From positions 1,690,279 to 1,754,278 of the forward strand of contig NZ_LHCI01000106.1 in NCBI RefSeq assembly GCF_001280255.1: DNA of 64,000 nt, written 5' to 3'. A program made the position numbers and the translations under genes. The notes under the pieces were generated by a model. The model was not told where the DNA came from. It made no database searches and saw only the letters and a program-made list of their open reading frames with translations. Within the stretch, counting starts at the first letter, position 1; each line of letters begins with the position of its first letter. This document shows positions 1-64,000 of the stretch, one piece after another. This DNA is from Thermus aquaticus (GTDB lineage: Bacteria > Deinococcota > Deinococci > Deinococcales > Thermaceae).

Positions 1-138
1 AAGGCCGGGGTCGTAGCGCCAGGGGCGGCCCCGCTGGCCCTTGGGGGTGGGTGGAGCCACCTCCCGGGCCAGGCGCAGGCAGTGTTCCAGCACCTCCTTG
101 GGGCTTGCCTCCCTGCGAAGGAAGCCTCGCTTGCCCAT
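1..138 (-). CDS. IS transposase, N-terminal part (cut by window edge)
   Basis: An ATG on the minus strand at 136-138 opens a frame that runs off the left edge (46 codons). The peptide starts MGKRGFLRREASPKEV and continues into GQRGRPWRYDPGL. This looks to me like the N-terminus of an IS4/IS5-type transposase as seen in Thermus insertion sequences, but the catalytic DDE residues lie outside the window, so the family is not proven. It is divergent from the sulfate operon that starts at 264. Confidence 0.55.
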   Translation of the reverse strand, partial: MGKRGFLRREASPKEVLEHCLRLAREVAPPTPKGQRGRPWRYDPGL

Positions 139-194
139 CGGGGCGGGAATATACGCCCATTATCCCGACCTTTGCAAGGCAAGCCCCTATACCC

Positions 195-224
195 TTGACA
201 TTCACAGACTCATTGGTATATCAT
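195..224 (+). promoter_or_regulatory. Sigma-70-type promoter of the sulfate/siroheme operon
   Basis: TTGACA at 195-200 is followed by a TATATC/TATCAT box at 217-224 (spacer 16-18 bp). It lies about 40 bp upstream of the first ATG, which has the ribosome site GGAAAGGAGG at about 249-258. It sits between the divergent transposase and the operon. Confidence 0.7.
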
Positions 225-263
225 AGCCGCCAACCCGCCTTGGGCGGGGAAAGGAGGCCGTAG

Positions 264-1991
<1,728 letters not shown>

Positions 1992-2028
1992 CCCCAGGCC
2001 AGCCTGGGAGCCCAGAGAGGAGGACACC

Positions 2029-2790
2029 ATGCGCATGGCCTACGCCGGACTGAGGCGCAAGGAGGAGTTCAAGGCCCTGGCGGAGCGGCTCGGCTTTATC
2101 CCCCTCCTCTTTCCCGTCCAGGCCACGGAGAAGGTCCCCGTGCCCGAGTACGAGGACCGCCTCCGGGAGCTTGACCGGGGCGTGGACCTCTTCTTGGCCA
2201 CCACGGGGGTGGGGATCAAGGACCTCCTGAGGGCCGCCCAGGACCTCGGGCTGGACCTCAAGAAGCCCCTAGAAAAGGCCTTCCGCCTGGCCCGGGGAGC
2301 CAAGGCGGCCAGGGCCCTCCGGGAGATCGGCCTTACGCCCCACGCCGTAGGGGACGGCACCTCTCAAAGCCTTCTCCCCCTCCTCCCCCAAGGCAGCGGC
2401 GTGGCCGCCCTCCAGCTTTACGGCAAACCCCTGCCCCTCCTGGAGGGGGCCCTGCGGGCTCGGGGCTACCGGGTCCTGCCCCTTCTCCCCTACCGCCACC
2501 TTCCCGACCCCGAGGGGATCCTGCGCCTGGAGGAGGCCGTGCTTGGGGGGGAAGTGGACGCCCTGGCCTTCGTAGCCGCCATCCAGGTGGAGTTCCTCTT
2601 TGAAGGGGCCAAGGACCCCAAGGCCCTGGCGGAGGCCCTCAACCCCCGGGTCAAGGCCCTGGCCGTGGGCCGGGTGACCGCCGATGCCTTAAGGGAGTGG
2701 GGGGTGAGGCCCTTCTACGTGGACGAGACCGAGCGCCTGGGAAGCCTCCTCCAAGGCTTCAAAAGGGCGCTGCAGAAGGAGGTAGCATGA
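2029..2790 (+). CDS. hemD: Uroporphyrinogen-III synthase
   Basis: Closes hydroxymethylbilane to uroporphyrinogen III, the branch point to siroheme and cobalamin. The 253-residue protein has the bilobed HemD pattern: a GVGIKDLLRAA segment near residue 65, ALREIGLTPHAVGDGTS near 105-120, and a C-terminal VGRVTADALREWGVRP. I chose ATG 2029 because it follows AGAGAGGAGG at 2014-2023. The frame is open further up, but that extension overlaps sir and lacks family resemblance. It overlaps the next gene by ATGA. Confidence 0.85.
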   Translation: MRMAYAGLRRKEEFKALAERLGFIPLLFPVQATEKVPVPEYEDRLRELDRGVDLFLATTGVGIKDLLRAAQDLGLDLKKPLEKAFRLARGAKAARALREIGLTPHAVGDGTSQSLLPLLPQGSGVAALQLYGKPLPLLEGALRARGYRVLPLLPYRHLPDPEGILRLEEAVLGGEVDALAFVAAIQVEFLFEGAKDPKALAEALNPRVKALAVGRVTADALREWGVRPFYVDETERLGSLLQGFKRALQKEVA

Positions 2791-3437
2791 CCTACTTCCC
2801 CCTGATGCTGGACCTAAGGGACCGCCCCGTCCTCCTCATCGGGGGCGGCCCCGAGACAAAGGCCAAGCTTCAGGCCCTCCTAGAGGCGGGAGCCCGGGTC
2901 ACGGTCCTGGCCCCGGAGGACCGGTTCGGCCTTAAGGAGCTGGCGGCCCAAGGGAGGATCCGCTGGATCCCCCGGGGCTACCGGGAGGGGGACCTCGAGG
3001 GCTACGTCCTGGTGGTGAGCCACCCCGAGGACAAGGGGATCCACCCCTGGATCAGGGCGGAAGCGGAGCGGCGGAGGATCTTCCTGGTGGCCGTGGACGA
3101 CCCACAAAACGCCAGCGCCATCCTCCCCGCCGTCCTGAGGCGCGGGGAGCTCGTGGTAGCCCTCTCCACCTCGGGGGCTGCCCCCGCCCTCGCCGTGCGG
3201 CTCAAGGAGCGACTGGCCCGGCTCTTCCCCGAAAGCTACGGGGCGCTCGTGGCCTACCTCCGCACCCTGCGGCCCCGGATCGCCCAAATCCCTAGCTTTT
3301 CCGCGCGAAAGGAGCTCTGGTACCGCATCGTGGACCAGGCCCTGGAGGAACTGGACCTAGACCCTAAGGAGGGCCTGCCGAGGGCCATCCAAAGGGCAGA
3401 AGAAACCCTTTCGGAGGTGGAGGCGTGGACAAGGTGA
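2787..3437 (+). CDS. Precorrin-2 dehydrogenase (Met8/CysG N-terminal type)
   Basis: NAD-dependent oxidation of precorrin-2 to sirohydrochlorin, possibly also ferrochelation to siroheme. The 216-residue protein starts MTYFPLMLDLRDRPVLLIGGG, the Rossmann start of the SirC/Met8 family, and then shows VAVDDPQNASAILPAVLRRG and STSGAAPALAVRLKERL, typical of the dimerisation region. ATG 2787 overlaps the hemD stop by 4 bp. It is separate from the methyltransferase at 4827, unlike enterobacterial CysG, which fuses both. Confidence 0.85.
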   Translation: MTYFPLMLDLRDRPVLLIGGGPETKAKLQALLEAGARVTVLAPEDRFGLKELAAQGRIRWIPRGYREGDLEGYVLVVSHPEDKGIHPWIRAEAERRRIFLVAVDDPQNASAILPAVLRRGELVVALSTSGAAPALAVRLKERLARLFPESYGALVAYLRTLRPRIAQIPSFSARKELWYRIVDQALEELDLDPKEGLPRAIQRAEETLSEVEAWTR

Positions 3438-4093
3438 AGGCCGCCAAGAACCTGGTGCAAGAGACCCTCGCCCAGAGCCAAAACCCCTGCTTCACCTGTA
3501 GCTTCCAGGCGGAGGACGTGGTGGTCCTTCACCTGCTCCTCAGGGAAAGGCCCGACATCCCCGTCCTCTTCCTAGACACGGGCTACCACTTCCCCGAGGT
3601 GTACGCCTACCGGGACGAAATGCAAAGGCGCCTGGGTTTCCGCCTGGTAAACCTGGTCCCGGAGCTTTCCCGGGAGGAGCAGGAAAGCCGCTATGGAAGA
3701 CTCTACGAGACGGATCCCCACCGCTGCTGCCAGATCCGCAAGGTGGAGCCCCTCTTCCGAGCCCTCGAGGCCCACGACACCTGGTTCACGGGCCTGAGGC
3801 GGGAGCAGTCCCCCACCCGGGCCGGCCTGCAACCCGTGGAGGAGGCCCTGTTGCCCTCGGGACATCGGCTGAGGAAGGTGAGTCCCCTCTACGACTGGAC
3901 CCTGAAGGAGGTCTTCGCCTACCTGGCCGTGGAGGACCTGCCCTACCTTCCCCTCTACGACCAGGGCTACCTCTCCATCGGCTGCGCCCCCTGCACGGCC
4001 AAACCCCTAGACCCCAACGACCCCCGCTCGGGCCGCTGGGCGGGCAAGGGCAAGCTGGAGTGCGGCATCCATCTGCACGGAAAGGAGGGCTAG
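3425..4093 (+). CDS. cysH: Assimilatory APS/PAPS reductase with [4Fe-4S] cluster
   Basis: Reduces adenylyl sulfate to sulfite. The 222-residue protein has the SFQAEDVV P-loop-like start, the cluster cysteines C101-C102 and C187/C190 (GCAPC) and the catalytic C213 in ECGIHLH. The CC...CxxC set is the hallmark of APS-using, cluster-bearing enzymes. That fits the absence of an APS kinase gene in this operon. The GTG start at 3425 overlaps the previous gene by 13 bp and has GGAGGTGGAGG just upstream. Confidence 0.87.
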   Translation: MDKVKAAKNLVQETLAQSQNPCFTCSFQAEDVVVLHLLLRERPDIPVLFLDTGYHFPEVYAYRDEMQRRLGFRLVNLVPELSREEQESRYGRLYETDPHRCCQIRKVEPLFRALEAHDTWFTGLRREQSPTRAGLQPVEEALLPSGHRLRKVSPLYDWTLKEVFAYLAVEDLPYLPLYDQGYLSIGCAPCTAKPLDPNDPRSGRWAGKGKLECGIHLHGKEG

Positions 4094-4834
4094 ATGGCCT
4101 ATCTTCTGGGCTTTCTCATCGCCTTCGCCATCGGGGTTACAGGGGTGGGGGCGGGAACGGTCACCGCGCCCCTCCTCATCCTCGCCCTGGGGCTTCCCCC
4201 GGAGGTGGCCGTGGGCACGGCGCTCCTCTTCGGCTTCCTGGTGAAGGTCCCGGCGGGGGCCGTCTACCTCCTCCGGGGGCAGGTGGCCCCCTGGCCCCTC
4301 CTCCGCCTCCTCCTCGGGGGGGTGCCGGGGGTGGTTCTGGGAAGCCTCCTCCTCGCCCACCTCAAGGGAGCCAAGGACCTGGTCCTCCTTCTCGTGGGGC
4401 TCACGGTGGTCTTTTCCGCCGGGCTTGGGCTTTGGCGGAGCCTTAAGGGGTCTTTTCGGGGAGAGGAGCGGCCCGGACTCCTTCCCCCGGCGGCCTTCGG
4501 GATCGGCCTCGAGGTGGGCTTCTCCTCCGCAGGGGCAGGCGCCCTGGGAACGCTCCTCCTCCTCTACGCCACCAGGCTTTCCCCGCAGAAGGTGGTGGGC
4601 ACCGACCTCCTCTTCGGCCTCGTCCTGGCCCTGGTGGGGGGTGGGGTCCACCTCTATTTCGGCCAGGTGGAGGAGGGCCTCCTCCTCGCCCTGGCCTCGG
4701 GCGGCGTCCTAGGGGCCCTCACGGGGGCCCTCCTGGCCACGAGGCTTCCCCGAGAACCCCTGAGGGTGGCCCTCCTCCTCTGGCTCCTCTTCATCGGCGG
4801 GCAGCTGGTCTACCGGGGGGGAGCCCATGGGTAG
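4094..4834 (+). CDS. TauE/SafE-type membrane permease
   Basis: Integral membrane protein of 246 residues with about eight hydrophobic segments arranged as two similar halves (each with a GVGAGT/SSAGAGALGT-like glycine motif), the pattern of the TauE/SafE/YfcA family. Members move sulfite, sulfonates or other organosulfur anions. Its place between cysH and SUMT suggests sulfite or sulfate transport, which is inference. It abuts cysH directly and overlaps the next gene by 8 bp. Confidence 0.75.
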   Translation: MAYLLGFLIAFAIGVTGVGAGTVTAPLLILALGLPPEVAVGTALLFGFLVKVPAGAVYLLRGQVAPWPLLRLLLGGVPGVVLGSLLLAHLKGAKDLVLLLVGLTVVFSAGLGLWRSLKGSFRGEERPGLLPPAAFGIGLEVGFSSAGAGALGTLLLLYATRLSPQKVVGTDLLFGLVLALVGGGVHLYFGQVEEGLLLALASGGVLGALTGALLATRLPREPLRVALLLWLLFIGGQLVYRGGAHG

Positions 4835-5543
4835 GGTCTACCTGGTGGGAGCGGGGCCCGGGGACCCGGAGCTTCTGACCCTGAAGGCCTACCGCCTCCT
4901 CAAGGAGGCCCCCGTGGTCCTCTACGACCGCCTGGTGGACGAGAGGGTCCTGGCCCTGGCCCGGGGGGAGAGGGTCTACGTGGGCAAGGGGGAGGGGGAA
5001 AGCCGCAAGCAGGACGAGATCCACCGGCTCCTCCTGGCCTACGCCCGCCGCTACCCCCTGGTGGTGCGCCTGAAAGGGGGGGACCCCATGGTCTTCGGCC
5101 GGGGCGGGGAGGAGGTGTGCTTTCTCCTGAGGCACGGCATTCCTGTGGAGGTCGTCCCCGGGGTCACGAGCGCCCTGGCCCCGGGCCTTCCCCTGACCCA
5201 CCGGGGCCTGGCCCAAGGCTTCGCCGTGGTCTCGGGGGTCCTGGAAGGCGGAGGCTACCCTGACCTTGCCCCCTTCGCCCAGGTCCCCACCCTGGTGGTC
5301 CTCATGGGCGTGGGGAGGCGGGTCTGGATTGCCCGGGAGCTCCTGCGCCTGGGACGGGACCCAGAGGAGCCCACGCTCTTCGTGGAGCGGGCCTCCACCC
5401 CGAGGGAGAAGCGGGTCCTGGCCACCCTGGGCCAGGTAGCCGAGGACCGGGTAGAGGTGGCCTCCCCGGCGGTCTGGGCCATCGGGAAGGTGGTGGGAGC
5501 CTTGGCTCCCTGGATCCTCAAAAGGGCTTGGGCGGAGGTTTAG
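4827..5543 (+). CDS. cobA: Uroporphyrinogen-III C-methyltransferase (SUMT)
   Basis: Double SAM-dependent methylation of uroporphyrinogen III to precorrin-2, feeding siroheme for the reductase at 264. The 238-residue protein carries the family signatures [15 protein letters not shown] at residues 6-20, [17 protein letters not shown] near 85-100, and VPGVTSA. It overlaps the permease by 8 bp. With hemD and the dehydrogenase it gives the complete uro'gen-to-sirohydrochlorin route inside one operon. Confidence 0.9.
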
Positions 5544-5544
5544 C

Positions 5545-6597
5545 ATGGACAGATCTCTGCTGCGGCTGGAGATCGGCGAGGACGAAAGGCTGGACCTGGA
5601 GAACCTCTCCACGGGAGCCTTCCACCCGGTCAGGGGCTTCATGACCCGGGAAGAGGCCCTCAGCGTGGCCCACGAGATGCGCCTCCCCACGGGGGAGGTC
5701 TGGACCATACCCATTCTGCTGCAGTTCCCGGAAAGGCCTCGGGTGCACTCGGGAGAGCAGGTCCTCCTCCGCCACCGGGGGGAGGAGGTGGCCCTCTTGG
5801 AGGTGGCCGAGGTCTATGAGCTGGACCTGAGGGCCCTGGCCCGAGCGGTCTTCGGCACGGAGAGCGAGGCCCACCCGGGGGTGGCCCGCCTCTACGCCAA
5901 GGGCCCCTACGCCCTAGGGGGGCGGGTGGAGGTCCTCAAGGCCAGGGAGCGCACCCCCCTGGAGAAGACCCCGGAGGAGGTGCGGGCCTTCTTCCGGGAA
6001 AGAGGCTGGAAGCGGGTGGTGGCCTTCCAGACCCGCAACGCCCCTCACCGGGCCCACGAGTACCTGATAAGGCTCGGCCTGGAGCTCGCGGACGGGGTCT
6101 TAGTCCACCCCATCCTCGGGGCCAAGAAACAGGACGACTTCCCCACGGGAGTCATCGTGGAGGCCTACGAGGCGTTGATCGGCCACTTCCTCCCCGAGGA
6201 GCGGGTGGCCCTCTTCGGCCTCGCCACCCCCATGCGCTACGCCGGGCCCAAGGAGGCGGTCTTCCACGCCCTGGTGCGGAAGAACTTCGGGGCCACCCAC
6301 TTCCTGGTGGGGCGGGACCACGCCGGGGTGGGGGACTTCTATGACCCTTACGCCGCCCACCGCATCTTTGACCGGCTTCCCCCCTTAGGGATTGAGATCG
6401 TCAAGGTGGGGGCGGTCTTCCACTGCTCCCTTTGCGGCGGCATCGCCTCGGAGAGGACTTGTCCCGAGGGGCACCGGGAGAAACGCCTTTCCATCAGCAT
6501 GACCAAGGTCCGGGCCCTTCTCCGTGAGGGAAAGACTCCGCCCCCGGAGCTCGTCCGACCCGAGCTTCTTCCCATCCTTAGGAAGGGATTGGCTTAA
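5545..6597 (+). CDS. sat: Sulfate adenylyltransferase (ATP sulfurylase), zinc type
   Basis: Activates sulfate with ATP to adenylyl sulfate, the first assimilation step. The 350-residue protein has the substrate-binding [11 protein letters not shown], the VGRDHAGVG loop and the SMTKVRALL end. The CSLCGG...CPEGH cysteine/histidine group matches the zinc site known in the Thermus thermophilus enzyme. It is the last gene of the operon; its TAA overlaps the stop of the convergent cbiA gene. Confidence 0.92.
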
Positions 6598-7916
6598 GCT
6601 CCCTCTCCCCCTGCCGCCGAGCGCAAAAGGCGCTCCGCCGCCCCCGGGGTGGCGGGCAGGTAGAGGTGGACGAAGCTCGCGAGAACCCGCCCGTCCGTGA
6701 AGCCCTCCACCTCCTCTCCCCCCACCCGGCGCCAGGCGGGGCTTGGGGAGGGGGAAAGGCGGGCGTAGTGGAACTCGTGGCCCTTTAACCTCTCCCCTCT
6801 TTGGGCCACGGGGTTATCCCTGAGGGCCTCCACCTCCCGGTAGCCCAGGACGGGCCGCCGCTCCATGCGGGCCTCCCCCGGAGCGAGGCCCACCATGGGG
6901 AAGAAGGCCCCCTCCACCCAAAGCCCCCGGGAGAGGTACATGTACCCCCCGCACTCGGCCAGGATGGGGCCAGGGAAGCGGCGGATGGCCTCCCGCATGG
7001 CCCGGTTTTCCGAAAGCCTCCCGGCGAAGAGCTCCGGGTAGCCGCCCCCGAGGAGGAGGGCCTCGGCCTCGGGGAGGGCCTCGTCCTCGAGGGGGCTAAA
7101 GGGGAGGAGCTCGGCCCCCAGGGCCTCGAGGAGCTCCAGGGCCTCGGGGTAGTAGAAGCGGAAGGCCCGGTCCCAGGCGTAGGCCACCCGCACCCGGGGC
7201 GGGCGCCTTTCGGGGAGAAAGGGCGGGGCCTCGGGAAGGGGCGGAGCCCCTTGGGCCAGGCGGAGGAGGGCCTCCAAGTCCCACCACCCCGCCCGCCCCA
7301 AGGCCTCTAGGGGCGGCTCCACCTCCCCCGCCAGGACCAGGCCCAGGTGGCGCTCGGGAAGCTCCAGGGCGGGGTCTTTGGGAAGCCAGCCCAGGAGGGG
7401 CAGGCCAAAGGGGGCCAGGGCCTCTCTGAGGATCTCGGCGTGCCGCTCCGAACCCACCCGGTTGGCCACCACCCCCACCACCCGCACCTCCGGATGGTGG
7501 TGGGCGAAGCCCAGGGCCAGGGGGGCGATGGAGCCCGCCATCCCCTGGGCGTCCACCACCAGGACCACCGGGGCCTTCAGGAGGCGGGCCACCTGGGCGG
7601 CGGAGCCCTCCTTCCCCCAGGGGTCCCGGCCGTCAAAGAGGCCCATGACCCCTTCTATGAGGGCCAGGTCCGCCCCCCTCATCCCGTGGGCGAAGAGGCC
7701 CAGGAGCCCCGCCTCGTCCAGGAAGAAGCCGTCCAGGTTGTAGGGCCTCAGCCCCGCGGCCCGCTCCAGGTGGGTGGGGTCTATGTAGTCTGGGCCCACC
7801 TTAAAGGGGCGCACCCTTAGGCCCATCTCCCGGAAGCGGAGGAGGAGGGCCAGGGCCGCCGTGGTCTTCCCCGCGCCCGAGTGGGGGGCGGCCAGGAGGA
7901 GGCGGGGCGGGTTCAC
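6594..7916 (-). CDS. cbiA: Cobyrinic acid a,c-diamide synthase
   Basis: ATP- and glutamine-dependent amidation of cobyrinic acid at the a and c side chains. The 440-residue protein has an N-terminal P-loop ([10 protein letters not shown]), [20 protein letters not shown], and a C-terminal class I amidotransferase domain with nucleophile Cys in AECGGYMYL and a C-terminal His region (GHEFHY). GTG start at 7914-7916, overlapping the upstream protoglobin stop by 4 bp. Convergent overlap with sat. Confidence 0.9.
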
Positions 7917-8512
7917 CGGGGCCTTAGCTCCCTCAGAAGCCTCTCCGCCTCCCTTTGCGCCAGGGCACGGAAGGAGGTGGGCTCCTGCCCCATGCCCTCT
8001 GCCAGGGCCTCGAGGTAGGCGTCCAGGTACTCCTCGGAGATAAGGGCGGCCACGGTGAAGGCGAGCCTGCGGAAAGCCCCCTCCAGGGCCCGGGCCTCCT
8101 CAGGGGGCAGGGCCTCCTGGGCCTTCCTGGCCACCTCTTCCGTGAGCCAGTTCCACATGCTGGTCATCATGGCGTTGGTCACCCCCCGCCGCACGTGAAC
8201 CAGGCCCACCAGGGCCTGCCAGGCAAAGTACTGGCCGTTGAAGGGCCCCGCCAAGGTGCGGAGGTACCAGTCCCTCAGGGTCTTCTCCCGAAGAGGCCTC
8301 TCCCCCTCGCGAAAAACGGCCCGGGTGGGAGGGTGGGCGAAGAGGGTGTCGTAAAAGCCCTGGACCAGCCCCTCGGTCAGGCCCTCCAGAAAGGCGCGGT
8401 GCCGAGCTAGAATCTTGCCGTCCTCCACGGGGCGGAAGCGGGCCTGAGGAGGAAGCTGGCTCCAGATCTCCTGGGCAATGGTGTAAAAGCGGGCCAGGTT
8501 CTTATCCGTCAT
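7913..8512 (-). CDS. Protoglobin-domain protein
   Basis: A 199-residue single-domain protein resembling the heme-binding globin domain of globin-coupled sensors. It has GFYDTLFAHPPTRAVF near residues 52-67 and LVGLVHVRRGV with H106 at the position of the proximal heme ligand, followed by a helical tail. No transducer, kinase or cyclase domain is attached, so it is a stand-alone protoglobin. The ATG at 8510-8512 lies just downstream of the cobO stop, and its own stop overlaps cbiA by 4 bp, so it is co-transcribed with cobalamin genes. Function (gas sensing, heme or corrinoid chemistry) is unknown. Confidence 0.75.
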   Translation of the reverse strand: MTDKNLARFYTIAQEIWSQLPPQARFRPVEDGKILARHRAFLEGLTEGLVQGFYDTLFAHPPTRAVFREGERPLREKTLRDWYLRTLAGPFNGQYFAWQALVGLVHVRRGVTNAMMTSMWNWLTEEVARKAQEALPPEEARALEGAFRRLAFTVAALISEEYLDAYLEALAEGMGQEPTSFRALAQREAERLLRELRPR

Positions 8513-8540
8513 CGCCTAAAGCATACCTCCAAGGAGGCCC

Positions 8541-9104
8541 CTAGTGCTCTATGCCCTTCTGGGCCGGTACCCCCAGGTCAAAGGCGTGCTTCACCTTCCG
8601 CATCTCCGTCACCGTGTCTGCCAGCGCCAAAAGGGGCTCGGGGGCGCCCCGGCCTGTCACCACCACGTGGACGTGGGAAGGCCGGGCCTTTAGGGCCTCG
8701 AGGAACTCCTCTAGGAGGATCCAGCCGTAGCGCAGGGGATAGGTGGCCTCGTCTAGGACCACGAGGTCGTAGGCCCCGGAGAGGAGGGCTTCCTTGGCCC
8801 GCGCCCACCCCTCCCGGGCCATTTGGGCGGAGGCCTCGAGGTCCCGGCTTTTCCAGGTGAACCCGTCCCCCAGGCCCTCTATGGGGATGCCCAACCTCGC
8901 CAGCGCCCGGTGCTCCCCAAAGCGGGCCCCCTGGTGCTTCAGGAACTGAAAGATCCGCACCCTAAGCCCCCGGCCGTGGGCCCTTAGGGCCAGGCCGAAG
9001 GCGGCCGTGCTCTTCCCCTTGCCGTCCCCGGTGTAGACGATGAGGAGGCCCCGCCTTTCCCCCGATGGCTTGGTGTAGGGCTTCACCCGCCTAGGGCTTT
9101 CCAT
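8541..9104 (-). CDS. cobO: Cob(I)yrinic acid a,c-diamide adenosyltransferase
   Basis: Transfers the 5'-deoxyadenosyl group of ATP to the corrinoid cobalt. The 187-residue protein has [19 protein letters not shown] (P-loop typical of CobO/BtuR), a [14 protein letters not shown] Walker B region and [22 protein letters not shown] start it at ATG 9102-9104; the frame stays open upstream to 10415 but that part is shadow of cobS, the YbjQ-like gene and cobT. It overlaps cobS by 22 bp. Confidence 0.9.
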
Positions 9105-9775
9105 AGGGCGTAGCCTAGCAGACCCCCAAGCTCGGCCAGGGCGATCATGGCCCCCAGCACGTCCCCAGTAAGCCCCCCAAGGCGGGAAAGGGCGAGCCGG
9201 GCCACGGCGAAGGCGGCGAGGACGGCTAGGAAGGTGGGCAGGGGAAAGAGGAGAGGCAAGGGCAAGGCCAAGATCAAGGCGGGAAGGAGGGGCCCACCCC
9301 GCACCAGGGCCGCCATCCCCTCCCGGGCCAAGGGGTAAAGGTTCAGGAAGGGGAGGACCAGGAAGCGGGCGAAGCCGGGCAGGAGGAGGAGGAAGAGGGG
9401 CGGAGGAGGCGGGGCCAGGGCCTGCCACTTGAGGAGGAGGTAAAGCCCCCCCACCCCGAAGGCGAAGGCCCCCAGGTGGGGGTCTTTGAGGATGGCCAGG
9501 CGCCTCTCCCGGGGCTTGGCCCCAAGGAGAGCGTCCGCCGAGTCCAGAAGGCCGTCCAGGTGCAAAAAGCCGGTGAGGCCCAGCCAGAGGGCGAGGAGGA
9601 GGGCCCCCTCGAGGCCCGGAGGCAGGGGCAGGAGGGAGGCCAGGGCCAAAACCCCCCCGAGGAGGTAGCCCACCAAGGGGAAGAACCCCACCCCCCGTCT
9701 CATCTCCTCCTGGGAGAAGACCCCCCGCACAGGGAGGGCGGTGAGGAGGGCTAGAGCGGCCAGGAAGGGGCGCAA
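9083..9775 (-). CDS. cobS: Adenosylcobinamide-GDP ribazoletransferase
   Basis: Joins GDP-cobinamide and alpha-ribazole to make cobalamin at the membrane. The 230-residue protein is strongly hydrophobic with about six membrane segments, and the CobS motif [14 protein letters not shown] lies near residues 72-85, followed by [11 protein letters not shown]. The apparent start is TTG at 9773-9775, just downstream of the stop of the YbjQ-like gene, with only a weak ribosome site. Confidence 0.88.
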
Positions 9776-9778
9776 GGC

Positions 9779-10117
9779 CTACTTGGTCAGCCCCGTAGGC
9801 TTGAGGCGCACGGCGGTGCCGCTTGCCGTCACCATCAGCATGGAGTTGTTGCCGCCCAGCACCTCGTAGTCCACGTCTATCCCGATGACGGCGTCCGCCC
9901 CCAGGCGGCGGGCCTCCTCCTTCATCTCCTCCAGGGCTAGCTCCCGGGCCCGGCGGAGCTCGGCCTCGTAGGCCCCGCTCCGCCCCCCCACGATGTCCCG
10001 GATCTGGGCGAAGAGGTCCCGGAAGAGGTTGGCCCCCACGATGGCCTCCCCGAAGACGATGCCCAGGTAGGCCTCCACCTGGCGTCCCTCTACCGAACCG
10101 CTCGTGGTGAGGATCAT
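9779..10117 (-). CDS. YbjQ/UPF0145 family protein
   Basis: Small protein of 112 residues with the family pattern: an N-terminal [13 protein letters not shown], a [19 protein letters not shown] segment, and [17 protein letters not shown] in the middle. Members form pentamers; the role is not established. I prefer ATG at 10115-10117 (GGGGTGG upstream) to the GTG two codons earlier. It lies between cobT and cobS, so it is probably in the cobalamin transcript. Confidence 0.75.
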
Positions 10118-10129
10118 GGCCACCCCATT

Positions 10130-11191
10130 CTATTGGGACCCGCTCACCCCCGCCTCGGCGAAGGTGGCCATGTGGAGGATGCGGGCCGCCGCCCGGAGGA
10201 GGGGCATGGCCAAAACCGCCCCCGTCCCCTCCCCCAGGGCCAGGTCCAGGTCCAAAAGGGGCCTCAGGCCCAAGGCCTCGAGGACCGCCCTGTGCCCGGG
10301 CTCCCGGGAGAGGTGGCCGGCGAAGGCGTAGCCCAAGACCCCGGGGTCTAGGCGGCTCGCCAGGAGGAAGCCCGTGGAGACAGGAAAACCGTCCAAGACG
10401 AGGGGGACGCCCCACGCCGCCCCCTCCAGGTAGACCCCAGCGATGGCCAGGAGTTCCAGCCCCCCCACCTCGGCGGCCACCTCCAAAGGACCCATGCCGG
10501 GGCGGAGGCGGGCGAGGGCCCGCCTCACCGCCTCCCGCTTCCGCGAGAGGCCCTCCTCCCCCACCCCCGTCCCCCGGCCCACCACCCGCTCCGGAGGCAG
10601 GCCCAGGAGGGCGGCGGCCAGGGCCGCGGCCGCCGTGGTGTTGCCGATGCCCATGTCCCCCGCGGCCAGCACCGTGGCCCCCTCCTCGAGGGCCCGCCTG
10701 GCCGCCAGGCGGCCTGCCTGGAGGGCCTTTTCCGCTTCCTCCAGGGTCATGGCGGGGCCCTGGGCCAGGTTGGCGCTCCCCTCCCGCACCTTGGCCTTGA
10801 GGAGCCTGGGGTGATCGGGAAGATCCCCAATGACCCCTGCGTCCAAGACGTAGACCTCGCAGTCGGCCACTTTGGCGAACTGGTTGATGGCCGCCCCCCC
10901 ACGGAGGAAGTTCAGGACCATCTGCCAGGTCACCTCCTGGGGATAGGCGGAAACCCCCTCGGCCACCACCCCGTGGTCGGCGGCGGCCACCACCACCGCC
11001 CCCCGACCCAGCTCGGGCTTCACCCGGCCCTGGATGGCGGCTAGGCGCAGGGCGACTTCCTCCAGGAAGCCCAAGGAGCGGGGAGGCTTGGTCAGCTGCT
11101 GCATGCGCTCCCGGGCCATCTCAAGTACGCTCTTTGGATCGCGGCCCTCCACAGGTCCCATGATAACTAACCACCCGTCGCTTTCCCCCAT
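10130..11191 (-). CDS. cobT: Nicotinate-nucleotide-dimethylbenzimidazole phosphoribosyltransferase
   Basis: Makes alpha-ribazole phosphate from nicotinate mononucleotide and the lower-ligand base. The 353-residue protein has [14 protein letters not shown] near residue 35, [19 protein letters not shown] near 70, [14 protein letters not shown] near 175, and the glutamate of [13 protein letters not shown] near the C-terminus. ATG 11189-11191 has GGGAGGGG 8-10 bp upstream. First gene of the leftward cobT-YbjQ-cobS-cobO-protoglobin-cbiA run. Confidence 0.92.
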
Positions 11192-11215
11192 AGAAAGCCC
11201 CTCCCTAGGCTCTGG

Positions 11216-11268
11216 TACGCCCTTTTGGGGCCCCCGCCGTGGTGAGAGCCACGGCGGGGTACTTAGGC
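11216..11268. repeat. Intergenic hairpin repeat, copy A
   Basis: Between the divergent cobT and cobC starts. The stem CCCCGCCGTGG (11231-11241) pairs perfectly with CCACGGCGGGG (11248-11258) around a 6-nt loop. Flanks CTTTTGGGG before and TACTTAGG after the stem are shared with copies at 30468, 43810 and 47675. Confidence 0.75.
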
Positions 11269-11329
11269 CTGGGGCCCGTCCAGACCCCCGTCACCCTCCC
11301 GCCTTGGGCGCCAAGGTTAAACTCACCCC

Positions 11330-11848
11330 GTGGAGCTCTGGCTGGTGCGCCACGGCGAGACCCTCTGGAACCGGGAGGGAAGGCTTCTGGGCTGGACGGA
11401 CCTCCCCCTCACCCCGGAGGGCGAAGCCCAGGCCCGGGCCCTGAAGGGGCTCCTTCCCCCCCTCCCCGCCTATAGCTCCGACCTCCTTCGGGCCCTCCGC
11501 ACGGCGGAGCTTGCGGGCTTCCGCCCCGAGGCCACCTGGGCTCTGAGGGAGATCCACTTCGGGGCCCTCGAGGGCGCCCTCTGGGAGGCCCTGGAACCCG
11601 CCTACAAGGAGGCCCTCCTCCGCTTCCAGGGCTTCCACCCGCCGGGCGGGGAGAGCCTGGAAGATTTCCAAGAAAGGGTTTTCCGCTTCCTGGAGGGGCT
11701 AAAGGCCCCAGCCCTCCTCTTCACCCACGGCGGGGTGGTGCGGGCCGCGCTCAGGGCCCTCGGGGAAGACGGCCTCGTCCCTCCAGGAAGCGTCCTGGTG
11801 GTGGACTGGCCCAGGAGGGTCCTGGACCGGCTTTTACCCCAAGGATGA
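11330..11848 (+). CDS. cobC: Alpha-ribazole phosphatase / histidine phosphatase family
   Basis: Histidine phosphatase of 172 residues with the LVRHGETLWN catalytic start (His near residue 8), SDLLRALRTAELAG, the acid residue in REIHFGALEG and the second catalytic His in LLFTHGGVVRAAL. Its setting (cobT opposite, cbiB downstream with ATGA overlap) supports dephosphorylation of alpha-ribazole phosphate or adenosylcobalamin phosphate rather than a mutase role. GTG start; CCAAGG 14 bp upstream is the only ribosome-site candidate. Confidence 0.82.
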   Translation: MELWLVRHGETLWNREGRLLGWTDLPLTPEGEAQARALKGLLPPLPAYSSDLLRALRTAELAGFRPEATWALREIHFGALEGALWEALEPAYKEALLRFQGFHPPGGESLEDFQERVFRFLEGLKAPALLFTHGGVVRAALRALGEDGLVPPGSVLVVDWPRRVLDRLLPQG

Positions 11849-12699
11849 GCCTCCTCCTTGCCCTCCTCCTGGACGCCCTCCTGGGGGAACCCCCTCCCAG
11901 GCTCCACCCCGTGGTCTGGATGGGGCGGTATCTGGAGTGGGCCTGGCCCCGGGTGCGGGGGTTCTGGTCCGGGGCCTTTTACTGGACCCTGGGGGCCCTC
12001 CTCTTCGCCCTCCCCGCCTTCCTCCTGGACCTCCTCCTGAGGCCCCTGGCCTTGGGCTTTGTCCTCCTCGGCCTCCTCCTCAAGCCCCTCTTCAGCCTCA
12101 GGATGCTCCTCCTGGAGGTCCTTTGGGTGGAGCGGGCCCTGGAGGAGGGCCTCGAGGCGGGAAGAAGGCGCCTTTCCCGGATCGTGAGCCGGAGGACGGA
12201 CGGCCTCTCCCAGGAAGAGGTGCGGGAGGCGGCCTTGGAAAGCCTGGCGGAGAACCTCTCGGACAGCCTCCTGGCCCCCCTCCTCTACTACGCCCTCCTG
12301 GGCCTCGGAGGGGCCGCCTTATACCGCTACGCCAACACCGCCGACGCCATGTGGGGCTACCCCGAGCACGGGGCCAGGGGCGCCTTCGCCGCCCGGGCCG
12401 ACGACCTCCTGAACCTCCTGCCGGCTCGGCTCACCGGCCTCCTCCTCTGCCCCCCCAGGCTCTGGAGGAGGCTCCTCCGGGAGGCCCGCAAGACCCCCTC
12501 CCCCAACGCCGGCTTCCCCATGGCCGCCCTGGCCCTGAGGCTCGGGGTGCGCCTGAGGAAGCGGGGGACCTACGCCCTGAACCCCGAGGCCCCCTCTCCG
12601 GGGCCAGGGCACGTGGCCAGGGCCCTCCTCTGGGCAGGCGGGGTGGGGTACGGGACTGGACTACTCCTAGCAGGGCTCACCGCTTTGAGGGGATGGTAG
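11845..12699 (+). CDS. cbiB: Adenosylcobinamide-phosphate synthase (membrane)
   Basis: Attaches aminopropanol phosphate to adenosylcobyric acid. The 284-residue protein has several membrane segments and the CbiB pattern LLDALLGEPPPRLHPVVWMG at the N-terminus, ENLSDSLLAPLLYYALLG, RYANTADAMWGY and TPSPNAGFPMAALA. Its ATG overlaps the cobC stop by 4 bp. The substrate aminopropanol phosphate would come from the decarboxylase at 14626. Confidence 0.9.
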   Translation: MSLLLALLLDALLGEPPPRLHPVVWMGRYLEWAWPRVRGFWSGAFYWTLGALLFALPAFLLDLLLRPLALGFVLLGLLLKPLFSLRMLLLEVLWVERALEEGLEAGRRRLSRIVSRRTDGLSQEEVREAALESLAENLSDSLLAPLLYYALLGLGGAALYRYANTADAMWGYPEHGARGAFAARADDLLNLLPARLTGLLLCPPRLWRRLLREARKTPSPNAGFPMAALALRLGVRLRKRGTYALNPEAPSPGPGHVARALLWAGGVGYGTGLLLAGLTALRGW

Positions 12700-12708
12700 G
12701 CTTAGGCC

Positions 12709-13104
12709 ATGGAGCGGAGCCGGGACTTTCTCCTCTAGGCCCGGCGGGACCTGGAGCAGGCCAGGCTCTCTTTGAGGGAAGGCTTTTTTGAGTGGGCGGC
12801 CTTCGCCGCCCAGCAGGGCGCGGAAAAGGCGGTTAAGGCGGTCTTCCAGCGGATGGGGGCCGTGGCCTGGGGACACTCGGTAGCGGGGCTTCTGGAAGAG
12901 CTCTCCCAAAGCTTCCCCGTGCCAGAAGCCCTCCTAGACGCCGCCAGCGAGCTGGACAAAGCCTACATCCCCTCCCGCTACCCGGACGCCCTGCCGGAAG
13001 GGGCCCCCTTTGAACGCTACCGGAGGCCGGAGGCGGAAAGGCTTCTGGCCCACGGGGAGGCGGTGTATGCCTTCTGTGAGGGTCTTCTATCCCAGATGGA
13101 CTAG
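12709..13104 (+). pseudogene. HEPN-domain gene with an in-frame amber stop at codon 10
   Basis: ATG 12709 starts MERSRDFLL, then TAG at 12736-12738, and the same frame continues for 121 codons with a clear HEPN domain (ARRDLEQARLSL, AAFAAQQGAEKAVKAVF, SRYPDALPEG). A CAG glutamine is likely at this place in related proteins, so one C-to-T change would explain the stop. A TTG at 12772 could restart a shorter protein without helix 1. It is followed, with 38 bp overlap, by its MNT partner. Either a broken toxin half, a sequencing error, or a readthrough site. Confidence 0.7.
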
Positions 13105-13405
13105 GGAGGACCTGCTTCTGAGGCTTAGGCAAGGGGTAGAGGCCTTGAGGCGGGAAGTCCCCCTCGAGGAGGCCTGGCTCTTCGGCTCCTGGGCTCAGGG
13201 CCGGGCCCTGCCCGGAAGCGACGTGGACCTCCTTCTGGTCTACCAGGGAGCCCCAAGGCCCGACCTCCACCGCCTGGCCCGGAAGGCCTTTCCTGGGCTT
13301 CCCGTGGAGCTCCACGCCTACACCCGAGATGAGGCGGAGGCCCTTAAGCCCGTCCTGGCCCGGATGCGGGAAGGGGCCATCCCCCTTCTGGAGCCCGGGC
13401 CGTGA
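13067..13405 (+). CDS. MNT-type minimal nucleotidyltransferase (partner of HEPN)
   Basis: A 112-residue protein with the MNT signature LFGSWAQGRALPGSDVDLLL: the GS motif plus the DxD metal pair. In HEPN/MNT toxin-antitoxin pairs the MNT protein modifies (AMPylates) or masks the HEPN RNase. I chose ATG 13067 because GGGGAGGCGG ends about 4 bp upstream. It overlaps the HEPN frame by 38 bp. If the HEPN gene is truly dead this would be an orphan antitoxin. Confidence 0.75.
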   Translation: MPSVRVFYPRWTREDLLLRLRQGVEALRREVPLEEAWLFGSWAQGRALPGSDVDLLLVYQGAPRPDLHRLARKAFPGLPVELHAYTRDEAEALKPVLARMREGAIPLLEPGP

Positions 13406-13412
13406 GGCCAGC

Positions 13413-14504
13413 TCAGCTGAACTCCCTCTCCAGCTCCTTCAGGCGCTCGGCGATCCCGGTGTACTCCAGCTCCTCCATGGGTAGCATGGCGGGGCCATAG
13501 AAGCCCTGGCGGCGCATCTCCTGGGCCTTCTCCACCACCTTAGCCCGCACCGCATCCCAGACAGGGTCGGCGAAGAGGTCCACGGGGCCGGTGAGCCGCC
13601 CCTCCTTGAGGGAAAAGCCTAGGGCGCAAACCATGGGCACGCAGAAGAAGGTGGAGGCCGGGGTGTTGGCCTTCACGGGCATGAGGGGCAGGTGGTGGCT
13701 TCCCCGGGTATCCCCGGCCACAAAGGGAGCCAGGGCAAAGGGCGGGCCAAACTCCTCCGTGGCGGGGAAGATCTTCTGGGTGCGCACCAGGGCCACGGGG
13801 TCGTCCTTGCCCACGTACCGCCCCGCGATGTTCCTAAGGCGGGTGGTGCTCACCACCGCCGCCACCTCCCCGTATTTGCGCAACCAGATGGAGGCTATGG
13901 CGAAGCGGTGGGAGTCCCTGAGGAGGGCGGCGATGTCGTAAAGCCGTTCGGGAGCGTCCAGCTCAATGTAGCTATCCCGCTCGGTTTGCGCCAGGTCCAT
14001 GATGCGGAAGCGGAAGCCGGGCCTAAGCTCCGGGGAAAGGAGGAGGCCCGAGGAGTACATGGGGTCGGCGAAGGCCAGGTAGAGGGGAAGGTTGAAGGCC
14101 CCGGGCTCGGTCTTGTCCGCCGCCAGGACCATGAAGGGCTCGGAAGGCCTTTCCGCAAACTCCATCTCCGCCACCTGGGGACCGAGGCCGTGGAGGTTGC
14201 CGGTGAAGGCGTCCTTCAGGAGGTCCTGGCCCGCGCCGTAGAGCCCCTCCCGCTTCGCCACCTCCGTCCCCTCGCGAAAGGCCTTCCAAGCGAGCTCGTG
14301 AATGGCGGGGTGGGCCACCCCCTGGGTGTGGGAAAGGAGAAGGACGATGTCATCCCCGATATGGAAGACGTAGGCGTCCAGGAGAAGGCTCCCCTTGGCC
14401 TCCTCCACCACCTCCTTTACCGCGGCCAGCACCGCCGGGCTCGGCAGGGTGTGCCCGCCCACGGAACCGATATCCGCCTTGAGTACGCTCAAGGTGATCC
14501 TCAT
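13413..14504 (-). CDS. fbp: Class V fructose-1,6-bisphosphatase (FBP aldolase/phosphatase type)
   Basis: Gluconeogenic enzyme. The 363-residue protein starts MRITLSVLKADIGSVGGHTLPSP and shows FHIGDDIVLLLSHTQG, ERPSEPFMVLAADKTEPGAF, the metal-site region GDTRGSHHLPLMP and a PMEELEYTGI tail, characteristic of the archaeal-type bifunctional enzyme. ATG 14502-14504 follows CGGAGGG. It is the only non-cobalamin metabolic gene among the cobalamin and HEPN/MNT genes, transcribed against them. Confidence 0.88.
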   Translation of the reverse strand: MRITLSVLKADIGSVGGHTLPSPAVLAAVKEVVEEAKGSLLLDAYVFHIGDDIVLLLSHTQGVAHPAIHELAWKAFREGTEVAKREGLYGAGQDLLKDAFTGNLHGLGPQVAEMEFAERPSEPFMVLAADKTEPGAFNLPLYLAFADPMYSSGLLLSPELRPGFRFRIMDLAQTERDSYIELDAPERLYDIAALLRDSHRFAIASIWLRKYGEVAAVVSTTRLRNIAGRYVGKDDPVALVRTQKIFPATEEFGPPFALAPFVAGDTRGSHHLPLMPVKANTPASTFFCVPMVCALGFSLKEGRLTGPVDLFADPVWDAVRAKVVEKAQEMRRQGFYGPAMLPMEELEYTGIAERLKELEREFS

Positions 14505-14625
14505 AGGACCCTCCGTTTCCATGCTTCCACAAGGGGCCGCCCCCCCGCAAGCCCCTAGGTCCCACCCGCGGCAACCCTTAGCCTGGGCCCTAATCCTAAG
14601 GGATAGGATCCCGGAAAATGAGGCC

Positions 14626-15621
14626 ATGCTGGACGACGTGCTGGCGCCCATCCACGGCGGCCCCGACGGCGGCCCTGAGCCCCTTTACGACTTCTCCACC
14701 AACGCCAACGCCCTGGGGCCCAACCCGGTCATCCTTGAATACCTCCAGCAAGTGGACCCAAGCCGCTACCCCGACCCCCTCTACCGGGAGACCCACCGCC
14801 TCCTGGCCCAGGCCCACGGCGTGACCGAGGCCCAGGTGGCCGTGGGTACCGGGACCAGCGAGCTCATCCACCGGCTTAGCCGCTGGAACTACCTCCGCGG
14901 CCCCATCCTCCTCCTTCCCCCCACCTTCAGCGAGTACGCCCGGGCGGCCCGGGCCCTGGACCTGCCCCTCTGGGAGGCCCGAAGCCCCGAGGAGTTTTTG
15001 GAGCTTCTCCCCCGAAGCGCCCTGGCCTTCCTCTGCGTCCCCAACAACCCCACGGGGGAGGTCTACCCCTTCCTGGAGGAGGCCGCCCGGCGGGCCGGGG
15101 GAGCCCTGGTCCTGGACCTGGCCTACTACGAGCTCATGGAAGAACCCCTTGCCCTCCCCCAGGGGGTATGGCGCCTCTACAGCCCCAACAAGGCCCACGG
15201 CCTCACCGGGGTGCGGGCGGGCTACCTGGTGGCCCCCCTGGACCTCACCCACTTCCGGAACCTGGCCCCGAGCTGGCCCGTATCCGCCCACGGGGAGGCC
15301 CTCCTCCGGGGGCAGCTGGACCCTAGGGCCCGGGCCTGGCTGGAGTGGAGCCGGGCCGAGCTCCACCGCCTGAGGCGGCTTTTGGCCGAGGGGCTTAGGG
15401 CGCTCGGCCTCGAGGTCCTTGAAAGCCCCGCCAACTTCCTCATGGTGCGGGTGGGCAGGGCCACGGCGGTGGCCCGGGCCCTGAGGGAAAGGGGCCTAAG
15501 GGTGCGGGACGCCACCAGCTTCGGCCTCCCCGAGTGGCTCCGGCTCTCAGCCCAGCGGGAGGAGGCCATAGAGGCCCTTTTGGAAGCCCTGGAAGGGGTT
15601 CTTGCTAGACTGGGGGCATGA
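14626..15621 (+). CDS. Threonine-phosphate decarboxylase-type PLP enzyme
   Basis: Class I aminotransferase fold, 331 residues, with DFSTNANALGPNP near residue 22, VGTGTSELIHRL (cofactor phosphate region), CVPNNPTGEVYP and the PLP lysine in LYSPNKAHGLTGVRAGYL. The length and the start resemble CobD/CobC enzymes that make aminopropanol phosphate for the nucleotide loop; HisC-like aminotransferase is the alternative. The position between cbiB and cobQ favours the cobalamin role. Start ATG 14626; the frame is open further up over the fbp promoter. Confidence 0.8.
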   Translation: MLDDVLAPIHGGPDGGPEPLYDFSTNANALGPNPVILEYLQQVDPSRYPDPLYRETHRLLAQAHGVTEAQVAVGTGTSELIHRLSRWNYLRGPILLLPPTFSEYARAARALDLPLWEARSPEEFLELLPRSALAFLCVPNNPTGEVYPFLEEAARRAGGALVLDLAYYELMEEPLALPQGVWRLYSPNKAHGLTGVRAGYLVAPLDLTHFRNLAPSWPVSAHGEALLRGQLDPRARAWLEWSRAELHRLRRLLAEGLRALGLEVLESPANFLMVRVGRATAVARALRERGLRVRDATSFGLPEWLRLSAQREEAIEALLEALEGVLARLGA

Positions 15622-15947
15622 CCCCGGAGCTCGCCCGCTACCTGGAGGAGGCCCTGGGGCGGCTTAGGGCGGCCCTGGACCTGGAGGCCCTCTACCTCTT
15701 CGGCTCCCACGCCCGGGGGACGGCGGACCGAAGGTCGGACCTGGACCTTTTGATGGTGGCCCGCACCTCCCTCCCGCCCCTAAAGCGCATCGGCCTCGTC
15801 CTGGAGCTCCTAAAGGATGCCCCCCTCCCCGTGGAGGCCCTCGTCCTCACCCCCGAGGAGTTCCAAGAGCGCCGGGACCTCCCCTTCCTCCAGGGGGTCC
15901 TACGGGAGGCGAAACCCCTTTATGAGCGTGGAAAAGCGCCTGCTTGA
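15618..15947 (+). CDS. MNT-type minimal nucleotidyltransferase (second copy)
   Basis: 109 residues with YLFGSHARGTADRRSDLDLLMV, the GS...DxD signature of MNT antitoxins. The ATG overlaps the upstream decarboxylase stop by 4 bp, so it is translationally coupled to a cobalamin gene. The HEPN-like gene follows with 26 bp overlap. Gene order here is MNT-HEPN, opposite to the HEPN-MNT order at 12709-13405, so the two pairs are not a simple tandem duplication. Confidence 0.78.
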   Translation: MTPELARYLEEALGRLRAALDLEALYLFGSHARGTADRRSDLDLLMVARTSLPPLKRIGLVLELLKDAPLPVEALVLTPEEFQERRDLPFLQGVLREAKPLYERGKAPA

Positions 15948-16230
15948 GGCCCGCCGCTGGCTCGCCCAGGCCTGGGACGACCGGGAGAGAGGAAAGGCCC
16001 TCTGGATCGCCCTGGGCCTAGACCCCCGGGGCCACAGCCTCGCCCGGCTCCTCCGGGACCTCCCCCCGGAGGAAGCCCCTTTCTTCCACCCCCTTCTGCC
16101 CCAGGCCCTGGCCCTGGACAAGCTCCACATCCCCACCCGCTACCCCGACGCCCTTCCCGGGCTCACGCCCAAGGAGGCCTACACCGAGGAGGCCAAGAAG
16201 GCCGTGGAGGTGCGCCTTGGCGGGAGCTAA
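15922..16230 (+). CDS. Shortened HEPN-domain protein
   Basis: 102 residues: MSVEKRLLEARRWLAQAWDD runs directly into RERGKALWIALGLDPRGHSL and then IPTRYPDALPGLTPKEAY, the HEPN C-terminal pattern. Set against the HEPN frame at 12709, about 17 residues are missing between ARR and GHS, exactly the QQ-AEK helix. GGGAGGCG precedes ATG 15922. Either an inactivated toxin or a divergent HEPN. It overlaps cobQ by 14 bp. Confidence 0.6.
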   Translation: MSVEKRLLEARRWLAQAWDDRERGKALWIALGLDPRGHSLARLLRDLPPEEAPFFHPLLPQALALDKLHIPTRYPDALPGLTPKEAYTEEAKKAVEVRLGGS

Positions 16231-18136
16231 GGCCCTCATCGTCTGGGGCACGGGAAGCGGGGTGGGGAAAAGCCTCCTCACGACTGGCCTTCTCCGCCAC
16301 TTCCGGAGGCTCGGCCTCCGGGCCGCCCCCTTCAAGGCCCAGAACATGGCCAACCACGCCCGGGTGGTGGCGGGCGGGGAGATGGCCAGCGCCCAGTGGC
16401 TCCAGGCCCTGGCGGCGGGGGCCGAGCCCGAGGTGCGCATGAACCCCATCCTCATCAAGCCCTTCGGGGAGCGGGGGGCCCAGGTGGTGGTGTGGGGAAA
16501 GGTGGACCCAAGGCTTTCCCAGCTTCCCTGGAAGGAGAGGAGGCCCCACCTCGAGGCCCCCATTCGCGAAGCCTTGGAGGGCCTTCTCGCCGAGTACGAC
16601 CTCCTGGTGCTGGAAGGGGCGGGAAGCCCGGTGGAGCGGAACCTCTGGCCCGACCTCCCCAACCTGAAGGTGGCCCAGTGGGCGGAGGCCAAGGCCCTCC
16701 TGGTGGCCGACGTGGACCAGGGCGGGGCCTTGGGGGCGCTTTACGGCACCTGGGCCCTCCTGGGGGAGCACCGGGAGCGGCTTTTGGGCTTCGTCTTCAA
16801 CAAGTTCCGGGGGGACCTGGAGCTCCTAAGGCCCGCCTACGGCCTCCTCCAGGGCTGGACTGGGGTCCCCGTCCTCGGCACCCTTCCCCTCCTCCCCCTC
16901 TCCCTCCCCGAGGAGGACGGCTTCCGCCACCGCCTCGAGGGGCAAGGGGGACCCCGGGTGGCCCTCCTCCGCTACCCCCACGCCGCCAACCTGGACGAGT
17001 TCTGGGCCCTCGGGGAGGTGGCCCGGCCCCGCTACGCCCGCACCCCCGAGGAGGCCGAGGGGGCGGACCTCCTGGTCCTCCCGGGAAGCCGCCTCCCGGC
17101 CCGGGACCTCCCCTGGCTTAGGGCCTTTCTGCCCGTGATCCGGAGGCACCTGGAAGCGGGCAAGCCCGTCCTCGCCATCTGCGGCGGGGCGGAGATGCTC
17201 TCGGAGGCCCTCCTGGACGAGGAGGGGGTGGAGGAAAGGGGGGTCTTCCCGGGGCTTGGCCTCCTGCCCTTCAGGGTGAGGATGCGGCGGGAGAAGACGG
17301 TCCTGAGGCGGCGGGTGCGGCTCGGTGGGCTTTCTGGTCCCTGGGAAGGGCTCAACGGCCTCCTGGTGGAGGGGTACGAGATCCACCACGGGGAAGGGCT
17401 TCCCCTCTTCCACCAGGAAGGAAGCCTCCTCGCCACCTGGCTCCACGGCCTATTGGAAAACCCGGGCGTACAGCGGGTCCTCTTCGGCCGGGAGGCCAGG
17501 GGCCTGGACGAGGCCCTGGACGGGCTGGCCGACGCCCTGGAAAGGCACCTGGACCTATCGGCCCTTCACCGGGCCCTGGGCCTCGCCGGCGGGGTCCACC
17601 CAAGCCCCGCCCCGGCCTCCCCCGACCCCCCGCCCAGGCCCGGCCCCGTCCTGGTCCTGGGAGGGGCGAAAAGCGGCAAAAGCCGCTTCGCCCAGAGGCT
17701 CGCCGGGCCCTTCGCCACCCTGATCGCCACCGCCGAGGCCCGGGACGAGGAGATGGCAGAGAGGATCCGCCGCCACCAAGAGGAGCGCCCCCCCACCTGG
17801 GAGACCCTGGAGGAACCCCTGGACCTCGCGGGGGCCTTGGGGCGGGCCCGCCACCCCACGGTGGTGGTGGACTGCCTCACCCTCTGGGTGGCCAACCTCC
17901 TGGAAAGGGGCCTGGACCCGGTAGCAGAGGCCGAGGAGCTCCTCGAGGCCATCCGTTCCGCCCAAAAGCGGGTGATCCTGGTCTCCAACGAGGTGGGCAT
18001 GGGGATCGTGCCCGCAAACCCCCTGGCCCGCCGGTACCGGGACCTCCTGGGGGCCGTCAACGCCCTCCTGGCCCGGGAGGCGGAGGTCTACCTCATGGTG
18101 GCGGGAAGACCCCTGCGGCTTCCAGAGGGCACCTGA
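16217..18136 (+). CDS. Fusion: cobyric acid synthase (CobQ) plus cobinamide kinase/guanylyltransferase (CobU)
   Basis: 639 residues in two parts. Residues 1 to about 455 are CobQ: GTGSGVGKSLLTTGL, PFKAQNMANHARVV, LVLEGAGSPVE, amidotransferase Cys in AICGGAEMLS and C-terminal His in TWLHGLLEN. After a proline-rich linker (about 460-475) CobU follows: VLVLGGAKSGKSRFAQRLAG, the guanylylated His in RRHQEERPP, VVDCLTLWVANLLE and VSNEVGMGIVP. No stop or start codon lies in the linker. The steps are not adjacent but both act on late corrinoids. TTG start with GTGGAGGTG upstream. Confidence 0.85.
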   Translation: MAGAKALIVWGTGSGVGKSLLTTGLLRHFRRLGLRAAPFKAQNMANHARVVAGGEMASAQWLQALAAGAEPEVRMNPILIKPFGERGAQVVVWGKVDPRLSQLPWKERRPHLEAPIREALEGLLAEYDLLVLEGAGSPVERNLWPDLPNLKVAQWAEAKALLVADVDQGGALGALYGTWALLGEHRERLLGFVFNKFRGDLELLRPAYGLLQGWTGVPVLGTLPLLPLSLPEEDGFRHRLEGQGGPRVALLRYPHAANLDEFWALGEVARPRYARTPEEAEGADLLVLPGSRLPARDLPWLRAFLPVIRRHLEAGKPVLAICGGAEMLSEALLDEEGVEERGVFPGLGLLPFRVRMRREKTVLRRRVRLGGLSGPWEGLNGLLVEGYEIHHGEGLPLFHQEGSLLATWLHGLLENPGVQRVLFGREARGLDEALDGLADALERHLDLSALHRALGLAGGVHPSPAPASPDPPPRPGPVLVLGGAKSGKSRFAQRLAGPFATLIATAEARDEEMAERIRRHQEERPPTWETLEEPLDLAGALGRARHPTVVVDCLTLWVANLLERGLDPVAEAEELLEAIRSAQKRVILVSNEVGMGIVPANPLARRYRDLLGAVNALLAREAEVYLMVAGRPLRLPEGT

Positions 18137-18148
18137 AGGGCGGAGCTT

Positions 18149-20743
18149 TCAGACAGGCTGCAGGGAGGAAAGCCCCGCCTGGGCGGCGGCGAGCCTGGCG
18201 GTGAGGACCCGGAAGGGGCTCGCCGAGGTGTAGTCCAGGAGGTCGGCCACGAAGCGCACGCTCCCCGCCTCGCCCCCGTGCTCCCCGCAGAGGCCCAGCT
18301 TTAGGGCGGGGTTCGCCCGCCTCCCCTCCTCCACCGCCAGGCGGAGGAGCCTGCCCACCCCCTTCTCGTCCAGGCGCTCCGTGGGGTCAAAGGGGAAGAG
18401 CCCCTCCTCCACATACCGGGGCAGGAACTTGCCGGCGTCGTCCCGGGAGAGGCCGAAGGTCATCTGGGTCAGGTCATTGGTGCCGAAGCTGAAGAAGTCC
18501 ACCAAAGGGGCGATCTCCGCCGCTAGGAGGGCCGCCCTCGGGGTTTCCACCATGGTGCCGAAGGGGATGGGGCCGTACTCCCGGAAGAGCTCCTCCGCCA
18601 GGGCCTTAGCCCTTTCCACCTCCTTGGGGTCGGCCACCAGGGGGACCATGACCTCGGGCCTGGGGTCAAAGCCCTCCTCCCGAAGCTCCTTGGCCGCCTC
18701 GAGGAGGGCCCTTAGCTGCATGCGGAAGATCCCGGGCCTCTGGAGGAGGAGCCTGACTCCCCTAAAGCCCAGCATGGGGTTCACCTCCTTTAGGGCCTCG
18801 GCCCGCTCCAGGAGGCGCTTGGCCTCCTCGTCCCCGGCCTCGGCCTTCTGGCGAAGCTCGTCCAAAGGGGGCAGGAACTCGTGGAGGGGCGGGTCCAGGA
18901 GGCGCACGGGAACGGGAAGGCCGTCCATGGCCTTCAGGATCCCCTTGAAGTCCTCCTTCTGGAAGCGGAAGAGGGCCTGAAGGGCCTCGTCCTCCTCTTC
19001 CGGGGTGGCGGCCAGGATCAGGCGGCGCACCCAGGGAAGCCGCTCCTCGTGGAAGAACATGTGCTCGGTGCGGCAAAGCCCTATGCCCTCGGCCCCCAGC
19101 TCCCGGGCCCGCCTGGCGTCCTCGGGGGTGTCGGCGTTGGCCCTGACCCCCAGGCGCCGGTAGGGCTCAGCCCAGGCGAGGAGCTTGTGCAAATAGGCCT
19201 CCCCCGCGGCCTCCACCAGGGGGACCACCCCCAGGTAGACCTCCCCCGTGCTTCCGTCCAGGGTGAGGAGGTCCCCCTCCCGCACCTCCACCCCCTCGGC
19301 CACGGCCCGGCCCTCCTCGGGGAAAACCCTCAGGGCCTCGGCCCCCACCACCGCCGGGACCCCCAGGCCCCGGGCCACCACGGCGGCGTGGGAGGTGAGG
19401 CCGCCCCGGGCGGTGAGGATCCCCTTGGCCAGGTACATGCCGGTGATGTCCTCGGGGGTGGTCTCGGGGCGGACCAGGATGGCGGGAAGCCCCTGGGCGC
19501 TGAGCCGCTCCACCGCCTCGTTGCTGAAGGCGGCGTGGCCAAAGGCGGCCCCGGGGCTTGCGGGAAGGCCCTTGAGGAGGGGCCTTGGGGCCCGCTCCCG
19601 GTCCACGGCGGGCCGGAGGAGGCCGGGAAGGGCGTTGGCCTCCACCCTCAGGATGGCCTCCTCCCTGGTGATGAGGCCCTCCTCCGCCATCTCCACGGCG
19701 ATGCGCACCGCCGCCTGGGCCGTGCGCTTGCCCGAGCGGGTCTGCAGGAGGAAGAGCCTGCCCTTCTCCACCGTGAACTCAAAGTCCTGCATGTCGCGGA
19801 AGTGCCCTTCCAGGCGCTCCGCCACCCGCAAAAGCTCCCCGTAAAGCCCCGGGGCGTAGTCCTTCAGCCGGTCCAGAGGCTCAGGGGTGCGGATGCCCGC
19901 CACCACGTCCTCCCCCTGGGCGTTCCTCAGGTACTCCCCGTAAAGCCCCTTCTCCCCGGTGGCCGGGTTGCGGGTGAAGCCCACCCCGGTCCCCGAGTCC
20001 TCCCCCAGGTTGCCGAAGACCATGGCCTGGACCACCACCGCCGTCCCCAGGTCCTCGGGGATGCCGTAGATGCGGCGGTAGGCCCGGGCCCTGGGGTTGT
20101 TCCAGCTGCGGAAGACCGCCAGAACCGCCCCCTCCAGCTGGGCCCAGGGGTCCATGGGGAAGGGGGTGCCCCGGGCCTCCAGGTGGGCCAGGTAGGCGTG
20201 GGCCAGCTCCTCCAGGTCCTCGGCGGTGAGCTCGGCGTCGCTCCTGGCCCCTTTCCTCTCCTTGAGGGCGGAAAGCATCCCCTCAAAGACCTCGGCCCTC
20301 TCCCCCAAGACCACCTCCCCGTACATGGCGAGGAGCCTTCGGAAGCTGTCCCAGGCGAACCGGGGGTTCCCCGTGGCCCGGGAGAGGGCCGCCACCCCTT
20401 GCAGGGAGAGGCCCAGGTTGAGGATGGTGTCCATCATGCCGGGCATGGAAACCGGGGCCCCGCTCCGGACGGAAACGAGAAGGGGAGGGTTGTTGCCCTC
20501 CCCCAGGCCAAAGCGCTTGCCCGTTAGGCCCTCGAGGGCCGCCATCTTGGCCCGCACCTCCTCCCAAAGCCCCGGTACCTCCCCCGTCCTCAGGTAGCGG
20601 CGGCAGGCCTCGGTGGTGATGACAAACGCCGGGGGAACGGGTAGCCCGGCCTTGCGCATGGCCACCAGGCCGAACCCCTTACCGCCCAGGAGGTCCTTGG
20701 AAAACCCCTCCGCCTCCTCCAAGAGGTACACCTGTGCGCTCAT
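18149..20743 (-). CDS. ppdK: Pyruvate, phosphate dikinase
   Basis: Interconverts pyruvate + ATP + phosphate and PEP + AMP + PPi. The 864-residue protein has the full order: N-terminal ATP-grasp (GGKGFGLVAM; SVRSGAPVSMPGMMDT), the swivelling domain with catalytic His in LTARGGLTSHAAVVARG, and the PEP-binding barrel (EGIGLCRTEHMF, GTNDLTQMTFG, LCGEHGG). Start ATG 20741-20743 with AAGGGGG upstream. Ends 12 bp from the convergent cobQ-cobU gene. Confidence 0.93.
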   Translation of the reverse strand: MSAQVYLLEEAEGFSKDLLGGKGFGLVAMRKAGLPVPPAFVITTEACRRYLRTGEVPGLWEEVRAKMAALEGLTGKRFGLGEGNNPPLLVSVRSGAPVSMPGMMDTILNLGLSLQGVAALSRATGNPRFAWDSFRRLLAMYGEVVLGERAEVFEGMLSALKERKGARSDAELTAEDLEELAHAYLAHLEARGTPFPMDPWAQLEGAVLAVFRSWNNPRARAYRRIYGIPEDLGTAVVVQAMVFGNLGEDSGTGVGFTRNPATGEKGLYGEYLRNAQGEDVVAGIRTPEPLDRLKDYAPGLYGELLRVAERLEGHFRDMQDFEFTVEKGRLFLLQTRSGKRTAQAAVRIAVEMAEEGLITREEAILRVEANALPGLLRPAVDRERAPRPLLKGLPASPGAAFGHAAFSNEAVERLSAQGLPAILVRPETTPEDITGMYLAKGILTARGGLTSHAAVVARGLGVPAVVGAEALRVFPEEGRAVAEGVEVREGDLLTLDGSTGEVYLGVVPLVEAAGEAYLHKLLAWAEPYRRLGVRANADTPEDARRARELGAEGIGLCRTEHMFFHEERLPWVRRLILAATPEEEDEALQALFRFQKEDFKGILKAMDGLPVPVRLLDPPLHEFLPPLDELRQKAEAGDEEAKRLLERAEALKEVNPMLGFRGVRLLLQRPGIFRMQLRALLEAAKELREEGFDPRPEVMVPLVADPKEVERAKALAEELFREYGPIPFGTMVETPRAALLAAEIAPLVDFFSFGTNDLTQMTFGLSRDDAGKFLPRYVEEGLFPFDPTERLDEKGVGRLLRLAVEEGRRANPALKLGLCGEHGGEAGSVRFVADLLDYTSASPFRVLTARLAAAQAGLSSLQPV

Positions 20744-20798
20744 CCCCCTTAGTCTGCCCAGGGCCATGGAAGCGTGGAAGTGTGTAGGCGGGGCAGGG

Positions 20799-20939
20799 CT
20801 ACACCACCTTCGGGCCAGGGTGGTCTAAAGGGCATACCGTGGGCCCCGTGCTATCCCGCACGATAAGGATGACCCGGGGCTTCTGGCCCCAGGCTACGCC
20901 GAGAAGAAGCAAAACGCCCAGTAAGCTTAAACGGCGCAT
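20799..20939 (-). CDS. Small putative secreted peptide (46 aa)
   Basis: ATG 20937-20939 opens a 46-codon frame: MRRLSLLGVLLLLGVAWGQ, a textbook signal peptide with a likely cut after AWG, then about 28 residues ending PLDHPGPKVV with one cysteine. AAAAGGGG stands 9 bp upstream. It lies 55 bp upstream of ppdK on the same strand. It may be a real short secreted peptide or the surviving start of a longer decayed gene; I see no family. Confidence 0.45.
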   Translation of the reverse strand: MRRLSLLGVLLLLGVAWGQKPRVILIVRDSTGPTVCPLDHPGPKVV

Positions 20940-20999
20940 CCCCTTTTACCCCTTTTGCCCCAAAGGCTACCCTGGGACCACCGTAGCGTCAAGACCCCC

Positions 21000-21761
21000 C
21001 TAGAAGGCCTGGATTCTGACCCCGGCCCCCTCGAGGGCCCGCCGCACCGCCCGGGCCACCTCCGGGGCCCGGGGATTGTCCCCGTGGATGCAGAGGGTCT
21101 CCGCCTGCACCTCCACCTCTCCCCCGTCTAAGGCCTCCACCCTACCCCTCAGGACCATGTCCAGCGCCCGACGGGCCGCCTCCTCCGGGTCGGTGATCCA
21201 GTTTCCCGGCATGGAGCGGGGGGCCAGCTGGCCGCTCTTCAGGTAGGCCCGCTCCGGAAAAGCCTCCCGCACCGCCCTGAGCCCCGCCCTCACCGCCTCC
21301 TCCTCATACACCGTCCCCGGGAGGACCACCAGGGGAAGGCCGGGGTCAAAGGCCTTCACCGCCTCGGCGATGGCCCGGGCCGTCTCCCGGTCCCGGCAGG
21401 CCTTCAGGTATAGGGCCCCGTGGGGCTTCACGTGGTGCAGGGAAAGCCCCTCGGCCTTCACGAAGGCGTAAAGGGCCCCCAGCTGGTAGAGGACATCGGC
21501 GTAGACTTCTTCCGGGGAAAGGACCATGTCCCGGCGGCCAAACCCCACCAGGTCGGGGAAACCGGGGTGGGCCCCCACGGCCACCCCGTGGGCCTTGGCC
21601 AGGGCCACCGCCTCCCGGATCCTGGAGGGGCTTCCCCCATGGAAGCCGCAGGCCAGGTTCACCGAGGTCACCAGAGGGAATAGTTCCCGGTCGTACCCGT
21701 AAGCAAAGGCCCCGTAGGACTCCCCCGCATCTGCGTTCAGGTCCACGACCACGCTCACCAC
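21000..21761 (-). CDS. pxpA: 5-oxoprolinase subunit A (LamB/YcsF family)
   Basis: 253 residues with the family landmarks VDLNADAGESYGA at the start, SVNLACGFHGG, GVAVGAHPGFPDLVGFGRR, HVKPHGALYLKA and the end ETLCIHGDNP. PxpA acts with PxpB/PxpC in ATP-driven opening of 5-oxoproline; no PxpB or PxpC is visible here, so the function in this setting is open. GTG codons at 21759 and 21756 are both possible starts. It is the last gene of the leftward transporter unit, 105 bp after dctM. Confidence 0.85.
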   Translation of the reverse strand: MVSVVVDLNADAGESYGAFAYGYDRELFPLVTSVNLACGFHGGSPSRIREAVALAKAHGVAVGAHPGFPDLVGFGRRDMVLSPEEVYADVLYQLGALYAFVKAEGLSLHHVKPHGALYLKACRDRETARAIAEAVKAFDPGLPLVVLPGTVYEEEAVRAGLRAVREAFPERAYLKSGQLAPRSMPGNWITDPEEAARRALDMVLRGRVEALDGGEVEVQAETLCIHGDNPRAPEVARAVRRALEGAGVRIQAF

Positions 21762-21866
21762 CCCCTATAGACGCAAAACCACCTCTCTGCCATCCCCAAG
21801 CCTGAGCAAGGGTTCCGCTTGTGGCTCCAGGCAGGAAAACCGAAGAACAGGGGAACTAGCTTCACC

Positions 21867-23168
21867 CTACCCTCCCGTCATGGTCCTGGGAAGCCAGGTA
21901 GCGAGGCCAGGAAAGGCCACCAGGAGCACCACCATGAGGAGGAGCACCCCCATGAAGGGAAGGCTGTAGCGAGCGATGCGGAAGAGGTCCTCCCCGGTGA
22001 GGGACTGGATGACGAAGAGGTTGAAGCCCACGGGCGGCGTGATCTGGGCCAGCTCCACCATGATGACCAGGTACACGCCAAACCACAATGGGTCCAGGCC
22101 GATGGCCTTAACCACGGGCAGGATGACGCTGATGGTGAGGACCACGATGGAAATCCCGTCCAGGAACCAACCCAGGACCACGTAGACCAGGCTGAGGAGG
22201 AAGACGAAAAGAAGAGGGGTGATCCCCGCCTCCGCCGCCCAGGCCGCCAGGGCCCGGGGGATGCCCGTGAAGCCCATGGCCAGGGTGAGGACCCCGGCCC
22301 CCGCCAGGATGAGCCCGATCATGCTGGTGGTGCGCACCGCCCCCAGGAGGCTTTCCCGAAAGAGGGCCAGGCTCAGCTCCCCTCTCAAGGCCGTGAGGCC
22401 GAAAGCCCCCGCCACCCCGATGGCTGCCGCCTCCGTGGGCGTGGCCACCCCCAGGTAGATGGACCCCAGGACCAGCAAAATGAGGAAGAAAACGGGAAGA
22501 ACCGCCAGCGAACCCCTCAAGACCTCGCCAAAAGGAGGAGGGGGTTCCTGGGGAAGGCGGTGGCGCTGGAAAAACGCCAACAGGGCCACGGTCAGCATTA
22601 AGAGAAGGGCCAGGAGGACGCCGGGAACCACGCCCGCCATGAAGAGCCGGGCCACCGAGACCTCGGCCATGACCCCGTAGACGATCATGATGACGCTGGG
22701 GGGAATGAGAAAGCCCAGGGTGCCGGCCCCAGCCAGGGAGCCCAGGGCCAGCGGCTTGGGGTAGCCCCGTCTGAGGAGCTCAGGCAGGGTGAACCGCCCC
22801 ACCGTGGCCGTGGTGGCCGCCGAGGAGCCGATGACGGCGGCGAAGAGGGCGCTGGCCACCACGTTCACGTGCAGAAGGCCCCCGGGAAGCCGGGCCAGGA
22901 GGGGAGCGAGGCCCTGGAAGAGGCTCTGGGCCAGGCGGGAGCGGTAGAGGACCTCCCCCATCCAGACGAAGAGGGGTAGCGCCGCCAGGCTCCAGCCGGA
23001 GGTGCTGATCCAGAGGGCCGTGGCCACGTTGGGCCCCGGGGGGGCCGTGGTAAAGAGGGCAAGGCCAGCCAGGCCCACCAGGATAAGGGCCAGGCCGATA
23101 TAGACCCCGAGGGCTAGGAGGAGGAAGAGAAGGCCCGCCAGGAGGATACCGATCTCTAGGAGGCTCAC
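21867..23168 (-). CDS. dctM: TRAP transporter large permease (DctM type)
   Basis: 433 residues with about twelve membrane segments; GSSAATTATVGRFTLPEL and GTLGFLIPPSVIMIVYGV are typical DctM loops, and VATPTEAAAIGVAGAFG and a later ITPPVGFNLFV repeat the pattern. GTG at 23166-23168 (KVSLLEIGILLAG...) overlaps the DctQ stop by 4 bp. The longer frame up to 23387 is shadow. Sodium-driven secondary uptake of an organic acid. Confidence 0.88.
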   Translation of the reverse strand: MSLLEIGILLAGLLFLLLALGVYIGLALILVGLAGLALFTTAPPGPNVATALWISTSGWSLAALPLFVWMGEVLYRSRLAQSLFQGLAPLLARLPGGLLHVNVVASALFAAVIGSSAATTATVGRFTLPELLRRGYPKPLALGSLAGAGTLGFLIPPSVIMIVYGVMAEVSVARLFMAGVVPGVLLALLLMLTVALLAFFQRHRLPQEPPPPFGEVLRGSLAVLPVFFLILLVLGSIYLGVATPTEAAAIGVAGAFGLTALRGELSLALFRESLLGAVRTTSMIGLILAGAGVLTLAMGFTGIPRALAAWAAEAGITPLLFVFLLSLVYVVLGWFLDGISIVVLTISVILPVVKAIGLDPLWFGVYLVIMVELAQITPPVGFNLFVIQSLTGEDLFRIARYSLPFMGVLLLMVVLLVAFPGLATWLPRTMTGG

Positions 23169-23647
23169 CTTCCCCCCCGGAAGGCCTTTAGAAGGGCCTC
23201 CAGAAGGGCCAGAGCGAAAACGCTGGCCCCGAAGGCCACCACGCCCAGGGGAATCCAGAGGGGTAGGGGAAGGAGGCCCGGGGCCAGGTCCCCAAAGCGC
23301 AGGCTCTCCCCCATCTTGGCCCAAAGGGCCCAGGCGGCGTAAAGGGCGGCCAAAAGCCCCAGGCCAAGGCTCAGGCGCTCCACCCAAGCCCGGCCCCTAG
23401 GGGGAAGCCTCTCCCAGAGGAGCTGGACCCGCACATGCCCGCCTGCCCTCAGCGTGGGGGCCAGGCCCAGAAAGACAAGCCCCGCGGTGGCGAAGCCCGC
23501 CAGCTCCAAGGCCGAAGGCACCACGAAGCCCACAAAGCGCCCCACCACCTGGGCCAGGATCACCAGGAGGATGAAGAGGCCGAGGAGGAGGGCAAGCTCC
23601 TCGGCCAGGCGGTAGAGGGCCGCCAGGGCCCGCTCCAGCGCCCTCAT
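23165..23647 (-). CDS. dctQ: TRAP transporter small permease (DctQ type)
   Basis: 160 residues with four membrane segments, preceded by the short charged start MRALERALAALYRLAEEL; the central ALELAGFATAGLVFLGLAP and GGHVRVQLLWERLP agree with DctQ proteins. ATG 23645-23647 overlaps the DctP stop by 4 bp and its own stop overlaps DctM by 4 bp, so the three TRAP genes are tightly coupled. Confidence 0.82.
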   Translation of the reverse strand: MRALERALAALYRLAEELALLLGLFILLVILAQVVGRFVGFVVPSALELAGFATAGLVFLGLAPTLRAGGHVRVQLLWERLPPRGRAWVERLSLGLGLLAALYAAWALWAKMGESLRFGDLAPGLLPLPLWIPLGVVAFGASVFALALLEALLKAFRGGR

Positions 23648-24600
23648 CGCCCCAGGTACTGCCGGTAGACCTTGACCCCGGTGGCCCCCACCTGCCGCTG
23701 CCATTCCAGGATCATGGTCTGCCCCACCTTCTTGAGGTCGGCCATGAGCTGGGGCGAGGGCTTGACCACCTGCATGCCCTTGGCGGCCAGGGTCTGGAGG
23801 GCCTTGGCCTCTTGCTCCTGGGACAGTTTCCAGCCCCTTTCCTCGGCCCTTCGGGCCGCCTGCAGAAGGGCTTCCCGGTCCTGGGAGGAAAGGCTTTCAA
23901 AGGCCCGGCGGCCGATGACCACCATGTTCTTGGGAATCCAGGCCTTGATGTCGTAGAAGTAGCGGGCGAAGTCCCAGGCCTGGCTGTCCACCCCGGTTAC
24001 GGGGGAGGTGATCATGGCCTCCACGATGCCCGTGGCGAAGGCCTGGGGGATATCCGCCGCCTCCACCTGGACGGGCGCCATGCCCAGGAGCTCCGCAAGG
24101 CGGGCCGTGGCCGGGTTATAGGCCCGGAAGCGGAGGCCCTTGAGGTCCTGGGCGCTGTTCACCGGCTTCTTGGTGTAGAGCCCCTGGGGGGGCCAGGGGA
24201 CGGAGTAAAGGAAGACCACGCCCCGCTGCAGGAGCCACTTCTCCACCTCCGGGCGCTGGGCTTGGTAGAGGCGCCAGGCTTCCTCGTAGCTGGTGGCCAC
24301 AAAGGGAATGGAGTCCAGGTTGAAGATGGGGTTCTCGTTGGCCAGGAGGGACATGAGCACCTCCCCCATCTGCACCTGGCCGTTCCGCACCGCCGGCAGG
24401 ATCTGGGGATGGGGGAAGAGGGAACCCCCCGGGTGGACCGTCACCTTAATCCTTCCCCCCGTGGCCTCCTCCACCTCCTTGACGAACTGCAGGATGTTCT
24501 GGGTGTGGAAGTTGGCCGGGGGGTAGGGGGTGGCCATGTTCCAGGTCTGGGCCAAAGCGCCAAGGGAAAACGCCAGAAGCCCTGCCAGAATCCGCTTCAT
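23644..24600 (-). CDS. dctP: TRAP transporter solute-binding protein (DctP type)
   Basis: 318 residues with a signal peptide (cut near ALAQ, residue 18), then NMATPYPPANFHT, GGRIKVTVHPGGSLFPHP, and the DctP carboxylate-clamp region GLRFRAYNPATARLAELLGM with VQVEAADIPQAFATGIVEA. It captures an organic acid in the periplasm. Only 16 bp separate it from the upstream ABC binding protein. GGAGGTGGGAAG precedes the ATG. Confidence 0.87.
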   Translation of the reverse strand: MKRILAGLLAFSLGALAQTWNMATPYPPANFHTQNILQFVKEVEEATGGRIKVTVHPGGSLFPHPQILPAVRNGQVQMGEVLMSLLANENPIFNLDSIPFVATSYEEAWRLYQAQRPEVEKWLLQRGVVFLYSVPWPPQGLYTKKPVNSAQDLKGLRFRAYNPATARLAELLGMAPVQVEAADIPQAFATGIVEAMITSPVTGVDSQAWDFARYFYDIKAWIPKNMVVIGRRAFESLSSQDREALLQAARRAEERGWKLSQEQEAKALQTLAAKGMQVVKPSPQLMADLKKVGQTMILEWQRQVGATGVKVYRQYLGR

Positions 24601-24616
24601 CTTCCCACCTCCTCCT

Positions 24617-25609
24617 TCACTTTAGCGTCCTCAGGGCCCGGTCCACGAAGGCGTTGGTGTAGGTGCGCTTGAGGTCAATCCTGGCCCGGGCCACGTTGGG
24701 GTCAAAAGCCGAGAGCACGGTAAGGGGCCTAAGGGGGGCGGTGTCGCTAAAGCGGCCGTTGGGAGAGAAAGACTCCAGGGAGTTCTTCAAGACCTTCAGG
24801 TACAGGGCCCGATCCCCTAGGAAGTACTCCTCGGGGAGGACCGCCGCGATCTCCTCCGGGGTCTTACCCTGCATCCACTTGAGGCCCCGCACCATGGCGT
24901 TCACCAGCTTCTGGGCGGTCTCCGGGTTTTTGTCCAGCCAGGCCCGGGTGGTGTAGAGAACGGCGGCCGGGTACTCGCCGCCTAAGACCTCCCGGGTCCC
25001 CTTGGTGGACCGGGTGTCGGCCAGGACCTTCAAAAGACCCCGCTCCTCCAGAAGGGTGATGGCGGGCTCCACGTTGGAAATGGCCTCCACCTGCTTGTTC
25101 TGAACCGCCGCCACCGCCTGCGCCCCCACGGATACGCCGATGACGGAGACATCGGTGGGCTTGAGGCCGTTTTTCACCAGGAGGTAGTTGAGGAAGAAGT
25201 GGGTGGAGCTCCCGGGGGCTGTGACGCCCACCCTACGGCCCTTCAGGTCGGCCACCGTCCGGATCTGGTCCGCCAGGTCTGACCTGACCCCAAGGACGAT
25301 GGCGGGGTACCGGCCCACCTGGACGAAGGCCACGATGTCCCGGCCCTGGGCCTGCATCTGGATGGTGTGGTCGTAGAAGCCCATGACCACCTCCACGCTT
25401 CCTCCGATCAAGGCCTGGAGGGCCCGGGCCCCGGCCCCTAGGTCCTGGATCACCACGTCCAGGCCCTCGTCCTTGAAGTAGCCCAGACGCTCCACCACGG
25501 TGAGGGGCAGGTAGACCATCGCCGTCTTCCCCCCCACGCCCAGGACCACCCGGGTCTGGGCCAGGCCAAACGCCAAAAGGACCAGCAAAACCGCCAGCAT
25601 CCGCCTCAT
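24617..25609 (-). CDS. NitT/TauT-type ABC transporter solute-binding protein
   Basis: 330 residues with signal peptide MRRMLAVLLVLLAFGLAQ, then the NMT1/SsuA-like pattern YLPLTVVERLGYFKDEGLDVVIQDLG, LIGGSVEVVMGFYDH, DLKGRRVGVTAPGSSTH. Family ligands include sulfonates, nitrate, thiamine precursors and aromatic acids; the ligand is not readable from sequence. The start overlaps the permease stop by 4 bp. Confidence 0.82.
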   Translation of the reverse strand: MRRMLAVLLVLLAFGLAQTRVVLGVGGKTAMVYLPLTVVERLGYFKDEGLDVVIQDLGAGARALQALIGGSVEVVMGFYDHTIQMQAQGRDIVAFVQVGRYPAIVLGVRSDLADQIRTVADLKGRRVGVTAPGSSTHFFLNYLLVKNGLKPTDVSVIGVSVGAQAVAAVQNKQVEAISNVEPAITLLEERGLLKVLADTRSTKGTREVLGGEYPAAVLYTTRAWLDKNPETAQKLVNAMVRGLKWMQGKTPEEIAAVLPEEYFLGDRALYLKVLKNSLESFSPNGRFSDTAPLRPLTVLSAFDPNVARARIDLKRTYTNAFVDRALRTLK

Positions 25610-26379
25610 GCCTCACCTCCTTCAGCCCGGGGGCGCCAGACGAGAAGCCGCCTCTCCAAGGCGCCCACCAGGGCATCCAAAACCAGGACGAAGACCATCA
25701 GGACCACCATTCCGGCGAAGACCCCAGTGGTGTCAAAGACCCCTTCCGCCTGGGCGATAAGGTAGCCGAGCCCGGCGGCGCTCCCCAGGTACTCCCCCAC
25801 CACGGCGCCGATGACGGCGAAGCCGATGGAGGTCCTCAAGGAGCTGAAGATCCAGCTGGCGGCCGCAGGCAGGTAGATGTGGCGGAGGAGGTGGCCCCGC
25901 TTGGCCCCGAGGAGCCTGGCGTTGTTGAGGACCACGGGGCTCACCTCCTTCACCCCCTGGTAGGTGTTGAAGAAGGTCACGAAGAAGACCAGGGTCACCC
26001 CTAAGGCCACCTTGGAAAGGATGCCCAGGCCAAACCAGAGGGTGAAGATGGGGGCCAGGACCACCCGGGGAATGGCGTTGAGGGCCTTCACGTAGGGGTC
26101 CAGGACTAGGGCCACACCAGGGGATAGGGCCAGCCAAAGCCCCATGAGGACCCCGAAGAAGGTGCCGAAGAAAAAGGCCAAAAGCATCTCCACCGAGGTC
26201 ACGTAGAGGTGGGGGTAGACCTCCCCGGTGGCGAACCAGCGCCACACCCGGGCCAGGATGTCCGAAGGCTTGGAGAAGAAGAAGGGGTCTATGCGGCCGG
26301 TCCTCGAGGCCCACTCCCAAAGGCCCAGGAAGGCGAGGAGCAGCCCCGCCTGCCAAAGACGCACCCTAAGCCCCCGCAT
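25606..26379 (-). CDS. NitT/TauT-type ABC transporter permease
   Basis: 257 residues with six membrane segments and the EAA-type coupling loop VSPVVLNNARLLGAKRGHLLRHIYLPAAASWIFS near residues 145-180. WEWASRTGRIDPFFFSKPSDI at the start is typical of SsuC/TauC-like permeases. Overlaps the ATPase gene by 14 bp and the binding protein by 4 bp. Confidence 0.86.
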   Translation of the reverse strand: MRGLRVRLWQAGLLLAFLGLWEWASRTGRIDPFFFSKPSDILARVWRWFATGEVYPHLYVTSVEMLLAFFFGTFFGVLMGLWLALSPGVALVLDPYVKALNAIPRVVLAPIFTLWFGLGILSKVALGVTLVFFVTFFNTYQGVKEVSPVVLNNARLLGAKRGHLLRHIYLPAAASWIFSSLRTSIGFAVIGAVVGEYLGSAAGLGYLIAQAEGVFDTTGVFAGMVVLMVFVLVLDALVGALERRLLVWRPRAEGGEA

Positions 26380-27139
26380 GGGCCCGCATCACCTCCCCCC
26401 TCAGCAGGTCCCAGATCTCCCGGTGCAGGCGCAAAAACTCCGGGGTAAGCCGGATCTCGGCCACATCGCGGGGCCTAGGTAAGGGGATAGGAAACTCCCC
26501 GATGGGCCTTGAGCGAGGCCCCGCGGAAAGGACCACCACCCTGTCGGCCAGGGCGATGGCCTCCTCCAGGTCGTGGGTGACAAAGAGGACCGTCTTGCGG
26601 TCCTCCTGCCACAGGCGCAGAAGCTCGTTTTCCATCAGCTGCCGGGTCTGCACGTCCAGGGCCGAGAAGGGCTCGTCCATGAGGAGGAGGCGGGGGTTGG
26701 CGATTAGGACTTGGGCCAGGCCCACCCGCTTGCGCATCCCGCCGGAAAGCTGGTGGGGAAAGTGGCGTGGAAACCGGCCAAGCCCCACCTTCTCCAGCCA
26801 GACCCGGGCCCTCTCCCGGGCCTCCCGCCACCCCATCCCCCGGAAGACCAGGGGCAGGGCCACGTTGTCCAGGGCCGTCTTCCAGGGGAGGATGGCGTCT
26901 TGCTGGAAGAGGTAGCCCGCCACGGGGTTCAGGCCCTCGAGGGGCTTCCCCTCCAAGAGGACCTGGCCTTGGGTGGGGGAAAGAAGCCCGGCGGCCACGT
27001 TGAGGAGGGTGCTCTTGCCGCAGCCCGTGGGGCCCACCAGGCTCACGAACTCCCCCTCCCGCACGGAGAGGTCCACCCCATCCACGGCCACGTAGCTCCC
27101 GAAGGCCACGCTCAGGTTGCGGAAGGCCAGGAAGCTCAT
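26366..27139 (-). CDS. NitT/TauT-type ABC transporter ATPase
   Basis: 257 residues with Walker A GPTGCGKSTLL, Q-loop FQQDAILPWKTALDNVALP, signature LSGGMRKRVGLAQ, Walker B LLLMDEPFSALD and switch THDLEEA. The ILPW segment after the Q-loop is typical of the SsuB/TauB/NrtD group. Energises the permease directly downstream; starts 4 bp before the end of the AhpD-like gene. Confidence 0.9.
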   Translation of the reverse strand: MSFLAFRNLSVAFGSYVAVDGVDLSVREGEFVSLVGPTGCGKSTLLNVAAGLLSPTQGQVLLEGKPLEGLNPVAGYLFQQDAILPWKTALDNVALPLVFRGMGWREARERARVWLEKVGLGRFPRHFPHQLSGGMRKRVGLAQVLIANPRLLLMDEPFSALDVQTRQLMENELLRLWQEDRKTVLFVTHDLEEAIALADRVVVLSAGPRSRPIGEFPIPLPRPRDVAEIRLTPEFLRLHREIWDLLRGEVMRAHAGA

Positions 27140-27684
27140 GCGTAGTACTCGGGGTTGGGCTTGAAGCCCAGGGCATTGAGGAGGCGGTTGGTGAAGTTGA
27201 ACATGGCCGCCACCTCCGCCGCCTCGAGGATGGCCTCGTCGCTGAGGCCCACCTCCCTCAAGGGCCTCAGGTCCTCCTCGGTCATCTCAAAGTGCCTGTG
27301 GGTGACCTTGAGGGCGAAGTCCACCAGGGCCCGCGTCCTTGGGGGAAGCTCCGCCCTCCTGGGGTTGGCGGCCAGGACCTCGGGGAGGACCGGGTCCCCC
27401 GTGAGGTCCTTGAGGTAGCGCTTGTGGCTGGCCACGCAGTACTCGCAGCGGTTCTCCCCGCTGATGGCCACCGCCATGGCCTCCCGCTCCTCCCGGCTCA
27501 GGAGGCCTTCCCCCCGCATCAGGGTGTCGTAGTACCGAAACCAGAGGAGGAAGCGGGGGCTCAGGGCAAAGGCCCGGGCCACGTTGGGCACGAAGCCCGT
27601 CTTCTCTCGGAAGTGGGCGAAAAGGGCCCGCACCTCCTCGGAAAGCTCCGCTTCCTCCGGCACCCGGAGCCAGGAGATCACCAT
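27136..27684 (-). CDS. AhpD-like / carboxymuconolactone decarboxylase family protein
   Basis: 182 residues of the peroxidase-related AhpD-like group: VPNVARAFALSPRFLLWFRYYDTLM, then the redox CxxC of NRCEYCVASH (C80, C83, H87), and a C-terminal NFTNRLLNALGF. Such proteins reduce peroxides or act as thiol-disulfide partners. ATG 27682-27684 overlaps the cyclase stop by 7 bp, so it is translated with the cyclase and the ABC importer. Confidence 0.8.
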   Translation of the reverse strand: MVISWLRVPEEAELSEEVRALFAHFREKTGFVPNVARAFALSPRFLLWFRYYDTLMRGEGLLSREEREAMAVAISGENRCEYCVASHKRYLKDLTGDPVLPEVLAANPRRAELPPRTRALVDFALKVTHRHFEMTEEDLRPLREVGLSDEAILEAAEVAAMFNFTNRLLNALGFKPNPEYYA

Positions 27685-28487
27685 ACAGCCACCGCCCGCA
27701 CCGGCCCGCCCGAGGCGCCCTTGTGCTTGGGGCCTCCCACAAAGATGAGGGCACCCGAAGGGGGCACCTGGGCCAGGTTGGCCAGGTTCTCCAGGCCGTA
27801 CTTCCCCGCCCCCAGGACGGTGACGTGGGTCTTGAAGTCCTTGGAGGGGCCAAAGTCCAGGGAAAGGGTGTCCACCCCGATGCCCACGATCTCCCGCTCC
27901 CGCACCAAAAAGGCCGCCGCCTCGGGGGAGAAGCCGGGGAAGTGGAGGGTGCCCGAGGCGTCCTGGTTGAGGAAGGCCTTGGGGTCCCGCCACCGGCTCT
28001 CCCAGCCCGAGTGCATGGCCACCAGAGCCCCCTTGGGCAGGCGGCCGTACTGCCTTTCGTAGGCCAGGATGTCGTCTACGGTCACCTGGGCGTCGGGGTC
28101 CTTGGCCGCCTTCTCGTGGATGTGGATGACGGCCAGGGGAGCGATGAGGGCGCTTAGGGGAAGCTTCTCCGCCGTGGGGGCCCCCTCCACGAAGTGGGCC
28201 GGGGCGTCCATGTGGGTGCCGGAGTGCTCCCAGAGGTCCAGGCGGTTGCCGTAGTAGCCGTTTTGGCGCACGGTGACCAGGGTGGTGATGCGCATGGGCT
28301 CGGCCCCGGGGAAGAGGGGGATCTCCGGGGAGAGCTCGTGGGTGAGGTCCACGGCCTGGGAGAAGGCCTTGCCCGGGACCGCCGCCTGGGCCAGGGCGGC
28401 GCCGGCCAGGGCCGTCAGGCTCGAGGCTAGAAAGCTCCTCCGGGAAAGGGAACGGGCCACCGTCTCCATCACCAGGGGCGCGCACAT
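27678..28487 (-). CDS. Tat-exported metal-dependent cyclase-family hydrolase
   Basis: 269 residues. A twin-arginine signal (SRRSFLASSLTALAGAALA, residues 15-33) suggests folded export. The mature part has DLTHELSPEIPLFPGAEP and the metal site HSGTHMDAPAH (H88, H92, D94, H98), the signature of kynurenine formamidase, isatin hydrolase and other cyclase-family amidases. First gene of the leftward unit; GGAGGTC lies before ATG 28485-28487. Probably hydrolyses an N-acyl or cyclic amide outside, with the product imported by the transporters downstream (inference). Confidence 0.82.
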   Translation of the reverse strand: MCAPLVMETVARSLSRRSFLASSLTALAGAALAQAAVPGKAFSQAVDLTHELSPEIPLFPGAEPMRITTLVTVRQNGYYGNRLDLWEHSGTHMDAPAHFVEGAPTAEKLPLSALIAPLAVIHIHEKAAKDPDAQVTVDDILAYERQYGRLPKGALVAMHSGWESRWRDPKAFLNQDASGTLHFPGFSPEAAAFLVREREIVGIGVDTLSLDFGPSKDFKTHVTVLGAGKYGLENLANLAQVPPSGALIFVGGPKHKGASGGPVRAVAVW

Positions 28488-28613
28488 AGCTGACCTCCTT
28501 TGCGGGATAACTTACCACCCGCTGCATAAGGTTGCAAGCCTAGCCCCGGGAGTGGAGCAAGATACCCAGGACCCCACAGGCCGTTTTGCGCCAAGGCCTG
28601 CTCGTCCTGGGCC

Positions 28614-29705
28614 TCAACCTGGTGCGCCGGCGCTGAAGGCCCTCTTCCCGCCTAGGTAGACCTCGAGGACCCTAAGCCTTTCGTCCAGGACCACCAGGTC
28701 GGCCAGCTTCCCCGGGGCGATCTCCCCCAGGTCCCTAAGGCCCAGGTAGCGGGCGGGCACCGTGGAAAGCCGCCTGGCCGCCTCCTCCAGCGAGAGGCCA
28801 AAGGCCACCAGGTTCCTCAGGGCCTGGTCCAGGGTAAGGGCGCTCCCCGCCAGGCTCTCCCCCAGCCAGACCCCTTCCCCCCGCTTCTCCACCCGGTGCC
28901 GCCCCAGGGCGTATAGGCCGTCCGGCATCCCGGCGGCGGCCACGGCGTCGCTGACAAAGTAGAGGCCGGGAATGCACTTAAGGGCCAGGCGCAGGGCGGC
29001 GGGGTCCACGTGGAGGCCGTCGGGGATGGCCTCGGCGTGGCCTCCCCGCTCCAGAGCCAGGCCCACAGGACCCGGATGGCGGTGGTGGAGGGGGGGCATG
29101 GCGTTGTAGAGGTGGGTGAAGCCCGTGGCCCCCGCCTCCAGGGCCAGAAGGGCCTCCCGGTAGCTGGCCTCGGTGTGCCCCACCTGGGGACGCACCCCCC
29201 GGGAGGAGAGGAAGCGGATGAGGTCCAAGGCTCCCGGGAGCTCGGGGGCCAGGGTCACCACCCGGACCGGGGCGGCCTCCAGGAAGGCCGCCATGAGCTC
29301 CAGGTCCGGCTCCCGGGGGAAGGGGGGCTGGGCCCCCAGGCGCCTGGGGCTGATGAAGGGGCCTTCCAGGTGGGCCCCCAGGATGCGGGCCTCCCCCCTC
29401 CCGGCCTCCATGGCCCGGCGGATCCCCTCCAGGGCCCCAAGGATCTCCTCCGGCGGGGCGGTGACCGTGGTGGGCAGAAGGGCCGTGGTCCCGTGGGCCA
29501 GGTGGAAGCGGGCCAGGGTTCTCACGGCCTCCTCCCCTTCCATGGCCTCCCGGCCAGCGCCGCCGTGGACGTGGAGGTCTATGAAGCCCGGCAGGATGTA
29601 GGGGCCTTCCACCAGAGCGGGCTCAAAGGCCTCTATGCGCTCCGAGAAGTAGAGGCGGCCCGGCCTTAGGCCTTCGGGCGTGAGAACCAGGCCTGCCAAC
29701 GCCAC
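28614..29705 (-). CDS. nagA: N-acetylglucosamine-6-phosphate deacetylase
   Basis: 363 residues of the amidohydrolase fold: metal His pair in GFIDLHVHGG (H45, H47), GAHLEGPFISP, VGHTEASYREAL, FTHLYNAMPPLHHR, DGLHVDP and the catalytic aspartate in YFVSDAVAAAGM. Removes acetate from GlcNAc-6-phosphate in amino-sugar or cell-wall recycling. GTG start; weak AGGTAAAA upstream. Divergent from the amidotransferase at 29735. Confidence 0.88.
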   Translation of the reverse strand: MALAGLVLTPEGLRPGRLYFSERIEAFEPALVEGPYILPGFIDLHVHGGAGREAMEGEEAVRTLARFHLAHGTTALLPTTVTAPPEEILGALEGIRRAMEAGRGEARILGAHLEGPFISPRRLGAQPPFPREPDLELMAAFLEAAPVRVVTLAPELPGALDLIRFLSSRGVRPQVGHTEASYREALLALEAGATGFTHLYNAMPPLHHRHPGPVGLALERGGHAEAIPDGLHVDPAALRLALKCIPGLYFVSDAVAAAGMPDGLYALGRHRVEKRGEGVWLGESLAGSALTLDQALRNLVAFGLSLEEAARRLSTVPARYLGLRDLGEIAPGKLADLVVLDERLRVLEVYLGGKRAFSAGAPG

Positions 29706-29734
29706 ACGGGGATTTTACCTGCTTTAATGGACCC

Positions 29735-30388
29735 ATGCGCCTCATCGGCATCCCCACCCAGCGCCGCGCCCTCGAGGGCCGCACCTTCCTTGGCCTCCTG
29801 GAGCCCTACCTCGAGGCCCTGGCCTCCCAGGGCCTGGCCTACGCCCTCATCCCACCCCAGCCCCCGGAGGCCCTGGAGCGCCTCCTCCCCCACCTGGACG
29901 GCCTCCTCCTGCCGGGCGGGCCCGACGTGGACCCCGCCCACTTCGGCGAGGAACCCCACCCTGACTTGGGAGAAGTGGACCCGGACCGGGACGGGCTGGA
30001 GCTCTACCTGGCCCGCTACGCCGCCGAGAAGGGCCTGCCCACCATCGGCGTCTGCCGGGGGATCCAGGTGATGAACGTGGCCCTTGGGGGAAGCCTCCAC
30101 CAGGACCTTAAGGCGGCGGGCTTTCCCCTCCAGCACGCCCAGAAGAGCCCACCCGCCTGGGGCGCCCACGGGCACGGGGCCCGCCTCGAGGGAGACAGCC
30201 CCTTAAGAGGGCTCTTTCCCGAAACCTTCCGGGTCAACTCCTACCACCACCAGGGCCTCAAGGCCCTGGGCCGGGGCCTGCGCCCGATGGCCTACGCGCC
30301 GGACGGCCTGGTGGAGGCCGTGGTCCTGGAGGGCCACCCCCTCTACCTGGGCCTCCAGTGGCACCCCGAGCTCCTTCGGGCCCACTGA
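29735..30388 (+). CDS. Class I glutamine amidotransferase-like / gamma-glutamyl hydrolase (peptidase C26)
   Basis: 217 residues with GLLLPGGPDVDP, nucleophile Cys in IGVCRGIQVMNVALGG and catalytic His-Glu in LQWHPELL. This is the PuuD-like peptidase C26 pattern, acting on gamma-glutamyl amides such as gamma-glutamyl-GABA. The true substrate is unknown. Followed by hairpin repeat copy B, which may end transcription from both sides. Confidence 0.8.
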   Translation: MRLIGIPTQRRALEGRTFLGLLEPYLEALASQGLAYALIPPQPPEALERLLPHLDGLLLPGGPDVDPAHFGEEPHPDLGEVDPDRDGLELYLARYAAEKGLPTIGVCRGIQVMNVALGGSLHQDLKAAGFPLQHAQKSPPAWGAHGHGARLEGDSPLRGLFPETFRVNSYHHQGLKALGRGLRPMAYAPDGLVEAVVLEGHPLYLGLQWHPELLRAH

Positions 30389-30467
30389 CCCATCTTCGGC
30401 CTCTTTCGGCGGGCCTAAGCGGCCGCCCAGTGCCTTATAGAGAGCCTTTCCTTAGGCTCCCCCGCGC

Positions 30468-30516
30468 CCTTTGGGGCCCCCGCCGCGACAAAAGCCACGG
30501 CGGGGTATCTAGGATT
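30468..30516. repeat. Intergenic hairpin repeat, copy B (possible bidirectional terminator)
   Basis: Stem CCCCGCCG (30478-30485) with CGGCGGGG (30498-30505), inner arms imperfect around AAAA; flanks CCTTTGGGG and TATCTAGG match copy A. Lies between the convergent amidotransferase and lysA remnant. Confidence 0.7.
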
Positions 30517-31562
30517 CGCCCTCAAAGAACCGCTCCAGGGGCTCCCTCCGCCGCAGGACCTCCCACCCCTCCCCCGTCCAGAGGAGCTCCAGGGGCCTCG
30601 GGGTGTCCAGGTAGGTGAGGGCCATACTGGACCCGTAGGCCCCGGCCTCGGGGATGGCCAAGGCATCCCCTTCCCTGGGCCTGGGGAGCCGCACCTCCCG
30701 GGCCAGCACGTCCCCGGATTCGCAAGCGGGCCCCGCCAGGTCGTAGACCTCCTCCTCCCCGCCCTCGTAAAGGGGTAGCACCGGGTGGCGGGCCCCGTAG
30801 AGGGCGGGGCGCAGGAGGCTGGTCATCCCGGCGTCCAGGAGGAGGTAGCGCCTGCGGGTTTCCTTGATCCCCCAGATGCGGGCCACCAAAACCCCCGCCT
30901 CCGCCACCAGGTACCGCCCGGGCTCCAGGTAGACCTTGGCCCCGTAGAGCCGGGCCAGGGCCTCCATGGGCTCCCTGAGAAGGGACAGAGGAAGCCCCAG
31001 GCCAAACCCGCCCCCCAGCTCCAGGACCTCCACCGGCCCCACCGCCCGGTAAAGCCCTTCCAGGACCTGGTACCCCTCCAGAAAGTCCTCCACCCTTTCC
31101 AGCTTGGAGCCCAGGTGCAGGTGAAGCCCCAGGAAGCGAAGCCCCAGGGCCTGGGCCAAGCCCATTAACCGGGGCACCGCCTCGGGGAGGACCCCAAACT
31201 GGCTCTCCCCCTTCCCCGTGGCCAGGTGGGGGTGGGTGGCCACGGGGAGGTCCGGGTTCACCCGGATGAGGACCCTGGCCCCGGGCAGAAGGGCCGCCAC
31301 CCGCCTCAGGTCCGCCTCCGAGTCCAGGACCACCAAAGGCTCCTGGCCCCGGAGGGCCTCGAGGGCTTCCGGGGTCTTCACCGGCCCGTTCCAAACCACC
31401 TCCTCCGGGGAAAAGCACGCCCGGTAGGCCCGCAAAACCTCCCCCAGGGACACCGCCTCCGCCCCATAGCCCATGGGCCTGCGCAAAAGCCCCAGGCGGG
31501 GGTTGGCCTTGAGGGCGAAGAGGATGCCTTCGCGTGCTACCCCATAGTTCCACCCCGGCCAT
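30509..31562 (-). pseudogene. lysA: Diaminopimelate decarboxylase-like gene, N-terminally damaged
   Basis: The main frame (325 codons from TTG 31484-31486) shows LysA features: GESQFGVLPEAV, FLGLHLHLGSKL, GGGFGLGLPL, YLEPGRYLVAEAG, CESGDVL. But the PLP lysine, in ILFALKANP, lies upstream of that TTG (about 31500-31525) in the same frame with no start codon before it. A plausible start, ATG 31560-31562 (MAGVELWGS), is in another frame, and about 35 residues expected between start and lysine are missing. I infer an N-terminal deletion with frameshift. The enzyme would be dead; Thermus can make lysine by the alpha-aminoadipate route. Confidence 0.65.
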
Positions 31563-31570
31563 CCTGAGCA

Positions 31571-31810
31571 AGACCCTGCTCCGAAGGACCAGGAATGGGG
31601 TTTACCTGGGCCACCAGGCCCCAGTAGGAGCGGGCTGCAAGATGTTTCCCTGACGGGAAAGCAGCTATCCGATGGAGCCCCAAAGACCGCGCCATCACGC
31701 TGAACCGGATCTCTATCCAGTTCCCGACCCTCCCCTAACCCAGGGTCCCCTACCCCTGGAACCCCACTGAGGCGGGATGTGGTATTCTGGGCCGGACCAA
31801 AAGGAGGGTT
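31571..31810. other. Gap before degV: no complete gene
   Basis: About 240 bp. ATG 31811 is preceded by AAAAGGAGG and, further up, a TATTCT box (about 31782-31787) that may be the -10 of the degV promoter. A frame ending at a TAA near 31737 reads KAAIRWSPKDRAITLNR, which looks protein-like but has no start; possibly the tail of a lost gene. Confidence 0.4.
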
Positions 31811-32653
31811 ATGAGAACCGCGCTGGTAACCGATTCCACCGCCGACCTACCCAAGCCGCTAAGGGAGCGCCTGGGGGTTTTCGTGGTCCCCCTTTACGTG
31901 AACCTGGGAGGCCGGGTCTACCGGGACTGGGAGGAGATCACGCCCACGGAGATCTTCGCCAAGGTGCGCTCGGGGGAGGCCTTCCCCACCACCAGCCAGC
32001 CCTCCCCCGAGGACTTCGCCCGGGTCTACGGGGAGGCCCTGAAGGGGGCGGACCACGCCCTCTCCATCCACATCTCCTCCAAGCTCTCGGGCACGGTCCA
32101 GTCCGCCCTCCTGGCGGCGGAGAGCTTCCCCGGCCGGGTCACGGTCTTTGACTCCCAGGCCGCCTCCCTGGGCGTCGGCATGATGGTCCTGAGGGCCCAC
32201 GAGCTTCTTATGGCGGGCCAGGGCCTGGCCGAGGTATTAAAGGAGCTGGAGCGCATCCGGGCCGACCACTTCGTGCGTTTCACCGTGGCCACCCTGGAGT
32301 TCCTGAAGCGGGGCGGGCGCATCGGCGGGGCCCAGGCCTTTCTGGGCACCCTCCTCAACATCAAGCCCATCCTCACCCTCAAGGAAGGCCGGGTGGAGAC
32401 GGCGGGCCGGGCCCGGGGGGAAAGGAAGGCCCGGGAGGAGATCGTGAAGGACTTCCGGGCCTGGGCCACGGGCCGGGGGAAGGTCCGGGCCTTTTTCCTC
32501 TACAGCGGTGAGGAGGAGGCCGTGCGGGAGCTCAAGGCCATGATCCTGGGCCTGGGGCTTCCCGTGGAAGAGGCTCTGGTGAGCGAGCTCGGGGCCGTGA
32601 TCGCCAGCCACACCGGCCCCGGCACCTACGGGTTTTATGCCTACAGCCTCTAA
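31811..32653 (+). CDS. DegV family fatty-acid-binding protein, copy 1
   Basis: 280 residues: ALVTDSTADLP at the start, VPLYVNLGGRVYRDWEEI, TTSQPSPEDF, SSKLSGTVQSA (fatty acid carboxylate-binding serine region), VFDSQAASLGVGMMV and [10 protein letters not shown] at the end. DegV/FakB proteins present fatty acids to a kinase. Overlaps copy 2 by 17 bp. The two share the fold but differ at many positions. Confidence 0.87.
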   Translation: MRTALVTDSTADLPKPLRERLGVFVVPLYVNLGGRVYRDWEEITPTEIFAKVRSGEAFPTTSQPSPEDFARVYGEALKGADHALSIHISSKLSGTVQSALLAAESFPGRVTVFDSQAASLGVGMMVLRAHELLMAGQGLAEVLKELERIRADHFVRFTVATLEFLKRGGRIGGAQAFLGTLLNIKPILTLKEGRVETAGRARGERKAREEIVKDFRAWATGRGKVRAFFLYSGEEEAVRELKAMILGLGLPVEEALVSELGAVIASHTGPGTYGFYAYSL

Positions 32654-33479
32654 GACCGCCTTCGTGGCCGACACCACCCTGGGCCTTTCTCCCGAAGAGG
32701 CCCTGGAGAAGGGCATCCACCTGGTGCCCGTCCAGGTCATCCACGGCGGGCGGAGCTACCGGGACCTCCTGGAAATCGGCCCCGAGGAGGTCCTGGCGCT
32801 TCTGGAAAAGGGGGAAAGGCTTTCCACCAGCCAGGCGGCCCCCGAGGACCTCAGGGCCACCTACGAGAGGCTTCTTCTGGACCACGACCGGGTCCTCTCC
32901 GTCCACCTCTCGGGAAAGCTCTCGGGAACCGTGGCCACCGCCCAGGCCGTGGCCCGGGCGTACGGGGGCAGGGTCCAGGTCCTGGACTCCTGGTCGCTGA
33001 ACGGGGGGCTTTGGCTGGTCCTCGAGGAGGCCCGCCGCCTTCTCCAGCAAGGGGTGGCCTGGGAGCGCCTGGAGGCGGCGGTGGCCGCCTACCGAAAAAG
33101 GGTTTTGGGCTACGTCCTTCCCAAGACCCTCACCTACCTCCACCGCTCGGGGCGGATCGGGGGGCTCCAACGCTTCGTGGGGGGGCTCTTGCGCATCCTC
33201 CCCGTCCTCCTGGTGCGGGAAGGGCAGGTGGAGGCCGGACCCAGGGTGCGAGGCTTTATGGAGGGAATGCACAAGATAGCCGAACTTTTCCGAAAAGATT
33301 TCCCCGAAGGAGCCCTGGTCCACCTGGCCCACGCCGGGAACCCGGAGGGGGCCAGGGCGCTAGGGGAGCTCCTCCGGGCGGAAGGCGTGGAGATCCTCTC
33401 CGTTCTAAACGCCGGGGCGGCGGTCAGCGTGCACGCCGGCCCCGGGACCATCGCCTTCTTCGCTGGCCCCAGGAGGTGA
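32637..33479 (+). CDS. DegV family fatty-acid-binding protein, copy 2
   Basis: 280 residues of the same family: [94 protein letters not shown] 32637 lies inside copy 1. Two adjacent binding proteins may serve different acyl chains, as seen for FakB1/FakB2; no FakA kinase is in the window. Confidence 0.85.
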
Positions 33480-33481
33480 GA

Positions 33482-33940
33482 ATGCGGGCCGTGGTGCAGA
33501 GGGTCAGCGAGGCCTTTGTGGAGGTGGAGGGGGAGGTGGTGGGCCGGATCGGCCTGGGGCTATTGGTCCTCCTGGGCGTGGGGCAGAAGGACACCCAGGA
33601 GGACGTCCACTACCTGGCCCGGAAGATCGTCCACCTGCGCATCTTCCCCGACGCCATGGGGAAGATGAACCTCTCCCTCCTGGACGTGGGGGGCGAGGTG
33701 CTTTTGGTCAGCCAGTTCACCCTCTACGCCGACACCCGCAAGGGCCACCGCCCCTCCTTCGTCCAGGCCGCCCCGCCCGAGGTGGGCAGGCGCCTCTATG
33801 AAGCGGCCATTGAGGCCTTTTTGGCCCAGGGGGTCCACGTGGAAACCGGGGTCTACGGGGCCCACATGCGGGTGCACCTGGTCAACGACGGTCCCGTGAC
33901 CCTTCTCCTGGACTCGGAGGACCGCCTTAAGCCCCGCTAG
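33482..33940 (+). CDS. dtd: D-aminoacyl-tRNA deacylase
   Basis: 152 residues with [20 protein letters not shown] at the start, the catalytic [17 protein letters not shown] and the NDGPVT (Gly-Pro) motif near the C-terminus. Removes D-amino acids wrongly attached to tRNA. ATG 33482 is two bases after the DegV copy 2 stop. Confidence 0.92.
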
Positions 33941-33986
33941 AGGGTCGGCACCGCCAGCCCCAGGCCACAGCAGCCCAGGGCTTCCC

Positions 33987-34148
33987 TCACCTCTTCACCT
34001 GGATTCCCTTTTCCGCCCGGACCCGGTAGAAGCGGAAACCCCGCAAGGTGGCGATTTTTCGCATCCAGCTCAAAGTGGTTTTCAGGGCGGCGTGCGCCTT
34101 GGGATCGTGGGTAGATCCGCGGTCCCGCCTCTCATATGTTTCATTCAA
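33987..34148 (-). pseudogene. Short ORF resembling the C-terminus of an IS-borne protein
   Basis: A minus-strand stretch of 53 codons from TTG 34146-34148 (NETYERRDRGSTHDPKAH near the start, then WMRKIATLRGFRFYRVRAEK) ends in TGA at 33987. Basic, with ordinary Thermus codons, no RBS that convinces me. It looks like the tail of a larger protein such as a transposase, left over between dtd and the desaturase, but I cannot name the family. Confidence 0.35.
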
Positions 34149-34193
34149 GAAAGGCCTACAATAAGCTGTGCTCCTAAAGAGCGCGTGGTGACG

Positions 34194-35243
34194 ATGAACA
34201 AAGTAGAACCCAAGGACTGGATCCCCCTTATAAAGCCCTACGCCAAACCCAACACCTGGCGAAGTCTCCGCCAGGTGGCGGACACGCTTCTCCCCCTTTT
34301 GGGCCTCTTCTACCTGGCCCACCTTTCCCTCAACTACTCCCTCCTCCTCACCCTGGCCCTGGACTTCGCGGCCGCCCTCTTCCTGGTCCGGCTCTTCATC
34401 CTGCAGCACGATGCCGGGCACGGCTCCTTCTTCCCCAAAAAGTGGATGAACGACCTCCTGGGCTTCTTCACCGGGGTCCTGACCCTGGTGCCCTACCATC
34501 ACTGGCAGCTTTCCCACGCCCGGCACCACGCCACCAGCGGCAACCTGAACAAGCGGGGGGTGGGGGATATCTACACCATGACCCTTCAGGAGTACCTAGA
34601 CGCCACCCCCTGGCAGCGCCTCGCCTACCGGGTCTACCGCAACCCCTTCGTGATGTTCTTCATTGGGCCCATCTACGTCTTCATGCTCTCCTACCGCCTG
34701 CCCTTGGGCTATGGCTCGGAAAAGCCCTCGGTGCGCAACTCCGTGGCCCTCACCAACCTCTTTTTGGTCCTCCTCCTGGTGGGCATCTACCTGGCCTTCG
34801 GCCTGAAGACCCTCCTTTTGGTCTACCTGCCCATCCAGTACTTCGCCGGGATGGTGGGCATCTTCCTCTTTTACGTGCAGCACCAGTTTGAGGACGCCTA
34901 CTGGGAGCACGACCCCCGCTGGGAGTACCTGAAGGCAGCCATGGAGGGGAGCACCTACCTGAAGCTTCCCAAGGTCCTCCAGTGGCTCACCGGCAACATC
35001 GGCTTCCACCACATCCACCACCTGGCCCCCAAGATCCCCAACTACCACCTGCCCAAGGTGCAGGAGGAGGTGGACCTGGTGAAGGTGGCCCCCACCGTGA
35101 CCCTGAAGGACGCTTTCAAGATCGCCTTCGCCGACATGCACCTCCACGACGAGGAGTCCAGGAAGCTCGTGGGCTTCAAGGAGGCCGCCAGGCGCCTAAG
35201 GGAGAGAAAGCGCCTCAGTGGCGGAAGTGCCGCACGCCGGTGA
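34194..35243 (+). CDS. Acyl-lipid / fatty acid desaturase
   Basis: 349 residues, multi-pass membrane protein with the three histidine boxes of the di-iron desaturases: HDAGHG (about residue 78), HARHH (about 114) and HHIHH (about 276). The order and spacing fit omega-6/delta-12-like acyl-lipid desaturases. I start at ATG 34194; TACAAT at 34157-34162 may be its -10. Its last 29 bp overlap the convergent purH gene. Confidence 0.85.
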   Translation: MNKVEPKDWIPLIKPYAKPNTWRSLRQVADTLLPLLGLFYLAHLSLNYSLLLTLALDFAAALFLVRLFILQHDAGHGSFFPKKWMNDLLGFFTGVLTLVPYHHWQLSHARHHATSGNLNKRGVGDIYTMTLQEYLDATPWQRLAYRVYRNPFVMFFIGPIYVFMLSYRLPLGYGSEKPSVRNSVALTNLFLVLLLVGIYLAFGLKTLLLVYLPIQYFAGMVGIFLFYVQHQFEDAYWEHDPRWEYLKAAMEGSTYLKLPKVLQWLTGNIGFHHIHHLAPKIPNYHLPKVQEEVDLVKVAPTVTLKDAFKIAFADMHLHDEESRKLVGFKEAARRLRERKRLSGGSAARR

Positions 35244-36705
35244 AGACCATGGCCAGGCCCAGCTCGTCGGCAGCCTGAATAGAGTCCCCGTCCCGCACGC
35301 TCCCCCCGGGCTGGATGATGGCGGCGATGCCGAAGGTCCCGGCCAGGCGCACCACGTCGTCAAAGGGGAAGAAGGCGTCCGAGGCCAAGACGGCCCCCCG
35401 GGCCTCCTCCCCGGCGGCCTCGAGGGCCTGCCGGGCGGCGGCCAGGCGGTTGGTCTGCCCCACCCCGATCCCCAGGGTCTTCCCCCCCTTGGCCACCACG
35501 ATGGCGTTGGAGCGGGCGTGCTTCACCACCTTCCAGGCGAACCAGAGGTCCCGCCACTCCGCCTCGGTGGGGGCCTTTTGGGTGACCACCCTGGGCGCCA
35601 CGGGGTCATAGGTGTCGGCGTCCTGGAGGAGGAGCCCGCCCCTAAGCCGCCTCAGGTCCAGGTAAGGGCCCTCTGCCGGCTCGGGCACGCGGAGAAGCCT
35701 CAGGTTCTTCTTGCGGGCCAGGAGGGCCAGGGCCTCCTCGGTGAACTCCGGGGCCAGGACCACCTCCAGAAAGACCTCGCCCATGGCCCGGGCCGTGGGG
35801 CCGTCCACCGGGCGGTTTAGCGCCACGATCCCCCCGAAGATGCTAACGGGGTCGGCCTCGTAGGCCTTCTGGTAGGCCTCGAGGGCCTCCCGGCCCAGGG
35901 CCACGCCGCAGGGGTTCTGGTGCTTGATGGCCACGCAGGCGGGCTCGGTGAACTCCGAGACCAGGTTCCAGGCGGCCTCGGCGTCCAGGTAGTTGTTGAA
36001 GCTCATGGCCTTGCCCTGGAGGACCTGGGCCTTGAGGAGGGGCCCCTCCTCCCCCACCACCCGGTAAAGGGCGGCCTCCTGGTGGGGGTTTTCCCCGTAG
36101 CGGAGGGGGGAAAGCCGCTTCAGAACCAAAAACTTCTCCTCGGGGAACTTCTCCCCGGAAAGCCACTCGCTGATGGCGGCGTCGTAGGTGGCGGTGTGGG
36201 CGAAGGCCTTGCGGGCAAGCTCCCTCCTGAACTCGGGCTCAGGACCCCGCTCCAGCGCCACAAGAACCCGCTCGTAGTCCTCGGGATCGCAGACGGGCAG
36301 CACCGCCTCGTGGTTCTTGGCGGCGGCCCGCAGCATGGCGGGCCCCCCGATGTCTATCTGCTCCAGGGCCTCGTGGAAGGAAGCCCCCCGGGCCACGGTC
36401 TCCCGGAAGGGGTAGAGGTTCACCGCTAAAACCCTGATCCGCTCAAACCCCAGGGCCTTCAGCTCCTCCTCCTGGTCGGGCCGGGCCAGGAGAGCGGCGT
36501 GGACCTTGGGGTGGAGGGTCTTGACCCGCCCCGAAAGAACCTCGGGAAAGCCGGTGAAGTCGGAGATGTAGGTGACGGGAAGGCCCGCCTCCTCAAGGAC
36601 CCTGAAGGTCCCCCCGGTGGCGAGAAGCTTAAAGCCAAGCCTCAAGAGGCCCTGGGCGAAGGGCACTAGCCCCCGCTTATCGGAAACGGAAAGGAGCGCC
36701 CACAC
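35215..36705 (-). CDS. purH: Bifunctional AICAR transformylase / IMP cyclohydrolase
   Basis: Last two steps of purine synthesis. 496 residues: N-terminal MGS-like cyclohydrolase (LSVSDKRGLVPFAQGL, LATGGTFRVLEEAG, GRVKTLHPKVHAALL) and the transformylase with LRYGENPHQEAALY, AIKHQNPCGVA, KHARSNAIVVAKGG, ASDAFFPFDDVV and a C-terminal FTGVRHFRH. GTG start at 36703-36705 with no ribosome site but a -10 box only 7 bp away, hence probably leaderless. Confidence 0.93.
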   Translation of the reverse strand: MWALLSVSDKRGLVPFAQGLLRLGFKLLATGGTFRVLEEAGLPVTYISDFTGFPEVLSGRVKTLHPKVHAALLARPDQEEELKALGFERIRVLAVNLYPFRETVARGASFHEALEQIDIGGPAMLRAAAKNHEAVLPVCDPEDYERVLVALERGPEPEFRRELARKAFAHTATYDAAISEWLSGEKFPEEKFLVLKRLSPLRYGENPHQEAALYRVVGEEGPLLKAQVLQGKAMSFNNYLDAEAAWNLVSEFTEPACVAIKHQNPCGVALGREALEAYQKAYEADPVSIFGGIVALNRPVDGPTARAMGEVFLEVVLAPEFTEEALALLARKKNLRLLRVPEPAEGPYLDLRRLRGGLLLQDADTYDPVAPRVVTQKAPTEAEWRDLWFAWKVVKHARSNAIVVAKGGKTLGIGVGQTNRLAAARQALEAAGEEARGAVLASDAFFPFDDVVRLAGTFGIAAIIQPGGSVRDGDSIQAADELGLAMVFTGVRHFRH

Positions 36706-36712
36706 GGAAAGG

Positions 36713-36718
36713 ATTGTA
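36713..36718 (-). promoter_or_regulatory. -10 box of purH, leaderless start
   Basis: On the minus strand TACAAT stands 7 bp before the purH GTG, so transcription would begin at or next to the start codon. The divergent yqeY start lies at 36737, so both promoters share this 30-bp gap. Confidence 0.55.
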
Positions 36719-36736
36719 CCCGCTAGACTGGAGGGG

Positions 36737-37120
36737 ATGATCTACGAGGCCATCAAGGAGACCATTAAGGAGGCCATGAAGGCCCGGGACCAGAGGACCC
36801 TGGACTTCGCCCGGGTGGTGAAGGCGGAGCTGGACCGCAAGGGGAACGGCAAGCCCCTCCCCGATGAGGAGGCGGTCAAGGTCCTGAAGGCCCTGAAGGA
36901 GATCGCCCTGGAGCAGGGGAACACCTTTGAGGTGGAGTTCCTGGACCGCTTCCTGCCCAAGGAGATGTCGGAGGAGGAGCTGGAGGCCTGGATCCGGGAG
37001 AACATAGACTTTTCCCAGTTCAAGACCCCCCTGGCCGCCATCGGGGCCGTGACCAAGGCCCTGGGCCCCAGGGCCCCGGGGGAGAAGGTGCGCCGGGTCA
37101 TTGAGCGCATGACGCGATGA
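36737..37120 (+). CDS. GatB/YqeY-domain protein
   Basis: 127 residues, the YqeY pattern MIYEAIKETIKEAMKARD, AELDRKGNGKPLPDEEAVKVL, and the helical tail GAVTKALGPRAPGEKVRRVI. It resembles the tRNA-binding tail of the GatB amidotransferase subunit. ATG 36737 has GGAGGGG directly before it. TAGACT at 36724-36729 may be its -10. Overlaps the Nudix gene by ATGA. Confidence 0.87.
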   Translation: MIYEAIKETIKEAMKARDQRTLDFARVVKAELDRKGNGKPLPDEEAVKVLKALKEIALEQGNTFEVEFLDRFLPKEMSEEELEAWIRENIDFSQFKTPLAAIGAVTKALGPRAPGEKVRRVIERMTR

Positions 37121-37665
37121 GCCCCTGGAAGCGGCTTACCCTGGAGGAGATCCTCTCCGAGCCCGTGCGCCTGGTGCGGGAGCGCCTCCTGACCCACACC
37201 GGTAAGGAGATCACCTACATCTACCGCCCGGGGCCCGTGGCGGCCAGCTTCGTCCTGCCGGTGACGGAAGGGGCCACCGCCCTTCTCATCCGCCAGTACC
37301 GCCACCCCACGGGCAAGTTCCTCCTGGAGGTGCCGGCCGGCAAGGTGGACCCCGGGGAAACCCCCATGGAGGCGGCCAAGAGGGAGCTTATGGAGGAGGT
37401 GGGGGCGGAGGCCCAGACCTACCTACCCCTTCCCCCCTTCCACCCCCAGCCCTCCTTCACCGCCGTGGTCTTCCATCCCTTTCTGGCCCTGGGGGCCAGG
37501 CGGGTGGGCCGGCCGGCCCTCGAGGACGGCGAACTCCTAGAGCCCGTGGAAATCCCCCTCGCTGAGCTTTACGCCCTCCTGGAGCGGGGCGAGGTCCAGG
37601 ACGCCTCCACCGCCCTCACCCTCTTCTACGCCAGGCCCCACCTAAAGGCCAGGGGCCTCCTCTAA
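37117..37665 (+). CDS. Nudix hydrolase, ADP-ribose pyrophosphatase type
   Basis: 182 residues with the Nudix box GKVDPGETPMEAAKRELMEE followed by VG, near residues 86-107, and VLPVTEGATALLIRQYRHPTGKF before it, typical of ADP-ribose diphosphatases (cleavage to AMP and ribose-5-phosphate). The ATG overlaps the yqeY stop by 4 bp. Confidence 0.85.
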   Translation: MSPWKRLTLEEILSEPVRLVRERLLTHTGKEITYIYRPGPVAASFVLPVTEGATALLIRQYRHPTGKFLLEVPAGKVDPGETPMEAAKRELMEEVGAEAQTYLPLPPFHPQPSFTAVVFHPFLALGARRVGRPALEDGELLEPVEIPLAELYALLERGEVQDASTALTLFYARPHLKARGLL

Positions 37666-37807
37666 GTGCCTACCCCGGCGGAAGGCTCCTGGGGCGCTTA
37701 CCAGGGCTGGTGGGCCGAGGAACAGGGGAAGCAAGGGTAAAAAGCCGCAAAAGGGTGCATAAAGTTGGCCTGGGAAAGCGCTTTGGGCCTTGGTAGACTG
37801 GCCCCGT

Positions 37808-39106
<1,299 letters not shown>

Positions 39107-39109
39107 AAA

Positions 39110-39141
39110 CCAAGGGGGCAGGGAAGGCCGGCCCCCTTTGG
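39110..39141. terminator. Bidirectional hairpin terminator
   Basis: CCAAGGGGGC (39110-39119) pairs with GCCCCCTTTGG (39131-39141, one bulge). It lies in the 44-bp gap between the convergent aminotransferase and the nucleoside-binding protein gene. Confidence 0.6.
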
Positions 39142-39150
39142 CCTCTTGGC

Positions 39151-40290
39151 CTACTTGGGCTCCCCCGGCCAGTCCCCCACCACGCCGGGCGCCGCCCACT
39201 CCATGGTGAGGAGCTCCCGGAGGGAGGCCTTCCTTCCCGCCGGGATCCGCACCACCCCCTTGCGGTCCTTGATGGGCCCGGTGAAGGGGTCAAAGGTGGG
39301 CTTGGGGCTAGACATGTCCTTGAGGAGGGCCATGATCCGGTCGTAGACGGCCACCTTCTTGCCCCCCACGGTCATCTGGGCCTTCCGCAGAAGGGGCACG
39401 TGCTTGGGGTTGATGGGCACCCCGTAGTCGGCCCCCATCTCCACGGCCCCGTGCTGGAGGAGCCAGAAGTAGTCCACGTTCTCCAGGTTCTTGGCGGTGT
39501 AGACGCCCTCCTTCACCTTCTTCAGGAAGTCCATGTAGATGACCTCCCAGTGGACGATCTGCCCGGAGACCACGTGGTCGGGGGCGAACTTGAGCATGGG
39601 GGTGTAGTGGCCGAAGGAGTAGGCCCCCTTCCTGGCGGCGGTCTGGATGACGGTGGGCGTGTCCTCGGTGAAGGCGAAGACGTCGGCCCCCTGGGCGAGA
39701 AGGGCCTCGGTGGCCTCCCGGGCCTTGGCCGGGTCGTACCAGGCGTTGATCCAGCGCACCAGGACCTGGGCCTTGGGGTTGACCGCCCTGACCCCCAGGG
39801 TGAAGGCGTTGATGTGCCGCTTCACCTCGGGGATGGGGAAAGCGGCCACGTACCCCACCTTGCCCGTCTTGGTGAGGGCCCCGGCGGCCAGGCCGTTCAG
39901 GTAGTAGACCTGGTAGAAGTCCGCCATGTAGGTGGCCACGTTGGGGGCCCGCTTGAGGCCGGTGGCGTGGGCGAAGATGACCTCAGGGTACTTCTTGGCC
40001 GCCTCCAGCACCGCCTCCCCGTACCCGAAGCTGGTGGCGAAGATGACCTGGCACCCCTCCCGCACAAACCGGTCCATGACGGGCAGGGCCTGGGCCTCCG
40101 GGACGCTTTCCACGTACCGGGTCTCCAGCCAGGGCAAGGCGGCCTCGGCCTTCTTCCGGCCCACATCGTGGGCGTAGGTCCAGCCTGCGTCCCCGATGGG
40201 CCCCACATAGATAAAGCAGGCCTTCAGCTTCTCCCCCTGGGCCAGGGAAAGGCCCAGGGCCGCCAACAAAAACGCCAGGAGTCTTCGCAT
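39151..40290 (-). CDS. BMP-family nucleoside-binding protein of ABC importer
   Basis: 379 residues with signal peptide MRRLLAFLLAALGLSLAQ, then ACFIYVGPIGDAGWTYAHDVGRKKAE and FATSFGYGEAVLEAAKKYPEVIFAHATG, the Bmp/PnrA-type purine nucleoside binder pattern. An aromatic-rich C-terminus completes the fold. It captures nucleosides or a related ring compound for the two permeases and ATPase downstream to upstream in this four-gene unit. Confidence 0.87.
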   Translation of the reverse strand: MRRLLAFLLAALGLSLAQGEKLKACFIYVGPIGDAGWTYAHDVGRKKAEAALPWLETRYVESVPEAQALPVMDRFVREGCQVIFATSFGYGEAVLEAAKKYPEVIFAHATGLKRAPNVATYMADFYQVYYLNGLAAGALTKTGKVGYVAAFPIPEVKRHINAFTLGVRAVNPKAQVLVRWINAWYDPAKAREATEALLAQGADVFAFTEDTPTVIQTAARKGAYSFGHYTPMLKFAPDHVVSGQIVHWEVIYMDFLKKVKEGVYTAKNLENVDYFWLLQHGAVEMGADYGVPINPKHVPLLRKAQMTVGGKKVAVYDRIMALLKDMSSPKPTFDPFTGPIKDRKGVVRIPAGRKASLRELLTMEWAAPGVVGDWPGEPK

Positions 40291-40293
40291 GCC

Positions 40294-41127
40294 TCACCTC
40301 CCCCGCTCAAAGGGCACGCCCAGGGCCTTGGGCGCCCGGGCGCGGCCCGATAGGGCCAGGACCAGGATAACCAAAAGGTAGGGCATGGCGCCAAAGGCCT
40401 CGCTGGGTATAGGTACACTGCCCTGGAGCCGAAACTGCAGGAAGAAAAGGAGGCCGAAAAGGTAGGCCCCAAGGACAGCCCTGAGGGGCTCCCAGGCCGC
40501 CAGGATCACCAGGGCGATGGCCACCCACCCTAACCCCGCCGTCATCCCGTCGGTCCAGGAGGGCCGGTAGGCCAGGGAGAGGTAGGCCCCGGCCAGGCCG
40601 ATGAGCCCGCCCCCCAGGGCCAGGGCCCCGTAGCGGACCCCGTCCACGCTGACCCCGAAGAGGTCCGCCGCCTTGGGGTTCTCCCCCACGCTCCGAAGGT
40701 AGAGGCCGAAGCGGCTCCGGTAGAGGAGATGGTGGAGCAAAAGGGCCAGCAAAAAGGCCAGGAGGGCCATGCCCCCCTCGGGAAGGGTCCACTCCAGGGG
40801 CAGGCCCTCGTACCGCTTCCCCAAAAGCCCCGAGGCCCCCAGGCCCAAAGCGGCCACCGCCAGGCCGGCCACGAACTGGTTGGCCCTCAAAGTGACGGCG
40901 AAGAGGCCCAAGACCATCCCCCCTAGGACCCCGGTCCCCACCCCCGCCAGAAGGCCCAGGTAGGGGCCCGCCCCCAGGGCCACGCCGAAGGCGGCCAGGG
41001 CCGAAAGGGCCATGATCCCCTCCACGCCCAGATTCACCACCCCGCTCCGCTCCGAGACGAGGGCCCCCAGGGAGGCCAGGAGGATGGGGGTTCCAAAGAG
41101 CACCGCGCGCAACAGGGCTTCTTCCAT
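40294..41127 (-). CDS. Nucleoside ABC importer permease (NupQ/YufQ type)
   Basis: 277 residues, about eight membrane segments; SERSGVVNLGVEGIMALSALAAF near the start and VGENPKAADLFGVSVDGVRYGALALGG are typical of the BMP-linked branched permeases. Overlaps the second permease by 1 bp; the binding protein starts 3 bp downstream. Confidence 0.85.
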   Translation of the reverse strand: MEEALLRAVLFGTPILLASLGALVSERSGVVNLGVEGIMALSALAAFGVALGAGPYLGLLAGVGTGVLGGMVLGLFAVTLRANQFVAGLAVAALGLGASGLLGKRYEGLPLEWTLPEGGMALLAFLLALLLHHLLYRSRFGLYLRSVGENPKAADLFGVSVDGVRYGALALGGGLIGLAGAYLSLAYRPSWTDGMTAGLGWVAIALVILAAWEPLRAVLGAYLFGLLFFLQFRLQGSVPIPSEAFGAMPYLLVILVLALSGRARAPKALGVPFERGR

Positions 41128-42176
41128 CAGCGCCTCCAGAGGATCCGGTGCCGGCTCGAGGCCTCGGCCCCGATCAGGGCCAGAAGCAAAAGCCCGCTCA
41201 CCACATCCACCACCCTAAAGGGCATGGAAAGGGAGAGCTTCAGGGCATCCCCCCCGGCCAGGATCAGGCCCAGGAGGGGGGCCGTGAGGAGGACCAGAAG
41301 GGGCCTCCCCCGGGCCAGCCAGGCCGCCAGAATGGCGGTGAAGCCGTAACCCAAGGAGATCTGGGCGGGCTCCAGAAGCCTCAGGTGGATGCCCGCCACC
41401 TCCCCCACCCCGGCGAAGCCGGAAAGGAGGCCGCTAATGAGAGCGGTAAGGAAAAGGAGCCTCCCCCCGGGCAGGCCCAGATACCGGGCCGCCAAGGGGT
41501 TTTCCCCCTGGACCCGAAAGGCGAAGCCCAAAGGGGTGCGGAAAAGGAGGAGGAGGAGGATCATGGCCGCCGCCACCCCCAGGAGGAGGGTGGGCCAGTG
41601 GACCAGGGTCTCCCCCAGCCGGGGGAGCTGGGCCTCCTGGGGAAAGCGGTCCGTGTAAAGGAAGCCAAAGACCATCTGCCCCTTCCAGGGCCCGGCCACC
41701 AGGTAGACCACCAGGTAGTAGGCCAGGTAGTTCTGCATCAGGGTGGTGAGGATCTCGCTGGCCCCAAAGCGCACCCTGAGCCAGGCGGCAAGCCCAGCCC
41801 AGATGGCCCCAAGCCCGCCCCCTAGGAGGAACATGAGGGGGAGGGTCCAGGGCCCCACGGGCAAGAAGAGGGCGGCGTAGGCGGCCCCCACGGCCCCCAG
41901 GAGGAGCTGGCCCTCGGCCCCGATGTTGAAAAACCCCACCCTAAAGGCCAGGGAAAGCCCTGCCCCGATGAGGAGGAGGGGGATGGTGCGCCGGGCGATC
42001 TCGGCTAGGCCCAGGGGGTCGGTGAGGGGAGAGAGGAGGAGGGCGTAGGCCTTGAGGGGGGAGACCCCGTAGGCCAGGAAGAGAGCCCCCAGCAAAAGGA
42101 AGGCCAAGAGGAGGAAGAGGGCGTAGGCCAGGAAGGTCTTTTGCGGCCTGGGGTTGGGGTCCAGCTCCAGCCTCAT
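41127..42176 (-). CDS. Nucleoside ABC importer permease (NupP/YufP type)
   Basis: 349 residues, about ten membrane segments; FFNIGAEGQLLLGAVGAAY and VQGENPLAARYLGLPGGRLLFLTALISG repeat the motifs of the partner permease. The ATG overlaps the ATPase stop by 4 bp. Confidence 0.85.
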   Translation of the reverse strand: MRLELDPNPRPQKTFLAYALFLLLAFLLLGALFLAYGVSPLKAYALLLSPLTDPLGLAEIARRTIPLLLIGAGLSLAFRVGFFNIGAEGQLLLGAVGAAYAALFLPVGPWTLPLMFLLGGGLGAIWAGLAAWLRVRFGASEILTTLMQNYLAYYLVVYLVAGPWKGQMVFGFLYTDRFPQEAQLPRLGETLVHWPTLLLGVAAAMILLLLLFRTPLGFAFRVQGENPLAARYLGLPGGRLLFLTALISGLLSGFAGVGEVAGIHLRLLEPAQISLGYGFTAILAAWLARGRPLLVLLTAPLLGLILAGGDALKLSLSMPFRVVDVVSGLLLLALIGAEASSRHRILWRR

Positions 42177-43642
42177 GCCCGCCCCTCCGTCATCATCCGC
42201 CCCAGGCGCTCGCGGCTCATCTCCTCCCGAGGAACGGGCCCCACCAGCCGCCCCCGGTGCATGGCCGCCACCCGGTGGGAAAGGGCCAGGATCTCGTCCA
42301 GGTCTTCGCTCACCAGGAGGACCGCCGCCCCTTCCCGCACCAGGTCCAGAAGCCTGGCGTGCACCTCCTCCGCCGCCCCCACGTCCACGCCGTAGGTGGG
42401 GTGCATGGCCAGCACCAGCCTGGGGCCGTCCTTGAGCTCCCGGGCCAGGATCACCTTCTGCACGTTGCCGCCGGAGAGGAAGCGGACCGGGGTTCCGGGC
42501 GAAGGGGTCTGGATGCGGTAGCGGGCGATGAGGCCCTCGGCGTCCCGTTCCATGGCCCGGTAGTCCAGAAGCCCCCTTGGGGCGTAGCGGGGATAGGTGC
42601 GCAGGGCCAGGTTCTCGGCCACGCTCATCCCCCCCACCACCCCCATGGCCCGCTCCTCGGGCACGTGGGCCACCCCCAGGGCGAAGAGGCGGGCAGGGTC
42701 TTTGGGGAGGGGAGCCCCTAGGAACCGGACCTGGCCCCTGTAGGGCCTCAGGCCCGCCAGGGCCTCGAGGAGCTCCGCCTGGCCGCTTCCCGCCACCCCG
42801 GCGATACCCAGGACCTCCCCGGCCCGCAAGGCGAAGGAGACCCCCTGGACGGGGAAGCCGTGCCGGGGCACCGTAAGCCCCTCCACCTCCAAGACCACTT
42901 CCTCCCTGGGCGGGGGGGCCTTGGGGGGCGGGGCCACACTCCGGCCCACCATGAGGCGGATGAGGGTGTCCTTGTCGGCCTCTTCCCGCCTAAGCTCCCC
43001 CACCTTTTCCCCGCCCCTAAGGACGGCGATGCGGTCGGCGATGGCCAGCACCTCGTCCAGCTTGTGGCTGATGAAGATGACGGCGAGGCCCCTGGCCTTG
43101 AGGCGCCGGATCTCCTGGAAGAGGTCCTCGGCCTCCTTGGGGGTGAGGACGCTGGTGGGCTCGTCCAGGATCAGGACCCTGGGCCGGTTGAGGAGGGCCC
43201 TCAGAAGCTCCACCCGCTGCTTCTCCCCGGCGGAGAGGCGGTGGACGGGCGCCTCCAGGTCCACCCCCAGAGGGTGATCGGAGAGAAGCCCCCGCAGGCG
43301 CCCAAGGAGGCCCCTGCGGCTGAAAAAGGGAGGCAGGTCCAGGCCCAGGGCCAGGTTCTCCGCCACGCTGTGGGCCTCTATGAGCTCGGGGTGCTGGGGC
43401 ACCAGGGCGATGCCCAGGCGCTGGGCCGCCCGGGGCGAGGGGATGCGCACCTCCTTTCCCTCCAAGAGGATCCGCCCCTCGTCGGGGGCGTAGAGGCCGT
43501 AGAGGACGCTGACCAGGGTGGTCTTCCCCGCCCCATTCTCCCCAAGGAGGGCCAGGACCTCTCCCCGGCCCACCTCGAGGCTCACCCCCCAGTTGGCCAC
43601 CACGGAACCGAAGCGCTTGGTGATCTTCTCCAGCCGCAACAT
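42173..43642 (-). CDS. Nucleoside ABC importer, duplicated ATPase (NupO/XylG type)
   Basis: 489 residues with two ATPase halves. The first has GENGAGKTTLVSVL, LSAGEKQRVELLRAL, LILDEPTSVLTP; the second has GVAGSGQAELLEAL, LSGGNVQKVILAREL and a weak Walker A, as usual in this group. ATG 43640-43642 is the start; the open frame further up to 43909 crosses hairpin repeat C and is not coding. TATCCT (43671-43676, minus) may be the -10. Confidence 0.87.
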   Translation of the reverse strand: MLRLEKITKRFGSVVANWGVSLEVGRGEVLALLGENGAGKTTLVSVLYGLYAPDEGRILLEGKEVRIPSPRAAQRLGIALVPQHPELIEAHSVAENLALGLDLPPFFSRRGLLGRLRGLLSDHPLGVDLEAPVHRLSAGEKQRVELLRALLNRPRVLILDEPTSVLTPKEAEDLFQEIRRLKARGLAVIFISHKLDEVLAIADRIAVLRGGEKVGELRREEADKDTLIRLMVGRSVAPPPKAPPPREEVVLEVEGLTVPRHGFPVQGVSFALRAGEVLGIAGVAGSGQAELLEALAGLRPYRGQVRFLGAPLPKDPARLFALGVAHVPEERAMGVVGGMSVAENLALRTYPRYAPRGLLDYRAMERDAEGLIARYRIQTPSPGTPVRFLSGGNVQKVILARELKDGPRLVLAMHPTYGVDVGAAEEVHARLLDLVREGAAVLLVSEDLDEILALSHRVAAMHRGRLVGPVPREEMSRERLGRMMTEGRA

Positions 43643-43983
43643 GGGACGGCCCAGCCGGGCCCGGGGTGAGGATACCACGGGCAAGGCGTCCCCCGACCCC
43701 GCTCTGGCCATAAGCGGCCCCTTTCCCAAGGCCGGGAGGCGCCCCTTTGGGGCCCCCATGGCCCTTGCCCCGGGGAGGTACCCATGCTTCCCGTCTCCTT
43801 GGGCCCAATAAGTACCCCACCGCGGCAAAAGCCGCGGTGGGGGCCCCAGAAAAGCCCTTCCAAAGCCCCCACTTGGGCACCCCATGTCGCGAAACCAAAG
43901 TGCGGGCACTTAGTTCCTTCGGCCCACCATGCCTAGTAACTTCCCCAGGAACCTTTTGCCGGGGTTCCCAGCATGGGGTGGCA
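43643..43983. other. Intergenic region between arsR end and importer operon
   Basis: No gene seen. It contains hairpin repeat copy C (43810-43850), an isolated CGCCCCTTTGGGGCCCCC arm (about 43740-43757) matching the left flank of copies A and B, and an inverted GGAACC/GGTTCC pair (43951-43971) that could end arsR transcription, which runs in this direction. Confidence 0.55.
43807..43860. repeat. Intergenic hairpin repeat, copy C
   Basis: Perfect 12-bp stem CCCCACCGCGGC (43815-43826) / GCCGCGGTGGGG (43831-43842) around AAAA. Read on the minus strand it is preceded by CTTTTCTGGGGCCC and followed by TACTTATT, the same flanks as copy A, so it is inserted in reverse. Confidence 0.75.
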
Positions 43984-44337
43984 TCACACCGCCCGCTCCT
44001 CCTCCAGAGCCCGTCTCGCCTGCCGGGCCAGGGAAAGAAGCTCCTGGGCCAAGGCCTCCAGGGCCCCCGGGCGCAGGCGGTAGTAGGTCCAGCGGCCCAC
44101 CCGCACCCCCTCCACCAGGCCCGCCTCGCGGAGGATACGGAGGTGGTGGCTCACCGTGGGGGCGGAAAGCCCCGTCCTCTCCTTGAGGTGGCAGAAGCAG
44201 ACCCCGTAGGCGGTGCCGCAACGGGGGTCCCGCAGGGTGTGCTCGTCGGGAAGCTCGGCCAAAAGGCGCACCATGGCCACCCGGGCCGGGTGGGCCAGGG
44301 CCTCGAGGCGGCCCTGGGTGAGGTCCATCCGCTTCAT
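43984..44337 (-). CDS. arsR: ArsR/SmtB-family metalloid-responsive repressor
   Basis: 117 residues: winged HTH of the ArsR group (LEALAHPARVAMVRLLAEL, GLSAPTVSHHLRILREAGLVEGVRVGRWTYYRL) with a cysteine cluster DPRCGTAYGVCFCHL before the recognition helices that could bind As(III) or another thiophilic ion. Divergent from aioBA, so it is the likely regulator of arsenite oxidase. CATAAT lies 6 bp before ATG 44335-44337, so the start is probably leaderless. Confidence 0.85.
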   Translation of the reverse strand: MKRMDLTQGRLEALAHPARVAMVRLLAELPDEHTLRDPRCGTAYGVCFCHLKERTGLSAPTVSHHLRILREAGLVEGVRVGRWTYYRLRPGALEALAQELLSLARQARRALEEERAV

Positions 44338-44456
44338 AGGACCATTATGCCGGAAAGGGCCCCCACAACCAAACCGCCCCACCAACATAAGCGCGTGGGC
44401 ACAGGGGGTCCCATACCCCACCGGCCAAAGCCCATTTCCATCGCCTCTTTCTGTTC

Positions 44457-44473
44457 ATACCCCTATGGGGTAT
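44457..44473. promoter_or_regulatory. Inverted repeat upstream of aioBA, candidate operator
   Basis: ATACCCC-TAT-GGGGTAT: 7-bp arms around 3 bp, about 22 bp upstream of the aioBA -35 box. A further ATACCCC half-site lies at 44413-44419. ArsR or another regulator could bind here; the protein is not identified. Confidence 0.5.
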
Positions 44474-44494
44474 ATGTGGAAGCCCTGCACACTA

Positions 44495-44523
44495 TTGACA
44501 CCCTCGGCCTGGTTTGATAGCCT
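44495..44523 (+). promoter_or_regulatory. Promoter of aioBA
   Basis: TTGACA at 44495-44500, then TAGCCT at 44518-44523 (17-bp spacer) or TGATAG at 44515-44520. AAGGAAAGGAGG follows before ATG 44555. Confidence 0.6.
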
Positions 44524-44554
44524 TCAAACTGTCAAGGAAAGGAGGGACAAAGGT

Positions 44555-45037
44555 ATGACGCAAACCCTGACCCGCAGGCGCTTCGTTCAGCTCACGGCGG
44601 CGGCCACCGCCCTCTTCGCCGCCGGGGGCAAGGCCCAGCTCTGGTACGCCCCCAGCCTCACCTACCCGGCGGTGAAGGTGGCCAACCTCTCCCAGGTGAA
44701 GACGGGCCAGCCCATCACCTTCAACTACCCCGACGCCTCCGCCCCGGCCATCCTGGTCAAGCTGGGCCGCCCCGCCATCGGCGGCGTGGGCAAGGACCGG
44801 GACATCGTGGCCTTCTCCGCCCTCTGCACCCACATGGGCTGCCCCGTCCAGTACGAGAAGGGCCGCTTCATCTGCCGCTGCCACTACTCCATGTTTGACC
44901 CCGCCAAGGCGGGCCAGACCTACCAGGGCATGGCCAGCTCCTGGCTCCCCCAGATTCCCCTGCGCATTGACGGGAAGGGGGACATCTACGCCGTGGCCGT
45001 GGCCGGCCTCATCTGGGGCCGCGTGAAGAACGTGTAG
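44555..45037 (+). CDS. aioB: Arsenite oxidase small (Rieske) subunit
   Basis: 160 residues with a Tat signal TRRRFVQLTAAATALFAAG (residues 6-24), so the complex is exported folded. The [2Fe-2S] site is C91/H93 in CTHMGC and C107/H110 in CRCHYS; C96 and C109 can form the extra disulfide that some AioB proteins lack. It passes electrons from AioA to a periplasmic acceptor. The ATG follows AAGGAAAGGAGGGACAAAGGT. Confidence 0.93.
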   Translation: MTQTLTRRRFVQLTAAATALFAAGGKAQLWYAPSLTYPAVKVANLSQVKTGQPITFNYPDASAPAILVKLGRPAIGGVGKDRDIVAFSALCTHMGCPVQYEKGRFICRCHYSMFDPAKAGQTYQGMASSWLPQIPLRIDGKGDIYAVAVAGLIWGRVKNV

Positions 45038-45046
45038 GAGGTGTCT

Positions 45047-47632
45047 ATGGCGCTCATTCCCAGGAGGGACCAGCTTCCCATCCCGCCCAAGACAGCCAAG
45101 GTCTACAACACGGTCTGCCAGTACTGCAACGTGGGGTGCGGCTACAAGGTCTACGTCTGGCCCGTGGGCGAGCAGGGGGGCCCCAAGCCGAACCAGAACG
45201 CCTTCGGCTTGGACCTCAGCCAGCCCCAGCCCCCCCTGGCCGGGCTGAGCTACACGGAGACCATGCACGCCGTCACCTTGGGCAAGGACGGCCGGCAGTA
45301 CCACGTGGTCATGGTGCCCGCCAAGGACAGCCCCATCAACCGGGGCAACTACTCCATCCGCGGCGGCACCAACGCCCTCACCGTCTGGAGCCTGGACCGG
45401 GGCACCCAGGACCGCCTCACCTACCCCCTCCTGCGGGTGGGGGACCAGTTCCAGGCCATCACCTGGCAGGACGCCCTCACCCTCATGGGCCTCCTCATCA
45501 AGGGCATCCGGGACCGGGACGGCAACGACGACAACATCGCCGTGAAGTGCTACGACCACGGGGGCTCGGGCCAGGGGTTTGAGGACAACTACGCGGCGGG
45601 CAAGCTCTTCTTCTCCGCCCTCTCCGTCAAGCACATCGCCATCCACAACCGCCCCGCCTACAACTCCGAGGTCTGGGGTAGCCGGGAGCGGGGCGTCCAC
45701 GAGCTGAACTACGACTACTCCGACGCCCGCCTCGCCGACACCATCGTCCTCTGGGGGGCCAACTCCTACGAGACGGCCACGGTCTTCTACGTGGAGCACA
45801 TGCTCCCCAACATCCAAGGGGCCACCATCCCGGAGAAGCAGCAGGCCTACGAGAAGGGGGAGCCCGCCGAGGCCGGCCGCCTCATCGTCATTGACCCCAG
45901 GAAGACCAGCTCCTACACCGTGGCCGAGACCGTGGCCAAGGACCGGGTCATGCTGATCCGGCCCAACCTGGGCACGGACTACATCCTGGCCAACGCCATC
46001 GCCCGGGTGGTGTGGGAGCGGGGCTACTACGACATGGCCTACCTCCAGGCCCGCACGGACATGGGGCTCTTTGAGGAATACAAGAAGAAGAGCCTCAAGC
46101 TGGACGTGCCCTACGGGGAGTTCATGGCCCAGGTGGAGCGGATCACCGGGGTGCCCCGGGCCCAGATTGAGCAGGCCGCCGACTGGATCGCCAAGCCCAA
46201 GGCCGGGGGCTTCAAGCGGCGCACCCTCACCATCTACGAGAAGGGCATCATCTGGAACATGAAGAACTACGACCAGGTGGCGGCCATCGTCCAGCTCGCC
46301 GTCCTGACCCACAACATCGGCCGGGCCGGCACCGGGTGCGGCCGCCAGGGCGGCCACCAGGAGGGGTACGTGCGCCCGCCCGCCCCCACCCCGGGCTCCA
46401 TCTACCGGGGCGGCCCTCCGGTGAACGTGGACAAGTTCCTGGTGGAGGGCAAGGGCAAGTTCTACTGGGTCATCGCCAACGACCCCTACCTCTCCACCCC
46501 CAACAACCAGGTCTTCCGCAAGCGCATCCACGAGCGCACGGAGAAGCTGACCAAGGCCCTGGGGGCCGGGGGCGAACCCGGCACCATCCGGGAGCGGGCC
46601 CAGAAGATCCTGGACATCCTCTACTCCGACCCCGACGCCCTCTTCCTGGTGGTCCAGGACATCTACATGACGGAGACCGCCAGGGACGCCCACCTCATCC
46701 TCCCCGCCGCCGCCTGGGGCGAGGCCAACGAAACCTCCATCAACTGCAACAGCCGCCTCCTCCGCCTCTACGAGAAGTTCATTGACCCGCCCGGCGAGGC
46801 CAAGCCCGACTGGGAGATCTTCAAGCTGGTGGGCCTCCGCATCGCCGACCTCTACCGGGCCGAGGGCAAGGCCAAGGAGGCGGAGAAGTTTGAGTTCGGC
46901 AAGAACTGGAAGACGGACGAGGACGTCTTCCTGGCGGGGGCCGAGGAGTTCTCCGACAACCGGGTCTCTGAGGAGGACGAGGCCAAGCTGGAGGCCGAGA
47001 ACTACAAGGGGGTCACCTACAAGTTCCTCAAGGAGGTGGGCCAACAGGGCATCCGCACCCCCGTGCGCCGGGACCCCAAGACGGGAAAGCTGGTGGGCAC
47101 CCTGCGCCGCTACACCCACAAGTTCGGCACCCCGGACGGCAAGTTCAAGTGGTACGGGAGCGACGACTGGGAGGGCTACCCCGCCGAGGTGGCCAAGTAC
47201 CTGGAGGGGGATAAGGCCAAGGCCTACCCCTTCTGGGTGACCACCGGCCGGGCCCAGACCATCTGGCAGACCGCCTACCACGACCGCCACCTGCCCGAAA
47301 AGGCCATGGCCCTGCCCCTCCCCTACGTGGAGGTCAACCCCGAGGACGCCAAGCGCCTGGGCCTCCAGTCCGGGGACCTGGTAGAGGTCTACAACGAGGA
47401 AGGGAACGGCACCTTCCTGGTCTACGTCACCGACGCCGTCAAGCCGGGGATGCTCTTCCTGGTCATGTACCACTGGCGGGGCACCAGCAACTCCCTGGTT
47501 TCCGGCTACACCGACCCCAAGACCACCATCCCCTGGTACAAGGGAACCCGGGCCAACCTGCGCAAGGTGGCGGGGGCTATCCCCTCCATCCAGCAGACGG
47601 CGAGCCTCCTGCAGCAGAACAAGTTTGACTAA
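45047..47632 (+). CDS. aioA: Arsenite oxidase large molybdopterin subunit
   Basis: Oxidises As(III) to As(V) at a molybdenum bis-pterin site. About 861 residues; near the N-terminus VCQYCNVGCGYKVYVWP carries the three cysteines of the [3Fe-4S] cluster as in known AioA. Later KCYDHGGSGQGFEDNYA, GANSYETATVFYVEHMLP and CGRQGGHQEGYVRP fit the family well. GTG 45041 overlaps the ribosome site; ATG 45047 (MALIPRRDQL) sits 5 bp after GGAGGTG and is my start. It has no signal and is probably exported together with AioB. Confidence 0.93.
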   Translation: MALIPRRDQLPIPPKTAKVYNTVCQYCNVGCGYKVYVWPVGEQGGPKPNQNAFGLDLSQPQPPLAGLSYTETMHAVTLGKDGRQYHVVMVPAKDSPINRGNYSIRGGTNALTVWSLDRGTQDRLTYPLLRVGDQFQAITWQDALTLMGLLIKGIRDRDGNDDNIAVKCYDHGGSGQGFEDNYAAGKLFFSALSVKHIAIHNRPAYNSEVWGSRERGVHELNYDYSDARLADTIVLWGANSYETATVFYVEHMLPNIQGATIPEKQQAYEKGEPAEAGRLIVIDPRKTSSYTVAETVAKDRVMLIRPNLGTDYILANAIARVVWERGYYDMAYLQARTDMGLFEEYKKKSLKLDVPYGEFMAQVERITGVPRAQIEQAADWIAKPKAGGFKRRTLTIYEKGIIWNMKNYDQVAAIVQLAVLTHNIGRAGTGCGRQGGHQEGYVRPPAPTPGSIYRGGPPVNVDKFLVEGKGKFYWVIANDPYLSTPNNQVFRKRIHERTEKLTKALGAGGEPGTIRERAQKILDILYSDPDALFLVVQDIYMTETARDAHLILPAAAWGEANETSINCNSRLLRLYEKFIDPPGEAKPDWEIFKLVGLRIADLYRAEGKAKEAEKFEFGKNWKTDEDVFLAGAEEFSDNRVSEEDEAKLEAENYKGVTYKFLKEVGQQGIRTPVRRDPKTGKLVGTLRRYTHKFGTPDGKFKWYGSDDWEGYPAEVAKYLEGDKAKAYPFWVTTGRAQTIWQTAYHDRHLPEKAMALPLPYVEVNPEDAKRLGLQSGDLVEVYNEEGNGTFLVYVTDAVKPGMLFLVMYHWRGTSNSLVSGYTDPKTTIPWYKGTRANLRKVAGAIPSIQQTASLLQQNKFD

Positions 47633-47645
47633 GGGGCAGGCGCTC

Positions 47646-47673
47646 CCCGGCCCCCTCTGGGGGCCGGGTTTTT
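47646..47673 (+). terminator. Rho-independent terminator of aioBA
   Basis: CCCGGCCCCC (47646-47655), loop TCT, GGGGGCCGGG (47659-47668), then a run of five T. Confidence 0.85.
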
Positions 47674-47716
47674 AAGTGCCCCACCGCGGCTTTTGCCGCG
47701 GTGGGACCCTTAGCCC
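47674..47716. repeat. Intergenic hairpin repeat, copy D
   Basis: Perfect 11-bp stem CCCACCGCGGC (47680-47690) / GCCGCGGTGGG (47695-47705) around TTTT, directly behind the aioBA terminator and before the convergent CoA-transferase gene. Read in reverse it carries GGGGCACTTAA, like the TACTTAG flank of the other copies. Confidence 0.72.
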
Positions 47717-48543
47717 CTCACCCTCCGCAAGGGAAGACCCTCGGCCCTGGCCCAGGCCTCCCAGGCCTCGGCGGTCTCCTCCAGGAAGCGGGCGCGAAGC
47801 TTCCGGTAGGCGGGGTTCTCCTCCCGGGCCGGGCTGAAGGCCGCATGGAGGAGCTCGGAAAGGCCCACCTTCTCGCAGAAGCGGGCCCAGAGGTGGGCCT
47901 CGAGGGCCGCCAGGGCCACCTCCCCCTCCTTAGCGGGGTAGACCCCGTAGCAGAGGACGGAGCCGTCCAGGAAGGGAATGGGCGGGTAGGCCATGGCCTT
48001 CACCGCCTCGGAGAGGGCCACCTCGTAAACCCCCCCACCCAGGAGGAGGCCCTTCAGGGCCGTGAGGGCCAGGGCGTAGGCTCCCGCCAGATCGGCGAAC
48101 TGGAAGGCTTTCCAGGGAAAGCGGCCAAGGAGCCCCGCCTCCGCCAGGTAGGTGAGGTCGTGGCCGGGGTCGGGGGTGTCGGGGTAGCCCCGGAGGCGCA
48201 CGTAGACCAGGCGGGGGTTCTCGGCCAGAAGCACCTCCGGCCCCAGGCCCAGCCGCTCCATGACCCCGGGACGGTTGGACTCCAAGAGGAGGGCGCTCTC
48301 CCGCGCCAAGGCGAGAAGGCGCCCCCGCCCCTCCTCGGCCTTCAGGTCCAGGCTCAGGACCTCCTTGCCCTCGTTTAGGAAGGCGTAGGCCTCGGGGGCC
48401 AGGGCCTTCAGGGGGTCCCCTCCGGGGGGCTCCACCTTGAGCACGGGGAAACCCAGCCCCAAAAGGAGCTTCCCCGCCAAGGGACCGGGAAGGAGGCGGG
48501 TCAGGTCCAGGACCCTACCCGGGGGCCATGCGGAGGGCGCCAT
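47710..48543 (-). CDS. CaiB/BaiF-type CoA-transferase or acyl-CoA racemase, short
   Basis: 277 residues: [35 protein letters not shown] at the start and [54 protein letters not shown] later, as in alpha-methylacyl-CoA racemases. It is shorter than the usual 350-400 residues, as in the racemase-like members lacking part of the second domain. The start overlaps the dehydrogenase gene by 29 bp. Last gene of the beta-oxidation operon. Confidence 0.8.
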
Positions 48544-49243
48544 CCAGCCTTACCACCTCTCCGTTCAGCATGGGGTTTTCCAGGATGTGGAGGACCAGGG
48601 CGGCGTACTCCTCGGGGCGGCCCAGACGCCTGGGAAAGGGCACCTGCTCCGCCAGGGAAGCCTTGGCCCTCTCGGGCAGGCCCTGGAGGAGGGGAGTGTC
48701 AAAGAGGCCTGGGGCAATGGTCACCACCCGGATGCCCCACTCGGCGAGCTCCCGGGCCGCGGGCAGGGTGAGGGCCACCACGCCCCCCTTGCTGGCGGCG
48801 TAGGCCGCCTGGCCGATCTGCCCCTCGTAGGCGGCCACGCTGGCGGTGTTGACGATGACCCCTCTCTGGCCCTCCCCGTCCGGGGGGTTCTCCCGCATGG
48901 CCCAGGCGGCGAGGCGCAGGACGTTGAAGGTGCCCACCAGGTTGACCTCCACGACCTTCCGGAAGCTCTCCAGGTCGTGGGGGCCCTCCCGGCCCAGGAT
49001 TTTCCTGGCCAAGCCCACCCCGGCGGCGTTCACCACGGCAAAGAGGGGGCCTTGGGCCATGGCCTCGGCCACCGCCCGCTCCACGTCCCCTTCCCGGACC
49101 ACGTCCCCTTCCACATAAGGGAGGTCCTCCTCCCCCCGCTTGAGGTCCAGGACCACCACCTTGTACCCCCTGGCCTTCAGGGCCAAAGCCGCCGCCCGCC
49201 CCAGGCCCGAGGCCCCGCCCGTCACCAAAGCGCTCCTTTCCAT
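48515..49243 (-). CDS. Short-chain dehydrogenase, 3-hydroxyacyl-CoA dehydrogenase type
   Basis: 242 residues with NAD-binding [26 protein letters not shown], and the catalytic YAASKGG after [10 protein letters not shown]. The [19 protein letters not shown] and [19 protein letters not shown] segments resemble the HSD10-like enzymes that oxidise short or branched 3-hydroxyacyl-CoAs. Between a thiolase and a CoA-transferase gene, which supports that use. Confidence 0.85.
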
Positions 49244-49252
49244 AGACTCCTC

Positions 49253-50407
49253 CTAGATCCTCTGGATGACCGTGGCCGTGGCCTGGCCGTGGCCGATGCA
49301 CATGACCTGGAGGCCAAACTCCCCGTCCGTCCGCTCCAGCTCGTGGAGGAGCTTGGTCATGAGGATGGCCCCCGTGGCCCCCAACGGGTGGCCGTGGGCG
49401 ATGGCCCCGCCGTTGGGGTTAAGCCTTTCCGGGTCTGGGCCAAGCTCCCTTAAGAAGGCCAGGACCACGCTGGCGAAGGCCTCGTTGACCTCCACCACGT
49501 CTATGTCCCGGATGGAAAGCCTTGCCCTCTCCAGGGCCCTCTTGGCCGCGGGGATCACCTCCAGGAGCTGCAGGGTGGGGTCCCCCGCAACCACCACCCG
49601 GGCCAGGAAGCGGGCCCGGGGCTTGAGGCCCAGGGCCTGGGCCTTCTCCCTATCCCCGAGTAGGAGGGCCGCGGCCCCATCGGAGACCTGGCTGGAGTTG
49701 CCCGCGGTCACCACCCCGTTTTCCCGGAAGACAGGCTTGAGGGAGAGCATCTTCTCGTAGTCCACGTCGGGGCGTACCCCCTCGTCCCGCACGAGGAGGA
49801 AGGGCCTCTCCTCAGGGTCCAGGCCCTCTACCGGGACCATCTGCTTCAGGAACCGCCCTTCCCACTCGGCCCGGGCCGCCCGCTTATGGGAGAGGTAACC
49901 CCACTCGTCCAGCTCCTCCCGGCAGAACCCGTACCGCTCGGCGATGCGCTCGGCGCTCTCCCCCTGGTGAACGAGCTCATACCGCCCGAAGAGAGCAGGG
50001 TTAAGGGTGGAAAACCCCTCGCCGATGTCGGAGAACATGGGCACCCGGGTCATGCTCTCCACCCCCCCGGCGATGGCGAAGTCCAGGTCACCGGCGGCGA
50101 TGGCCTGGGCGGCGAAGTGAACCGCCTGCTGGCTGGAGCCGCACATCCGGTTCAGGGTGACGGCGGGGACCTCCCTCGGAAGCCGGGAAAGGAGGACGGC
50201 GAGCCGCCCCACATTGGCCCCCTGCTCCCCCACCTGGGTCACGCACCCCGTGACCACGTCCCCGATGAGGGCGGGGTCTATTCCCGTGCGCTCCAAAAGG
50301 GCATCCAGCACCCTGGCGTAAAGGGCATCGGGCCGCCAGGCCCTTAAGGCCCCGTTCCGTTTACCTATGGGGGTGCGCACCGCCTCGAGGATCACCGGCT
50401 CGCCCAT
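49253..50407 (-). CDS. Acetyl-CoA acyltransferase (thiolase)
   Basis: 384 residues with the acyl-binding cysteine in [16 protein letters not shown], the [18 protein letters not shown] loop and the second active site [13 protein letters not shown]. Cleaves 3-ketoacyl-CoA. ATG 50405-50407 overlaps the acyl-CoA dehydrogenase by 16 bp. Confidence 0.92.
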
Positions 50408-51510
50408 CTTTCCCTCCTAAGGAGCTCTCTAAGCACAATCACCCGCTGGATCTCCGAGGTGCCCTCGTAGATCTGGAGCACCTTGGCGTCCCGGTAGAGC
50501 TTGGCCATGGGGTAGTCCTCGGAGTAGCCGTTGCCCCCAAAGACCTGGAGGGCCTCGGACACCCCCCGCACCGCAGCGTCGGCGGCGAAGGCCTTGGCCA
50601 TGGCCGCCTCCATGGAGTTGGCCTCTCCCCTCTCCGCCAGGTCAGCGGCCCGGTGGGTGAGGAGGCGGGCGGCCTCGAGGTCCATGGCCATCTCCGCCAG
50701 CTTAAACCCCACCCCCTGGTGCTCCCAAAGGGCCTTGCCGAAAGCCTCCCGCACCCTGGCGTAGGCCAGAGCCTCGTCCAGGGCCCGGCGCAGGAGGCCC
50801 ACGGCCATGGCAGCCACCATGGGCCGGGAGCGGTCAAAGACCCGCATGGCCAGACGGAAGCCCTCCCGGGCGATCATGGCCTCCTCGGGCACCAAGACCC
50901 CCTCCAGGGCCACCTCGGCTGCGGGGGAGGCCTTCTGCCCCATCTTGGGCAGGGGCAGGCCCACCTCCATCCCCTCCTTCCGCTCCACCAAGAAGGCGGC
51001 GATGCCCTCCCGCCCCTCGGCCACCTTGGCAAAGACCACAAAAAAGCTGGCCTCAGGGGCGTGGCTGATCCAGGTCTTGCGCCCAAAAAGCCGGAAGCCC
51101 CCCGGAGCCTTCTCCGCCCGGGTGCGGATGGCGGCCACGTCCGAGCCCGCATGGGGCTCGGTCAGGGCGTAGGAGGCCACCTCTTCCTTCAGGCGGGGCA
51201 AGAAGGCCTGGGCGTACCGGCTTTCGGAGAGGAGGAGGGCGTCGGCCACCAGGTTGTTGAGGAGGAGGGCCGCCGCCACCCCAGGGCAGGCATAGGCCAG
51301 CTCCTCCGCCACCACGGCCAAGGCCTTGGGCCCAAGCCCCGCGCCGCCATAGACCTCCGGCACCACCAGAACCGGCAGACCCAGGGCCGCCCCTTCCCAG
51401 AATAGCTCCCAGGGAAAGCAGGCCTCCCGGTCCAGTCTGGCCGCCTCAGGAAGGACCTTCTCCCGGGCGAAGCGCCGGGCCAGGTCCTGCACCGCGCCAA
51501 GGGCTTCCAC
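50392..51510 (-). CDS. Acyl-CoA dehydrogenase
   Basis: 372 residues from GTG 51508-51510 ([28 protein letters not shown]), chosen because CGGAGG lies 6 bp upstream. Family features: [20 protein letters not shown], the [12 protein letters not shown] flavin loop, [22 protein letters not shown] and the catalytic glutamate in [12 protein letters not shown]. First step of the beta-oxidation unit. The same frame is open upstream into an IS remnant, so an annotation starting at 51630 would add about 40 foreign residues. Confidence 0.88.
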
Positions 51511-51559
51511 GGGAACCTCCGCCCCAAGCCTACCTTCTCTGCGCCCAGCCAGGCAAGGG

Positions 51560-51731
51560 CCTTTAGGGGGTACCGACTCCTCCTGCATTTTAGCCAGGAA
51601 CTCCAGGGGTGCCCGCCCTCCCAAGGCCATGTGGGGCCTGCGGCGGTTGTAGTACGCCAGATAAGCGTCCAGCTCGGCCTGGAGCTCGGGAAGCCGTGAA
51701 GGTAAAGGGACCTCCTTCCGGAGTCGGTCCC
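51560..51731 (-). pseudogene. IS transposase C-terminal remnant fused in frame upstream of acyl-CoA dehydrogenase
   Basis: The minus strand reads [26 protein letters not shown] and [16 protein letters not shown], the typical end of IS3/IS481-type integrase-core transposases. No stop follows; the frame continues into the dehydrogenase reading frame. Only the C-terminal part is left, with no catalytic DDE visible. Confidence 0.75.
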
Positions 51732-51806
51732 CCTCTTTTTATCCCGGCCTAGAGTCTCCCATGCGTTCGTCCGGGTTCAGGGCCGGGAGATCGGTCGCTG
51801 AAGGTT

Positions 51807-51839
51807 AAAAGGCCTTCCCCTCTCGCTACCGAAGGGGAA
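51807..51839 (-). terminator. Terminator of the interrupted tRNA-Arg gene
   Basis: On the minus strand, about 20 bp after the tRNA 3' end, TTCCCCT (51833-51839) pairs with AGGGGAA (51815-51821) and is followed by GGCCTTTT. It marks this as the original chromosomal downstream flank of the tRNA. Confidence 0.6.
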
Positions 51840-51857
51840 AGCTTTGCGTCCCCATCG

Positions 51858-51902
51858 TGGCGGGCCCGGAGGGATTCGAACCCCCGACCTACCGCTTAGA
51901 AG
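51858..51902 (-). other. Attachment site: 3' half of tRNA-Arg(UCU)
   Basis: From the minus strand: anticodon loop CTTCTAA (51896-51902), stem half GCGGT, variable loop AGGTC, complete T arm (GGGGG TTCGAAT CCCTC), acceptor strand CGGGCCC, G73 and CCA. The 5' anticodon-stem strand that should pair (ACCGC) is absent: the next bases read GACTC. So similarity stops exactly at the anticodon loop, as expected for a tyrosine-integrase crossover. An intact tRNA-Arg on the minus strand is predicted at the other end, beyond 64000. Confidence 0.75.
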
Positions 51903-52008
51903 GAGTCAAAAGCCTGTCCAGGTGTTTCCCGCTACTTCCAGGATAGGCCTTCCTTATGGGCTTTTTGGCCCTCAGGGGATGGTGTACCGGGGGGTGGAGT
52001 TAGGCCGA

Positions 52009-52028
52009 TAAGCTAACGGTAAGCTAAC
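52009..52028 (+). repeat. Two direct TAAGCTAAC repeats, candidate integrase arm sites
   Basis: TAAGCTAAC at 52009-52017 and 52020-52028, one helical turn (11 bp) apart, about 110 bp inside the left attachment site. Spacing and place fit arm-type sites for the N-terminal domain of a tyrosine integrase. Confidence 0.45.
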
Positions 52029-52118
52029 ACTGAGCCGCAACGATTCCATTCTCTTGAGGGGCACCCCCAAGGAGGCCTCCTTGCCCTCGAGGCCCCTCTC
52101 CCCTTCGCCCATCTCCTA

Positions 52119-52146
52119 TTGCGCAACACGATGCGGGCTCTATAAT
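52119..52146 (+). promoter_or_regulatory. Promoter of the element-borne tRNA
   Basis: TTGCGC at 52119-52124, 16-bp spacer, perfect TATAAT at 52141-52146, 12 bp before tRNA position 1. Confidence 0.7.
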
Positions 52147-52158
52147 GCCCTTGTGCGG

Positions 52159-52235
52159 GGGCCGTTAGCTCAGCTGGTGAGAGCGCCGGCCTTATAAGCC
52201 GGTGGTCGCGGGTTCAAGTCCCGCACGGCCTACCA
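52159..52235 (+). tRNA. tRNA with UAU anticodon (Ile, AUA)
   Basis: Complete cloverleaf: acceptor GGGCCGT / ACGGCCT (G1-U72 wobble), D arm GCTC...GAGC, anticodon stem CCGGC / GCCGG with loop CTTATAA, so anticodon UAU (52193-52195), T arm GCGGG TTCAAGT CCCGC, discriminator A and encoded CCA. Most bacteria read AUA with a lysidine-modified CAU tRNA, so UAU is uncommon. AUA codons are rare in these GC-rich genes. Confidence 0.85.
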
Positions 52236-52316
52236 CGCTTGAGTCTTCCCGGCTCAGGTTGCTGACCTAAAGCGTGAACGAGGCGTGTGGCGTAAGATAC
52301 CGGGGAGGGTCCGGGT

Positions 52317-53495
52317 ATGGAGGAGTTGAGGGAAGCCCAAAACCCCAACCCAGAGAAGGTAGAGGTACCCGTTCACCCGGACACCCTGCGATGGGCCCTC
52401 GAGTGGAGCCGCCTGGGGGTGGAAGAGGCCGCCCGAAAGGTGGGGGTGAGGGAGGAGAAGCTTCGCGCCTGGCTTGAGGGCCAGGCCAAGCCCACCTACG
52501 CCCAGGCCCGCAAGTTGGCCAAGGCCCTCCACTTGGGGCTTCCCAAGCTCCTCCTCCCGCCCCCGAAAGAAGGCCCCCAGCTCCCCGTGAAGGACTTGCG
52601 CCGCGGGCCCTCCTTTGGCGAGAGGCCAAGCCCAGAACTCCTCGAGGCCACCTACGATGCCCTGAGGAAGCAGGATTGGTGGCGGGAGAGGCGAAGGGAA
52701 CCCCTCCCCTTCGTGGGAAGCGGAAAGGCCAAGGCTCCCCATGAGGTGGCGGAGGAACTGAGGGAGCTTTTGGACCTTGAGGCCCTGTGGAAGGCCCCCC
52801 GGGTAGAGGACTTCCTCCGGGGGCTGGTAAGCAAGGTGGAGGAGCTGGGAGTCCTGGTGCTCAGGCAGGGGCACGTGGGGACTAACACCCGGCGGGTGTA
52901 TGACCCCGGGGAGTTCTCTGGCTTCGCCCTGGTAGACCATGTGGCCCCTGTGGTCTTCGTGAACGCCCGGGACTACTCCAGGAGGCAGGTCTTCACCCTG
53001 GCCCACGAGCTGGCCCACGTGTGGCGGGGGGAGGGTGGGCTGGACGGGGCCCTCGAGGAGGAGCCCCAGGCGGAAGTGGAGGCCTGGGCGGACGAGGTGG
53101 CCGCGGCCTTTCTCATGCCCGAGGAAGCCTTCCGGGAGGCCTGGCCCCAAGACCGCCCCCCTTTAGAGGCCGCCAGGGAAGCCTCTGAGCGCTTCAAGGT
53201 AAGCAAACTGGCCGCCCTCAGGCGGGCCTTAGGCCTGGGGCTCATCCCCAAGGGGAGCTTCCTGGAAGCCCTCGAGGCCCTGAAAGGGGGAGAACCCCCT
53301 CCCCCCCGTGGAGGGGGCGGGGACTTTTGGCGTGCTCTGGAGGTGCAGAACAGCCCCGCCTTCACGCGGGAGCTGAGAAAGGCGGCCCAAGAGGGGGAAG
53401 TGGATGCCAAGGAGGTAGCCTACCTCCTGAACGTGAGCCTGAGGACGGCTTGGGAGTTCCTCACCAGGGGGCAGAGTGAACCGGTATCTCCTTGA
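52317..53495 (+). CDS. HTH plus ImmA/IrrE-type zinc metallopeptidase
   Basis: 392 residues. Residues about 18-75 form an XRE-like HTH (TLRWALEWSRLGVEEAARKVGVREEKLRAWLEG is shortened here to its pattern: TLRWALE, EEAARKVGV, LRAWLEG). The ImmA/IrrE peptidase follows, with HELAH at 230-234 and a downstream EAWADEVAAAFLMPEEAF acid. Such proteins cleave repressors or act as antitoxins. It overlaps the PIN gene by 20 bp, a pairing known from toxin-antitoxin-like COG2856/DUF4411 loci. GGGGAGGG precedes the ATG. Confidence 0.82.
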   Translation: MEELREAQNPNPEKVEVPVHPDTLRWALEWSRLGVEEAARKVGVREEKLRAWLEGQAKPTYAQARKLAKALHLGLPKLLLPPPKEGPQLPVKDLRRGPSFGERPSPELLEATYDALRKQDWWRERRREPLPFVGSGKAKAPHEVAEELRELLDLEALWKAPRVEDFLRGLVSKVEELGVLVLRQGHVGTNTRRVYDPGEFSGFALVDHVAPVVFVNARDYSRRQVFTLAHELAHVWRGEGGLDGALEEEPQAEVEAWADEVAAAFLMPEEAFREAWPQDRPPLEAAREASERFKVSKLAALRRALGLGLIPKGSFLEALEALKGGEPPPPRGGGGDFWRALEVQNSPAFTRELRKAAQEGEVDAKEVAYLLNVSLRTAWEFLTRGQSEPVSP

Positions 53496-54045
53496 CGCGA
53501 ACGCTATCATAACGCCCTTTCACGAAGGACCGCTTCGCGCCCTGGCTTCCGCCTTGCGCCTTAGCCAAGAAGAAGCCAAGGTAGTCCTCGAGGACTGGCT
53601 AGAGGATGGGGTGTGCTCAGGCAGGTTCCTCATTGCTGACATGGTGCAAGAGGAGGTTCTTGGCGAGAAGGGGAAGGCAAAGCCAGGTTATGAAGCCCTC
53701 TGGAAGCTCAAGAACCGGTACAAACCCATCTCCCCCACCGGAAGGGAACTTGCCCTCTCGGCCGAAGTCCAGGCCTTTGTAGAGAAGCACTTCCAGCCTC
53801 ACGATGCGCAAAGCTTCGCCCGAGGAGCTGACCCCCTCCTTGTGGCCATAGCCAAAGCTCGGGGGCTCACCATCATCACACAGGAAAGGCACACGATACC
53901 CGAGGTTGACGGGAGAACCGAGCGCGTGAAGGGAAAGCCTACCCTACCCTACGTGGCCTTCGCCTTCGGAGTGCGGTGCCTGTCCCTCATGAGCGCCCTG
54001 GTGGAAGAGCCCCCAAAGCTCTTGCCAAAGCTCTTGCTTCTCTAA
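53476..54045 (+). CDS. PIN-like protein of the DUF4411 type (partner of ImmA/IrrE gene)
   Basis: 189 residues: YLLDANAIITPF at the start gives the first PIN aspartate, MVQEEVLG and ADPLLVAIAKARGLTIITQE give further acidic residues, and KPTLPYVAFAFGVRCLSLM closes the domain. PIN domains are metal-dependent RNases; this type usually follows an HTH-COG2856 gene and is expected to be the toxin. GTG start at 53476 inside the partner gene. Confidence 0.75.
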   Translation: MNRYLLDANAIITPFHEGPLRALASALRLSQEEAKVVLEDWLEDGVCSGRFLIADMVQEEVLGEKGKAKPGYEALWKLKNRYKPISPTGRELALSAEVQAFVEKHFQPHDAQSFARGADPLLVAIAKARGLTIITQERHTIPEVDGRTERVKGKPTLPYVAFAFGVRCLSLMSALVEEPPKLLPKLLLL

Positions 54046-54072
54046 ACCGCCTCGAGGCCCGGTCAAGGCCGG

Positions 54073-54088
54073 GGGGGAGGCCTCCCCC
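54073..54088. terminator. GC-rich palindrome after the PIN gene
   Basis: GGGGGAGGCCTCCCCC, a perfect 16-bp palindrome 27 bp after the PIN stop. It has no loop or T run; a further GC-rich inverted stretch lies at about 54178-54215. Possible termination zone. Apart from the repeat element at 54241, nothing else coding is seen up to 54555. Confidence 0.35.
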
Positions 54089-54240
54089 TGCAAGTTTGTG
54101 CCTTTCCTTCACGATGTAGGAGGCCCTTCTCACCGTAGCCCCACCGCCGCCGCGGCCTGACCCTCGAGGCCCAGGAGGCCTCCCGGGGCCCCTCCCCCCG
54201 GGCCCCGGGCCAGGGCCTCTTGGGGTAGCCCCCCAAGTCC

Positions 54241-54441
54241 TTTTAGAAAGAAGGGGGAAGCGAATAGCCGCAATAGCCGCAATAGCCGCGAAGCCCGTCT
54301 GGGAGGGCATTTCTGCCTGCGGCTATTGTGCGGCTATTGCGGGGAAGAGGGGGCGAATAGCCGCAAGTGGGCATGCCGTCCTGGAGAGCGTTTGCGGCGT
54401 TTGCGGCGTTCGCGGCTATTGCCCCGCCGCTTTTTCTAAAA
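54241..54441. repeat. Palindromic repeat element, copy 1 (intergenic, 201 bp)
   Basis: Ends are inverted: TTTTAGAA (54241-54248) and TTCTAAAA (54434-54441). Inside are tandem 9-mers AATAGCCGC (about 54263-54290), then a core like GCCCGTCTGGGAGGGC, then GCGGCTATT repeats; then a second module with AATAGCCGC, core GCCGTCCTGGAGAGC, GCGGCGTTT repeats and GCGGCTATT. The total is 67 x 3 bp. A second copy lies inside the ATPase gene at 60323-60535. Confidence 0.8.
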
Positions 54442-54555
54442 GCCAGGGGCCAGGCCAGCCTCGGGGGGTAGGCTTCCCCTACCCCAACTCGGGCCGGCCT
54501 CGAGGGCCGTGGTATCCTCATCCCTAGGAAGCCGCCCTAAGGGAAGGAGGCCCCG

Positions 54556-54846
54556 ATGGAGGAAGAGTTCAAGTTGCCCAGCCCGTTGGAGAGGGCCAGA
54601 AGCCGTTGGGAAACGCTGAAGGAGATACTGGCCAACCCGGAGGACTTTGACGTTGACTACGTCCTGGCCGAAGTGCTGGAGTTTCCCATCCTCCGTGAGC
54701 AACTGCAGAGGGCCTACCCCGAGAACCCCGAGGAGGTGCGGGCCATCGTTCGGGAGATTTGTGAGCGGAAAGAGGAGCTGAAGCGGGTGCTGGACCTCGA
54801 GGTCAGGGAGGCCCTTCTGCCCGGGGGGTGCGAGGGAGAGGGTTAG
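54556..54846 (+). CDS. Hypothetical acidic helical protein
   Basis: 96 residues, mostly helical and acidic (LERARSRWETLKEILANPEDF, REICERKEELKRVLDLE). No family recognised. AAGGGAAGGAGG precedes ATG 54556, and TATCCT at 54512-54517 may be a -10. Its stop overlaps that of the convergent XRE gene by 3-4 bp. Confidence 0.6.
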   Translation: MEEEFKLPSPLERARSRWETLKEILANPEDFDVDYVLAEVLEFPILREQLQRAYPENPEEVRAIVREICERKEELKRVLDLEVREALLPGGCEGEG

Positions 54847-55091
54847 GGCTCCTCTTCATAGGCCAGGAGGTCCTGAACGCCGTAGGGCTTGCCCGTGAGC
54901 TTCCGTAGGCCCCAGATTACCCAGGCGAGGGCCTCGAGGTCAGGGCGTTGCTTCTCACCTCGGGCGAGAGAGTAGACGGTGTTGCGCCCTACCTTCCCTG
55001 CCAAAGCCTGGGCCAGGGCGTAAGCGCTGACCCTCTCTTCATCCAGGATGGCCCTGAGCTTTATTTGGATACGCGGCTTCCCCACGCCCAT
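54843..55091 (-). CDS. XRE-type HTH repressor
   Basis: 82 residues: an HTH with ISO-typical order RAILDEERVSAYALAQALAGKVGRNTVYSLARG, followed by LEALAWVIWGLRKLTGKPYGVQDLLAYEEEP. Only a DNA-binding domain, no peptidase or oligomerisation part visible. It is divergent from the rightward operon at 55215 and stands beside operator-like palindromes, so it is the likely element repressor (inference). Confidence 0.75.
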   Translation of the reverse strand: MGVGKPRIQIKLRAILDEERVSAYALAQALAGKVGRNTVYSLARGEKQRPDLEALAWVIWGLRKLTGKPYGVQDLLAYEEEP

Positions 55092-55120
55092 AGCTTACCA
55101 AAACTCGTGGGCTACACCTA

Positions 55121-55149
55121 TTGACATAGTGCCTATACTTAGGTACTAT
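55121..55149 (+). promoter_or_regulatory. Main rightward promoter of the element
   Basis: TTGACA at 55121-55126, 17-bp spacer, TACTAT at 55144-55149. About 65 bp before the GemA-like gene, which has AAGGAG at 55201-55206. Confidence 0.7.
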
Positions 55150-55160
55150 AAGGGTACCTA
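55140..55160. promoter_or_regulatory. Operator-like inverted repeat over the -10 box
   Basis: TAGGTAC (55140-55146), 7 bp, GTACCTA (55154-55160). It covers the -10 of the rightward promoter, in the gap next to the XRE repressor gene. Related palindrome CTAAGGTACCTTAG at 56092-56105. Confidence 0.55.
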
Positions 55161-55214
55161 GGGGGCGACCCGCCAAGACCGACCCCCTAGGGCCTACCGA
55201 AAGGAGTGGTAAGC

Positions 55215-55499
55215 ATGACCAAGCCTATCAGCCCCAAAACCCACAGGCAAGAGGCCCCCAAGCTTCCCCTGACCCCCCGGAGGAAGGCCCTCCTGGCCCG
55301 GGTGCACGCCCTGGCCAAGGAGCTTGGCCTCGAGGGGGACGGCTACCGCCTGGTCCTCCGGGCCCTGACCGGGAAGCCCTCCTGCGCCCTCATGGACGAG
55401 GAGGAGCTTTACGAGGCCGCCCTGGGCCTCGAGGCCCTTCGCCAAGAGCGGGAGGACAACAGCGCCCAGGCCCTCCGGCGGGAGTTCGGCTGGGCCTAA
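55215..55499 (+). CDS. GemA-like phage regulatory protein (DUF1018 type)
   Basis: 94 residues: RRKALLARVHALAKELGLEGDGYRLVLRALTGKPS... shows the pattern 'short helix, LGL-D--Y---L---TGK-S, acidic L-EAALGLEAL' found in Mu GemA and related prophage proteins. Similarity is by pattern only. GemA affects host gyrase activity and late gene control in Mu; the role here is unknown. ATG 55215 has AAGGAG 8 bp upstream. First gene behind the element's rightward promoter. Confidence 0.55.
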   Translation: MTKPISPKTHRQEAPKLPLTPRRKALLARVHALAKELGLEGDGYRLVLRALTGKPSCALMDEEELYEAALGLEALRQEREDNSAQALRREFGWA

Positions 55500-55500
55500 A

Positions 55501-55532
55501 GGGAGAGGGCGGGGTGAGCCCCGCCCTCTCCC
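55501..55532 (+). terminator. Perfect 14-bp hairpin after the GemA-like gene
   Basis: GGGAGAGGGCGGGG (55501-55514), loop TGAG, CCCCGCCCTCTCCC (55519-55532), starting 2 bp after the stop. No T run follows, so it may be a partial terminator or RNA stabiliser. Confidence 0.65.
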
Positions 55533-55548
55533 CTCCTCAGGGGGAAGC

Positions 55549-55710
55549 GTGCTCAGGGCGTGGCTTTGGACGGCCCTCATGACGGCCCTTTGGCTTCGGG
55601 AGGCGGGGGACTGGCCCACGGCCCTCTTCGCGGGGAGCGTGGGCCTCTCCTCCGCCCTCATCGCTTGGCTTGCGGTCAAGGAGAAGGAGGTGCGGCGTGG
55701 GGAAGGTTGA
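55549..55710 (+). CDS. Small two-span membrane protein (53 aa)
   Basis: GTG 55549 with GGGGGAAG just upstream. The frame gives a short protein with two hydrophobic stretches (RAWLWTALMTALWL and AGSVGLSSALIAWLAV) and a charged end KEKEVRRGEG. Holin-like in size only; no family recognised. Overlaps the next small gene by 14 bp. Confidence 0.55.
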   Translation: MLRAWLWTALMTALWLREAGDWPTALFAGSVGLSSALIAWLAVKEKEVRRGEG

Positions 55711-55888
55711 GGAGAGGAAGCAAGAGGCCCTTTGGCACTTCATTGAGGCCCGCCTCGAGGAGGTCCTGGAGAAGACCGGCCTCCCCCTGGAGGCCCTTCC
55801 CGCCCTGGAGGCGGGGTATTTGGCGGCCCTCGAGGACTTCGCCCCAGGCATCCTGGGGGTTTTCGCGAAGGAGGTGGCGGGAGTTTAG
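55697..55888 (+). CDS. Hypothetical small protein (63 aa)
   Basis: GTG 55697 with AAGGAGG 6 bp upstream. Amphipathic helical protein (KQEALWHFIEARLEEVLEKTG, FAPGILGVFAKEVAGV). No family recognised. Last gene before the hairpin cassettes. Confidence 0.55.
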   Translation: MGKVEERKQEALWHFIEARLEEVLEKTGLPLEALPALEAGYLAALEDFAPGILGVFAKEVAGV

Positions 55889-55926
55889 GCAACCTTGGAC
55901 ACCCCGGGGGCCCCTGCCCTAGCCTC

Positions 55927-55955
55927 TAGACAAGGACCAAGCTCAGCGCTAAAAT
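55927..55955 (+). promoter_or_regulatory. Promoter of hairpin cassette 1
   Basis: TAGACA at 55927-55932, 17-bp spacer, TAAAAT at 55950-55955. The expected start near 55962 lies 10 bp before the hairpin. Confidence 0.6.
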
Positions 55956-55971
55956 AAGGCTAGAGTGCCAA

Positions 55972-56036
55972 AAGTGCCCCCGGGGAAAGCCCGGGGGCAA
56001 AAGCTTTTAGGGACCCATGCGGCTCAGCCGGGCTCC
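55972..56036 (+). repeat. Hairpin cassette, copy 1 (65 bp direct repeat)
   Basis: AAGTGCCCCC then a GC stem (GCCCCCGGG / CCCGGGGGC around AAAG), AAAAGCTTTTAG, and CATGCGGCTCAGCCGGGCTCC. Nearly identical to 56120-56185. The stem plus T run is terminator-like, so a transcript from 55962 could stop after about 50 nt. Confidence 0.7.
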
Positions 56037-56073
56037 ACCCGAGTCAACCGGGGCCGCCCCCCCAGGGAGGCGC

Positions 56074-56105
56074 TTGACACCCCCCCACCCCCTAAGGTAC
56101 CTTAG
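56074..56105 (+). promoter_or_regulatory. Promoter of hairpin cassette 2 with embedded palindrome
   Basis: TTGACA at 56074-56079; a -10 of the type TACCTT at 56098-56103 falls inside the perfect palindrome CTAAGGTACCTTAG (56092-56105), which resembles the operator at 55140-55160. Repressible promoter for the operon beginning at 56278 (inference). Confidence 0.5.
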
Positions 56106-56119
56106 GGCTAAGGTTGGGT

Positions 56120-56185
56120 AAGTGCCCCCTGGGGAAACCCAGGGGGCAAAAGCTTTTTAGCCCGCATGCGGCTCAGCCGGGCTCC
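56120..56185 (+). repeat. Hairpin cassette, copy 2 (66 bp direct repeat)
   Basis: GTGCCCCCTGGGG AAA CCCAGGGGGCA stem, AAAAGCTTTTTAG, then CATGCGGCTCAGCCGGGCTCC. The stem carries a compensated C/G to T/A change relative to copy 1, which suggests selection for RNA structure. It sits in the leader of the gene at 56278. Confidence 0.7.
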
Positions 56186-56277
56186 TCCAAAACCAAAACG
56201 CCCCCTTCCCCTTTTCGGGGACGGCATACAGCGGCTTAGGCAAACAAAAGAGGCTACTCAAAGACGGGAGGCAAAGC

Positions 56278-56535
56278 ATGAACGAGGAGAAGGAGCTCAA
56301 GCCCTTCTACAGGGTGGAGGAGTTCAAGGACCTCATGGGATTCAGCTACAACCAGGCCCTGGCCGTGGCCCGGGTCTTCGGCTTCCGCTTCGGCAAGAAC
56401 TACCTCATCCCTCGGCCCGTGGTGGCCCGCTTCCTGGCCGGCGAGGTGTCCCGGGAGGAGGGGGAGCGGATCGCCCACGAGCTGAGCGTCATCAACGCGG
56501 AAAGCGAGAAGAAGGCCTCGAGGGGCAGGAGGTAG
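56278..56535 (+). CDS. Excisionase-like HTH DNA-binding protein
   Basis: 85 residues: FYRVEEFKDLMGFSYNQALAVARVFGFRFGKNYLIPRPVVARFLAG follows the MerR-like HTH pattern of excisionase/helix-turn-helix-17 proteins (given here in pieces: YRVEEFKDLMGFS, AVARVFGFRFG, YLIPRPVVARFLAG). Charged tail KKASRGRR. Could be the recombination directionality factor of the element, or a regulator of the replication operon that it heads. Confidence 0.6.
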   Translation: MNEEKELKPFYRVEEFKDLMGFSYNQALAVARVFGFRFGKNYLIPRPVVARFLAGEVSREEGERIAHELSVINAESEKKASRGRR

Positions 56536-56537
56536 CC

Positions 56538-56708
56538 GTGCGCGGGGGGTGCTGGGACGCGGGCCAGGCGGTGGAGGAAATCGCCGTCCTCCTTCGGGCC
56601 TGGAGGGCGGGGGAGCTGAGCCCGGAAGAGGCCCTCGAGGAAGTGGAGGAGGCCCTTTACCGCAACAACTTCGGGCCCCTCTTGGAGGAAAGCCGTGAAG
56701 CCGATTGA
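56538..56708 (+). CDS. Hypothetical small acidic protein (56 aa)
   Basis: GTG 56538 after GCAGGAGGTAGCC. Helical acidic protein ([30 protein letters not shown]). No family recognised. Overlaps recT by 14 bp. Confidence 0.55.
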   Translation: MRGGCWDAGQAVEEIAVLLRAWRAGELSPEEALEEVEEALYRNNFGPLLEESREAD

Positions 56709-57618
56709 GAAGCTGGAAGCGCTGGAGAAGAGGGAAGCCAGGCCCTCCCGTCAAGGGGAGTGGGGCCTGGCGGAAATAGAAAAGGCCGCCCAATACATGG
56801 CCAAAAGCGGCCTCTTCGGGGTCAAGGACCCCGTGCAGGCCGTGGCCCTCATGCTCCTGGCCCAGGCGGAGGGGACGCACCCCGCCCGGGCGGTGCAGGA
56901 GTACCACATCATTGGCGGGAGGCCCGCCCTGAGGGCGGATGCCATGCTGGCCCGCTTCCTGGCCGCCGGAGGGCGGGGGGAGTGGCACGCCCTCACGGAC
57001 GAGCGGGCTGAGGCCACCTTCTCCCACCCCCAGGGGGGCACAGTGCGCCTCGCCTGGACCCTCGAGGACGCTAAACGGGCGGGCCTCCTGGACAAGCGGG
57101 ACAGCGGCTGGCACAAGTACCCCCGGGCCATGCTTCGGGCCCGGCTCATCTCCGAGGGGGTGAGGACCGTCTTCCCCGGCGTGGCCACGGGGGTCTACAC
57201 CCCGGAGGAGGTCATGGACCTTCCTGAGCCCGCCCAGGTGGTCTCCCCCGCTAGCCCCCCGTCCCCCTCGAGGCCCGCCCCTCTCCCCTCTCCCGCCCCC
57301 ATCACCCCTGAGCAGGTGGGGGCCCTGGCCCAGGCCTTCTCTGCCCTGGGCCTCAAGGGGGAGCCCGCCCGGGAGCTGGCCCAGAGGCGGGTGGAGCGGG
57401 AGCTGGCCTCCATAAAGGACCTCACCCGGGAAGAGGCGGAAGACCTCCTGGCCTACCTGGAGGAGCTGGCCAAGGGCCTGGAGCCCTTCCCCCGGGCGCG
57501 CCGGGGAGAGCTCATTGGGGCCTGGCTCGAGGAGAACCCCAAGGGAGCCCCAGGGGTTCAGGACCTCCTGAGCCTCTTTGGCCAGCTCCAAGAAGAACCT
57601 GAGGAGGAAGCGGTATGA
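56695..57618 (+). CDS. recT: RecT-family single-strand annealing recombinase
   Basis: 307 residues. The core shows AEIEKAAQYMAKSGLFGVKDPVQAVALMLLAQAEGTHPARAV, YHIIGGRPALRADAMLARFLAAGG, DAKRAGLLDKRDSGWHKYPRAMLRARLISEGVRTVFP and GVYTPEEV (motifs cited in parts), the RecT/phage recombination pattern. A proline-rich linker (about 185-205) leads to a helical C-terminal region. No RecE-type exonuclease is adjacent. GTG start overlaps the small gene upstream. Confidence 0.8.
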   Translation: MKPIEKLEALEKREARPSRQGEWGLAEIEKAAQYMAKSGLFGVKDPVQAVALMLLAQAEGTHPARAVQEYHIIGGRPALRADAMLARFLAAGGRGEWHALTDERAEATFSHPQGGTVRLAWTLEDAKRAGLLDKRDSGWHKYPRAMLRARLISEGVRTVFPGVATGVYTPEEVMDLPEPAQVVSPASPPSPSRPAPLPSPAPITPEQVGALAQAFSALGLKGEPARELAQRRVERELASIKDLTREEAEDLLAYLEELAKGLEPFPRARRGELIGAWLEENPKGAPGVQDLLSLFGQLQEEPEEEAV

Positions 57619-58688
57619 GAAAAGCGCTTGACGGGGTGTGGGAGCACCCCGCCGCCCGAGTGGAGGACACCCCAAGTCTACCACAAGTGGAAGTCCTCCT
57701 GGGCCGCCTCGAGGGGGTGCGCCGCGCGGGGGCAGGCTCCTGGATGGCCCGGTGCCCCGCCCATCCTGACCGGAATCCGTCCCTTTCCATCGCCCTCCGG
57801 GATGGCCGCGTGCTCCTCCATTGCTTCGCCGGGTGCCCCCCTGAGGCCGTCCTCCAGGCCGTAGGGCTCACCTGGAAGGACCTCCGGGAGCCTGACCCCT
57901 GGGCCTGGAGGCCTCCCTTCCCCTCGAGGCCCAGGCCCCCCGAACCCGAAGCCCCTTCCCCCGAGGACCGGGAGAGGTGGGAGGCGTTGTGGGAGAAGGC
58001 GAAGCCGGGCCACCCTCTTCTCAGGCGCTACCTGAGGGCCCGGGGCCTCTCCCTGGAGCCTCCCCCTGCCCTCAGGCTGGCCTTCCTCAGGGGGGAGCCC
58101 GTCATGGTGGCCCGGGTGGAAGGGGTAAAGGGGCTCCTGGGCCTGCACCTGACCACCCTGGAGCCCGATGGCCGGGGGAGGAGGGAGAAGCGCCTGGTCA
58201 AGGGGAGCAGGCCCAAAGGCGGGGCCATCCGCCTCTTCCCCCTCGAGGCGGGCAAGCCCCTGGCCCTAGCTGAGGGCATAGAAACCGCGTTGGCGGTGCG
58301 GGAGGCCACGGGGTGGCCGGTGTGGGCCACCGTCGCCGCCGGGTTTATGCCCGGGGTGGCCCTGCCCCCGGAGGCCCATGAGGTGGTGGTGTGCCCTGAC
58401 CACGACAAGGCGGGCCTCGAGGCCGCCAAGGCCCTGGCCCGGAGGCTCCTCCGGGAGGGCCGGAAGGTGCGCCTGGCCGTGCCCCCCGTGGAGGGGGAGG
58501 ACTGGCTTGATGCCCTCAAGCGCCTCGGGCCTGAGGAAGTGGGCCGCTTCCTCCAAGGGGCCCCCGAGGTGGAGGCCTCCGAGGAAGGGGGCCTCGAGGA
58601 GGCGCAAAGAAGCCCCCAACCCTTGCCCCCGCGCCTGGCGTGGGCCCTGGCCCGCCGGGCCCGCATGAGGGGGGTGGCCCATGAGTGA
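57615..58688 (+). CDS. Element DNA primase: zinc finger plus Toprim
   Basis: 357 residues. Zinc site C47-x2-H50 (CPAHPDRNPSLSI) and C70-x3-C74 (LHCFAGC), as in CHC2-type primases. A Toprim domain follows: LALAEGIETALAVREATGWPVW and VVVCPDHDKAGLEAAKALARRL (DxD). No helicase domain; that function sits in the next gene, which overlaps by 8 bp. The layout resembles phage and plasmid primases of the Toprim_3 group. Confidence 0.82.
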   Translation: MRKALDGVWEHPAARVEDTPSLPQVEVLLGRLEGVRRAGAGSWMARCPAHPDRNPSLSIALRDGRVLLHCFAGCPPEAVLQAVGLTWKDLREPDPWAWRPPFPSRPRPPEPEAPSPEDRERWEALWEKAKPGHPLLRRYLRARGLSLEPPPALRLAFLRGEPVMVARVEGVKGLLGLHLTTLEPDGRGRREKRLVKGSRPKGGAIRLFPLEAGKPLALAEGIETALAVREATGWPVWATVAAGFMPGVALPPEAHEVVVCPDHDKAGLEAAKALARRLLREGRKVRLAVPPVEGEDWLDALKRLGPEEVGRFLQGAPEVEASEEGGLEEAQRSPQPLPPRLAWALARRARMRGVAHE

Positions 58689-60639
58689 GCACCTGGAAGC
58701 CATTCTGCAGGAACTGACCCCCGAAACCTGGAGGGATAAGCGCAACCCCCTCTTCGCGGCCATCGTGGAGGAGGGGCTTGACCATGTGGAGGCTGATAGG
58801 GTCCTGAGGGAGGCCGCCAAGCGCGTGGGGGCCACCCTGCAGGCGGTGCGGCAGGCCTGGCAGGACTTCTTGGGGCCCGCCCCCAAGGAGGACAACGCCG
58901 CCGCCGTGGCCGTGCGGCTGGCCCTGGAGCGGGGGGAGTTTTGGCACGCTCAGGACCGGGAACCCTGGGCCAGCGTCCCCGAGGGAGAGGGCATCGTGGC
59001 CCACTACCCCCTGCGGAGCCCTGCCTTCCGCGCCTGGCTTGCGGGCCTCTACTACCGCGCCACGGAGAAGCCCCTCTACGCCCAGGCCCTTCAGGACGCG
59101 CGGGCCGTCCTCGAGGCCAAGGCCCTCTACGAGGGGCCCCAGCACGCCGTCCATCCCCGGGTGGCCGAACACGAGGGCCGGGTCTACCTGGACCTGGGCC
59201 GGGAGGACTGGAAGGCCGTGGAGGTGGGGCCTGAGGGGTGGCGCGTGGTGGAGAGCCGGGCGTGCCCGGTGCGCTTCCGCCGTAGCCGCTACACCCGCCC
59301 GCTTCCCCTTCCTGAGCCCACCGGGCCCGAAGCCCTCGAGGAGCTGGCCGCCCTCCTGCCCCTCAGGGAACGCCGGGACTGGGCCCTGGTCCTGGGGTGG
59401 CTTGTCGGGGCCCTCAACCCCCGCGGGCCCTACCCCATCCTGGTCCTGACCGGGGAAAAGGGGAGCGGGAAGACCACCGCCGCCCTGGTCCTGAAGAGCC
59501 TCCTGGACCCCCAGGAAGGGGGGCTGAGGGCTGAGCCCAAGGACGAGGAGGCCCTGATGGTGGGGGCGAGGGGGGCGTGGATCCTGGCCTTTGACAACCT
59601 CAGCGCCGTGTCCTTGCGGCTAAGCGATGCCCTGTGCCGGCTGAGCACCGGAGGCGGCCTGGGAAAGCGGGAGCTTTACACCGATGGCGAGGAGTTTGTG
59701 ATGGAGGCCAAGCGCCCGGTGGTCCTGACCGGGATTGCGTTCGGGGCCCTCAGGGACGACCTGGCCGACCGCGCCGCCCTGGTGGCCCTCTCCCGCCTAA
59801 GCGATGAGGAGAGGCGGCCCGAGAGGGAGCTTTGGGAGCTCTTCGCCCGCCTTCACCCCCGGGCCCTGGGGGCCCTCCTCACCGCGGCCTCAACCGCCCT
59901 AAGGAGGTGGGAGGAGGCCCGGGCTGGCCTCTCTTCCCTCCCCCGCCTGGCCGATTGGGCGGTGTGGGCTGAGGCCGCCGCCCCCGCCCTGGGCCTCGAG
60001 GCCGGGGAGGTGGTGGCGGCCTTCTACGAGGTGCAGGCCGCTATGGAGCAGGACACCCTCGAGGCTGACCCCGTGGCCCAGGCCATCCTCCTCCTCACCC
60101 GGGACTGGCCCGAGGGGCACCGGAGGGAGTACCCCACGGCTGAGCTTCTGGCCAACTTGGAGCAGGTCATGGGCCTCGAGGAGGCCAAGCGCAAGCCCGA
60201 GGGGTGGCCTCGGACCCCCCAGGGCCTGGGCAAGCACCTCCCCCGCCTCCAAGCCGCCCTTCGCGGGGCAGGCATCGTCATTAGGGGTGAGCGCGACCGG
60301 AGGACCAAGAGGCACCGGTGGCTTTTAGAAAGAGTGGGGGGCACAATAGCCGCAAACGCCGCAAACGCCGCAAAGCCCCTCCAGGACGGCACTCCCGATT
60401 GCGGCTATTGTCCCCCCTCCCCGCCTCCAATAGCCGCAATAGCCGCGCAAACGCCGCAGGAGGAAACGCCGTCTGGAACGGCATCCGCGGCTATTGCGGC
60501 TAATGCGGCTATTGACTCCCCCCTTCCTTCTAAAACGGAGGAGACCCCCCTCGAGGCCCAGGACCCGTACCCGCCGCCCCCCCACTCCCGTGTCCTGGAC
60601 GGCGTGGAGGAGGTGAACGTGAAGGGGGTGGAGCTGTGA
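58681..60639 (+). CDS. Replication ATPase/helicase-like protein with repeat-encoded C-terminus
   Basis: 652 residues. The N-terminal third has no motif I recognise. Walker A GEKGSGKTT at 258-266, Walker B-like AWILAFDNLSAVS, and LTGIAFGALRDDLADRAALVAL resemble the D5/SF3-like ATPases that accompany primases in integrative elements. Residues about 548-618 are encoded by repeat element copy 2 and read as low-complexity Ile/Asn-Ala-Ala repeats; the last about 34 residues follow it. Overlaps the primase by 8 bp and the next gene by 4 bp. Confidence 0.72.
   Translation: MSEHLEAILQELTPETWRDKRNPLFAAIVEEGLDHVEADRVLREAAKRVGATLQAVRQAWQDFLGPAPKEDNAAAVAVRLALERGEFWHAQDREPWASVPEGEGIVAHYPLRSPAFRAWLAGLYYRATEKPLYAQALQDARAVLEAKALYEGPQHAVHPRVAEHEGRVYLDLGREDWKAVEVGPEGWRVVESRACPVRFRRSRYTRPLPLPEPTGPEALEELAALLPLRERRDWALVLGWLVGALNPRGPYPILVLTGEKGSGKTTAALVLKSLLDPQEGGLRAEPKDEEALMVGARGAWILAFDNLSAVSLRLSDALCRLSTGGGLGKRELYTDGEEFVMEAKRPVVLTGIAFGALRDDLADRAALVALSRLSDEERRPERELWELFARLHPRALGALLTAASTALRRWEEARAGLSSLPRLADWAVWAEAAAPALGLEAGEVVAAFYEVQAAMEQDTLEADPVAQAILLLTRDWPEGHRREYPTAELLANLEQVMGLEEAKRKPEGWPRTPQGLGKHLPRLQAALRGAGIVIRGERDRRTKRHRWLLERVGGTIAANAANAAKPLQDGTPDCGYCPPSPPPIAAIAAQTPQEETPSGTASAAIAANAAIDSPLPSKTEETPLEAQDPYPPPPHSRVLDGVEEVNVKGVEL
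60323..60535. repeat. Palindromic repeat element, copy 2 (inside the ATPase gene, 213 bp)
   Basis: TTTTAGAA (60323-60330) and TTCTAAAA (60528-60535) ends; two modules with AATAGCCGC/AACGCCGCA 9-mers, cores GCCCCTCCAGGACGGC and GCCGTCTGGAACGGC, and GCGGCTATT 9-mers. 213 bp is 71 codons, with no stop in the ATPase frame. Same architecture as copy 1. Confidence 0.8.
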
Positions 60640-60971
60640 ACCCGTGGCGGAAGCTCATCCTGGTAGCCCGCCCCCTGGCCGAAAAGATTCGGGCCATGCG
60701 CCCGCCAAAGATTCGGGTGGTGGCCGATGGCCGGGTCCTCTACTGGGCCCTGGCCGTGCCCACTGAAGAGGACCTCGAGGCCCACGCCGCCTGGCCGGGG
60801 CAGAACGCCCCAAGCCTGGAGGGGTGGCTTGTGGAGCGGCTAACCTTCCTGGAGGAGGGCTGGCGGGATGCGCGGGAAGTGAAGCTTCTAGGGGTGTGGG
60901 CCGGGAACCCGCCCCGCCTCGAGCCCATCGCGCGAGCCTGGATTGAGCCCAAGGAGGTAGAGCGTGCCTAA
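60636..60971 (+). CDS. Hypothetical protein
   Basis: 111 residues from GTG 60636: basic start NPWRKLILVARPLAEKIRAMRPPKIRVV, then WALAVPTEEDLEAHAAWPGQ and an acidic-basic tail. No family recognised. The start overlaps the ATPase stop by 4 bp; its end overlaps the next gene by 8 bp. Confidence 0.6.
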   Translation: MNPWRKLILVARPLAEKIRAMRPPKIRVVADGRVLYWALAVPTEEDLEAHAAWPGQNAPSLEGWLVERLTFLEEGWRDAREVKLLGVWAGNPPRLEPIARAWIEPKEVERA

Positions 60972-61236
60972 GACCTTGGCGCAAGTGCTGGAGGCCATAG
61001 CGGAAGCGGATGGAGAAGTGGTCCTGGAGGGCACCAAGGCCTTCCTGCTCCTTCCCCCGGGGATGGAGGGCCTGGTGGAGGAGGCCCGGGAGCACGGGAG
61101 GGCCCTGGCCCTCCTGGCCCTCGAGGCCCCCCACCGCCGCCTCACGCCCCTCGCCCTCATGGCCCTGGCCCAGGCCCTGGAGGAGGGGGACTTGGAGGGA
61201 GGCCTCCACGCCCTGAGGAGGGCCGCCCAGGCCTGA
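60964..61236 (+). CDS. Hypothetical protein
   Basis: 90 residues from GTG 60964, leucine/alanine-rich helices (LAQVLEAIAEADGEVVLEGTKAFLLLPPG, LALMALAQALEEGDLEGGLHALRRA). No family recognised. Coupled by overlap to the previous gene; the nuclease gene follows after 12 bp. Confidence 0.6.
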   Translation: MPKTLAQVLEAIAEADGEVVLEGTKAFLLLPPGMEGLVEEAREHGRALALLALEAPHRRLTPLALMALAQALEEGDLEGGLHALRRAAQA

Positions 61237-61248
61237 AGGAGGTGAAGG

Positions 61249-61575
61249 GTGAAGGGAAAGGCCCCCAAGCGCAAGGGAAGCCGGGTGGAGCGGGAGGTCC
61301 TGGCCCTCCTGAAGGAGGCGGGCCTCGAGGCCCGAAAAGTCCCCCTCTCGGGGAGCGCCCCGGGCTACCCCGGGGACCTGGAGGTGGAGCTTCCGGGCCT
61401 CGGGAAGGTGGTGGTGGAGGTGAAGGCCAGGAAGCGGCTGGCCCTGGAGGCCTGGCTAGAGGGGCGGGGGCTTCTGGTCCTCAAGCCGGACCGGAAGCCT
61501 CCCCTGGCCGTCCTTCCCCTCGAGGCCCTCCTCAAGGTGGCGGCGAGGGGGAAGGCGGGAAAGGAGGAAGCGTGA
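61249..61575 (+). CDS. PD-(D/E)XK-type nuclease, Holliday-junction-resolvase-like
   Basis: 108 residues from GTG 61249 (GAAGGAGGTGAAG upstream). RKGSRVEREVLALLKEAG gives the N-terminal glutamate helix, KVPLSGSAPGYPGDLEVEL the catalytic aspartate, and VVVEVKARK the E-x-K; this order is that of archaeal-Hjc/phage-RusA-unlike small resolvases. It could resolve replication or RecT-recombination intermediates. Family by pattern only. Confidence 0.7.
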   Translation: MKGKAPKRKGSRVEREVLALLKEAGLEARKVPLSGSAPGYPGDLEVELPGLGKVVVEVKARKRLALEAWLEGRGLLVLKPDRKPPLAVLPLEALLKVAARGKAGKEEA

Positions 61576-61904
61576 AGACTCTTTTGGAAAGCCACAAGTA
61601 CGCCCTGGACGGGCCTGAGCTCTTCTTGAGGAACTGGCCCAAGGGAATCTCCTTGGACCTGAGGCTTCTCACCTGGCTGGGCGTGGTGGCGGTGGAGCAC
61701 CTGGGAGAGGGGGCCTTCGCCCTCCGCCTCGAGGGCCGCCACCGGGCCGGGCAGGCGGTCTTCTTCCTGGTCCTCCACCTCCTGGGGCAGGGGGTGGAGC
61801 TGGAGGTGGGGGAAGAGGCGAAGGGGGAGCTTTGGGCCTTCCTCACCTTGCCCCCGGAGGCTCTAAAGCGGGTACTGGCACCACGGCCAGGCCTTCCCTC
61901 TTAG
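61572..61904 (+). CDS. Hypothetical protein
   Basis: 110 residues from GTG 61572 (AAGGAGGAAGC upstream; GTGA overlap with the nuclease). KTLLESHKYALDGPELFLRNWPKGISLDLRLLTWLG, then HRAGQAVFFLVLHLLGQGVELEVGEEAKGELW (in parts). No family recognised. The end ALKRVLAPRPGLPS lies where another frame continues open without a start, so a late frameshift is possible. Confidence 0.6.
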   Translation: MKTLLESHKYALDGPELFLRNWPKGISLDLRLLTWLGVVAVEHLGEGAFALRLEGRHRAGQAVFFLVLHLLGQGVELEVGEEAKGELWAFLTLPPEALKRVLAPRPGLPS

Positions 61905-62123
61905 CGGCGAGGAGCTTGAGAAGACCGCTGGTCTCCAAGAGGAGGTTCAACGCCTTTGCGCCTCCAAGTACGCCTCGCTAGGCTTCCCGGGCGTGGGGCT
62001 TACGGGTTCGGGAAGGGGCGGCTTGCCCCTCTTCCGGGGAGGGGTGAGGACGAAGGCGGGGGCCTCCTTGGGTTTGGACGGGGCTGGCCTAGGCATAGCC
62101 CCAGGTTAGCACGTGGAGGAAAG
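61905..62123. other. Gap with a possible minus-strand small gene
   Basis: No rightward gene with a start. A plus frame without start reads HHGQAFPLSGEELEKTAGL and ends in TAG near 62108; it might be the frameshifted tail of the gene before. The minus strand has the short ORF at 61947-62096. Confidence 0.4.
61947..62096 (-). CDS. Possible small proline-rich protein (49 aa), against the operon
   Basis: ATG 62094-62096 opens PRPAPSKPKEAPAFVLTPPR...EAYLEAQRR, stop at 61947. Codon use is like that of neighbouring genes and the sequence has a sensible basic-proline-rich body, but the only ribosome-site candidate is CTGGGG. It would be the only leftward gene between 55091 and the right edge. Confidence 0.35.
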   Translation of the reverse strand: MPRPAPSKPKEAPAFVLTPPRKRGKPPLPEPVSPTPGKPSEAYLEAQRR

Positions 62124-62552
62124 ATGCCCAGAATGCGGGAGAAGTACGGAAGCCGGAAGGCCCTGGTGCGGCGGCTTTGGAGCGCCATCCGCAAGACCGC
62201 CAAGCTCCTGGAGCACGAGGACCCTCAGGTGGCCCTCCGGGCGGCCCACGCCTTGGCCACCCTCACCCCCGCCTACCGGGCCGCCTACCAGGAGATGGAG
62301 GAGGAGGACCCCGCCATGAGGCGGGGGCGGGAGGAGGCCCAGAGAAAGAGCAAGGAGCTGGTGGCGTTGGAGGGGCAGGCCATAGCCTGGGTGGTCTCAA
62401 ACACGCTGTTCGGCCTGGAGCGGCCCATCCCGGAAGACCCCAGGGTGCGGGCCATGCTGGTGCAGTGGGGCCACCTCACCCCCGAGGAGGCCTTCCCCGA
62501 GGGGGAGGCCAAGCCCCTACCCGCCCTGGAAGGAGGGGAGGATGGTCCTTGA
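62124..62552 (+). CDS. Hypothetical protein upstream of the methylase
   Basis: 142 residues from ATG 62124 with GTGGAGGAAAG before it. Basic helical start (MREKYGSRKALVRRLWSAIRKTAKLLEHEDPQ in part), ALRAAHALATLTPAYRAAYQEMEEED, long charged helix, then a proline-rich end. Small terminase subunits have similar shape, but I see no clear HTH, so I leave it unnamed. Overlaps the methylase by 11 bp. Confidence 0.6.
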   Translation: MPRMREKYGSRKALVRRLWSAIRKTAKLLEHEDPQVALRAAHALATLTPAYRAAYQEMEEEDPAMRRGREEAQRKSKELVALEGQAIAWVVSNTLFGLERPIPEDPRVRAMLVQWGHLTPEEAFPEGEAKPLPALEGGEDGP

Positions 62553-63255
62553 CCTCTCCTCCTCGCCCCCCGTGCGCCTCCACCACGGGGAGGCCCTCGA
62601 GGTCCTGGCCTCCCTCAAGACCGGGGCCGTGGAGGCCGTCCTCACTGACCCCCCCTACGGCACCGGCCATTGGCGGCGGCCCGAAAGCGGGCAAGGGGCT
62701 GACCCTCGGGCGGTCTACGGGCGGGAGCCCTGGGACTCCTGGAGCCTGGCCTGGCTTCCCGAGGCCTTGAGGGTGGCCCGGGGGCCGGTCCTCTTCTTCC
62801 TCCCCCAGGACCGCCTGGAGGAGGCCCTGGCCTTCGCCCGGGAGCGGGGCCTCCCCTTCCGCCTCCTCATCTGGGGCAAGCCTGACCCCAGGCCCCGCCC
62901 CCAGGGGCCCGCCTACGCCTTTGAGCCGGTCCTGGCCCTAAGGGGCCTCCCGGGCCGGGGGAAGGACCTCTTCCTGGCCACAAGCCCCAGGCCGGGGCGG
63001 GACGGGGAGGCCACGGGCCACCCCCACCAGAAGCCGGTGAGCGTCATGGCCTGGCTAGTGGAGCTGGCCTCGAGGCCCGGGGACACCCTCCTGGACCCCT
63101 TCATGGGCTCAGGGAGCACGGGCGTAGCGGCGGTGGGCCTGGGCCGGGGCTTCCTGGGGGTGGAGCGGGAGGCCTCCTGGCTCCAGGTGGCCGAAAGGAG
63201 GCTTAGGAGCGCCCTCCTTCAGGCCCCCCTTCTGGAGGCCCCCCGGGAGGGGTGA
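62542..63255 (+). CDS. DNA methyltransferase, DPPY type (N6-adenine or N4-cytosine)
   Basis: 237 residues. Catalytic motif LTDPPYGTGHW (D36-Y39) comes before the SAM-binding LLDPFMGSGSTGVAAVGLGRGFLGVE, which is the beta-class order; HPHQKPVSVMAWLVELAS lies between. No target-recognition domain of size and no restriction nuclease next to it, so it is a solitary element methylase, useful against host restriction or for control (inference). Confidence 0.88.
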   Translation: MVLDLSSSPPVRLHHGEALEVLASLKTGAVEAVLTDPPYGTGHWRRPESGQGADPRAVYGREPWDSWSLAWLPEALRVARGPVLFFLPQDRLEEALAFARERGLPFRLLIWGKPDPRPRPQGPAYAFEPVLALRGLPGRGKDLFLATSPRPGRDGEATGHPHQKPVSVMAWLVELASRPGDTLLDPFMGSGSTGVAAVGLGRGFLGVEREASWLQVAERRLRSALLQAPLLEAPREG

Positions 63256-63473
63256 GGCCAGGCCCGAAGGGGAGGGCCTCGAGGGGCCAAGCCCCCTCCC
63301 CGCCCCCCTCCCCTCGAGGCCCAGGACCCGGCGGAAGGCGGCAAAAAGCGGCAAAAGGCGGCAAAAGGCGGTCCTGGAGGCGGCAAAAGGCGGCGGAAGG
63401 CGAAAGAAAGCGGTCCGCTTTGGGGCCCCTACCCCAAATGAACCGCTATCGTGTGGCGTGATAGAATCCCCGT
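63256..63473. other. Gap with third repeat cluster and a leaderless promoter
   Basis: 218 bp. It contains the GGCGGCAAAA cluster at 63329-63420 and, directly before ATG 63474, the -10 TAGAAT (63462-63467). No gene seen. Confidence 0.55.
63329..63420. repeat. 10-bp GGCGGCAAAA repeat cluster with GTCCTGGAG core
   Basis: Four to five imperfect tandem copies of GGCGGCAAAA on the left and two on the right of GGTCCTGGAGG (63370-63380). The core matches the GTCCTGGAG of the 54241 and 60323 elements, but TTTTAGAA ends are absent. The right edge ends in the inverted AAGCGG/CCGCTT. Confidence 0.65.
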
Positions 63474-63719
63474 ATGAGGGGAAGGCACCTGGCCCTGGTG
63501 AGGCCGCCCCTGAAGCGGCGGCTCAAGGCCCTGGGCGTGGAGGCCCTGGAGCCCGGGGAGGAGACCCGGACCGTGCGAATACGCGGGCCCCGGCACCTCT
63601 TCCGGGTCCTCGAGGGCCTGTCCCCCAAGGAGCGGGGGCAGGCCCTTCTCAGGGGCCTCAAGGTGGAGCACTATTGGTGGGAGCCCGCGGAAGAAGAGGA
63701 GGTGGAGGAGGAAGCGTGA
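63474..63719 (+). CDS. Hypothetical protein, leaderless
   Basis: 81 residues: basic start MRGRHLALVRPPLKRRLKALG, RTVRIRGPRHLFRVLEGLSPKERGQALLRGLKVEHYWW, acidic tail EEEEVEEEA. No family recognised. TAGAAT ends 6 bp before the ATG and there is no ribosome site, so the transcript likely begins at the start codon. GTGA overlap with the next small gene. Confidence 0.6.
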   Translation: MRGRHLALVRPPLKRRLKALGVEALEPGEETRTVRIRGPRHLFRVLEGLSPKERGQALLRGLKVEHYWWEPAEEEEVEEEA

Positions 63720-63853
63720 GGTGGCTTTGGCGGCTTCTCAGGCTCATAGGGGACGTGAAGGCCCTCTCCCGGGGGCGGCTTCCCAAGCGCCTGGCCTGGA
63801 GGTGGGCCAAGAGGACCCTGAGGCGGGCGGGAAGGCGAAGGGGGTGGTGGTGA
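63716..63853 (+). CDS. Hypothetical small basic protein (45 aa)
   Basis: GTG 63716 (GGAGGAGGAAGC upstream): MRWLWRLLRLIGDVKALSRG... and RRAGRRRGWW at the end, very rich in Arg and Trp. Between an unknown gene and the integrase; an excisionase-like role is possible by size and place but no motif shows it. Overlaps the integrase ATG by 1 bp. Confidence 0.5.
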   Translation: MRWLWRLLRLIGDVKALSRGRLPKRLAWRWAKRTLRRAGRRRGWW

Positions 63854-64000
63854 TGGCCCGGCGGGCCACTCGAGGCACGGGCACGGTCTTCTTCAGCAAG
63901 GAGCGGCGGAGGTGGATGGCCCAACTGACGGTGGGGCATGACCCGAAGACGGGCCGCCCCAAGAAGCTCACCCGGTCTTTCCCCACCAAGCGGGAGGCGG
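63853..64000 (+). CDS. int: Tyrosine integrase, N-terminal arm-binding domain (cut by window edge)
   Basis: 49 codons from ATG 63853: RGTGTVFFSKERRRWMAQLTVG, then KTGRPKKLTRSFPTKREA. This is the AP2-like arm-type DNA-binding start (a short three-stranded sheet with G-x-W-A then K-FPTK-EA) of Tn916/lambda-type integrases. The catalytic R...HxxR...Y part would lie beyond 64000. Reading direction points to the predicted intact tRNA-Arg at the right end. Confidence 0.75.
   Translation, partial: MARRATRGTGTVFFSKERRRWMAQLTVGHDPKTGRPKKLTRSFPTKREA

Follow-up and report, generated by a model that had tools for sequence, protein, structure and literature searches.

We found that a 201-base intergenic array in Thermus aquaticus is most probably a spare duplicate of the site at which a small mobile element starts its replication. 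The array (copy 1, positions 54241–54441, minus strand) was found in the window, by which we mean the whole 64,000-nucleotide stretch of DNA analyzed here, between a DUF4411 gene and ORF 54556. A related array (copy 2, 60323–60535, plus strand) lies 6 kb away in the opposite direction, within the 3′ end of an ATPase gene with which it is translated in frame, and both arrays are held by one integrated element of about 13.3 kb. We consider it likely that the iterons of both arrays are binding sites for the ATPase that the element encodes, with copy 2 as the standard origin and copy 1 as a second origin or a cis-acting site.

Each copy consists of two modules, in each of which inward-facing 9-bp iterons on both sides enclose a 31-bp core. 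Module 1 of copy 1 starts with three tandem AATAGCCGC iterons (54263–54289, plus strand), which are followed by a 31-bp gap between facing iterons (54289–54319) with the core CCCGTCTGGGAGGGC and by two reverse iterons (54319–54338, minus strand; 54319–54327 and 54330–54338). Module 2 comprises a single AATAGCCGC iteron (54356–54364, plus strand), a 31-bp gap (54364–54394) with the core GCCGTCCTGGAGAGC and three reverse iterons (54394–54420, minus strand; AAACGCCGC, GAACGCCGC and AATAGCCGC). The iteron order is therefore + + + core - - followed by + core - - - in copy 1, and + + + core - followed by + + + core - - - in copy 2. In each of the four modules, the starts of the facing iterons were separated by exactly 40 bp.

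The shared TTTTAGAA/TTCTAAAA ends and the two-module iteron structure, both pointed out in an earlier note on this DNA, proved to be real. The four matches of TTTTAGAA in the window, where 0.20 were expected by chance and 0 of 100 shuffles reached four, were the exact ends of the two copies (54241 and 60323, and on the reverse strand 54434 and 60528). All of the 13 window matches of AATAGCCGC (0.14 expected) and all four of AAACGCCGC (0.30 expected) were located inside copy 1 or copy 2. The division of each half into repeats, a core and repeats was also right as a layout, but the arms are not all AATAGCCGC, given the AAACGCCGC and GAACGCCGC iterons in module 2 of copy 1, and the core type put forward, GCCGTCCnGGAnGGC, fits the two actual cores of copy 1 approximately only. 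A MAFFT alignment of 14 modules revealed two types, in which the distance from the left iteron to a TCCAGGA-like core is either 9 or about 15 bases; because the core offset differs between the two types, the modules of one copy are roughly mirror images of each other. No AT-rich melting region was found between the iteron sets of either copy, where the cores are G+C-rich, and local AT peaks of 0.56–0.60 were located at the outer ends (99th percentile of the element, 0.52).

The ATPase gene (58681–60639, plus strand) is the only one of its kind in the genome and adjoins a gene for a TOPRIM (DnaG-like) primase (57615–58688, plus strand), primase and helicase being separate genes. The 652-aa ATPase had no Pfam, PHROG or NCBIfam match, and its sequence comparison with solved structures gave P-loop matches only, among the matches listed. 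Its AlphaFold model (pLDDT 86.0, pTM 0.78) has a C-terminal winged helix at residues about 481–551 (60121–60333, plus strand), the presumed iteron reader. The top Foldseek match of the model was the SaPI5 primase-helicase (7ola, E 1.7e-8), followed by AsfvPrimPol, NrS-1, SCCmec Cch and D5/E5, and the comparison with the SaPI5 initiator-helicase gave a Z of 20.1 with an rmsd of 5.8 over 368 residues (model 70–543; VIA). The modeled fold thus predicts the ATPase to be a self-loading D5/SaPI-Rep-type initiator-helicase.

The DNA encoding the winged helix ends where copy 2 starts, and copy 2 forms the in-frame C-terminal tail of the ATPase. Within a single tail, same-strand iterons are distributed over different reading frames, for example 5 and 5 in the Thermaceae homologues L034–L036, and the same was true of 50 of 57 distant relatives. 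The sole TTA codon of the ATPase gene is located inside the TTTTAGAA boundary in the window as well as in L034, L035 and L036. A TTA was found at the left boundary of the array in 8 of 11 elements and was absent there in L042–L044. Because one iteron appears in several reading frames and the TTA codon is kept at TTTTAGAA, the sequences indicate that the constraint on the translated array acts at the DNA level. A protein-level repeat, such as NAANAA with a function as a peptide, was rejected for the iterons lying in several frames.

We then scored arrays in relatives, using the 400 bp after the winged helix and 9-mers occurring at least twice per strand, against all other windows of the same locus; the score is a simple count, and kinship among loci was handled roughly, by clustering. 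In the Thermaceae, 10 homologues (L034–L040 and L042–L044) had an inverted 9-mer array after the winged helix that beat every background window of the same locus, with 0 of 100 shuffles each. The tally was 10 of 12, the two misses being L041, where the array is 3′ of the gene and not inside it (TCCGGAGA-type iterons, cores CCGTCCTGGACGG), and the window itself. Copy 2 scored 7, below the 9 of the highest background window in this element, and 7 was reached by 8 of 31 background windows of the element and by 0 of 100 shuffles; the two iteron types of the window probably split its array score. The iterons varied by element, with CCCCCGCAA in L034–L036, CCACCGCAA in L037, L038 and L040, CTACCGCAA in L039 and AATGTCACC in L042–L044. 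The 40-bp facing distance was found in 14 of the 28 Thermaceae modules listed, including the four of the window, and the conservation of module order, whose absence the earlier note had named as a refutation, was borne out by the + - + - order in 10 of 11 elements read, L039 having one switch. Together, the predicted ATPase fold, the 3′-end arrays in relatives and the kept order and register lend good support to the suggestion that the repeats would be iterons for the element's replication protein.

Among genome loci from many phyla, 57 of the 80 scored carried an array right after the winged helix of the helicase, and the other 23 were below the array cut-off; 82 loci had been taken, of which L180 and L184 were dropped for too short a tail. 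Every iteron was inside the ORF in 50 of the 57 array-bearing loci, and the + - + - order was found in 30. These 57 loci include duplicates (the L142 array is that of L198, and L188 equals L189) and fall into 34 clusters at 70% ATPase identity. Among viral loci, arrays were detected in 10 of 21 in one set and in 27 of 66 in another, the 21 being those background-scored out of 80 and the rest, mostly a negative marine clade, being scored without background; L263 was also dropped from the scoring that covered the 66-locus viral set and L120 from the one that covered the marine phages. In the marine phage clade L065–L119, an array 3′ of the helicase was absent, with a score of 0 in 52 of 55 loci and of 4 in three, and it was likewise absent 3′ of the helicase in two Methylobacterium plasmids and three short Thermus homologues. 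One of four plasmids carried the array, the archaeal 12-kb Methanothrix plasmid pH6Ac (L045 4325–4605), whose layout is the same in-gene layout, and the arrangement therefore crosses domains; in pFP11, the array is several hundred bp downstream. Single-protein scans of genome contigs and of viral contigs found nothing. Divergence of the winged helix correlated with that of the iterons over all 57 loci (partial r 0.231, 1 of 2000 permutations), and the correlation after thinning to 34 representatives was 0.101 (171 of 2000 permutations); co-evolution of winged helix and iterons is thus hinted at by the full set of 57 but not significant in the 34 representatives.

Copy 1 is copy 2 reversed, with 78% identity on the minus strand. 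Its reverse complement can be aligned with copy 2 between TGGCTTTTAGAA and TTCTAAAA, the similarity scarcely extending beyond these, and the flanks of the two copies are unrelated (8 matches, 12 mismatches). The copies differ at 6 of 89 iteron positions compared with 31 of 112 positions in the remaining array (Fisher p 1e-4), and an 11-bp indel between them breaks the reading frame but leaves the 40-bp register intact. As the iterons and the register were kept despite the broken frame, copy 1 appears to have kept what a binding site needs after leaving the gene. Throughout the genome, the tandem pair AATAGCCGCAATAGCCGC with up to two mismatches was found only in copies 1 and 2 and in a third copy at C106:1948333–1948524 (L007:10012–10203), which is 95% alike with exactly one 9-bp iteron missing. 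Copy 3 and copy 1 have about 850 bp of common homology that includes the flanks and extends well past the array ends. Of 66 relatives, 0 had a second array in the loci examined, and a copy 1-like array was found in 0 of 11 other Thermaceae loci (blastn, E 1e-3), the decayed sister element on L007 being the only other case. Because no second array was found in these relatives, the role of copy 1 cannot rest on conservation, and the idea that the family generally has such a copy was set aside as unsupported.

In the mechanism that we propose, the 9-bp iterons would be bound by the C-terminal winged helix of the ATPase, and the two iteron sets of a module, which face inward across an off-centre core at a spacing of 40 bp, would position two opposed helicase rings, which would then melt the DNA. 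With priming by the TOPRIM primase of the element, the excised 13-kb circle could be copied. Copy 2, which lies at the 3′ terminus of the ATPase gene and encodes the tail of the protein, would be the standard origin of the helicase family, and copy 1 would be a duplicate trimmed to exactly the array and placed intergenically in the opposite direction. By analogy with ori and crr of satellite phage P4, the two copies most likely act together, copy 1 being a second origin or a cis-acting replication site. In P4, ori and crr are two distant iteron arrays used by one element-encoded helicase, the alpha protein, which is a fused primase-helicase. The Thermus element may be similar in having two separate arrays and one presumed reader, but differs from the fused alpha in that its primase and helicase are in separate genes. 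The P4 crr is mentioned in passing as 'ccr' in the PICI literature (PMC6092414).

Several features of this arrangement are found in better known systems. SaPI Rep uses its C-terminal domain to bind iterons located immediately 3′ of rep, the direct repeats bound by Cch2 are likewise found 3′ of the Cch2 gene (PMC7581432), and PICI origins have two iteron sets (PMC6092414). The predicted helicase fold and the C-terminal winged helix are common to SaPI5 Rep (7ola) and the Thermus ATPase, and SaPI/PICI elements likewise have element-specific iterons at the rep 3′ end (PMC6092414, PMC7581432). On the other hand, the SaPI/PICI origin is downstream of rep whereas copy 2 is inside the gene and translated, the iteron sets flank an AT-rich region there but a G+C-rich core at a fixed distance here, and the Thermus element has a separate primase of the TOPRIM type and a second array 6 kb away. 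In Streptomyces, a relative of the ATPase (36%) is encoded on pFP11 and followed by an inverted iteron array, and RepA of pWTY27 footprints two blocks of an inverted array of 7–8-bp repeats with the loop unprotected (PMC3583192); in both plasmids the array is outside the gene. The origin of pSK41 is inside the initiator gene, its repeats being translated as a linker (PMC5703833), but the initiator is of another family (RepA_N) and the repeats are mid-gene. For ORF904 of the Sulfolobus plasmid pRN1, also a winged-helix helicase, a cis structure 3′ of the gene is required whose layout is kept and whose sequence is variable, but it is a long stem-loop outside the gene and not a set of iteron modules (PMC4234260).

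It is also conceivable, but in our view unlikely, that the initiator binds copy 1 as well and yet copy 1 is no origin, serving instead for titration or coupling of initiator molecules in copy-number control or incompatibility, or for regulation of the neighboring genes. Copy 1 has the full layout of a binding site at an intergenic position 6 kb from copy 2, and one array suffices in other elements, both of which agree with such a role. However, copy 1 retains its two cores, the 40-bp register and the motifs at both ends, which is more than a titration site should need, and the sole promoter-like match near copy 1 (55121–55149) is about 680 bp off, which speaks against regulation.

We regard it as very improbable that the array acts as an RNA or single-stranded DNA hairpin or a cruciform, e.g. 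as a priming site or an attenuator, and not through protein-binding iterons. Folding, proposed earlier as a check, was indeed far above shuffles (z -5.25 for DNA and -7.13 for RNA), but any inverted array would do likewise. Facing iterons also covary, with 85.7% of the cells paired over 14 modules, a level reached by 0 of 500 shuffles, and a stem-loop 3′ of the replication gene is required in pRN1 (PMC4234260); yet the same covariation is expected from concerted iteron change, from which pairing is inseparable in these data. The facing iterons are of differing type in three of the four window modules, with 6–7 of 9 pairs left, which weakens a strict hairpin, the numbers of iterons are unequal between the strands, and a hairpin would make tandem 9-bp copies unnecessary. 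In addition, copies 1 and 2 are in opposite directions, and an Rfam scan of the window gave one tRNA as its sole match and none for the array. The earlier idea that structure is kept over sequence thus holds for the layout and for iterons that change in concert, but not for strict base pairing.

The possibility, also raised earlier, that a non-autonomous transposable element (a MITE with TTTTAGAA inverted ends) had inserted intergenically and into the ATPase gene has its inverted 8-bp ends, the near-exact unit boundaries in both copies and the unrelated flanks of copies 1 and 2 in its favor, but we rejected it as having hardly any probability, given that the genome has only three copies, all in the element or its decayed sister, that the single match among 27 genomes of the genus was the window's own with none in the 26 others, that no target duplication was seen by eye at the flanks AAGTCC/GCCAGG (copy 1) and GTGGC/CGGAGG (copy 2), that homology continues past the ends of copy 3, and that in Thermaceae elements with different iterons the left end falls at a codon position conserved after the winged helix, so that copy 2 is not an insertion.

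Extending the reading of the arrays as initiator-bound origins, we see an about equal case for and against a widespread class of prokaryotic origins, in which the iterons encode the tail of the very initiator-helicase by which they are read and form a rigid module, with an off-centre core, a fixed spacing of the facing iterons and mirror-image module pairs, that docks two opposed rings, with the Thermus element having two such origins facing opposite ways. What sets the Thermus element apart from the known systems is the helicase family, the position of the array within the C-terminal tail, a core that is G+C-rich and held in a fixed register, and the reversed second copy; no published account of the exact layout was found in an open-licence literature library, which is weak evidence. 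If this is right, a large helicase family of bacteria, archaeal plasmids and viruses, for the most part unannotated, would have origins readable from sequence, and every origin would come with an iteron code and a presumed reader domain of its own. The fixed register would make the opposed-ring assembly of self-loading helicases testable on short DNA, and in-tail origins would account for the odd three-residue repeats in these proteins, which would otherwise pass for protein features.

The element that holds the arrays is bounded on the left by attL (51824–51903), an 80-bp partial copy (92.5%) of the end of tRNA-Arg(TCT), and attR is the tRNA-Arg(TCT) end outside the window (L008 13425–13504). 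At its right end is a tyrosine integrase gene (63727–64000, plus strand; identified by eye from the translation), the frame of which continues past the window to L008 13382. A RecT-like single-strand annealing protein (56695–57618, plus strand) is encoded before the primase, and further genes encode an HTH-ImmA/IrrE-type protein, a DUF4411 protein and a DNA methylase. The HTH-ImmA/IrrE gene followed by the DUF4411 gene (52317–54045) resembles a toxin-antitoxin or defence pair. Between the methylase and integrase genes, periodic G+C-rich direct repeats with units of 10, 20 and 42 bp were found at 63335–63416 (CGGCAAAAGG, with GTCCTGGAG in the middle); they were rejected as a third site, being direct rather than inverted and having a different iteron. 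The decayed sister element beside tRNA-Ala(TGC) (L007 8900–16500) keeps copy 3, a tRNA-Ile and a frameshifted integrase, has no primase or ATPase, and contains a putative mgtE-like gene, transposase pieces and a masked stretch, the integrase and transposase pieces being identified by eye from translations. Its tRNA-Ile(TAT) (L007 9056–9132) has a counterpart with the same TAT anticodon just inside the left end of the intact element (window 52158–52234; L008 438–514), and the ATPase gene has three ATA codons, all within the translated array. Finally, a direct repeat, TAAGCTAACGGTAAGCTAACA, was found near both element ends (window 52004–52029; L008 13383–13407), possibly representing arm sites of the integrase.
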